A DNA stretch of 34,637 nucleotides. Origin: Candidatus Bathyarchaeota archaeon B24-2. GTDB lineage: Archaea; Thermoproteota; Bathyarchaeia; Bathyarchaeales; B24-2. The stretch is from positions 1 to 34,637 of the forward strand of contig PCNA01000005.1 in the NCBI GenBank assembly GCA_002490245.1. The letters are read 5' to 3'. Both the position numbers and the translations under genes were made by a program. Below, one piece after another: positions 1-34,637 of the stretch. Each line of letters begins with the position of its first letter. Within the stretch, counting starts at the first letter, position 1. The notes beneath the pieces are model-generated. The model did no database searches and had not been told where the DNA came from. It was given only the letters and a program-made list of their open reading frames with translations.

Positions 1-140
1 AGGATACTGTAAGGCACCTATAAAACTGGAGTTATATATTAGAGAGAAGTAAGATCGAAAGGGGGTAAGTTTAAAACGTTCAAAATTCAAATTTTTACTT
101 TAGTGGTTAGAGCTTCCATTAAGGTGTTTGGGTGTAGATT

Positions 141-1454
141 TTGACCGATGTCCTATTGGTTCAGCCACCCTTACCTAAACCTATAGGCGAATATAGCAGC
201 TCTATTATATTATGTCCACCCTTGGGCCTCGGATACATAGCCTCGAACCTCATTCTTGAAGGGTTTGAAGTGGAAATCATAGACATGGCAGCTTTAAACC
301 TAAGCTTAGATCAGTTTAAAAGAGAGGTTAAACAGAAAGAACCTAAGATAGTGGGGATAAGCGCTGAGACATTAACCTACAAAAACGCGCTTAAAGTCGC
401 AGAGACCGTGAAGAAGGAGAATCCTGAGATACTGACCGTGATGGGCGGACCTCACGTAACCTTTTTGGCTGAAGAAACCCTTCGAAACCCTCAGGTAGAT
501 GTAGTTGTCCGACGTGAAGGAGAAATGACGATGAAGGAGATCGCTCGTCGCCTTCTTAGAGAGAACGGCGACCTAGGGAACGTTAAGGGAATAACCTATA
601 GAAGAGAAGACCGCATCATAAGCAATCCTGAAAGGCCATTAATCGAGGACCTTGACAGCCTCCCCTTCCCTGCACGAGAACTTTTTCCTCTAGATCGTTA
701 CAGGGTTCCTGGAACACTTATAACGAGTAGAGGGTGCCCGTCGAAGTGTATATTTTGCTCAGCAGGCGCCATGTATGGAGGCAGATACAGGGTTAGAAGC
801 CCGGAGAACGTATCCTCAGAGGTTCACCATATGATTGAAAAGTTTAACTTCGATAAGTTCTTTATCGCAGACGATACCTTCACGGTGTTTAGGGATCGCA
901 CACGGAAGATCTGTCGATCCATAAGCGATCTGAACGTTCAATGGTTCTGTGAGTCTAGGGTAAACACCGTGAATAAAGAGATATTGAAGGAAATGGCTGA
1001 GTCAGGTTGTAGGGTAATCCAATACGGAGTAGAGTCTGGCTCCCAAAAAATCTTAAATTCTATCAGGAAAGGAATCACTGTGGAGCAAGTAAGAAAAGCG
1101 GTTAAATGGTCTGTCGAAGTCGGTATAATACCTGTCTGTAGCTTTATGGTTCCACATCCAGAGGATACGTTAGAAACAATAGAGGAAACGAGGAAGTTTA
1201 TGGAGGAACTTAAGTCGTTGGGTGCTTTAGTGGTGGTTTCGTTAACCACCCCTTTCCCCGGAACTTATCTATACGACCACGCCGAAGAACTCGGGTTGAA
1301 GTTCATCCTAGAAGATACAGACAGGTATGATATGGCTACTCCCGTCTTCGTCACGAAGAACCTTACTTTAGAGCAGATCGAAGAAGCTTTCGACGACCTA
1401 ATCTCGTTATGTATGACTCAAGAGAGCTTCCAGCTTTTAAGCAGGGAGATTTAG
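141..1454 (+). CDS. B12-binding domain radical SAM protein
   Basis: 437 aa ORF with TTG start. N-terminal cobalamin-binding-like fold (VLLVQPPLP...PPLGLGYIAS...VGISAET). Radical SAM CxxxCxxC motif in TSRGCPSKCIFCSA. Confidence 0.9.
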   Translation: MTDVLLVQPPLPKPIGEYSSSIILCPPLGLGYIASNLILEGFEVEIIDMAALNLSLDQFKREVKQKEPKIVGISAETLTYKNALKVAETVKKENPEILTVMGGPHVTFLAEETLRNPQVDVVVRREGEMTMKEIARRLLRENGDLGNVKGITYRREDRIISNPERPLIEDLDSLPFPARELFPLDRYRVPGTLITSRGCPSKCIFCSAGAMYGGRYRVRSPENVSSEVHHMIEKFNFDKFFIADDTFTVFRDRTRKICRSISDLNVQWFCESRVNTVNKEILKEMAESGCRVIQYGVESGSQKILNSIRKGITVEQVRKAVKWSVEVGIIPVCSFMVPHPEDTLETIEETRKFMEELKSLGALVVVSLTTPFPGTYLYDHAEELGLKFILEDTDRYDMATPVFVTKNLTLEQIEEAFDDLISLCMTQESFQLLSREI

Positions 1455-1473
1455 AGATAAGAGAAGTTGACAG

Positions 1474-2331
1474 CTACCTCTTCAAAGCACCGGCCACTAA
1501 CCCTCTCACCAGATATTTCTGGAAGAATATCACGAATATCATCGCCGGGATCACTGCGAGCATAGCCGCGGCGCATAGTTTAGGCCACTCTATAAATGCA
1601 TCTGTTACGAAGTCATAGACGCCTGCTGAAACTACACGTGAAGCAGGAGTCATCGAGAGTGTAATAGCGAATAACAGCTCGTTCCAAGAGAAGAGAAAAG
1701 TTAAAACCGCTACAGCCCCTATCCCTGGACCGATTAATGGAAGGATGATCTTTCTGAATGCTTGAAACGTGGAGCATCCGTCTACTAAAGCCGCGTCATC
1801 AAAGTCTCGGGGTATGGCGTCGTAGAAACCTTTTAACAGCCAGATAGCGAATGGTAGGTTCATGTATATGTTAGTTAGGATCAGCGCTTGCAGGGTGTCT
1901 ATGAGTTGCAACGAGGAGGCTACGATGAACCAAGGTATCAGTAGCGAAACAGGCGGTAATAGGCGTGAAGCAAGCACTGCAAACATGCCTGTCTGTCCAC
2001 CTTTAAATCTGAATCTACTGAAAGCGTAGGAGGAGATCGACGCTAGAATTATCACTACGGCTGTCGTAGTTCCAGCTACTATTATGGAATTCATAATATA
2101 CTGAGAGAACGGCGACTCTCCGAATAAGGCATAGATATAGGGTTTTATGGTGGGTTTCTGAGGTATCCAAGTAATATATGGGAGATAAACCTCCTCATCG
2201 GTTTTTATCGAAGTCACGAAGATGAAGACTATTGGAAGTAAAGCGATTACCACCCATAAGAGAAGGATCACTGTAGAAATGAACTCTTTTGAGGAGATCC
2301 ATTTTACTAGGCTAGACTTCTTTTCAACCAT
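1474..2331 (-). CDS. Carbohydrate ABC transporter permease (MalG/UgpE type)
   Basis: 285 aa with multiple TM segments. EAA-like loop 'DDAALVDGCSTFQAFRKIILPLIGPGI'. Adjacent to a second permease and a solute-binding protein. Confidence 0.92.
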   Translation of the reverse strand: MVEKKSSLVKWISSKEFISTVILLLWVVIALLPIVFIFVTSIKTDEEVYLPYITWIPQKPTIKPYIYALFGESPFSQYIMNSIIVAGTTTAVVIILASISSYAFSRFRFKGGQTGMFAVLASRLLPPVSLLIPWFIVASSLQLIDTLQALILTNIYMNLPFAIWLLKGFYDAIPRDFDDAALVDGCSTFQAFRKIILPLIGPGIGAVAVLTFLFSWNELLFAITLSMTPASRVVSAGVYDFVTDAFIEWPKLCAAAMLAVIPAMIFVIFFQKYLVRGLVAGALKR

Positions 2332-2341
2332 TTACGGCACC

Positions 2342-3202
2342 CTACGTTAGAGACTCTACCTTAACGAATTTAATCTCTATCAAACTCATAACTACCACTA
2401 TGAATAGCAGGAGTACACCTAAAGTCGCTCCGTAACCGAGATTCATGAACCAGAAGGCCACCTTATATAGATAGAGGGCGAAAACGGTCGTAGCTTCTCC
2501 TGGACCACCACCTGTTAAGGCTAACGGTAAACTCACCGTCCTTATGGAGAATATAGAGATCATGAGAAGCGCTAAGAGTAAGGGAGCTTTCAAGTTGGGT
2601 ATAGTGATATATCTAAACCGCTCGTAGGAGCCTGCGCCGTCAACCTTCGCGGACTCATAGAGCTCTGCTGGTATAGCTTGAAGACCTGCCAAAAAGACCA
2701 TAGCCGCAAACGGGATACGCATCCAAGCGTCAGAGAAGATCAACACTAAGAAGGCTATCTTCTCGTCGAAGAGCCAGCCGATAGGAGCATGAATTAGGCC
2801 CAGCCTCATCAATATATCGTTTGCTGCCCCGTGAGTATCGTTGAAAAACCACTTAAAAGCCGTCGCAACGACCGCATATGGAACCGCCCAAGGAAGCACT
2901 ACGGCAGCTTGGAGATACTTCCTTAACGGGGACTCATTTAAGCATAGGGCTAAAGCTAATCCCATAAGTATCGAAATACAAGTGGTGGATCCCGTATAGA
3001 TCGCGGAGCGCAGTAAGCTTCGAGGTATAAACTCATCATGTAGTATGGCAACATAGTTGCTTAAACCTACGAAAACACTGACGCCCTTAATATAGAAAAA
3101 GCTATCAAAAAATAGGCGGAAAGCGGGATATAAACAAACTCCCGCTAAGACGGCTAGCGATGGTAAAACCCAAAGGTAAGGCACTAGACTCTTTATCTTC
3201 AA
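2342..3202 (-). CDS. Carbohydrate ABC transporter permease (MalF/UgpA type)
   Basis: 286 aa membrane protein. EAA-like loop 'YESAKVDGAGSYERFRYITIPNLKAPL'. Typical 'GGGPGEATTVFALYLYKVAF' segment. Confidence 0.92.
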   Translation of the reverse strand: MKIKSLVPYLWVLPSLAVLAGVCLYPAFRLFFDSFFYIKGVSVFVGLSNYVAILHDEFIPRSLLRSAIYTGSTTCISILMGLALALCLNESPLRKYLQAAVVLPWAVPYAVVATAFKWFFNDTHGAANDILMRLGLIHAPIGWLFDEKIAFLVLIFSDAWMRIPFAAMVFLAGLQAIPAELYESAKVDGAGSYERFRYITIPNLKAPLLLALLMISIFSIRTVSLPLALTGGGPGEATTVFALYLYKVAFWFMNLGYGATLGVLLLFIVVVMSLIEIKFVKVESLT

Positions 3203-3207
3203 TCTCT

Positions 3208-4863
3208 TTACACCTTGAATATTCCGTCTATGAACTTCTGGATCTTTTCTAGGGTCTTCTTCGGGTCAGCCTTCCCCAATACTGCCGCACCCAGGTAGCC
3301 AGCAGAATAGTGGGCTATATCAGCACATCTAGGCAGCGACTCTATCACCCCATACTTGAAGGAATAGTCTAGGAACACCTTAACTATCGGGAAATTCTTC
3401 TGAACTTCAGGGTCTTTATAGATATCCATTATGTATCCAAAGTTGTTCTCGATACATGTCTCTATCCACTGTCCTTGATAGCTCCGGTACATGTCACACC
3501 ACATCTTCGCCGCGTATTTCTGCCATTTAGAAGCAAAAGCGTTCACACCCCAAGCGTCCAAGTCGAGTATTGAGGCATGCTCCCCTTCAGGCGTTCCCAT
3601 GTAGCCTCCGGACTTCGGCCACGGGAAGATCCCAACCTTATCTTCTCCGAACGTAGAAACGGCTCTCGGCCAGTTCCATGACCATCCACCTAACATCGCA
3701 GCTTTTCCCATAAGGAACTGGTCTAGCGCCGGTTTATCTCCGTATGTGGTTATTCCAGGTGAGGCTATCTTATGTTTGTTAACTAGATCTGCTAGAAATG
3801 TTAATGCGTTAAGAGCTTCTGGTGTGTTTAGGTTTGGATATCCTAGTTTAGGATCTAGTATACGAGCACCTTGAGAGTATATCCAGCTCCAGAGGTTCTC
3901 GAAGAGTATTCTTGGGTCTTCAGAGCTGAAGGCTTGTACCCAACCCCAGACGTCGATGTTTCCATCTTTATCGGTGTCTAGGGTCAAGTTTTTCCCTATC
4001 TCTACTAGGTCCTCCCAAGTTTTAGGAGGCCCCCCGATGCCTTGCTCCTCGAATAAGTCTTTTCTATAGAAGCACATCATTCCCTTACCTATTCCTGGAA
4101 CCACGTAGTAGTGTCCATTAATTTTGCATGCGGAAAGCACTTCAGGATGGTAGACCTTCTCTAGTTTAGAGTCAAAGAGATCGTCTAAGGGCTCGAGCCA
4201 ACCAGCTATTGCATAGTCCCATATAAACATTCTGTCTATATATAGCACTTCAGGGCTTCCGACTTTAGCGGATAGGAAGGTCACTTGTTTAGGATGCAAG
4301 ACAGCGGACGAGGTCTCCACCCCAACTGGTTTTATGCCTGTCAGGTACTCGTATATCGCAGCGTTCATCTCAGTTGCAGGATCGTCTTTCAGGGCGCCAG
4401 CATTAATGAACTTGAAGGACGAAGCGTGTTTTGCTACTTCTTTATAGCCTTCTGGCGGTATCCACCGGACCGGAGGCTGATATTTACGAAACTTCTCCTT
4501 AAATTTATCTTTCGTCACTTTTGAAATTAAGCTCTCATAGTCGCTACCTGTTATATCCCAAGGTTTTCCTTCGTATATTCGGTGATAGAGATCTTTCGAG
4601 AAGTTCACTTCTATGGCCGGGGTAGGTGAAGGCGTAGGCGCTGGTGTTGGTTTAGGCGTAGGTTTTGGTGTTGGTGGTGGAGTTGCTGTAGGTGCGGGTG
4701 TGGGTGCAGGTGTAGGTTTTGGTGTCGGTGTGGGTGTAGGAGCTGGTGGTGCAGGCCTGGTCAGATAGTATGCTGCTCCACCGATAACGGCGGCAGCAGC
4801 CGCAGCACCGGCAACAGCAATGTACTTACGGCGACTAACCTTCTCTGTCATCGAAATCCCCAA
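3208..4863 (-). CDS. Extracellular solute-binding protein (family 1), Tat-like signal/anchor and Pro/Thr-rich linker
   Basis: N-terminus [30 protein letters not shown] followed by a [12 protein letters not shown] linker and a periplasmic sugar-binding-like body. The ORF begins at a TTG; the ATG at 4851 (MTEK) is the more likely start. Confidence 0.9.
4612..4752 (-). repeat. Low-complexity (Pro-Thr/Ala/Lys)n linker-encoding repeat
   Basis: Degenerate GGTGTNGGTG-type repeats on + encode [42 protein letters not shown]. Confidence 0.85.
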
Positions 4864-4885
4864 TTAGTTATACATATTTTTAAAA

Positions 4886-4894
4886 CTTATAAAT
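4886..4894 (-). promoter_or_regulatory. Putative archaeal TATA box for the solute-binding protein/ABC operon
   Basis: ATTTATAAG on the minus strand, about 25 nt upstream of the ORF 5' end, in a 134-bp divergent intergenic region. Confidence 0.45.
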
Positions 4895-4997
4895 TTTTAA
4901 CCTTAAAAAAGAGTAATGTCACGAAGAATCTCTCTTTTTAACTATTTCTAGGAAAAATATCTTTATTAATCCTAGATAATAAATATCTCGATGGAGT

Positions 4998-5897
4998 GTG
5001 GAGGTTATGAATGGGAAACTGAGAGGTGTCTTCACTTTCCTTATAACGCCGTTTGAGAAGGCGGATTTCATGAAGGTCGACGAAGACGGGTTAAGGCAGA
5101 ATGTTAGATATCTCAGAGATAGAGGCGTACACGTCCTTGTCCCATGCGGTGGAACAGGCGAAATATACTCGTTAACCGTCGAGGAATGTAAAAGAGTTAT
5201 AGAGATAGTAGCAGAGGAGAAAGGAGGATCGGCTTTGGTGCCTGGCATACCCGCAGGGATAAAATCCGCTGTGGAAGTAGCTAAACATGCAGAGGACATC
5301 GGAGCAGACGCAGTATTAGTTTTTCCACCTCGATACACATCCGAGGAAGGACTATATAGATACTATAAGGAAATAGCTAGGTATACTAGCATCGATCTTA
5401 TGCCTTTCATTCTGGGAGGATTAGAGACCGCTTTACTAAGAAATCCGAACTTCATAAACAGGATCTTGGAGATCGAGCAGATCTCGGCTTTTAAGTATGA
5501 AAGCGCTGACTTATGGACTTTAGGTAAACTGATGAGGTTGGCGGAAAGGAAGGTGAACTGGATCTGCGGTCCAAACTTCTCGGCAAGAGTCTCTGAATGC
5601 TATTTCAGGCTGGGAGCTTCAGGGTTCACGGATGGAATATCGAACTTCGCTCCACAGCTACCAGTAAAACTGTATGAGAGTGCTATTAAAGGCAGATGGG
5701 AGGAGTTTAAAGAGGTAGAGGAAAAACTGGCTAAACTCACGGATCTGAGAAGTAAGGTTGGATCGGTGGCCTTCGTTAAGGCTGCGCTGGATCTTATTGG
5801 GCTGTCCGGAGGCACTGTTAGGCCTCCACTCACGCCAGCAAGCGACACAGAAATATATGAAATAAAGAAGTTACTGTCGGAATTAGGAATCCTATAA
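4998..5897 (+). CDS. Dihydrodipicolinate synthase/KdgD-like aldolase family protein
   Basis: TIM-barrel DHDPS family. 'PCGGTGEIYSLTVEE' motif resembles 5-dehydro-4-deoxyglucarate dehydratase. Schiff-base Lys in 'ISAFKYESAD'. The ATG at 5007, preceded by GGAGG, may be the true start. Confidence 0.85.
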   Translation: MEVMNGKLRGVFTFLITPFEKADFMKVDEDGLRQNVRYLRDRGVHVLVPCGGTGEIYSLTVEECKRVIEIVAEEKGGSALVPGIPAGIKSAVEVAKHAEDIGADAVLVFPPRYTSEEGLYRYYKEIARYTSIDLMPFILGGLETALLRNPNFINRILEIEQISAFKYESADLWTLGKLMRLAERKVNWICGPNFSARVSECYFRLGASGFTDGISNFAPQLPVKLYESAIKGRWEEFKEVEEKLAKLTDLRSKVGSVAFVKAALDLIGLSGGTVRPPLTPASDTEIYEIKKLLSELGIL

Positions 5898-5929
5898 CTG
5901 TTAAGCGGTAGTTTCCCTGTCATCCAATT

Positions 5930-7087
5930 TTAATAGTCGATCCCTTTTTTTGAAATGTATTCGTACACTTTTTTCGCCGTTTCTTCCATACCGAAAGCCT
6001 TAAAGAACATTAACGCCTCGACATACGCTTTAGATTTAATCGCTAACCTAGTTTCTTGGCTGATCTTTTCTATCTCTCTAAAGAAGAACTTTATGGCGTA
6101 TTTACTGCTCTTGTTGAAGATTTCAGCCTCCGACTTACCTTCTTCGTAATACTTGTTTACGACCCAATCGTGGATCTTCTGGTAGAGGTCTGGTTCGAAT
6201 ATTCTTAGAATATCCCAAACGAGGAGCATCCAGAAGGTACCTACATTACCTTTCAGTATCTTGCCTTTAGGAAACTTTTCAGCGATCAAATGAAGAGGAG
6301 TCCCCGTGATTCCATGTTGAACGATTCGCGTTGTGAAGCCTTCAGCCTCTATGGCGTCCGCTATCTCCACCGTTCTTTTAAGGTTTATCTTTAGCTGAGG
6401 AACTATCTTCCCTTCAGCATCGACTGTGACCCCATGCTTCGCTCCGTTGGCTATGGCTAGAAAATGTATGTCTATGTCAGCCTTCTTCAATTCTCTCAGG
6501 TAGTGTAGGGCTTCGGCCACTTCGGTATACTCCTTTATGCCTATCTCGCCCACCTCTCCCTCTCTGCCGTAAGGAAAATCTCCAAGACGGTCTTTGATGT
6601 AAGCGTGCAGGTAGATAGCGTTCTCGACCACAGCCTTCAGTCGATCCTTCAAGCTACGAGCCTCACGATCGAATAAGAAGGACGAGTCTACAGCGAAGCT
6701 CGTGAACCCAGCTTCGATGCGGGCATCTATCTCACGCTTTAGGTCTTTTAGCTCGTTTTCCGTACCCTTTTTAACGGTTAGATGGTCTGCATGTAGGACG
6801 TAACCATACCATCCGACGGTTTCGGCCGCTAGTCTAACTCTCTCAGCGAACGTCTTTGGAGTTAGCCCTGTATATCCTCCGTGTAAATTCATCTCGGAAA
6901 GAGCTAACTCCATGATGACTATTTGACCTGTATCTTTGCAGGCTTTAAGAATTCCCTCGATGACCTCGGAAGTTACACGAGGATTAACGGCTAAGATGAT
7001 GTTCTTATATGGGCGAAGGGCCTCGAATAGTATACCACCAGGAAGGGGGTTTCTCGGTTCCTCAAAGAACTTTTGATATTCTTCCAA
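5930..7087 (-). CDS. Class II fructose-bisphosphate/tagatose-bisphosphate aldolase-like protein
   Basis: Zn-ligand-like motifs of class II aldolases: 'YVLHADHLT', 'GEVGEIG', 'AIANGAKHGV', 'IVQHGITGTP', 'KGNVGT'. Confidence 0.8.
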   Translation of the reverse strand: MEEYQKFFEEPRNPLPGGILFEALRPYKNIILAVNPRVTSEVIEGILKACKDTGQIVIMELALSEMNLHGGYTGLTPKTFAERVRLAAETVGWYGYVLHADHLTVKKGTENELKDLKREIDARIEAGFTSFAVDSSFLFDREARSLKDRLKAVVENAIYLHAYIKDRLGDFPYGREGEVGEIGIKEYTEVAEALHYLRELKKADIDIHFLAIANGAKHGVTVDAEGKIVPQLKINLKRTVEIADAIEAEGFTTRIVQHGITGTPLHLIAEKFPKGKILKGNVGTFWMLLVWDILRIFEPDLYQKIHDWVVNKYYEEGKSEAEIFNKSSKYAIKFFFREIEKISQETRLAIKSKAYVEALMFFKAFGMEETAKKVYEYISKKGIDY

Positions 7088-7101
7088 TCGATTCGGTCTC
7101 C

Positions 7102-8067
7102 CTATATAGCTAATTCTTCAGCTAGACGTAACAGTTCGGTATTAAGCGGTTTCTCTTCCTTGATGACCTGTTCTAAATCGTTAAACACTATCTTTTCGTC
7201 TTGAAGGCCTACAACTCCGCTTTCATCGCTCTCTAGCACTTTATCGACGGCATATGATCCAAAGAGGCTGGCTATAAGCCTGCTTCTAGCGGTCGGTGAA
7301 CCTCCTCTTTGGATGTGACCTAGGATAGTCAGCCTTGTTTCGAAGCCTGTCCTCTTGTTGATCATGTCCCTGATCTTTGCAGAGTCGCCGAAACCTTCCG
7401 CGACCACCACTATACTATACTCTTTCTCTTTCTTCCGGCTTCTGATAAGGGTTTGACATATGGAGTCTATATCTCGCTCTATTTCAGGTACTAAGATAAC
7501 CTCCGCTCCAGCCGTCAATCCCACTTCTAGGGCGAGGAACCCTCTTTTTCTACCCATAACTTCAATCACGAAGACCCTGCCGTGAGACATGGCAGTATCC
7601 CTGATCCTATCTATCGCCTGAACCGCAGTGTTTACCGCCGTATCGAAACCTATGGTAGTATCTGTTCCTGCAACATCATTGTCTATGGTCGCTGGGATAC
7701 CGATCACTTGAATTCCGCTGACTCGGTGGAGTTCTAATGCACCTTTAAAGGATCCGTCGCCACCTATCACTAGCAAAGCCTCTATTCGATGATTTTTCAG
7801 GATCTCTGAAGCTTTCTCGATACCTTCCTCGGTCGCGAATTCTGGACATCTCTCAGTCCTCAGGATCGTTCCTCCAAGGTGGATTATACCGCCGACCGTT
7901 CTGAGACCCAGCGGCATGACTTCGTTGTTTAGTAAACCCGCGTATCCTCTTTTAAAACCTAGAACCTCAAGGTTTTTAGGGACTGCTCTCCGAACTATAG
8001 CTCGTATAGCAGCGTTCATTCCAGGTGCGTCACCGCCGCTAGTAACAACCCCTATCTTACTTTTCAT
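7102..8067 (-). CDS. pfkA: 6-phosphofructokinase, PfkA family (ATP-type active-site signature)
   Basis: TSGGDAPGMNAAIRAIVR, IGGDGSFKGA, PATIDNDVAGTDTTIGFDTA, RDTAMSHGRVFVIEVMGR and ILGHIQRGGSPTARSR are PfkA hallmarks. GGDGS (not GGDD) suggests ATP rather than PPi as donor. Confidence 0.93.
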   Translation of the reverse strand: MKSKIGVVTSGGDAPGMNAAIRAIVRRAVPKNLEVLGFKRGYAGLLNNEVMPLGLRTVGGIIHLGGTILRTERCPEFATEEGIEKASEILKNHRIEALLVIGGDGSFKGALELHRVSGIQVIGIPATIDNDVAGTDTTIGFDTAVNTAVQAIDRIRDTAMSHGRVFVIEVMGRKRGFLALEVGLTAGAEVILVPEIERDIDSICQTLIRSRKKEKEYSIVVVAEGFGDSAKIRDMINKRTGFETRLTILGHIQRGGSPTARSRLIASLFGSYAVDKVLESDESGVVGLQDEKIVFNDLEQVIKEEKPLNTELLRLAEELAI

Positions 8068-8611
8068 GGTTAACCCCCTCCTGTGGAGAGGGCTCGCTTA
8101 ATCGATTCGATTCCTCTTTGTATGTTTTTATCCTTTCTGAGATTAGTTGAATGAGCTTCCGCCTTAAACTTTCACCTTTCGCTTTTATCTCTGCTATTTC
8201 TTTAGCTAGCTCGGGATCTTCTATTACGTCTCTAATCCACGCCGTGAAGTCGCCTCTATGAAAGTGGAACTCTAAAGAATCTATCGGTAACATAGCTAAC
8301 TTTTCACGAAGATCGTTTAGACTGAATGCTGAAAGGTTTAGGGGTTTCCCTATATCCCGATAGAAATGGAAGGCTTCTTCGAACCTACATCGTCGATCTG
8401 CAAGTGAATAAAGATTCGTCAACGTCGTCTTCAACTCTTCCCTGAGGGATTTAAGGCCGAGGTTTAAGGCCTTAAGGTCACGTTTGAACCTTTTTTCGTT
8501 CACCTCTCCGGAGGCGTGCATAACCCTTAACTTTGCGATCGTGGACTCGATCGTCGATATAACCCTTCTAAGTTCTTCCACTCTTCTCATTAAACTCTTC
8601 ATCACATCCAC
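8057..8611 (-). CDS. Hypothetical coiled-coil protein
   Basis: 184 aa helical, heptad-rich ORF. Overlaps the pfkA start by about 11 nt and lies directly after a GT4 gene in the same direction, consistent with an operon. Confidence 0.7.
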   Translation of the reverse strand: MDVMKSLMRRVEELRRVISTIESTIAKLRVMHASGEVNEKRFKRDLKALNLGLKSLREELKTTLTNLYSLADRRCRFEEAFHFYRDIGKPLNLSAFSLNDLREKLAMLPIDSLEFHFHRGDFTAWIRDVIEDPELAKEIAEIKAKGESLRRKLIQLISERIKTYKEESNRLSEPSPQEGVNHEK

Positions 8612-9859
8612 TTACTCCACTAGTTCCCGGTATATTCTTAGCGTATCTCGGCTAACCTTCTCCCAAGTGAACATGTTTAGCACCCTCTCTCGAGCATTCC
8701 TTCCGAATTTCATACGCATCTCCTCGTCTAAGAGAAGGATGGAGGTGAACTTCGCTATATCGCTCGGATCGTAAGGATTTATGTGGAAGCCACACTGTTT
8801 CTCACCGCTTGAGATCACCTGTTCTCTGAGCCCACTAATGTCTCTTGCACCGACCACGACTGGTTTTCCCATCGCCATGGCTTCGGTGCATACTATGCCG
8901 AAGGGCTCATATTTTGACGGAAAAACGCAGACGTCTGACGCGGCGTAGTAACCTATCTTTACGTCTTCTGCTAAGAAGTCAAACTTGAGGATCACCTTAT
9001 CTTCTAGACCCATCTTAGCTACATCGCTCTTGAGAAGATCCTGTTGGTCTCCGACGCCGACTATAACGAGCTTGGCGTTTGGCACGTCTCTCAAGATGTG
9101 GGGCATGGCTTGCAGGAGCATGTCTGCTCCTTTAACCCAAGTGAGTCTACCGATGAAGAGAATCATTAATTCATCGTCCTTAACTCCTAGACTCTCCCTA
9201 ACTTTCTTTCTCTCCTCTTCGGAAACCGCTTCTGGAGAATACTTCTCCACGTCTATTCCGTTATAGACGACCCTGATCTTCTTTTCTTCGTAGCCTAGAT
9301 GCACGAGGTGGTCGCGCATCGCATAGCTCACGGTAATTATTCTATCAGCTTCTTCTGCCGCAATTCTCTCCAGCCTCTTTACCGTCTCGGAGCCTCCACC
9401 TGTCCGTCCCTCTTCAGTGCTATGAATATGAAAGACGAAGGGTTTTCCTATCCCATTACTCGATAAAATGCCGCCTATACTCCCGAGCCAGTCGTGAGAC
9501 ACAACGATGTCTATTTCCCGCTTCTCGAACCTTATTAGGTCGTTTACGAGCTTGCTAGCTGAAAGAACGTTATAGAGAAAGACTTCACCGAAGAATCCTC
9601 TACCTTCCGGAGACCACTTTCTAACTTCCTCAGGAATGAACATCGGGAGGAGGAGGCCTATATTTATATTTGCGACTATAGGACGGTGGACTTCAACCCC
9701 CTTATATATATCCCTAGTCGGTAGGTCGCCCTTATGCATCGAGAAAACTGTCACATCATGTCCAGCTTTTACGAACTCCCTTGTGATGTAGTTTGCGTAT
9801 GTTCCGAGCCCTCCTACTACGAACGGCGGAAACTCGTAGACAAAGAATGCAATATTCAT
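8612..9859 (-). CDS. Glycosyltransferase family 4 (glycogen/starch-synthase-like)
   Basis: 'EFPPFVVGGLGTYANYITREFVKAGHDVTVFS', 'LFIGRLTWVKGADMLLQAMP', 'CVFPSKYEPFGIVCTEAMAMGKPVVV' (E-x7-E type motif). Confidence 0.92.
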   Translation of the reverse strand: MNIAFFVYEFPPFVVGGLGTYANYITREFVKAGHDVTVFSMHKGDLPTRDIYKGVEVHRPIVANINIGLLLPMFIPEEVRKWSPEGRGFFGEVFLYNVLSASKLVNDLIRFEKREIDIVVSHDWLGSIGGILSSNGIGKPFVFHIHSTEEGRTGGGSETVKRLERIAAEEADRIITVSYAMRDHLVHLGYEEKKIRVVYNGIDVEKYSPEAVSEEERKKVRESLGVKDDELMILFIGRLTWVKGADMLLQAMPHILRDVPNAKLVIVGVGDQQDLLKSDVAKMGLEDKVILKFDFLAEDVKIGYYAASDVCVFPSKYEPFGIVCTEAMAMGKPVVVGARDISGLREQVISSGEKQCGFHINPYDPSDIAKFTSILLLDEEMRMKFGRNARERVLNMFTWEKVSRDTLRIYRELVE

Positions 9860-10002
9860 CTCTTTTTCTCCATCCTCACTCTGTATAACCCATACTTCGT
9901 AGAGGTAGGTTATAATGGTTGTGAAAAATAGAACGTCAAAAGTTATTAAAGGGAGAGTTCGAAAGAAAGAATGATGAAGTCTGATTAGTCAGGGGGTTTA
10001 TT

Positions 10003-10536
10003 ATGGAAGTATTAGAGGTTGATGGTCGTAAGGTTAGGCTTGTTAAAGGCGACATCACAGATCTTGAGGTGGACGCTATAGTTAACGCGGCTAACTCCTC
10101 CTTGAAGATGGGAGGTGGGGTCGCTGGCGCCATCTTAAGGAAAGGAGGACGGCAAATACAGGAAGAATGTGATAGGATAGGGTATTGTCCGGTAGGTTCA
10201 GCGGTAATCACTTCTGGAGGAAGGTTGAAGGCGAGGTACGTCATTCATGCTGTAGGACCAAGGTATGGTGAAGGAAATGAGGATGAAAAATTGAGAGGTG
10301 CCACGCTCAGCAGCCTGAAACTAGCAGACGAGAAAGGTCTATCTACGATAGCCTTTCCGGCTATATCCACTGGAATCTTCGGTTTCCCTAAAGATAGGTG
10401 TGCTGAAATCATGCTCTCAGAAACCGTGAAATATCTTAAAGGGAAAACTGGAATTAAGGAAGTGATCTTCTGTTTATACGACGATGAAACTTTTAACATA
10501 TTTGCTGGAACTCTAGAAAGGATAGCCAGTAGATGA
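10003..10536 (+). CDS. Macro-domain (Appr-1''-p/ADP-ribose-binding) protein
   Basis: 'GDITDLEVDAIVNAANSSLKMGGGVAGAILRKGG' and 'IAFPAISTGIFGFP' are canonical macro-domain motifs. Confidence 0.95.
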   Translation: MEVLEVDGRKVRLVKGDITDLEVDAIVNAANSSLKMGGGVAGAILRKGGRQIQEECDRIGYCPVGSAVITSGGRLKARYVIHAVGPRYGEGNEDEKLRGATLSSLKLADEKGLSTIAFPAISTGIFGFPKDRCAEIMLSETVKYLKGKTGIKEVIFCLYDDETFNIFAGTLERIASR

Positions 10537-10652
10537 TTTCGAGTGAGGGAAGTTTCTCTCTACAGCCGCTTTAATCTTTAAAACTCTAAAGAGTTCTCGA
10601 CAAGAATCTAAACCTTAAATGCGATGTCGATTAACCTTATCCGGGTGATAGC

Positions 10653-13148
10653 TTGCCCTGCGGCTATATGGGCAGAATACTTCACGTGAACCTCTCTACA
10701 GGCGAGATCGTAGAAGAGGAGTTAAACTGGGATATCGCGGGAGACTACATTGGTGGACGGGGATACTCGGCCAAACTGCTATACGATAACCTTAAACCCA
10801 GAATAGACCCTCTCAGCCCAGACAACATACTCATAGTTTCGACCGGACCGTTAACCGGTACAAACGTTCCGACGTCAGGCCGCTTTTGCATAGCCTCTAA
10901 GAGCCCGTTGACTGGAACCATATTCGATTCCCAGTGTGGCGGTACGTTCGGTTGGGCTATGAAACGGTCAGGCTTCGACCTATTCATTATTAAGGGTAGA
11001 AGCGAGAAACCCGTCTATCTCTACGTAAAGGACGGTAAAGCAGAATTAAGGTCGGCGGAGCACTTGACTAGCAAGCTTACAAGCGAGGTTGAAGACATCT
11101 TGAAGAGCGAGCTCAGCGAGAATGTTAGGGTTTTGTCGATAGGCCCGGCTGGAGAGAACCTGGTTAGAATAGCGTCGATAATAAGCGATAAGCATCGCGC
11201 AGCTGGGAGAGGCGGATTAGGGGCGGTCATGGGTTCGAAGAATCTTAAGGCTATAGCCGTCGAGGGAAAGAGGAGGATCGAAGTAGCGAACCCTAAAGCG
11301 CTAGCCAGAGAAGTGAAGAAGGTTCAGGAGATCCTGAGGAGAAACGCGCTTACCGGAGGTTCTCTAACGAGATATGGGACAGGATGCTTGGTGAACGTAG
11401 TTAACAAGTTCGGAGTGTTTCCTACCATGAACTTCAATCACGGTTACTTCGAGCATGCGGAGAATATCAGCGGTGAAACCTTAAGGGAAAGGTTACTCGT
11501 GAAGAGTGAGGGATGTTATGCATGCCCCATCAGGTGTGGGAGGATAATACGTTTAAGCAAAGGAATATACAAGGGTGAATTAGCTGGGGGACCCGAATAC
11601 GAGACCCTATGGAGCTTAGGCGCTCAGTGTGGGCTCAGCGATCTAGAGGAGATAGCTGTCGCCAACGACCTCTGCAATCGGTACGGGATAGACACCATAT
11701 CTTTCGGAAACGCTCTTGGTTACCTCATAGAAGCACACGAGAAAGGTTTGGTCGACGACAAGGTTCTAGGCGATGTTAAGCTTGATTGGGGTAGAGTAAA
11801 CCTTTCTCGTCTGGTTATGTTGACCGCGTTGAAGGAGGGAATCGGGGAACATATCGCCGAGGGTGTAAGGAGGATGTCAGAGAAATTTGGAGGCGAGGAA
11901 TTCGCTATGCACGTTAAGGGCTTGGAGCTTCCTGCTTATGACCCTAGAGGGGCTAAAGGTATGGGATTAGCTTATGCCACTTCAAACCGCGGAGGATGCC
12001 ACCTACGCGCCTACATGGTCATGAGCGAGATACTGAGCTTGCCACAATACCTCGACCCCTTAAAATATGAGGGAAAACCTGAACTGGTTAAACTTATGCA
12101 GGATGTCTACGCAGTTCTTGACAGTATGATAGTCTGCAAGTTTACAAGCTTCGCTCTCTTCAGATCTATGCGCTATGAACCTGGACCTTACGCTAGATTA
12201 CTCACTACGGCTACAGGCTTCTTCTTCGACGACGAGGAATTCCGTAAAGCTGGCGAGAGAATATACAACCTTGAACGCCTCTTTAACGTTCGAGAAGGGT
12301 TTAGCAGGATAGACGATACCTTACCTAAAAGGCTGCTGAGTGAACCTATACCGGACGGGCCAGCTAAGGGTGGAATATTAGACTTAAACATGATGCTCGA
12401 GGAGTACTACGTCTTGAGAGGATGGGACGTCAACGGCGTTCCTACAGACTATAAACTCCTTTCCTTAGGTATAATCACTAAGCCGCGCTGGCCGAAACTT
12501 CAGGTAGCACTAGACTTGAGAGATCTCGACGAAGCGTTAAGGATAGCAGAGGCCGCATATAGAGGCGGTGCGGAGTTTCTCGAAGCTGGAACTCCGCTCA
12601 TCAAAAGCGTGGGAATAAGATGCGTCAGTGAACTTAAGAAGCGCTTCCCCAACGCTGTGGTGGTGGCGGACCTTAAGACGCTCGATGTGGGTTGGATGGA
12701 GACAGAGATAGCTGCGCAAGCAGGGGCAGACATAGTCGGGATCTCGGGGCTGTCGAACGATAATACTATAAGGGACGCTGTAGGATGCGCCCGAAAATAT
12801 GGGGTAAAGATCATGTGCGACCTCATAGAGGTTAAGGATCCGTTGAGGAGGGCAAAGGAGCTCGAGAAGCTGGGGGTAGACTTCATCTGCCTCCATAGTG
12901 GTATAGACGCACAAAGGGATAGGGAGCAAGTAATCGACAGGAAAGTCGAGACCATAAAAAAGATAGTCGAAAGCGTCGACATACCAGTCGCTGTCGCCGG
13001 AGGCATAAGGGCAGATACGGCGGCTAAGGTCGTTAAGGCTGGAGCTAAGATAATCATAGTCGGTGGAGCCATCACTAGAGCTTCAGATCCTAAGGAGGCT
13101 GCATCCATCATAAAAAGGGTGATCGAAGCAGAATACAGAAACCTCTAA
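10653..13148 (+). CDS. Fusion: aldehyde (formaldehyde) ferredoxin oxidoreductase + 3-hexulose-6-phosphate synthase
   Basis: 831 aa single ORF with TTG start. AOR N-domain 'GYMGRILHVNLSTGEI', 'GPLTGTNVPTSGRFCIASKSPLTG', 'HRAAGRGGLGAVMGSKNLKAIAV', CxxCxxxC in 'GCYACPIRCGR', distal Cys in 'LDSMIVCKF', canonical C-end 'MLEEYYVLRGWDVNGVPT'. From about aa 614 an HPS domain: 'KLQVALDL', 'EAGTPLIKSVG', 'VVADLKTLDVG', 'CLHSGIDAQ', 'VAVAGGI', 'IIVGGAIT'. Confidence 0.93.
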   Translation: MPCGYMGRILHVNLSTGEIVEEELNWDIAGDYIGGRGYSAKLLYDNLKPRIDPLSPDNILIVSTGPLTGTNVPTSGRFCIASKSPLTGTIFDSQCGGTFGWAMKRSGFDLFIIKGRSEKPVYLYVKDGKAELRSAEHLTSKLTSEVEDILKSELSENVRVLSIGPAGENLVRIASIISDKHRAAGRGGLGAVMGSKNLKAIAVEGKRRIEVANPKALAREVKKVQEILRRNALTGGSLTRYGTGCLVNVVNKFGVFPTMNFNHGYFEHAENISGETLRERLLVKSEGCYACPIRCGRIIRLSKGIYKGELAGGPEYETLWSLGAQCGLSDLEEIAVANDLCNRYGIDTISFGNALGYLIEAHEKGLVDDKVLGDVKLDWGRVNLSRLVMLTALKEGIGEHIAEGVRRMSEKFGGEEFAMHVKGLELPAYDPRGAKGMGLAYATSNRGGCHLRAYMVMSEILSLPQYLDPLKYEGKPELVKLMQDVYAVLDSMIVCKFTSFALFRSMRYEPGPYARLLTTATGFFFDDEEFRKAGERIYNLERLFNVREGFSRIDDTLPKRLLSEPIPDGPAKGGILDLNMMLEEYYVLRGWDVNGVPTDYKLLSLGIITKPRWPKLQVALDLRDLDEALRIAEAAYRGGAEFLEAGTPLIKSVGIRCVSELKKRFPNAVVVADLKTLDVGWMETEIAAQAGADIVGISGLSNDNTIRDAVGCARKYGVKIMCDLIEVKDPLRRAKELEKLGVDFICLHSGIDAQRDREQVIDRKVETIKKIVESVDIPVAVAGGIRADTAAKVVKAGAKIIIVGGAITRASDPKEAASIIKRVIEAEYRNL

Positions 13149-13205
13149 ATATTTAGAAAATTAAAGCTTTAACTATTCAAAACTAGCTAAGGATACGGTG
13201 AAGAT

Positions 13206-13553
13206 ATGGCTAGATTTAAAGTGGTGGTTTCAGATCCGAAGACAGGTACTTCTAAGGCTGTCGAAGTCGAAGGAGAGCGTGCAAACCTACTTCTCGGAAG
13301 GAAGATAGGAGATACGATAGATGGAAGCATACTCGGAATGTCTGGGGTTAAATTGCAGATTACAGGCGGGTCGGATATATCTGGTTTTCCTATGAGGCCT
13401 GACATTCATGGAGGGGTAAAAGCGAGGGTAATAGTTAGTGGAGGGGTAGGGTTTAAGCCTAAGAGAAAGGGTGAGAGACGCAGAAGGACATTGAGAGGTA
13501 ACGTGATAACCGAAGACATAGTTCAAGTAAACATGAAGATCGTCGAAAAGTAG
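13206..13553 (+). CDS. rps6e: 30S ribosomal protein S6e
   Basis: MARFKVVVSDPKTGTSKAVEVEG...LLGRKIGDTIDG...GYxITGGSDxSGFPMR-type S6e signature, RRRRTLRGNVI. Confidence 0.95.
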   Translation: MARFKVVVSDPKTGTSKAVEVEGERANLLLGRKIGDTIDGSILGMSGVKLQITGGSDISGFPMRPDIHGGVKARVIVSGGVGFKPKRKGERRRRTLRGNVITEDIVQVNMKIVEK

Positions 13554-13566
13554 CGTTCCAGCTCCC

Positions 13567-13998
13567 TTATGGTTCTTTCTCTCGGGCTATTTTGATTAAT
13601 CCTTTTCTGTGAAGCGATTTAAGAGCTTCTATTATCCTTTCTTGAGTCGTTCCATATTCTTGGATGTATTCTTTGATCGGAAGTGTGCCCTTACTGCTTT
13701 GAAGGTACTTTAGGAGGGATGCTTCTAGGACAGACGATAACTCTCTCTCCAATTCACTTATCTTCTGTTTGAGAAATTTCAATTCACGCTCTCTATTTTT
13801 AAGGGCGATACTAAACTCCGTTAACCTATTTTCGAGTTCAGCCCTCAACCGCTTCTCTCTTTCAAGCTCCCTCTCAAGCCTCTCCGACCGCTCCATTTCT
13901 TCGGCTAAGGCCTCGAGAATCTCGTCTAAAGCTTTTATATGCTTGACCGCTCTAGTAATCCTAGTTATCATGCCCCTTAACATCGGATCTTTCCTCAA
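13567..13998 (-). CDS. Coiled-coil protein with C-terminal winged-helix-like segment
   Basis: 143 aa. Long charged heptads (ERLERELEREKRLRAELENRL...) then 'YLQSSKGTLPIKEYIQEYGTTQERIIEALKSLHRKGLIKI', resembling wHTH. Confidence 0.65.
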   Translation of the reverse strand: MRKDPMLRGMITRITRAVKHIKALDEILEALAEEMERSERLERELEREKRLRAELENRLTEFSIALKNRERELKFLKQKISELERELSSVLEASLLKYLQSSKGTLPIKEYIQEYGTTQERIIEALKSLHRKGLIKIAREKEP

Positions 13999-14191
13999 GT
14001 AGAAGACGGTCTCTCTAAGAGATTATTTTTGCATCCCCTATTTTTACTTAACTCCCATATAATATAGAGATACATATCTAGCTTTTACCCTTTAATACCT
14101 CAGAGAGGATCGGTAAAAGGAAGTTTCGCTCATTTTCGTGCAGGCGGAACTTCTCTGTCGAATCGAAGGTCTGAAAGACATAGGAAATAGA

Positions 14192-14746
14192 TCAAGCTTT
14201 AAACCATCTGAAGATCAGGTAGTCTATCTTCCCTTCGGATCTTGGTACAGCGATTATAAACCTCTTTCTAACGGTCGTAGCCAACCTTCCCGCCTTAACT
14301 ATCTCGTCGGCCGAAATTTCGTCTTCAGCCCTCTTTACCGAGACAAGGTAAGGTGCATGCTCAAGTCCTGGTCCTTGCTTGTAGACAGCGAAGTCACACC
14401 CAAACTTTATTCCTGGAGTTACTATTAGGTTATTATCCCTTAGGTCTCTATACACGAAGTATTTTAGGTCGAAGTCTTCGTAGATGACCCTCGCCTTAGA
14501 TTTCAGCTCTTCTGACGTAACCTTTCGTTTATCCTTCCCTACATAGACCTCGATTATCCCTTTCTCCTTTAGGTATAGACCCTCCATCAAGTCTAGGATT
14601 AGTGGCACGTCGAAATCGGCGGTTTTAGGCTTAGCGATACCTAAAGGTTTACCGTAGAAACCTAACCGGTAGAGTTCGGAACCTTTCTCAGGTTCCCAGA
14701 CTATCAGGTAGTTTCCTACTAGTTCAGCCTCGAACTTTCTAGGCAT
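14192..14746 (-). CDS. endA: tRNA-splicing endonuclease
   Basis: 'VYRDLRDNNLIVTPGIKFGCDFAVYKQGPGLEHAPYLVSVK' contains the conserved Tyr, His and Lys of archaeal EndA. Confidence 0.93.
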   Translation of the reverse strand: MPRKFEAELVGNYLIVWEPEKGSELYRLGFYGKPLGIAKPKTADFDVPLILDLMEGLYLKEKGIIEVYVGKDKRKVTSEELKSKARVIYEDFDLKYFVYRDLRDNNLIVTPGIKFGCDFAVYKQGPGLEHAPYLVSVKRAEDEISADEIVKAGRLATTVRKRFIIAVPRSEGKIDYLIFRWFKA

Positions 14747-14753
14747 GTCGACC

Positions 14754-15413
14754 TCACATGGTTAATGATAGTATGCTTGCAGCGTCTGAAGCTTCTTCGG
14801 CTTTATCTGCTATCGCCTCGAGAAATTCGCATACGTCTCTCAAGAGGAGGATTGTGGGCATTTCCATCTTGCTACTTACGATCTTTATTCCAAGCATTCT
14901 GTAGAGGTTGTCTACGACCTTCTCAGCGTTCTCCACATCCTTAGCTTTCTCCCGCGCTTTAACAGAGTCGTAGGTTAGGGTTAGAGTCATCTCTCTAAGT
15001 TTAAAGATCGTCTCGAGCGTTCCCTCTGAAAGTTTTAGAAGGCCAGATTTTATGTCTTTATCTACCGCCCAACCACGCCTCATTATTTCTAGTAACCGGA
15101 ATGCTGCACCTTCACAGAAGTCGGAGATCTCGCTCGTCAAGATCAGGAAACGTATGAAGTCTTCACGGCTTATCAGGATCGTTCCGACTTCCGCGAGTTC
15201 ACGGAATATATTACGTCTGGAAATCACTACGTCTTCTTCGAGTTTCATAAGTCCATCATAGTGACTCTCAGCCGATTTCAAGTCTCCTTTATGAAAAGCG
15301 TCTACTATCTGGTAAGTCTTTCGAGTAACCTCCACGATCTTACGGAGGTGGTCTTGGGACATAGATAGAGCTCTTCTTTTCACCCGTTCCTCCGTCTCTA
15401 TTGGAAAAACCAA
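14754..15413 (-). CDS. DUF47 / PhoU-like family protein (TIGR00153-type)
   Basis: 219 aa all-helical. 'EEDVVISRRNIFRELAEVGTILISREDFIRFLILTSEISDFCEGAAFRLLEI' and the C-terminal 'CEFLEAIADKAEEASD' are typical of DUF47. Confidence 0.8.
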   Translation of the reverse strand: MVFPIETEERVKRRALSMSQDHLRKIVEVTRKTYQIVDAFHKGDLKSAESHYDGLMKLEEDVVISRRNIFRELAEVGTILISREDFIRFLILTSEISDFCEGAAFRLLEIMRRGWAVDKDIKSGLLKLSEGTLETIFKLREMTLTLTYDSVKAREKAKDVENAEKVVDNLYRMLGIKIVSSKMEMPTILLLRDVCEFLEAIADKAEEASDAASILSLTM

Positions 15414-15517
15414 TCCTCGCGCTCCTCCTTAAGCGTCAGCATCCGATATATTTATTATGAACTCTATCTTAAAAAGAGTGATTCTACCTAAAAAGATTTT
15501 TACCCATAACCTCTCTG

Positions 15518-17272
15518 TTATTCTATTACTTTAAATTGTGACATCAGTTCTTCGAAGCTCGTTTTACCCTTAAAGTACTTGGACATCGCTACTGGAAGTT
15601 TCTCTATGCTTATTCGGAACTGTCTCCAGCTATCTCGGTCTCTAACGGTCACCGTGTCGTCTTCTAAGGTCTTATGATCCACCGTTACGGCTAAAGGAAC
15701 TCCTATCTCGTCTGCTCGAGCATACCGTCTACCTATGGAGGCTGACTCATCGTATTCGACCATGAAACCCTCGTCTAGTAGAGTCCTGTAGATTTGAAGG
15801 GCTTTGTCTTTTAGATCCTTTCTTGCGACTAGAGGGAAGACGGCGACTTGAATAGGAGCTATGTCTACCGGAAGGGAAAGAATAGTGCGGTTATCCTTCA
15901 CCCTGTATGAGTAGTATAGGGTGACATATAGCAGTCTTTCGGAGCCGAAGCTCGGCTCGATGACGTGAGGGATGAACTTCCTGCCTTTTATAGCCTTCTT
16001 TTCTTTAACTATCTTAACGTGTTCAGGCAAAATACGGAATTCTCCGGCTTGATAATATCCCTTCTCTCTAAACGCCCTTTCAACCTCGTCTGGGTCGGCC
16101 TTTGATAATAATCGTACCACTTCACCAGATAGATTCTTGAACTGCGGTCCGATGGTAGACATGAGGGGTTTAACGACCTTCTCCTCCACGTATATTGGTT
16201 CGCTAAACTCCTTGTATACCCTCAAGTCGACGCCGCTGTACAGCATATGTCTCTTAAGGTCGTAGTCGGTACGGTAGTTATGTCCGGAAACCTCGACCCA
16301 ACCGAGCCTATCCAAGTAGACTTCTTGGTCAAAGCCTTGGACTGAATAGTGTGCTCTCTCCCACTCGAGTTTCTCTATGAAACGCTGCTTGTCATCGGGT
16401 ATTCCAAGTTCGATGAGGAAGTTTTTAGCTAAAGCCATGAAGAACGCTAGCCACTCGTTTTTTATGATTCCTTTATTTAATGCTTCTTTTACGGTCATTT
16501 CGGTTATGTCGAATATACCCCTCAATTTGTTTTCTGCAAGAACTAACCTTAAAAGTTCGTCTTCGACCTCCTTGATTCTCGAGCATTTAGGGTTAGCTGG
16601 GTCGAAGAAGAATTCGAGGTCTATTATGGTGAATTCTCTCAGACGTATAGGACCCTGTCTCGGAGATATCTCATTCCTTAAAGCGTGGCCGATCTGTACT
16701 ATCCCGATCGGAAGCTTCTCCCTCGCCGCCTCATATACTCTTTTATACTCGGTGAATATTCCTTGAGCCGCCTCAGGGCGGCCGTAACCTAAGTTTTTGG
16801 AGTATGGCCCGATCGTCGTTTCGAACATCGTCAAGAAGTATCTCGGCTCCCTGAACTCTCCACCGCATTCCGGGCATCTTACGCCTAACTTTCTGATCGT
16901 CTCTTCTATCTCTTTTAGGCCCATCTTCTCCGTCTCTGTGTCGGTTAATCCGGCCTCCTGAAGAAGGTGGTCTGCCCTGAACTTTCGGGTACATTTCTTG
17001 CATTCGACCATAGGTTCTTTAAAATGTTCGACATGACCGGAAGCTTCGAATACTTTACCCGGCACTATCACAGAGGTTTCTATCTCGAGGAATCCGAGTC
17101 TTCTTATGAACGTGTCTCTAAACTTGTTTTCTATGTTTCTCTTCAATATGGTACCTAGAGGGCCGATCGTTAAGAAGCCTGCGACTCCACCGTAGATCTC
17201 GTAGGAGGGCCAGAAGAAGCCTCTCCTCTTCGCTATGTCGTTCACCTTATCTATTATACTTTGCTGAGGCAT
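15518..17272 (-). CDS. glyS: Glycyl-tRNA synthetase (class II, archaeal/eukaryotic type)
   Basis: 584 aa. 'RRGFFWPSYEIYGGVAGFLTIGPLGT', 'MFETTIGPYSKNLGYGRPEAAQGIF', 'RNEISPRQGPIRLREFTIIDLEFF', 'PHVIEPSFGSERLLYVTL'. Confidence 0.95.
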   Translation of the reverse strand: MPQQSIIDKVNDIAKRRGFFWPSYEIYGGVAGFLTIGPLGTILKRNIENKFRDTFIRRLGFLEIETSVIVPGKVFEASGHVEHFKEPMVECKKCTRKFRADHLLQEAGLTDTETEKMGLKEIEETIRKLGVRCPECGGEFREPRYFLTMFETTIGPYSKNLGYGRPEAAQGIFTEYKRVYEAAREKLPIGIVQIGHALRNEISPRQGPIRLREFTIIDLEFFFDPANPKCSRIKEVEDELLRLVLAENKLRGIFDITEMTVKEALNKGIIKNEWLAFFMALAKNFLIELGIPDDKQRFIEKLEWERAHYSVQGFDQEVYLDRLGWVEVSGHNYRTDYDLKRHMLYSGVDLRVYKEFSEPIYVEEKVVKPLMSTIGPQFKNLSGEVVRLLSKADPDEVERAFREKGYYQAGEFRILPEHVKIVKEKKAIKGRKFIPHVIEPSFGSERLLYVTLYYSYRVKDNRTILSLPVDIAPIQVAVFPLVARKDLKDKALQIYRTLLDEGFMVEYDESASIGRRYARADEIGVPLAVTVDHKTLEDDTVTVRDRDSWRQFRISIEKLPVAMSKYFKGKTSFEELMSQFKVIE

Positions 17273-17350
17273 GAAGCCTTGCTCCCCGCTTGCTTAAGGC
17301 TATTTGAATCTACTTGCCTCAGTATTAGCCGAGGTGAAATATTAAAATTG

Positions 17351-17596
17351 TTAAAGCCGCGATTCAGAGGGTTTATCGCCGACTATTTTAACTTCTCTCA
17401 CTCTACCTACGTCATTTAACTCGAACTTAAGCATCAAACGTTCGATTAGGAAGGCTGCACCGTTAAACGTTTCATGACACACTCCACATTCGATATCGGA
17501 TCGTAACTCCAAGACGTACCAAGACGCTTCAACATAGACTTTACCGCAGTAAGGACATTTTATAACCGATACGTCGAGATAAGCCTCTCCATTCAC
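17351..17596 (-). CDS. Small zinc-ribbon-like protein
   Basis: 81 aa with two CxxC pairs: 'KCPYCGK' and 'ECGVCHE'. Intergenic, same strand as its neighbours. Confidence 0.6.
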   Translation of the reverse strand: MNGEAYLDVSVIKCPYCGKVYVEASWYVLELRSDIECGVCHETFNGAAFLIERLMLKFELNDVGRVREVKIVGDKPSESRL

Positions 17597-17649
17597 CTAG
17601 AGCCACCACACTAACATCCTTTTAAGTGTAGGAAGGATATAAGATTGCT

Positions 17650-18831
17650 TTAGACTTTATCGTCTCTTAGAGACTGTAAGATTAAACCTTCAAACTTAAG
17701 CTCCAACGACCTAATCGAGGCAGATTTGGCAGCGATCTCAGCTTTTAGCTTCTCTATCGTCTTAACAGGTGTGGGATCTATACCACGCAATATGGCGAGA
17801 TAGACGCTTGCTAGGTCTCCGACGAGTATGGCTGAAAGCATGTTCGCCAATATACTATCGCCTAGGCAATATACCTCAAAAACCTTTGACGACTTAGAGA
17901 ACGCTAGAGAGGAAGTAACCTCTATTCGGTTCTTAATCTCTTTAGGTTCGTTGCGACTTCTCAGTAAGATTACGGTGAATAACTTGGTTATCGGGTCTTC
18001 GGGCTCCCAACCCATGATCAAATTGTGGTCTAACTCTGGAAAGTAGCTGGAGAAGCCTAACGATTTACTGTTCTCGTTGAACTGCGTCTTAAACCTCTCC
18101 GCAACAGGTTTCAGCGGGCCGTAACCTAAGACCAGTGGCACGGTACCGAAGACTACAGATGCGAGCTTTTTGGATTCATTCGATTCTGTCGGCACCTCCG
18201 GCTTCACCCTTTCTTTCAAACCGTTAAGTATGGAGACCGTTTCTCCGAGTTCCTTATCTAAACCCTTAACCAAACCTAATTCCTGCAATATGAACATCTG
18301 AGGGAGAAGTAAGTAAGGAAGAGCTGCTCTAGGAGGCATACCAGCCGGAATCATTATTAAAGGAGCCTTAGCCTTCTCGGCGAATTCTTTCAAGCGGCCC
18401 CCCGAAGTTACAGCCACCACTTTACAGCCCTTCTGTAGGGCGTCTATGAACGCGCTTAACGTCTCCTCGGTCATTCCAGAGTAGCTCACGGTGAATACTA
18501 AGGTATCTTCGTCCGCATATTTTGGTAGGCTATAATCTCTATATACCTCCATCGGCACATCTAGCTTTTCTCTAGCCCACTCTTTAAGGAGGTCTCCGCC
18601 GATAGCCGAACCTCCCATACCTGCATGGATTATCGAGCTTATTTTTCCCTTCCAAGAACTTAGCTTAGACTTAAACCTTTGAACTCCCCTCTTAGACAGG
18701 TTTATAGCGTCTATACAATAGGAAGGCAGGTTAAGGCAGTGCTCGACCATACCGCTTTTATCTAACTCTCTAATCTTTTCTAAGTCGTCAAGAACCCCTT
18801 TATCTGCACACAAAAGGTTCACCTGAACCAA
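17650..18831 (-). CDS. Bifunctional phosphoglucose/phosphomannose isomerase (SIS domain)
   Basis: 'SIIHAGMGGSAIGGDLLKEW', 'VFTVSYSGMTEETLS', 'FNENSKSLGFSSYFPELDHNLIMGWE' characteristic of archaeal PGI/PMI. Confidence 0.92.
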   Translation of the reverse strand: MVQVNLLCADKGVLDDLEKIRELDKSGMVEHCLNLPSYCIDAINLSKRGVQRFKSKLSSWKGKISSIIHAGMGGSAIGGDLLKEWAREKLDVPMEVYRDYSLPKYADEDTLVFTVSYSGMTEETLSAFIDALQKGCKVVAVTSGGRLKEFAEKAKAPLIMIPAGMPPRAALPYLLLPQMFILQELGLVKGLDKELGETVSILNGLKERVKPEVPTESNESKKLASVVFGTVPLVLGYGPLKPVAERFKTQFNENSKSLGFSSYFPELDHNLIMGWEPEDPITKLFTVILLRSRNEPKEIKNRIEVTSSLAFSKSSKVFEVYCLGDSILANMLSAILVGDLASVYLAILRGIDPTPVKTIEKLKAEIAAKSASIRSLELKFEGLILQSLRDDKV

Positions 18832-18864
18832 TTAGTGTAGCGGGTTATTAAAAACTTTTAAGAC

Positions 18865-19803
18865 TTGAAACAAATTTCAGAGTGGAGCGTAAAGGTCTCA
18901 GCGCTGGCAGGTGACGGTCTGTTGAACGAGAGAAGAGAGATCCCCCTAAAGAGGAACAAAACACTCTCTATCGCCATACCAGCCTCCATCGTAGACGACG
19001 TGTACCATCTGAGAGATAAGACCCTGATGATAGGTTGGATAGGGAGGGCAGCTTCCATCTTCAGGGTCGACGAAATCATAATCTACCGGGACAAATCGGT
19101 CGAAGAGCAGAAGGATGCAAGCAGAGCCATAGCAGACGTCCTAACCTACATGGAGACACCTCAGTACCTTCGACGTAGGTTGATACCCATGAAGCCTTCA
19201 CTACGTTATGCGGGGGTGCTTCCACCTTTAAGGACCCCTCACCATCCGACGAGACGAAGGTTCATCGACCTGTATCCAGGCGAGTTTAGAGAAGGAATCG
19301 TTATCTCATCTTCTGACAGGAGAAGTCTAGTCGATATAGGGGTGGAGAGGCCTGCGCATATCCCCGGAGTTAAGTTACCGATGAAAAGTAGGGTTACTGT
19401 TCAGATCGTTAAGCTCGGAAAACGAATCCATGGAAGGATAGTCGATAGGGAGGATGTTAAATATTACTGGGGGTACAGAGTGATCGATTTCGAAGGTACG
19501 TTGAAGACTCTACTTGAGAAAGAGGATAGAAGGATGGTTATAGCGACTTCGAGATACGGTAAGGACGTAGGCGAGGTGTGGGATGAGCTAAAAGAAGGGG
19601 TTAATAAGTTTGATGGAATTCTGGTTTTGTTTGGTGCTCCTACCGCTGGGCTATATGATATTGCCAAAAAGGAGAATATAGAGCTTGATAAAGAAGTTCA
19701 TTTCACGTTAAACTTCTTTAGGTCTCAGGGAACGGAGACCGTTAGGACTGAGGAAGCAGTTTTAGGTGTACTTTCGATATTGAACTTACTGCTAGGTGAT
19801 TGA
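18865..19803 (+). CDS. SPOUT-superfamily RNA methyltransferase (DUF171/SPOUT1-like)
   Basis: TTG start. 'LSIAIPASIVDDVYHLRDKTLMIGWIGRAASIFRVDEIIIY', 'TPQYLRRRLIPMKPSLRYAGVLPPLRTPHHP', 'VLFGAPTAGLYDIAKKE'. Commonly located upstream of rpl3 in archaea. Confidence 0.88.
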   Translation: MKQISEWSVKVSALAGDGLLNERREIPLKRNKTLSIAIPASIVDDVYHLRDKTLMIGWIGRAASIFRVDEIIIYRDKSVEEQKDASRAIADVLTYMETPQYLRRRLIPMKPSLRYAGVLPPLRTPHHPTRRRFIDLYPGEFREGIVISSSDRRSLVDIGVERPAHIPGVKLPMKSRVTVQIVKLGKRIHGRIVDREDVKYYWGYRVIDFEGTLKTLLEKEDRRMVIATSRYGKDVGEVWDELKEGVNKFDGILVLFGAPTAGLYDIAKKENIELDKEVHFTLNFFRSQGTETVRTEEAVLGVLSILNLLLGD

Positions 19804-19804
19804 G

Positions 19805-20329
19805 TCAAGCGAATTTTTCGTAGCAGACTATTTCCTCTAAGCTCTTTCTACTCATGGACGATGTGAAGGCTTCACCCTTCGGATAACCTAATGGAGTAAT
19901 AGCGACTACGTTGTATTCAGGTGGAATGTCTAGAACTTTCTTTAGTTCGTCGTTGTTGAAGGCACCTATCCAGCATGTGCCGAGGCCCTCTGCCCTAGCC
20001 GCTAGGATTAAATGTGTCATAGCTATCGTTACGTCCACCACCATACTTAAGCTCCCCATGTATCCCCCTCTGTTGTAGCCGATATCACGTCCACAAGCCA
20101 CTATCACAACGGGTGCTTCACTGATGAACGTCTGATGGTTGCAGGCTTCGGCAACCTTCTTCTTCAAGTCTTCGTCCCTAACTACGATGAATTTCCATGG
20201 CTGTCTGTTTGCGCCTGAAGGCGCGATCCTAGCGGCTTCTAAAACCCTTCTTAGTTTATCTTCTGGTATAGGTTCGGGACTGTAGGATCTAATGCTTCTA
20301 CGGGTTTTTATTACTTCGTAAAACTCCAA
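19805..20329 (-). CDS. Nitroreductase family protein
   Basis: 'MEFYEVIKTRRSIRSYSPEPIPEDKLRRVLEAARIAPSGANRQPWKFIVV', 'GTCWIGAFN', 'ITPLGYP'. Confidence 0.94.
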   Translation of the reverse strand: MEFYEVIKTRRSIRSYSPEPIPEDKLRRVLEAARIAPSGANRQPWKFIVVRDEDLKKKVAEACNHQTFISEAPVVIVACGRDIGYNRGGYMGSLSMVVDVTIAMTHLILAARAEGLGTCWIGAFNNDELKKVLDIPPEYNVVAITPLGYPKGEAFTSSMSRKSLEEIVCYEKFA

Positions 20330-20474
20330 GGCCTACCACCTTCCGGTTAATTGGTTCTCTCTCTTCTAAGAGACGATTAGCGCTATTAAAATTTAATGTT
20401 AACCTCTCATAGGTTAAGATGCTGGTCTATCGACGCTTCTGTATCCAGTGAATTTATATTCTGAATTCGCAACA

Positions 20475-20482
20475 TTTATAAC
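20475..20482 (+). promoter_or_regulatory. Putative TATA box for the rpl3 operon
   Basis: TTTATAAC about 70 nt upstream of the rpl3 ATG in a 217-bp intergenic region. Confidence 0.35.
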
Positions 20483-20546
20483 TACATATTCTTCATCATT
20501 TTGAGAAGGTAAAGCCTTAAAGACTATATTAAAGAAGAGGTTAGAG

Positions 20547-21551
20547 ATGGGGCATAGAAAGAAGAGCGCTCCAAGGAGAGGTTCGTTAGCTTTCCTACCT
20601 AAGGGTAGGGCCTCTAGACACATAGCTAGGATACGGTATTGGCCTAGCGTGGAGTATGGCCCTGTCCCCTTAGGCTTTGCGGGCTATAAGGCCGGTATGA
20701 CCCACGTATTCTATATAAACAAGGATGAAGGATCTCCTGATTACGGGAGGGAGGTATTTAAGGCGGCCACTGTTTTAGAGACTCCTCCGATGAAAGTTTG
20801 CGCGGTTAGGGTGTATGAAAAGACTTATGACGGATTAAAGTCTCTTACAGAGGTTTGGAGCAAGGACTTGCCGAGAGACTTAGAGAGAGTTTTCACCCTA
20901 CCGAAGAAACCAAGGGAAGAAGGGCTGGAAAAGTTAGAGAGTTATATAGACAGGATCTCTGAAGTTAGGATCCTTGCCGCCACCCAACCAAGGTTAACAT
21001 CTGTACCTAAGAAGAAACCCGACTTGATGGAGATTAAGATCGGCGGCGGGACCGTGGAGGAGCAGCTGAAATACGTCGAAGGTATATTCGGAAAAGATCT
21101 TTCGATCTCAGACGTCTTTAAGGAGGGATCCTTAGTCGACGTCATATCGATCACGAAGGGGAAGGGTTTCCAAGGGCCCGTAAAACGTTTTGGAGTAAAG
21201 ATTCTACCTCATAAGTCACGCAAAACCAAGAGAGGAGTGGCAGCGATCGGGCCATGGCATCCAGCTAGGGTGCTATACACGGTTCCTAGACCCGGTCAGA
21301 TGGGATATTTCCACAGGGTCGAGTACAACAAACTCATCCTCAAGATAGGTTCAGATGGCAGTGAGATAACGCCTAAAGGCGGGTTCGTTAATTACGGTTT
21401 AGTTCGTGGGGATTACGTGTTGATCGAGGGAAGCGTACCCGGACCTGTGAAGCGTCTGGTTAGACTTAGATATCCAGCGCGTCCACCTAAAGCAGGGGCT
21501 GTTCAACTACCGGAAGTTACGTATATTTCTTTAGAGTCCAAGCAGGGGTAA
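20547..21551 (+). CDS. rpl3: 50S ribosomal protein L3
   Basis: 'MGHRKKSAPRRGSLAFLPKGRASRHIARIRYWP', 'GFAGYKAGMTHV', 'KGKGFQGPVKRFGVKILPHKSRKTKRGVAAIGPWHPARV'. Confidence 0.97.
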   Translation: MGHRKKSAPRRGSLAFLPKGRASRHIARIRYWPSVEYGPVPLGFAGYKAGMTHVFYINKDEGSPDYGREVFKAATVLETPPMKVCAVRVYEKTYDGLKSLTEVWSKDLPRDLERVFTLPKKPREEGLEKLESYIDRISEVRILAATQPRLTSVPKKKPDLMEIKIGGGTVEEQLKYVEGIFGKDLSISDVFKEGSLVDVISITKGKGFQGPVKRFGVKILPHKSRKTKRGVAAIGPWHPARVLYTVPRPGQMGYFHRVEYNKLILKIGSDGSEITPKGGFVNYGLVRGDYVLIEGSVPGPVKRLVRLRYPARPPKAGAVQLPEVTYISLESKQG

Positions 21552-21557
21552 TAGACT

Positions 21558-22343
21558 ATGAACGTTCTTAAAGCTCACATATACGACCTTAAAGGTGAAG
21601 TTGCGGGAGAAATTCAGCTTCCTCAAGTATTCATGACTCCTCTACGCCCGCTAGTTATTAAGCGGGCTTTCTTAGCCCAGTTATCTAGGAAGTTCCAGCC
21701 TCAAGGTAGAGATCCTATGGCTGGGAAGAGGACCACGGCGGAATCGATCGGCGTAGGCTATGGTGTAGCTAGGGTAGCGAGGATAAAGGGAAGCATGCGC
21801 GCGGCTTTGATACCATTCGCCGTCGGCGGTAGAACCACTCACCCGCCGACCTCAGAAAAGAAGATCGTGAAGCGTATACCGAAAAAGGAAAGAAGGCTTG
21901 CCTTATTCTCAGCGATCGCTGCAACGGCCTCTAAGGAACTTGTAGCCGCTAGAGGACATGCAATAGACGACGTTCTAGAGATACCGGTGATAGCGGTAAG
22001 CGAGATCGAGAAGCTGAAGAAGACCAGAGAAGTTAAAGAGGTGTTCATGAACCTAGGCCTCTGGCCCGACGTCCTTAGGGTTAAGAAGAGTAGGAAGATA
22101 CGTGCTGGTAAAGGTAAGATGAGAGGCAGAGCCGTTAAAGAGGCGGTCGGCCCGCTCATAGTGGTTAAGGAAAGCGACGGTATAGATAAGGCTGCACGAA
22201 ACCTTCCAGGAGTCGACGTAGTGAAGGTGACTAACTTAAACGTGGGGGTTTTGGCTCCAGGAGCTCATCCGGGGAGACTTACCTTATGGTCTTCCTCAGC
22301 CCTCGAGGAACTCCAGAGATTGGAGGAGGAGCTCACGAAATGA
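21558..22343 (+). CDS. rpl4: 50S ribosomal protein L4
   Basis: 'QPQGRDPMAGKRTTAESIGVGYGVARVARIKG...GGRTTHPP' archaeal L4 signature. Confidence 0.97.
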   Translation: MNVLKAHIYDLKGEVAGEIQLPQVFMTPLRPLVIKRAFLAQLSRKFQPQGRDPMAGKRTTAESIGVGYGVARVARIKGSMRAALIPFAVGGRTTHPPTSEKKIVKRIPKKERRLALFSAIAATASKELVAARGHAIDDVLEIPVIAVSEIEKLKKTREVKEVFMNLGLWPDVLRVKKSRKIRAGKGKMRGRAVKEAVGPLIVVKESDGIDKAARNLPGVDVVKVTNLNVGVLAPGAHPGRLTLWSSSALEELQRLEEELTK

Positions 22344-22600
22344 AGGCACACGAGATAATTTTATACCCTCTGATGACAGAGGAGGCTAGTAGGCTTATAG
22401 AGACAGAGAATAAACTGGTCTTTATCGTCGATAGGAGAGCGAATAAGAAGGAAGTTAAAAGGGCTGTGGAGGAACTATACGACGTTAAGGTCGAGAAGGT
22501 TAACACCTGTATAACCCCTAAAGGCCTTAAGAAGGCCTTCGTTAAGCTAGAGCCAACATATAAAGCGGCGGATGTAGCCATAAAGCTAGGTATCCTATAA
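22340..22600 (+). CDS. rpl23: 50S ribosomal protein L23
   Basis: 'EIILYPLMTEEASRLIETENKLVFIVDRRANKKEVKRAVEELYDVKVEKVNT'. ATG at 22340 overlaps the rpl4 stop (ATGA); the longer track ORF start at 22286 is unlikely. Confidence 0.95.
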   Translation: MKAHEIILYPLMTEEASRLIETENKLVFIVDRRANKKEVKRAVEELYDVKVEKVNTCITPKGLKKAFVKLEPTYKAADVAIKLGIL

Positions 22601-22613
22601 GAGGCGTGGAGAA

Positions 22614-23348
22614 TTGGGTAAGAGGATCAGAGTCCAAAGGAGAGGTAGAGGCACACCAACCTTTAAGGCGGCTAAATCAGGTAAGATAGCCCCTGTCACC
22701 TATCCGATGCTCTACTTCGAGAAGGAGTTCTCGGTTATCGAGGGGAAAGTTCTCGAGATCATGCATGAACCTGGGCGTGGAACCCCCCTTGCATGCGTCG
22801 AGTTAAGTAACGGTGAGAGGTACTATACCGTGGTTCCTGAAGGTGTCTATGAGGGGCAAAGTATAAAGATCGGGCCTGACGCCCCGGTTGAAGTCGGAAA
22901 CGTCTTACCTTTAGGTAGAATACCTGAGGGAACTATAGTCTGCAACGTCGAGATTCGACCCGGAAGCGGAGGCAAACTGGCTAGGTCTTCAGGAGCCTAC
23001 GCGACGGTGGTTTCACATACTGAAGAAGGCACCATAATTAAGCTCCCTTCAGGCAAGACGAAAGTCCTTAAGGATAACTGCCGTGCAACTATAGGTGTTG
23101 TGGCCGGTTCAGGACGGTTGGATAAACCTTTGCTGAAGGCTGGCAAGAAGTATCACCTAATGAGGGCGAAAGGACACAAATATCCTAGGACTAGAGGGAG
23201 AGCTATGGTTGCCGCTTCACATCCATATGGAAGTAGTAAGCGCGGCGCTAGGAAGGTTACTACGGTCTCGAGGAACGCTCCTCCAGGACAGAAAGTAGGT
23301 TTGATAGCGGCTAGGAGCACCGGTAGGAAGCGTAGGAGAAGGAGGTAA
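22614..23348 (+). CDS. rpl2: 50S ribosomal protein L2
   Basis: TTG start. 'MGKRIRVQRRGRGTPTFKA', 'GGGKLARSSG'-like 'GSGGKLARSSGAYA', C-terminal 'ARSTGRKRRRRR'. Confidence 0.97.
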   Translation: MGKRIRVQRRGRGTPTFKAAKSGKIAPVTYPMLYFEKEFSVIEGKVLEIMHEPGRGTPLACVELSNGERYYTVVPEGVYEGQSIKIGPDAPVEVGNVLPLGRIPEGTIVCNVEIRPGSGGKLARSSGAYATVVSHTEEGTIIKLPSGKTKVLKDNCRATIGVVAGSGRLDKPLLKAGKKYHLMRAKGHKYPRTRGRAMVAASHPYGSSKRGARKVTTVSRNAPPGQKVGLIAARSTGRKRRRRR

Positions 23349-23391
23349 ACTTAAATAGATACTCTCTTCTCTGGTATTTGAGGTGTATAGA

Positions 23392-23793
23392 ATGCCGAGG
23401 GAGTTCACGTATAGGGGCTATACGCTCGAAGAGCTGCAGAGCATGTCTATGGACGAGTTCATCCATCTACTGCCTTCGAGGATGAGGAGAAGCCTACGTA
23501 GAGGGCTGACTTACGAGCAGAGGAAACTCTTAGAGAAGATAAGGGAGAGACTTAGGAACAAAGATAACGGGAGTAAGCCGATAAAGACCCATGCACGCGA
23601 TGCCATAATCCTACCTGAGATGGTCGGGTTAAGGATCCTCGTGCACAACGGTAAAGAATTCGTTCCAGTAGACATAAAACCTGAGATGATAGGCCACTAC
23701 CTCGGCGAGTTCGCGATAACCAACAAGCCTGTAAAGCACGGCGCCCCAGGGATCGGTGCTTCAAGGTCTTCTATGTACGTGCCCCTGAAGTAG
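23392..23793 (+). CDS. rps19: 30S ribosomal protein S19
   Basis: '[34 protein letters not shown]...[29 protein letters not shown]...[17 protein letters not shown]'. ATG at 23392 preferred. Confidence 0.97.
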
Positions 23794-23798
23794 AGGCC

Positions 23799-24908
23799 TT
23801 AATCGTCGAACCACGTGCGATACATTTCACCCGCTATTTTACCGTCGATGAGAATCTTTCCAGGTATGTCTATATGTCTTATCCAGTAGATGTTTGCTGG
23901 TAAGATGTTATACTTTTTCAGCGGTGGAAGACTCTCTCCATAGGCGACTTTCAGGTATAGGTAGGGTATGTTCGCGAACCAGCTCACAGGCATCGAGAGC
24001 TTCCGGTATAGGAGTTTTCCGGCGTAGCTGAAGAAGAAGGAGGTCGTGAAGGTTCTTCCCGGGTTGATCTCGGTTATCCTCGGGATTCCTTCAACGTCCT
24101 CTTTTAAGTCGACTGAGGCTATACCGTTATAGTTAGGGTCTATAGCTAAGACTGCTTCTTCTGCTATTCTGTTCACCTTCTCTGAGTGTATGGTTCGTTG
24201 TACGGCTGGTGTGCCTGTTATTCCACTCGGCGAGAGGCTGGGGTATATGTATTCGACCCTCTCTCTAGCCATCGAAGTTATAAGTTCGCCATCGCGGAAA
24301 AGAGCGTGGAATGCAAGGTTTCTTCCGGGAAGGTACTCTTGAGCTATAAACCTCAGCTTTTCGTCTCGGAGCTTCCAGTAGCGTATCCACGCTAAGGCTA
24401 CCTCTAAGCTCGAGGCGGGTGTGCTCCCCTTCCCGCCTGCACCCCGTGTAGCCCTTATCCATATGGGCTTCTTCAGCTCCTCGAACGCCTTCTTGAGGTC
24501 GTCTTCTCCTTTAACCTCGATGGTCTCTGGCACCGGGACACCCTTCTTCTCGAGGACTTCGACCGTTTTTAGTTTGTCTTGACAGATTCTTATGGTGTTT
24601 TTCGATGGGAGAAATACTTTAGCCGAGATCTTCTCCCTGTTCTCCGAGATCACCTGAACCTCTATGTCTGGTTGAGGGTAGACCAGCTCGACAGCTTCTT
24701 CTGCTATTATCCGGTTTATCGTGTCTATGTATCTCTTCTCCTCAGCCTTCGGCGTGAGGTAGACTTTATCAGCTTTTGCCATGTGTATATGGTACTTATT
24801 AGCCTCCGCTCCGACTATGTAGACTTCCCCTCGACCCACGAGTTTTAGCGATAACGTGAAGTTCACACCCGCTGGTCCACCAGCTCCGGTCACGAGTATT
24901 CTTTTCAT
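23799..24908 (-). CDS. ATP-grasp domain protein (carboxylate-amine ligase/CPSase-like)
   Basis: 'MKRILVTGAGGPAGVNFTLSLKLVG', 'KPIWIRATRGAGGKGS', 'FIAQEYLPGRNLAFHALF', 'GIASVDLKEDVEGIPRITEINPGRTF'. Start at 24908 overlaps the upstream gene stop (ATGA); the longer track ORF to 24965 is less likely. Confidence 0.85.
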   Translation of the reverse strand: MKRILVTGAGGPAGVNFTLSLKLVGRGEVYIVGAEANKYHIHMAKADKVYLTPKAEEKRYIDTINRIIAEEAVELVYPQPDIEVQVISENREKISAKVFLPSKNTIRICQDKLKTVEVLEKKGVPVPETIEVKGEDDLKKAFEELKKPIWIRATRGAGGKGSTPASSLEVALAWIRYWKLRDEKLRFIAQEYLPGRNLAFHALFRDGELITSMARERVEYIYPSLSPSGITGTPAVQRTIHSEKVNRIAEEAVLAIDPNYNGIASVDLKEDVEGIPRITEINPGRTFTTSFFFSYAGKLLYRKLSMPVSWFANIPYLYLKVAYGESLPPLKKYNILPANIYWIRHIDIPGKILIDGKIAGEMYRTWFDD

Positions 24909-25777
24909 GTCGCGGTCCACACCATCACCGCTAAGAAAGTCGTTAAACCGACTATTAAGGAGCATATGAGAACTATTTGATGCTCCGTTAGCTCCCTCTT
25001 ATACGCTATTAAAGTCTGTAGGCTCCTTATACCGTTTGAGGTTAAGCGGTTACCCTTCAAGATCAGCTCCGCTCTTCTCCTAAACAGCAGAATATTACCG
25101 AGTATTAGAAGCGAGTTTATTATGTACGGAGAGATCGCTATCACAAGGGTTTGTTCTATGTTCGATAGTATGGTGAACGAGGCTAAGGTTATCCCGACCG
25201 AGAAGCTTCCTACGTTCCCGACGAATAGCTTACCTCTATAATTGAAGTATGCAAGCAGGAGTAAGATGGCTAAGGGAACGATTAGGAGAACTCTTTTTTG
25301 CGAGACCACCATTAAGCCTGCCATGACAATCGAGGGACACACGGTCTCTAAACCGTTCAACCCGCCGAGCTGGTTTATGGTGTTCGTCGTCACAGTAACT
25401 ATAAGCGGAGCGATGATCAAGTAGAAGTAGATTCCGAAGTCTACTTTACCGAAGAGATAGGTCGCCATCACGGTATCCCCTTTACGCATCGCGATCAGCG
25501 GCAGGGATGCTATTAAGGGGGTTAAGGCCTTATAACGCCATCTAAGGTCCACCCAGTCGTCGAACAATCCCATGAAACCGCCGAAGAGTATACACGCGGC
25601 CAAAGTCAAGGCCTCATCGCTGTTCACATCGAAAAAGTAGAGGAGGAAGAGATACGCTGAACTACCCAGAACGTAGATTACGCCTAAACCGTTAGGAACT
25701 TCAGGATTCCCAGGTTTATGGTAGTCTTTAGCCTTCTTGAAGACCAAAGATCTAGGAGACCTCCAATCCATGTTCAC
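24905..25777 (-). CDS. Polyprenyl/dolichyl-phosphate GlcNAc(hexosamine)-1-phosphate transferase, GPT/MraY family
   Basis: 290 aa multi-TM. 'KPGNPEVPNGLGVIY', 'FGGFMGLFDDWVDLRWRYKALTP', 'NTINQLGGLNGLE', 'LFVGNVGSFSVG'. GTG at 25777 or, more likely, ATG at 25771. Confidence 0.9.
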   Translation of the reverse strand: MNMDWRSPRSLVFKKAKDYHKPGNPEVPNGLGVIYVLGSSAYLFLLYFFDVNSDEALTLAACILFGGFMGLFDDWVDLRWRYKALTPLIASLPLIAMRKGDTVMATYLFGKVDFGIYFYLIIAPLIVTVTTNTINQLGGLNGLETVCPSIVMAGLMVVSQKRVLLIVPLAILLLLAYFNYRGKLFVGNVGSFSVGITLASFTILSNIEQTLVIAISPYIINSLLILGNILLFRRRAELILKGNRLTSNGIRSLQTLIAYKRELTEHQIVLICSLIVGLTTFLAVMVWTAT

Positions 25778-27843
25778 TATGTCGGATAATTAACTTTATA
25801 TACGCAGACGAGAATTATGCAACGTCTGTTCCCGATCATGAAAGTGGTTCCTGGAGACCTATAGACCAGCTGGAAGAACTTTGGTGAAGCAAAAGGCATT
25901 CCAAGCCATTGGCTTCTAGCATAGTTCATTAGCTTATAGATCGTAGTGTTTTTTCCTAGGTCGTTCCACCGCCAACCGCCTTGAACATATTCGCCGAATC
26001 TGGACTCGTTTAAGCCAGCTATACGGGCCATCCACATCCATTTACCTTCATCCCCCCACCCGAGGTCTCTGCCGTCCTCGTAAAAGGTCGTGAAGACCAC
26101 TACGTGTGTAGCGTTGTACTTCTTCAGGATCTTAATAGCTTCAGTCTCGTTAGACATGAACATTAGAGCTACGTTCTTAATCTGTGTAGCGTTGAACGTG
26201 GCGTTATCGACTACCGTCGTACGGTTACCTAAAGTCGTTATCCAGTATCCGTAGTCCCACCAGCTCACAACCACGGCGTCTGCAGGTAGATTTTCTCTCA
26301 TCCAGCTCAGAGCAAGTATCCAGTCGGGAACTGTTATAGTTAGTTTAACCGGGAGACTTGCGGCCGCTATAGTGGTAGGCGTATACGCAGAGAGATATAA
26401 CCTAGGTTCGGGAAAGGCATAATTCACCGTCAGGAGGAGGAACATTAGGATTATGGCTGTTAGATGATATTCTCTGCCTGTTCGTATGGCTCGAAATCTT
26501 CTCCGAGCAGGAAGCCCCCTGAGCTCTCTCAATTCAGTGAAGAAGGGTTTCAGGAGTTTTACGACGCCGAACGCGGATAACAGGCAGAAAGCGGGGGCGG
26601 CTACCAACATCAACCTGATCATCGAAGCCGAGAAGTATAGTGATGTTAGGCCATAGATCAACAGGAACAAGTTTTTATTCGTGAGATCCCTCGTCGTGAA
26701 GTATATTCCAAGCGAGATCAGAAACACGCTTATACCCAAGTCTATGTAGAAGTTACCCCAAGCTGAGGGTTTATGTTCGGCTACAGACTCAAGTAAGGGA
26801 TTCTGGCTTCTCCCGAACGGTAAGACTACACTTACGAATTTCCCTGCGGGAAGCTTGATCAACCCGTGTAACGAGGCCAATAAAACGGCTATTGCTAAGA
26901 GGATAGTTCCTCCTAGCAGGATCATAGGAGCTTTTCTCGAGATGTTAAACCTTCTACGTAGCTCGGCTAAGATGAGTAGGGAGATTACGATGTAGACGGG
27001 TATGTTCGATGCTTCGGTCAAGAATCCTAGACCAAGTTTAGGTACGTGTACTGCTATCGAGAATGCTGTGGCGTACGTCACTATAGAGGCTAAGAGCAAC
27101 TTGCTCGAATATCTCCTCAGGAGCAGAAGCGCTAGAACGTATAGAGCTATTAGGTCGATCGGATATCTAACGGCCCCCCATGAGGCGCTTACATAACCTA
27201 AGGTTAAACCTGCACCTAAGGCATATAATGCCGTCGACTTCGGTTTCCGTTCTTCCTCTACGGCTTTCAGGAAGAAGTAGTAGACAATCATGATACCTAA
27301 TACGCCTATGGTCTCATCGTCAAAGAAGCCTAAAGAAGTTCTCGAAATGTAGGATGCGTTCAGCGCTAGAAAGAATGCTGCAAGGATCCCTACCTCTCTA
27401 CCTCCGATGTATCTGCCTAGAAGGTATATCATGACGCAGGCTGCCGCGGCCATTATAACCGGAAATATCACGCATAAGTTAAACAGCGAGATAGAAATTC
27501 CTATGAAATTTAAGAGGTAGTATAGGAAAACTACGGTCATCGCAAGGCCTGGCAGATACACCTTGGCTACGTCTCTGCCGTAGGGATACCAGCCCATCAT
27601 GTCATGCCAGCTGGCTAAAGAGAAGAAGCCGTTTTTAGTTATATACTCGGCGGCTCTATAATGAAAGTACGGGTCGAACTCTGAGAGATAGAAACCCCAC
27701 CTAAGCGGTAGCAGTCTAACCATCACGGCCAGAGACAGGACTAAAGTCATAATCAGAAACTCTAACGTAAGGGTGCGAGGTAAAGGTAAACCGACTCTTC
27801 CAAGCCTCGATAAGAGCCCAGGTTTCTCTTCGTTCACCGTCAT
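25777..27843 (-). CDS. aglB: Oligosaccharyltransferase STT3/AglB
   Basis: 688 aa. 'YLSEFDPYFHYRAAEYI', 'SLGFFDDETIGVLGI', catalytic-site 'VVSWWDYGYWITTLGNRTTVVDNATFN'. Confidence 0.95.
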   Translation of the reverse strand: MTVNEEKPGLLSRLGRVGLPLPRTLTLEFLIMTLVLSLAVMVRLLPLRWGFYLSEFDPYFHYRAAEYITKNGFFSLASWHDMMGWYPYGRDVAKVYLPGLAMTVVFLYYLLNFIGISISLFNLCVIFPVIMAAAACVMIYLLGRYIGGREVGILAAFFLALNASYISRTSLGFFDDETIGVLGIMIVYYFFLKAVEEERKPKSTALYALGAGLTLGYVSASWGAVRYPIDLIALYVLALLLLRRYSSKLLLASIVTYATAFSIAVHVPKLGLGFLTEASNIPVYIVISLLILAELRRRFNISRKAPMILLGGTILLAIAVLLASLHGLIKLPAGKFVSVVLPFGRSQNPLLESVAEHKPSAWGNFYIDLGISVFLISLGIYFTTRDLTNKNLFLLIYGLTSLYFSASMIRLMLVAAPAFCLLSAFGVVKLLKPFFTELRELRGLPARRRFRAIRTGREYHLTAIILMFLLLTVNYAFPEPRLYLSAYTPTTIAAASLPVKLTITVPDWILALSWMRENLPADAVVVSWWDYGYWITTLGNRTTVVDNATFNATQIKNVALMFMSNETEAIKILKKYNATHVVVFTTFYEDGRDLGWGDEGKWMWMARIAGLNESRFGEYVQGGWRWNDLGKNTTIYKLMNYARSQWLGMPFASPKFFQLVYRSPGTTFMIGNRRCIILVCVYKVNYPT

Positions 27844-28155
27844 CTAATCGTCTCCTGAACTTCTTCGAGAGATCCTTTTAGAGGGATATAAAATTTTGTT
27901 TTCTTTTTAACCATATCCTTACTCTCCTTTATATAGTTCAGACGGGGATACTTAAGGTCGTTCAGGCTTCTTGATCATTTTCTGAAGTTCTTTAAGGTCT
28001 TAACGCGATAGGTTAAAGGAGATCGTTGGTCAAACGGTCTACTGGACGATTCGCTTGGCAAAAATTAACGTCCTTGTTTATCTCTTTTCCGGAAGGTTCA
28101 AATCGATCCTTCGATAATATTTCTAGTTGTTGGCGGGGAGGGAGCGCTTATAAAG

Positions 28156-28162
28156 AGGAGGC
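28156..28162 (+). promoter_or_regulatory. Shine-Dalgarno-like GAGGAGG for the Trm112-like gene
   Basis: AGAGGAGG a few nt upstream of the ATG at 28165. Confidence 0.5.
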
Positions 28163-28164
28163 TT

Positions 28165-28434
28165 ATGGATTTATTAGCTTGTCCGATCGATAAGTATTAC
28201 CCGTTAGAACTCTATGTTTTCGAGGAGAGAGAAGAGATAGTCGAAGGCCTCATAGTCTGCCCGAAGTGTTTAAGATGGTATCCGATCAGGGACGAGATAC
28301 CTGAGCTTCTTCCAGATGAGTTGAGGAATAAGAAGGAGGAGCTAAGTTTCCTCCAGAAATGGAAAGACAAGATCCCTCGAAAGATACTGCTTAACGGTAA
28401 ACCCTTCAACCTTAGCGGTGAAGACCTTCGCTAG
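28165..28434 (+). CDS. Trm112-like protein
   Basis: 'MDLLACPIDKYYPLELYVFE...EGLIVCPKCLRWYPIRDEIPELLPDELR', typical Trm112 family. Confidence 0.88.
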   Translation: MDLLACPIDKYYPLELYVFEEREEIVEGLIVCPKCLRWYPIRDEIPELLPDELRNKKEELSFLQKWKDKIPRKILLNGKPFNLSGEDLR

Positions 28435-28450
28435 ATGAGAGCTTTGACCT

Positions 28451-29404
28451 TTAAAGGTTCTCTATTTTGACTACTTTGTTTCTTCTTGAGGACTCTAAAA
28501 CCATCTCTGCGATCTTTAAGGCTCTTAACCCGTCGTAGCCGGTCGTTCTCAACACACCTTTATTCAGAATGCACGAGACAAAGTGATCTAGCTCGAGCAT
28601 AAGAGGCTCTCTCCATCTATGCGGCGGACTCTTCCGTTTACCAGACCTCTCGATCGTGATCTTCTGGGTTATATAGTCTAACGAGAGTATGGCTTCGCTT
28701 CCTGTGACGATCAGCCTCCTAACCTTGTAGGGGGTCAACCAGTTCGTCTCCACAAGTGCTGTAACCCCGTTTCTGAAACCCATTATTATTTGGGCATAGT
28801 CTTCGAACGTTCTATGTCTTAAGGAGCCGACCCGTGCGTATATCGTCTTAGGGGAATCGTTGAGCAGGTAACAAAGCATATCTAGCTCGTGGATCGCGGT
28901 ATCCTTCACTATCCCGATGTCACCGATCCTTTCAGGCCACCTCGAAACCCTCCTACTTAAAGTCGACACTACAGTTCCAGCTTCACCCTTATCTAGGAGA
29001 CGCTTAAGTCTCTCTACTCCTGGGTTGAAGCGTTCTATGAAACCTACCATTAGGTATAGACCGTTCTTCTCGGATAATTCTACCACCTTCTCGGCTTCCT
29101 TAACGTTTATGGCCATGGGCTTCTCTACGAAGACGTGTTTACCAGCCTCAAGAGCTCTGACTGCTTCTTTGGCTAGGGCGGTGCTCCACGTGCATATGCT
29201 TACGGCGTCGATATCCTCCCTTTTCAGCAGCTCTCGGCTGTCTGTGTATCCGTTGATCGAGTATTTCTTGGCTAGTTCTCTGACTCTCTCTTTGTTCACG
29301 TCGCAAACGGCTTTCAACTCGGCGTTAGGTAGGTCGTGGAACACTCTCGCATGGTTTTTACCCCAGAAACCTACTCCTATAACGCCTACACGTAGATTAT
29401 TCAT
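28451..29404 (-). CDS. Gfo/Idh/MocA-family oxidoreductase (UDP-sugar dehydrogenase-like)
   Basis: 'LRVGVIGVGFWGKNHARVFHDLPNAELKAVCDVN', 'HVFVEKPMAINVKEAEKVV', 'DTAIHELDMLCYLL'. Confidence 0.93.
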   Translation of the reverse strand: MNNLRVGVIGVGFWGKNHARVFHDLPNAELKAVCDVNKERVRELAKKYSINGYTDSRELLKREDIDAVSICTWSTALAKEAVRALEAGKHVFVEKPMAINVKEAEKVVELSEKNGLYLMVGFIERFNPGVERLKRLLDKGEAGTVVSTLSRRVSRWPERIGDIGIVKDTAIHELDMLCYLLNDSPKTIYARVGSLRHRTFEDYAQIIMGFRNGVTALVETNWLTPYKVRRLIVTGSEAILSLDYITQKITIERSGKRKSPPHRWREPLMLELDHFVSCILNKGVLRTTGYDGLRALKIAEMVLESSRRNKVVKIENL

Positions 29405-30728
29405 CTCGATAAGACCCCTCTACTCAAACTTGCGTAGATGAAGCCTTCCTTTAAAACCTCCTCTGGGTCTAACCTGTTGGTTAAGTCTACTATCAAAGCT
29501 GGCTGGTCGACTAGATGTTTAGCCTCTTTAAGTTTAAGGTATTCTAAACTTTTCTCAGAGAAGATTATCAAGCAATCTTTACCTTTCAAGGCTTTATCTA
29601 GGTCGTTCTGGAATTTTATAAGTCTTCAATTCCCTTAAACGATTCCCTCGATGTATAGATTTCCACGTCCATCCCTCTCTCATAGAGCACTTTATATAGA
29701 AAGTCTGCCGTGAACGAAGGATCGAAGGGAAAAGCTGTGATAAAGCCTAAGATCAAGATTTTCGACCTTCTAACTGTTTTGTTGCATAGTTTAAGTCCTG
29801 CTTTGATTAAACCGAACGTCCTTTTAACGGCGTAATCGATAGTCTTGGTGGCAGCCTTAGACAACTCTAGCTTCAGGTTTAGGAGCCTAGACTCCTCGAA
29901 GATTCTGCGAGAGAGGTTAAGGAGAGGTTTGCCGATTAAGGTAGGATCCACGATTCCGGATACACCTTTAGCCCTGAGAACATCTTTAACCTCGAGGAAG
30001 TCTAGGCCAGCGGCTACACAAAGCTCAGCTGCTTCGTGGGAGAATGCTAAGACCACGTTGTGATGTAGAGCTTCCAACAACGACGCCGCTTCTGCGGCGG
30101 CTATCGAGTTAACCATTACCACTCTCCGACCAGTAACCTCCTTGAACAAACTCGCCAATCTACCGAGGCTACGTTCATCCAACGAGGCTAAAAGTATAGG
30201 ATTCTCGTCTGACGAGAACGACACATAAGCTAAGCCGAAATCTCCAGGAGACTTCAGACCGGAGCGATTTTCTAGAAGATCCTTAACGACCTTTTCCGAC
30301 GTTCCAGGAAACACCTTCGTGGAGACTATCACTATAACGCCTCTCTTGATCAGGTCTCCAGCGATTCTACAGGCTCTCTCTAACGGGAGATAGTCGACTT
30401 TACCTTTCTTATCAACCTCGACATCTGTGAAGATGAATAAAAATGAGCATTCTTTGAGCGTGATGGGGTCGTTGGACACCGAGATCAAGCCTTCTTTAAC
30501 TCCTTTCTCTATGAGTTCGAAGACCTCCCCAAACTTTTCGTCGTAGACCTCACACTTCATAGACCTCATGAAACGACCGCTTAGGTCTAGAACAACTATC
30601 TTAAAGCCTGCTTCCACAAGTCGGGACGCTAGATATATGGCGTCCACGTTAGAGTCTATGAAACCAACCTTACCCTTTACTATAGAGGTCTGTGTATTCG
30701 AGTCTAGTACAGGCTTCGAAGACTTCAA
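29401..30728 (-). pseudogene. Degenerate nucleotide-sugar (UDP-glucose/UDP-ManNAc type) dehydrogenase, split by a frameshift near 29614-29622
   Basis: Two ORFs (29616..30728, 370 aa; 29401..29589, 62 aa) together span the UDPGDH fold. N-frame ends '...FKGIEDL*'; the C-frame reads 'KFQNDLDKALKGKDCLIIFSEK...PALIVDLTNRLDPEEVLKEGFIYASLSRG'. A single-nt insertion would rejoin them. GxGxxG and the catalytic Cys/Lys motifs are absent. Confidence 0.75.
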
Positions 30729-30791
30729 CTCCTATCACTCTCTGAGAACTAAAGGTTAAAAGTAGATATCGCTGGGAACCTAAAAATATTT

Positions 30792-32162
30792 TTAGACGGC
30801 GCTAGCCTCCCTGATCACTCTCTCCAGTAATGCTGCGTACTTACGAACTAAATCGTTCACTTCGTCTTCACTTTTAGCTTCGGCATAGATCCTTATAGCA
30901 GGCTCCGTTCCGCTAGGCCTTATCAAGACTGCGCTGCCGTTTGGGAAGAAAGCTTTAATCCCATCCACAGTCTCCTTAGGTAGACCCTCAAACTCGCTAG
31001 ATACTCTCTCCATAACCTTTCCTTTAAGCTCGTTTGGACACTTGACGTTGCTTTTCTTGATGAAGTAGACTGGTAGATCCGAAAGCAGTTCTGAAAGCTT
31101 CTTTCCAGATTCCGCCATTATGTTTAAGATGAGGCCAGTGGTCATCGTTCCGTCTCTTACTGGTATGTGAGGTGCATAGAATACTCCTCCGTTTTCTTCG
31201 CCTCCGAGAATTGCTTTCAGCTCCTTCATCTTATGGGAGACATCCACGCTACCGACTTTCGTGAAGACAAGAGACCCTCCATACTCGTCGACTACGTCTT
31301 TTATGATCGACGAGGAACTTATCGGCGTTACGATAGTGGACTTAGGATTCTTCATTAAGAAGAATTTCGCTATCAACGCGAAAGTCTTATCGCCCCAGTG
31401 AATGTTACCTGTTTCGTCGACAAATATCGCGCGGTCCGCGTCTCCATCTAAGGCGACGCCAAGGTCTGCTCCAAGCGCTTTAACGGTTTTAGCTAATTCC
31501 CCTAGGTTCTCGGGTCTAGGTTCCGGAGGTCTACTCGGGAAACGTCCATCCAACTCAGCGTTTATGACGTAAACCTTACATCCTAAACTATGTAGGAATC
31601 TAGGTAATGTGAGTGAGCCTACACCGTTCGCCGGATCGACGACTACTTTGAATTTCCTTTCTCTAACGGCTTCAACTTCTATATGTTTCGTTACACTGGC
31701 TAAATAATCTTCGATCACGCCTTCTAGTATAGAGGGCTCTTTAACCTGATCCCACTTTACTCTTCTGAAGGTCTCTTCGAAGAATATTTTTTCGACGACT
31801 TTCTCTTCTTCCCTAGAGATTTCGACGCCGTCTCCGGCTAAAACCTTTATGCCGTTGTATTCTGGCGGATTATGAGAAGCGGTGATTACGATGCCGCCGT
31901 CAACACCTTGCTTCTTCACGGTATATTGGATTGTTGGGGTAGGAGCCATCCCAGCATTATAGACCTTACATCCGGCCGAGGTTAACCCGCTGATTACAGC
32001 TGAAAGTAGCATAGGACTCGTGCATCTTGCGTCGCTTCCCACAACCATTTCTCCACCGTCAAAGAACGTCCCCACGGATACCCCGACCTTAGCCGCGAAC
32101 TCAGGGGTTAGGTCGACATTCGCGAGTCCTCTTATCCCGTTAGTGCCGAATAGCGCTCCCAC
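30792..32162 (-). CDS. glmM: Phosphoglucosamine mutase/phosphomannomutase
   Basis: 'MGALFGTNGIRGLANVDLTPEFAAKVG', 'GIVITASHNPPEYNGIKV', 'GVALDGDADRAIFVDE', 'RPSGTEPAIRIYAEA'. Confidence 0.93.
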   Translation of the reverse strand: MGALFGTNGIRGLANVDLTPEFAAKVGVSVGTFFDGGEMVVGSDARCTSPMLLSAVISGLTSAGCKVYNAGMAPTPTIQYTVKKQGVDGGIVITASHNPPEYNGIKVLAGDGVEISREEEKVVEKIFFEETFRRVKWDQVKEPSILEGVIEDYLASVTKHIEVEAVRERKFKVVVDPANGVGSLTLPRFLHSLGCKVYVINAELDGRFPSRPPEPRPENLGELAKTVKALGADLGVALDGDADRAIFVDETGNIHWGDKTFALIAKFFLMKNPKSTIVTPISSSSIIKDVVDEYGGSLVFTKVGSVDVSHKMKELKAILGGEENGGVFYAPHIPVRDGTMTTGLILNIMAESGKKLSELLSDLPVYFIKKSNVKCPNELKGKVMERVSSEFEGLPKETVDGIKAFFPNGSAVLIRPSGTEPAIRIYAEAKSEDEVNDLVRKYAALLERVIREASAV

Positions 32163-32201
32163 AAGTTTTCCTCCGATCGGCCTTTAGAATAAGTATTCCA
32201 T

Positions 32202-33298
32202 TTATAGTAGGGAGGTCGAGGTTAATATACTTTCAGAGACCTCCTTCGACGGACAAACGGTCACGTCTCTAGTGAGGGTTACGTTATCTTTAATTAGCGT
32301 ATGGTCGCCGACTATACAGCCTTCTTCGATCTTCACCCACCTACCGATGTAGGCGTTCTTCCCTATTATAGCAGACTTTATGGACGAGAAATCTGAGATT
32401 GTAGCCCCCTCGAAGATTATCGAGTTCTCGATGCGTACCCCTCTTCCGATATGCACGCTATCCCCTACAGACACGTAGGGTCCGATAACAGACTTCTCGC
32501 CCACTTCAACCCTGTTACCTAGGATGGAGGGTCGAACGATTTGAACGTCTCTACCTAACTTAACGTCCTCACCGTACCAGTTATTCGCAAAGTGAGACTC
32601 AAGTAACAGACGATTTGTATACAAGTAATCCCTAGGTTTACCTATATCCATCCACAAGCCCTTAAAGACTTTACCGTAAAGCTTGCCCTCCTCAGCTAGC
32701 TTCGGGAAAACTTCCTTTTCGATGGATACTCCACGCTTCTTACTCAACTCTATATAGTCGAATATCTCAGGTGTAAAGGCGTAGATTCCCGCGTTAACCA
32801 AGTTACTAGGAGCCTTAGTGGCTTTAGGCTTCTCTATGAAATCGAGAATTCTGCTATCCTCTAAGAGTACAACTCCATATCTACTTGGATCCGGAACCTC
32901 AACCAACGCGATCGTAGCTACACTACCGTTCTCTAAGTGCGCTTCCATCAGCTCCTTATAATTTATATCCGTGAATATGTCTCCGTTGAGAACTAGGAAT
33001 GGTTCTTCACCCAGCAGTGGAGCGGCTTTCTTTATAGGCCCAGCGGTTCCTAGAGGCCTCTCCTCCTTAGAGTATATGATGTTCGCTCCGAACTTTGAAT
33101 TTCCATATCTATGCATTTTATTATATCTGCCATGTAGTTCACGGCGAGCACTATCTCTCGTATACCGCATTCCACCAGATGCTCTATAGTCCAATCTAGG
33201 ATCGGTCTGTTCCCGATGGGGAAAAGTATCTTTGGTCTAGTGCAACTTAGCGGTCTAAGCCTTGTACCGAAACCTCCGGCTAATATCAAGGCCTTCAT
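32202..33298 (-). pseudogene. Sugar-1-phosphate nucleotidyltransferase with left-handed beta-helix domain, split by a frameshift at 33116-33119
   Basis: 33050..33298 gives 'MKALILAGGFGTRLRPLSCTRPKILFPIGNRPILDWTIEHLVECGIREIVLAVNYMADIIK'. 32202..33194 continues '...YGNSKFGANIIYSKEERPLGTAGPIKKA...LNGDIFTD...' with LbH repeats. Adding one A to the minus-strand AAAA run restores 'ADIIKMHRYGNSKFGANIIYS'. Confidence 0.85.
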
Positions 33299-33471
33299 AT
33301 CAATTCTTAAATAGTCAAAGACAGCCTTAAAAATTTGTTTTAATGGTTTTTCAGAGAGTTAAATTTTAAATCTTCAAAGCAAGCCTTTGACACATCTATG
33401 TATAAAAGTTTAATTTATTGGATGAAAATAAACAAGCAGATGGTCAATCAAAAGGGGTAAAGGGGTTAGAA

Positions 33472-33684
33472 ATGAATGAAAGGGGGATTGTATGGATAGT
33501 GAAAAGTTATACAGAAAACTGTCGTGAGGTTCAAGGTCTAAGGTTCCCTGAAAGCCTCCTCACCTATCACGTAACTCAAATCACTTTAAAGTGTGAAGGT
33601 ATAAAAAGTGATGTAATTACGAAAGCTCAGTACATAAACGCCGAGTATAAGAGAAAACGAAACTTGAGGGTAGATAATACATGA
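33472..33684 (+). CDS. Hypothetical small protein
   Basis: ORF upstream of purC (track start TTG 33418; ATG at 33472). TATAAAAG at about 33401-33408 could be its promoter. No recognisable family. Confidence 0.3.
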   Translation: MNERGIVWIVKSYTENCREVQGLRFPESLLTYHVTQITLKCEGIKSDVITKAQYINAEYKRKRNLRVDNT

Positions 33685-33725
33685 GGTGGAGAAGAATCCG
33701 GTAAGATGTTGGTAGGTGTAGTAGA

Positions 33726-34637
33726 TTGAGGCTTGAGACAGTTAAGATTAGAGATCCGCTAGGAGAAGGCTATGTAGACGCGGTGGTAAAGTCTAATCTA
33801 TTCGACTCGAGTAGACTGATGAAGAGAGGTAAGGTCAGGGACATATATGACCTAGGAGAGTATCTCTACATTTTCTCGACCGACCGGGTATCCTCCTTCG
33901 ACCGGGTTTTACCGACACCTATCCCTCATAAGGGGGAGAGCCTTCACATGCTCTCTGTCTATTGGTTCGAGAAAAGTAGACAGGTATTCCCAAACCATCT
34001 CGTCGAGTCGATAGACTCAAGAACTATGAAGGTTCACAAAGCTGACAGGATAGACATCGAGTGGGTAGTAAGAGGCTACATCTACGGTTCTATGTGGCGT
34101 GCCTACGAGAGAGGCAAAAGAACGTTCTCAGGCGTGAAGGTAGAGAATGGCTTGAGGTTAGCGGAGGAGCTGTCTTCACCGATCCTCACGCCAACTACGA
34201 AGAGCGAGGTCGGACATGACGTCGAGATCACTAAAAAGGAGGCTATTGACCGGAAAATCTTAACTAGAGAAGAGTGGGAGGCTCTTGAAGAGGCATCTTT
34301 TAAGCTTTATGAGTTCTATAGCGGACACGCGAAGAGGAGGGGAATAATCTTAGCAGACGCGAAGTTCGAGTTCGGCAGACACCGCGGAGAGTTAATCCAG
34401 ATAGACGAGGCTCCTACTCATGATTCAGCCCGTCTCTGGGACGCCTCGAGATATGTCGTCGGGAAGAAGCAGGAAGCTTCATGCCTAGACAAAGAGTTTC
34501 TTAGAGAGTACCTTAGGAGTGTTGGATTCACAGGTGAAGGTGAGCCTCCTCAGATACCATGGCCGGTTGTAGCCGAAGTATCTAAAAGGTGTGTCGGAGC
34601 ATATCGCGTGATCACGGGAAAAGCCAGCATATCAGAC
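33726..34637 (+). CDS. purC: Phosphoribosylaminoimidazole-succinocarboxamide synthase (SAICAR synthetase), partial at window edge
   Basis: Manual translation from TTG at 33726, open to the window end: 'RLMKRGKVRDIYDLGEYLYIFSTDRVSSFDRVLPTPIPHKG', 'WVVRGYIYGSMWRAYERG', 'LTPTTKSEVGHDVEIT', 'ILADAKFEFGRHRGELIQIDEAPTHDSARLWD'. Absent from the ORF track because no stop lies in the window. Confidence 0.93.
   Translation, partial: MRLETVKIRDPLGEGYVDAVVKSNLFDSSRLMKRGKVRDIYDLGEYLYIFSTDRVSSFDRVLPTPIPHKGESLHMLSVYWFEKSRQVFPNHLVESIDSRTMKVHKADRIDIEWVVRGYIYGSMWRAYERGKRTFSGVKVENGLRLAEELSSPILTPTTKSEVGHDVEITKKEAIDRKILTREEWEALEEASFKLYEFYSGHAKRRGIILADAKFEFGRHRGELIQIDEAPTHDSARLWDASRYVVGKKQEASCLDKEFLREYLRSVGFTGEGEPPQIPWPVVAEVSKRCVGAYRVITGKASISD

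Follow-up and report, generated by a model that had tools for sequence, protein, structure and literature searches.

A conserved archaeal fusion of an aldehyde:ferredoxin oxidoreductase with a predicted 3-hexulose-6-phosphate synthase

In many archaea the classical pentose phosphate pathway is missing, and their ribose is believed to come from the RuMP pathway run in reverse, a route that releases formaldehyde; to our knowledge, it is not settled how cells without Fae dispose of this product. Reverse RuMP chemistry in Thermococcus and the Thermococcales supplies ribulose-5-phosphate (Ru5P) and releases formaldehyde (PMC12628685). For the Culexarchaeia, it has been suggested that RuMP formaldehyde is converted to formate by an aldehyde:ferredoxin oxidoreductase (AOR), with no fusion between the enzymes involved (PMC9723716).

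Several proteins are already known in which 3-hexulose-6-phosphate synthase (HPS) is joined to another enzyme. In Pyrococcus and Thermococcus the partner is the isomerase PHI (NF041755; structure 9lj9), and elsewhere it is Fae (PRK13307) or an RraA-like protein (PRK07028). The protein described here has the HPS domain, the RuMP chemistry and the one-carbon partner formaldehyde in common with HPS-PHI, but its second part is an oxidoreductase rather than an isomerase, and PHI is encoded separately in the genomes that carry it. The Fae of Fae-HPS likewise captures released formaldehyde, although by non-redox conjugation to tetrahydromethanopterin, whereas an AOR partner would oxidize it to formate. 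Characterized AORs, represented by 1aor, the Aromatoleum enzyme 8c0z and that of Thermoanaerobacter X514, are stand-alone or multi-subunit proteins without an HPS domain. In contrast to the separate enzymes proposed for the Culexarchaeia, both activities would reside in one protein. We favor, at moderate confidence, the reading that this AOR-HPS fusion is a bifunctional enzyme of pentose-phosphate synthesis, which would combine reverse RuMP with oxidation of the formaldehyde released.

Gene anatomy and distribution of the fusion

The window, which is the whole stretch of 34,637 nucleotides analyzed from Candidatus Bathyarchaeota archaeon B24-2, carries at 10653-13148 (+) a single uninterrupted frame of 831 codons with a TTG start and a TAA stop. 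A sequence-only reading of this DNA had described one frame in which a complete AOR is followed by an HPS barrel from about residue 614 (nt 12492), and domain searches agree on both counts. Pfam places AFOR_N at aa 7-205 (E 8e-81) and AFOR_C at aa 221-607 (E 3e-144), which together make up the tungsten-type oxidoreductase part (10671..12473, +). The OMPdecase/HUMPS barrel begins six residues later and spans aa 614-818 (E 2.5e-35). NCBIfam assigns aa 616-824 to HxlA (TIGR03128), with 203 bits for the whole protein and 207 for the domain alone against a cut-off of 200. On the basis of Pfam, NCBIfam and conserved residues, we delimit the predicted HPS part as aa 614-824 (12492..13124, +) and the linker as aa 608-613 (12474..12491, +), which is short and nearly constant in length across the fusion family. 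No in-frame ATG, GTG or TTG occurs between aa 588 and 622, and a separately made HPS part is therefore unlikely. Models for HPS-PHI, Fae-HPS and HPS-RraA fusions score far under their cut-offs for this protein, whose partner domain is an AFOR, and Rfam gives no match in the window.

We looked for the same architecture in 398 genomes of the phylum and 257 of the class, two samples that partly overlap. In the phylum sample, genomes were counted as carriers if their HPS match reached E<=1e-74 and lay in an ORF either fusion-sized or truncated at the edge of a contig; 29 of the 398 qualify, including that of the window itself. The class sample contributes six more, for a total of 35. The AOR part lies in the same ORF as HPS in 34 of these, a few being partly truncated at contig ends; in the remaining genome, G181, the contig ends before the AOR part. 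The carriers, among them Thermoprotei archaeon B19_G17, are spread over at least nine families (f1, f9, f11 and f70 of the window's own class, together with f19, f20, f22, f38 and f43), and a scan of the contig collection added only a record of genome G222. An alignment across the junction is gapless except for one residue missing in G005 just upstream of the linker. We conclude that the AOR-HPS fusion is real and conserved. The sequence-only reading had suspected that it might be undescribed, and a literature search of open-access papers indeed returned no published description. The joining of these two known enzymes thus appears to be undescribed, although protein databases may hold the architecture unremarked.

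Gene neighborhoods vary among the carriers. A MoaD/ThiS-family gene lies divergently before the fusion at 14 loci from families f19, f38 and f43, and MoaD genes of archaea are often found together with AOR and cofactor genes (PMC2948915). In f38 and f43, the fusion has CTP synthase as its convergent neighbor. At the window's own locus, the neighbors include no MoaD, CTP synthase or RuMP gene. A macro-domain (ADP-ribose binding) protein (10003-10536, +) lies directly upstream, and ribosomal protein S6e is also nearby. The opposite strand carries a bacterial-type ATP-dependent 6-phosphofructokinase (7102-8067, -; TIGR02482 over cut-off), an adjoining divergent class-II aldolase-like protein (5930-7087, -), a protein without assigned function (8057-8611, -) and a glycogen-synthase-like glycosyltransferase (8612-9859, -). 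This sugar-phosphate cluster (5930-9859, -) is unusual in an archaeon. The neighborhoods of the PHI genes (DHH, CbiQ/ABC transport, EF-2) offer no metabolic hint.

The oxidoreductase part and its candidate substrate

The 4Fe-4S ligands expected of a complete AOR, a CxxCxxxC motif plus a distal cysteine, are present as C288, C291, C295 and C495. Of the 35 fusion sequences, all that cover this region keep these residues without exception, and likewise T243, E317, Y429 and H450. The latter four correspond to T243, E313, Y427 and H448 of Pyrococcus furiosus AOR, which have been named as the second-shell set (PMC12096430). Between close pairs, dN/dS is 0.03-0.13 for the AOR part and 0.005-0.16 for the HPS part, indicating that both are under purifying selection.

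The sequence-only reading had left the label open between aldehyde and formaldehyde oxidoreductase (FOR), and the evidence favors the former. Judged by scores only, the AOR half is closer to 1aor (589 bits) than to FOR (1b25, 368 bits), with which it has the superfamily in common and which counts formaldehyde among its substrates. In a tree built by a quick method without bootstrap and with FOR left out, 17 fusion AORs form one clade (SH-aLRT 100), a subclade of its own inside a 98% group with P. furiosus AOR, Aromatoleum AOR, 9mqx, 9g7j and Haloferax WOR83. By score and tree, then, this half is an AOR sensu stricto, and it shares the cofactor and cluster ligands, second-shell residues and tree position of the characterized enzymes; a tungsten cofactor and ferredoxin-linked aldehyde oxidation are accordingly predicted. 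The fusion clade differs from P. furiosus AOR in lacking the bridging-Fe ligands E332/H383. It also carries an insertion at aa 503-509 (about nt 12159-12179), after the fourth cluster cysteine, that is confined to this clade when compared with AOR sensu stricto.

A weak affinity to FOR is no argument against formaldehyde as substrate, since one review calls formaldehyde into question as the native substrate even of FOR (PMC12096430). Nor is the AOR clade restricted to other aldehydes, a circumstance that would have spoken against the sequence-only reading. The X514 enzyme oxidizes formaldehyde with a Km of 93 uM and a Vmax of 25 U/mg (PMC10816221), and Aromatoleum AORAa does so at 4.1 U/mg (PMC6365974). 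Enzymes of this clade nevertheless mostly favor longer aldehydes over formaldehyde, as X514 AOR does with acetaldehyde (Km 9.7 uM; PMC10816221).

The content of the fusion genomes, assessed by family searches, bears on this question. Of the 29 carriers in the phylum sample, 22 have no other HPS at E<=1e-10, so that the fusion presumably performs the HPS work of the cell. PHI is found over cut-off in 26 of the 29, the exceptions being the window's genome (G000), G005 and G210. Two of these three encode double-SIS proteins that NCBIfam matches best to PHI, at a score under the cut-off: one of 410 aa in the window's genome (L148, contig C1, 992-2221, -) and one in G005 (L149, contig C63, 1358-2470, +). 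They are possibly divergent tandem PHIs. Fae occurs in five of the 29 genomes, all from f43, and is absent from the other 24; a transketolase N-terminal domain is absent from nine of 12 genomes, including the window's own, and present in three from f19. Some of the genomes are incomplete, and single absences are therefore weak. Some fusion genomes also contain an HPS protein of 430-440 aa, the size of PRK07028.

A formaldehyde shared by the two parts is the most economical reading of the fusion and fits the content of these genomes, which have PHI, usually lack transketolase, mostly lack Fae and usually encode no HPS besides the fusion. The corresponding proposal of the sequence-only reading is strengthened to this extent, while the broad-spectrum character of the AOR clade leaves it short of proof.

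The strongest competitor takes up precisely this point. The AOR part may be an ordinary broad-spectrum enzyme acting on other aldehydes, fused to HPS for stoichiometry, stability or co-regulation rather than for a shared substrate. Its placement among AORs sensu stricto, which are broad-spectrum (PMC12096430), and the several further AORs in the same genomes agree with such a role. However, the linker, both active sites and the near-exclusive HPS role have been kept over at least nine families, and formaldehyde is the obvious metabolite common to both domains; we consider this competitor rather doubtful. As for the window's genome, it encodes two proteins closely related to P. furiosus WOR5 (L006 on contig C27 and L007 on contig C73) and four other complete AOR-family genes (L002-L005).

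Alternatively, the fusion could serve assimilation, with the AOR part reducing formate by means of low-potential ferredoxin, or with formaldehyde coming from another source, and the HPS part fixing the formaldehyde on Ru5P. Some AORs do reduce acids (PMC12096430), and in Desulfurococcus amylolyticus formate has been proposed to enter via formaldehyde and RuMP by means of different enzymes (PMC7143981). Yet the formate/formaldehyde potential of about -450 to -650 mV (PMC7143981) is generally uphill from ferredoxin, and without a transketolase N-terminal domain in nine of the 12 genomes, cyclic RuMP regeneration of Ru5P is not apparent. This reverse use, which the sequence-only reading had offered as a second option, is thermodynamically the less likely one, and we judge assimilation to be improbable.

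The synthase part and the descent of the fusion

A third alternative concerns the C-terminal barrel, which might have another activity of the OMPDC suprafamily, as a decarboxylase or a different aldolase, and be no true HPS. The TIGR03128 score, barely over its cut-off, leaves some room for this. The residues point the other way. D621, E644, D673, K675, D678 and H748 are invariant in all 35 fusions, which agrees with the earlier description of a complete barrel. The residues D723, I751 and A782, at three positions diagnostic of HPS as against 3-keto-L-gulonate-6-phosphate decarboxylase (KGPDC), are likewise HPS-type in 35 of 35; we take these positions to be those of KGPDC E112, R139 and T169, in agreement with the 1xbx/1xby mutants. 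The best PDB match of this part is the HPS 9lj9 (E 7e-65), against only 6e-18 for an engineered KGPDC, and PHI, as noted above, co-occurs in most of the genomes. A non-HPS barrel is thus very improbable, and we predict that the C-terminal part is an HPS active on formaldehyde and Ru5P.

On the HPS tree, the fused domains cluster with one another, but a long-branch stand-alone HPS from genome G085 nests among them. The argument for a single origin is accordingly based on the AOR tree and on the linker. The G085 gene (locus L079, 5864-6517, +) adjoins a MoaD/ThiS-family gene (5488-5790, -) positioned as at many fusion loci, and it may therefore have lost its AOR part secondarily. These trees are most simply read as a single fusion event, after which the gene would have been inherited for the most part vertically, with loss or some transfer. 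An assembly chimera or a frameshift, the latter named by the sequence-only reading as a possible objection, might be suspected from the metagenome-type contig and a genome in 92 contigs. Either is excluded for practical purposes by the same ORF in 34 other genomes, two of which have it on contigs as long as 1.32 and 1.02 Mb, and by the single-origin tree.

A candidate route to pentose phosphates

If the favored bifunctional role in pentose-phosphate synthesis is correct, PHI would convert fructose-6-phosphate to hexulose-6-phosphate, and the HPS part would then cleave hexulose-6-phosphate to Ru5P and formaldehyde. The W-pterin site of the AOR part would oxidize formaldehyde to formate, and ferredoxin would receive the two electrons by way of the 4Fe-4S cluster of this part. 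Such an oxidation would both detoxify formaldehyde and pull the unfavorable cleavage toward Ru5P.

The cell could excrete the formate or put it to use; as a further guess, formate-dependent PurP would consume it in making purines. PurP-type DUF1246 is found in 16 of 18 fusion genomes, but PurP also occurs in control archaea without a known fusion and does not discriminate. PurT searches gave sub-cut-off matches in all genomes, with only weak ones in that of the window. Folate formate ligase (formate-tetrahydrofolate ligase) was considered as a formate sink and rejected, being absent from all 12 genomes searched.

A bolder version can be envisaged, in which the fusion acts as a redox-driven pentose synthase in several archaeal lineages. 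Hexulose-6-phosphate would be split, formaldehyde would be handed directly to the tungsten site, and ferredoxin reduction would drive pentose synthesis while formate for purines is formed alongside. We regard this version as tentative. AlphaFold2 with a four-sequence input gave a mean pLDDT of 48.9, in which the HPS part alone was usable and the AOR part failed.

The fusion brings an oxidoreductase into the small set of known HPS partners. Its conserved joining of HPS to a tungsten aldehyde oxidase in one polypeptide offers a concrete, testable answer to the question of formaldehyde disposal, and if that answer is true, tungsten becomes part of nucleotide precursor synthesis.
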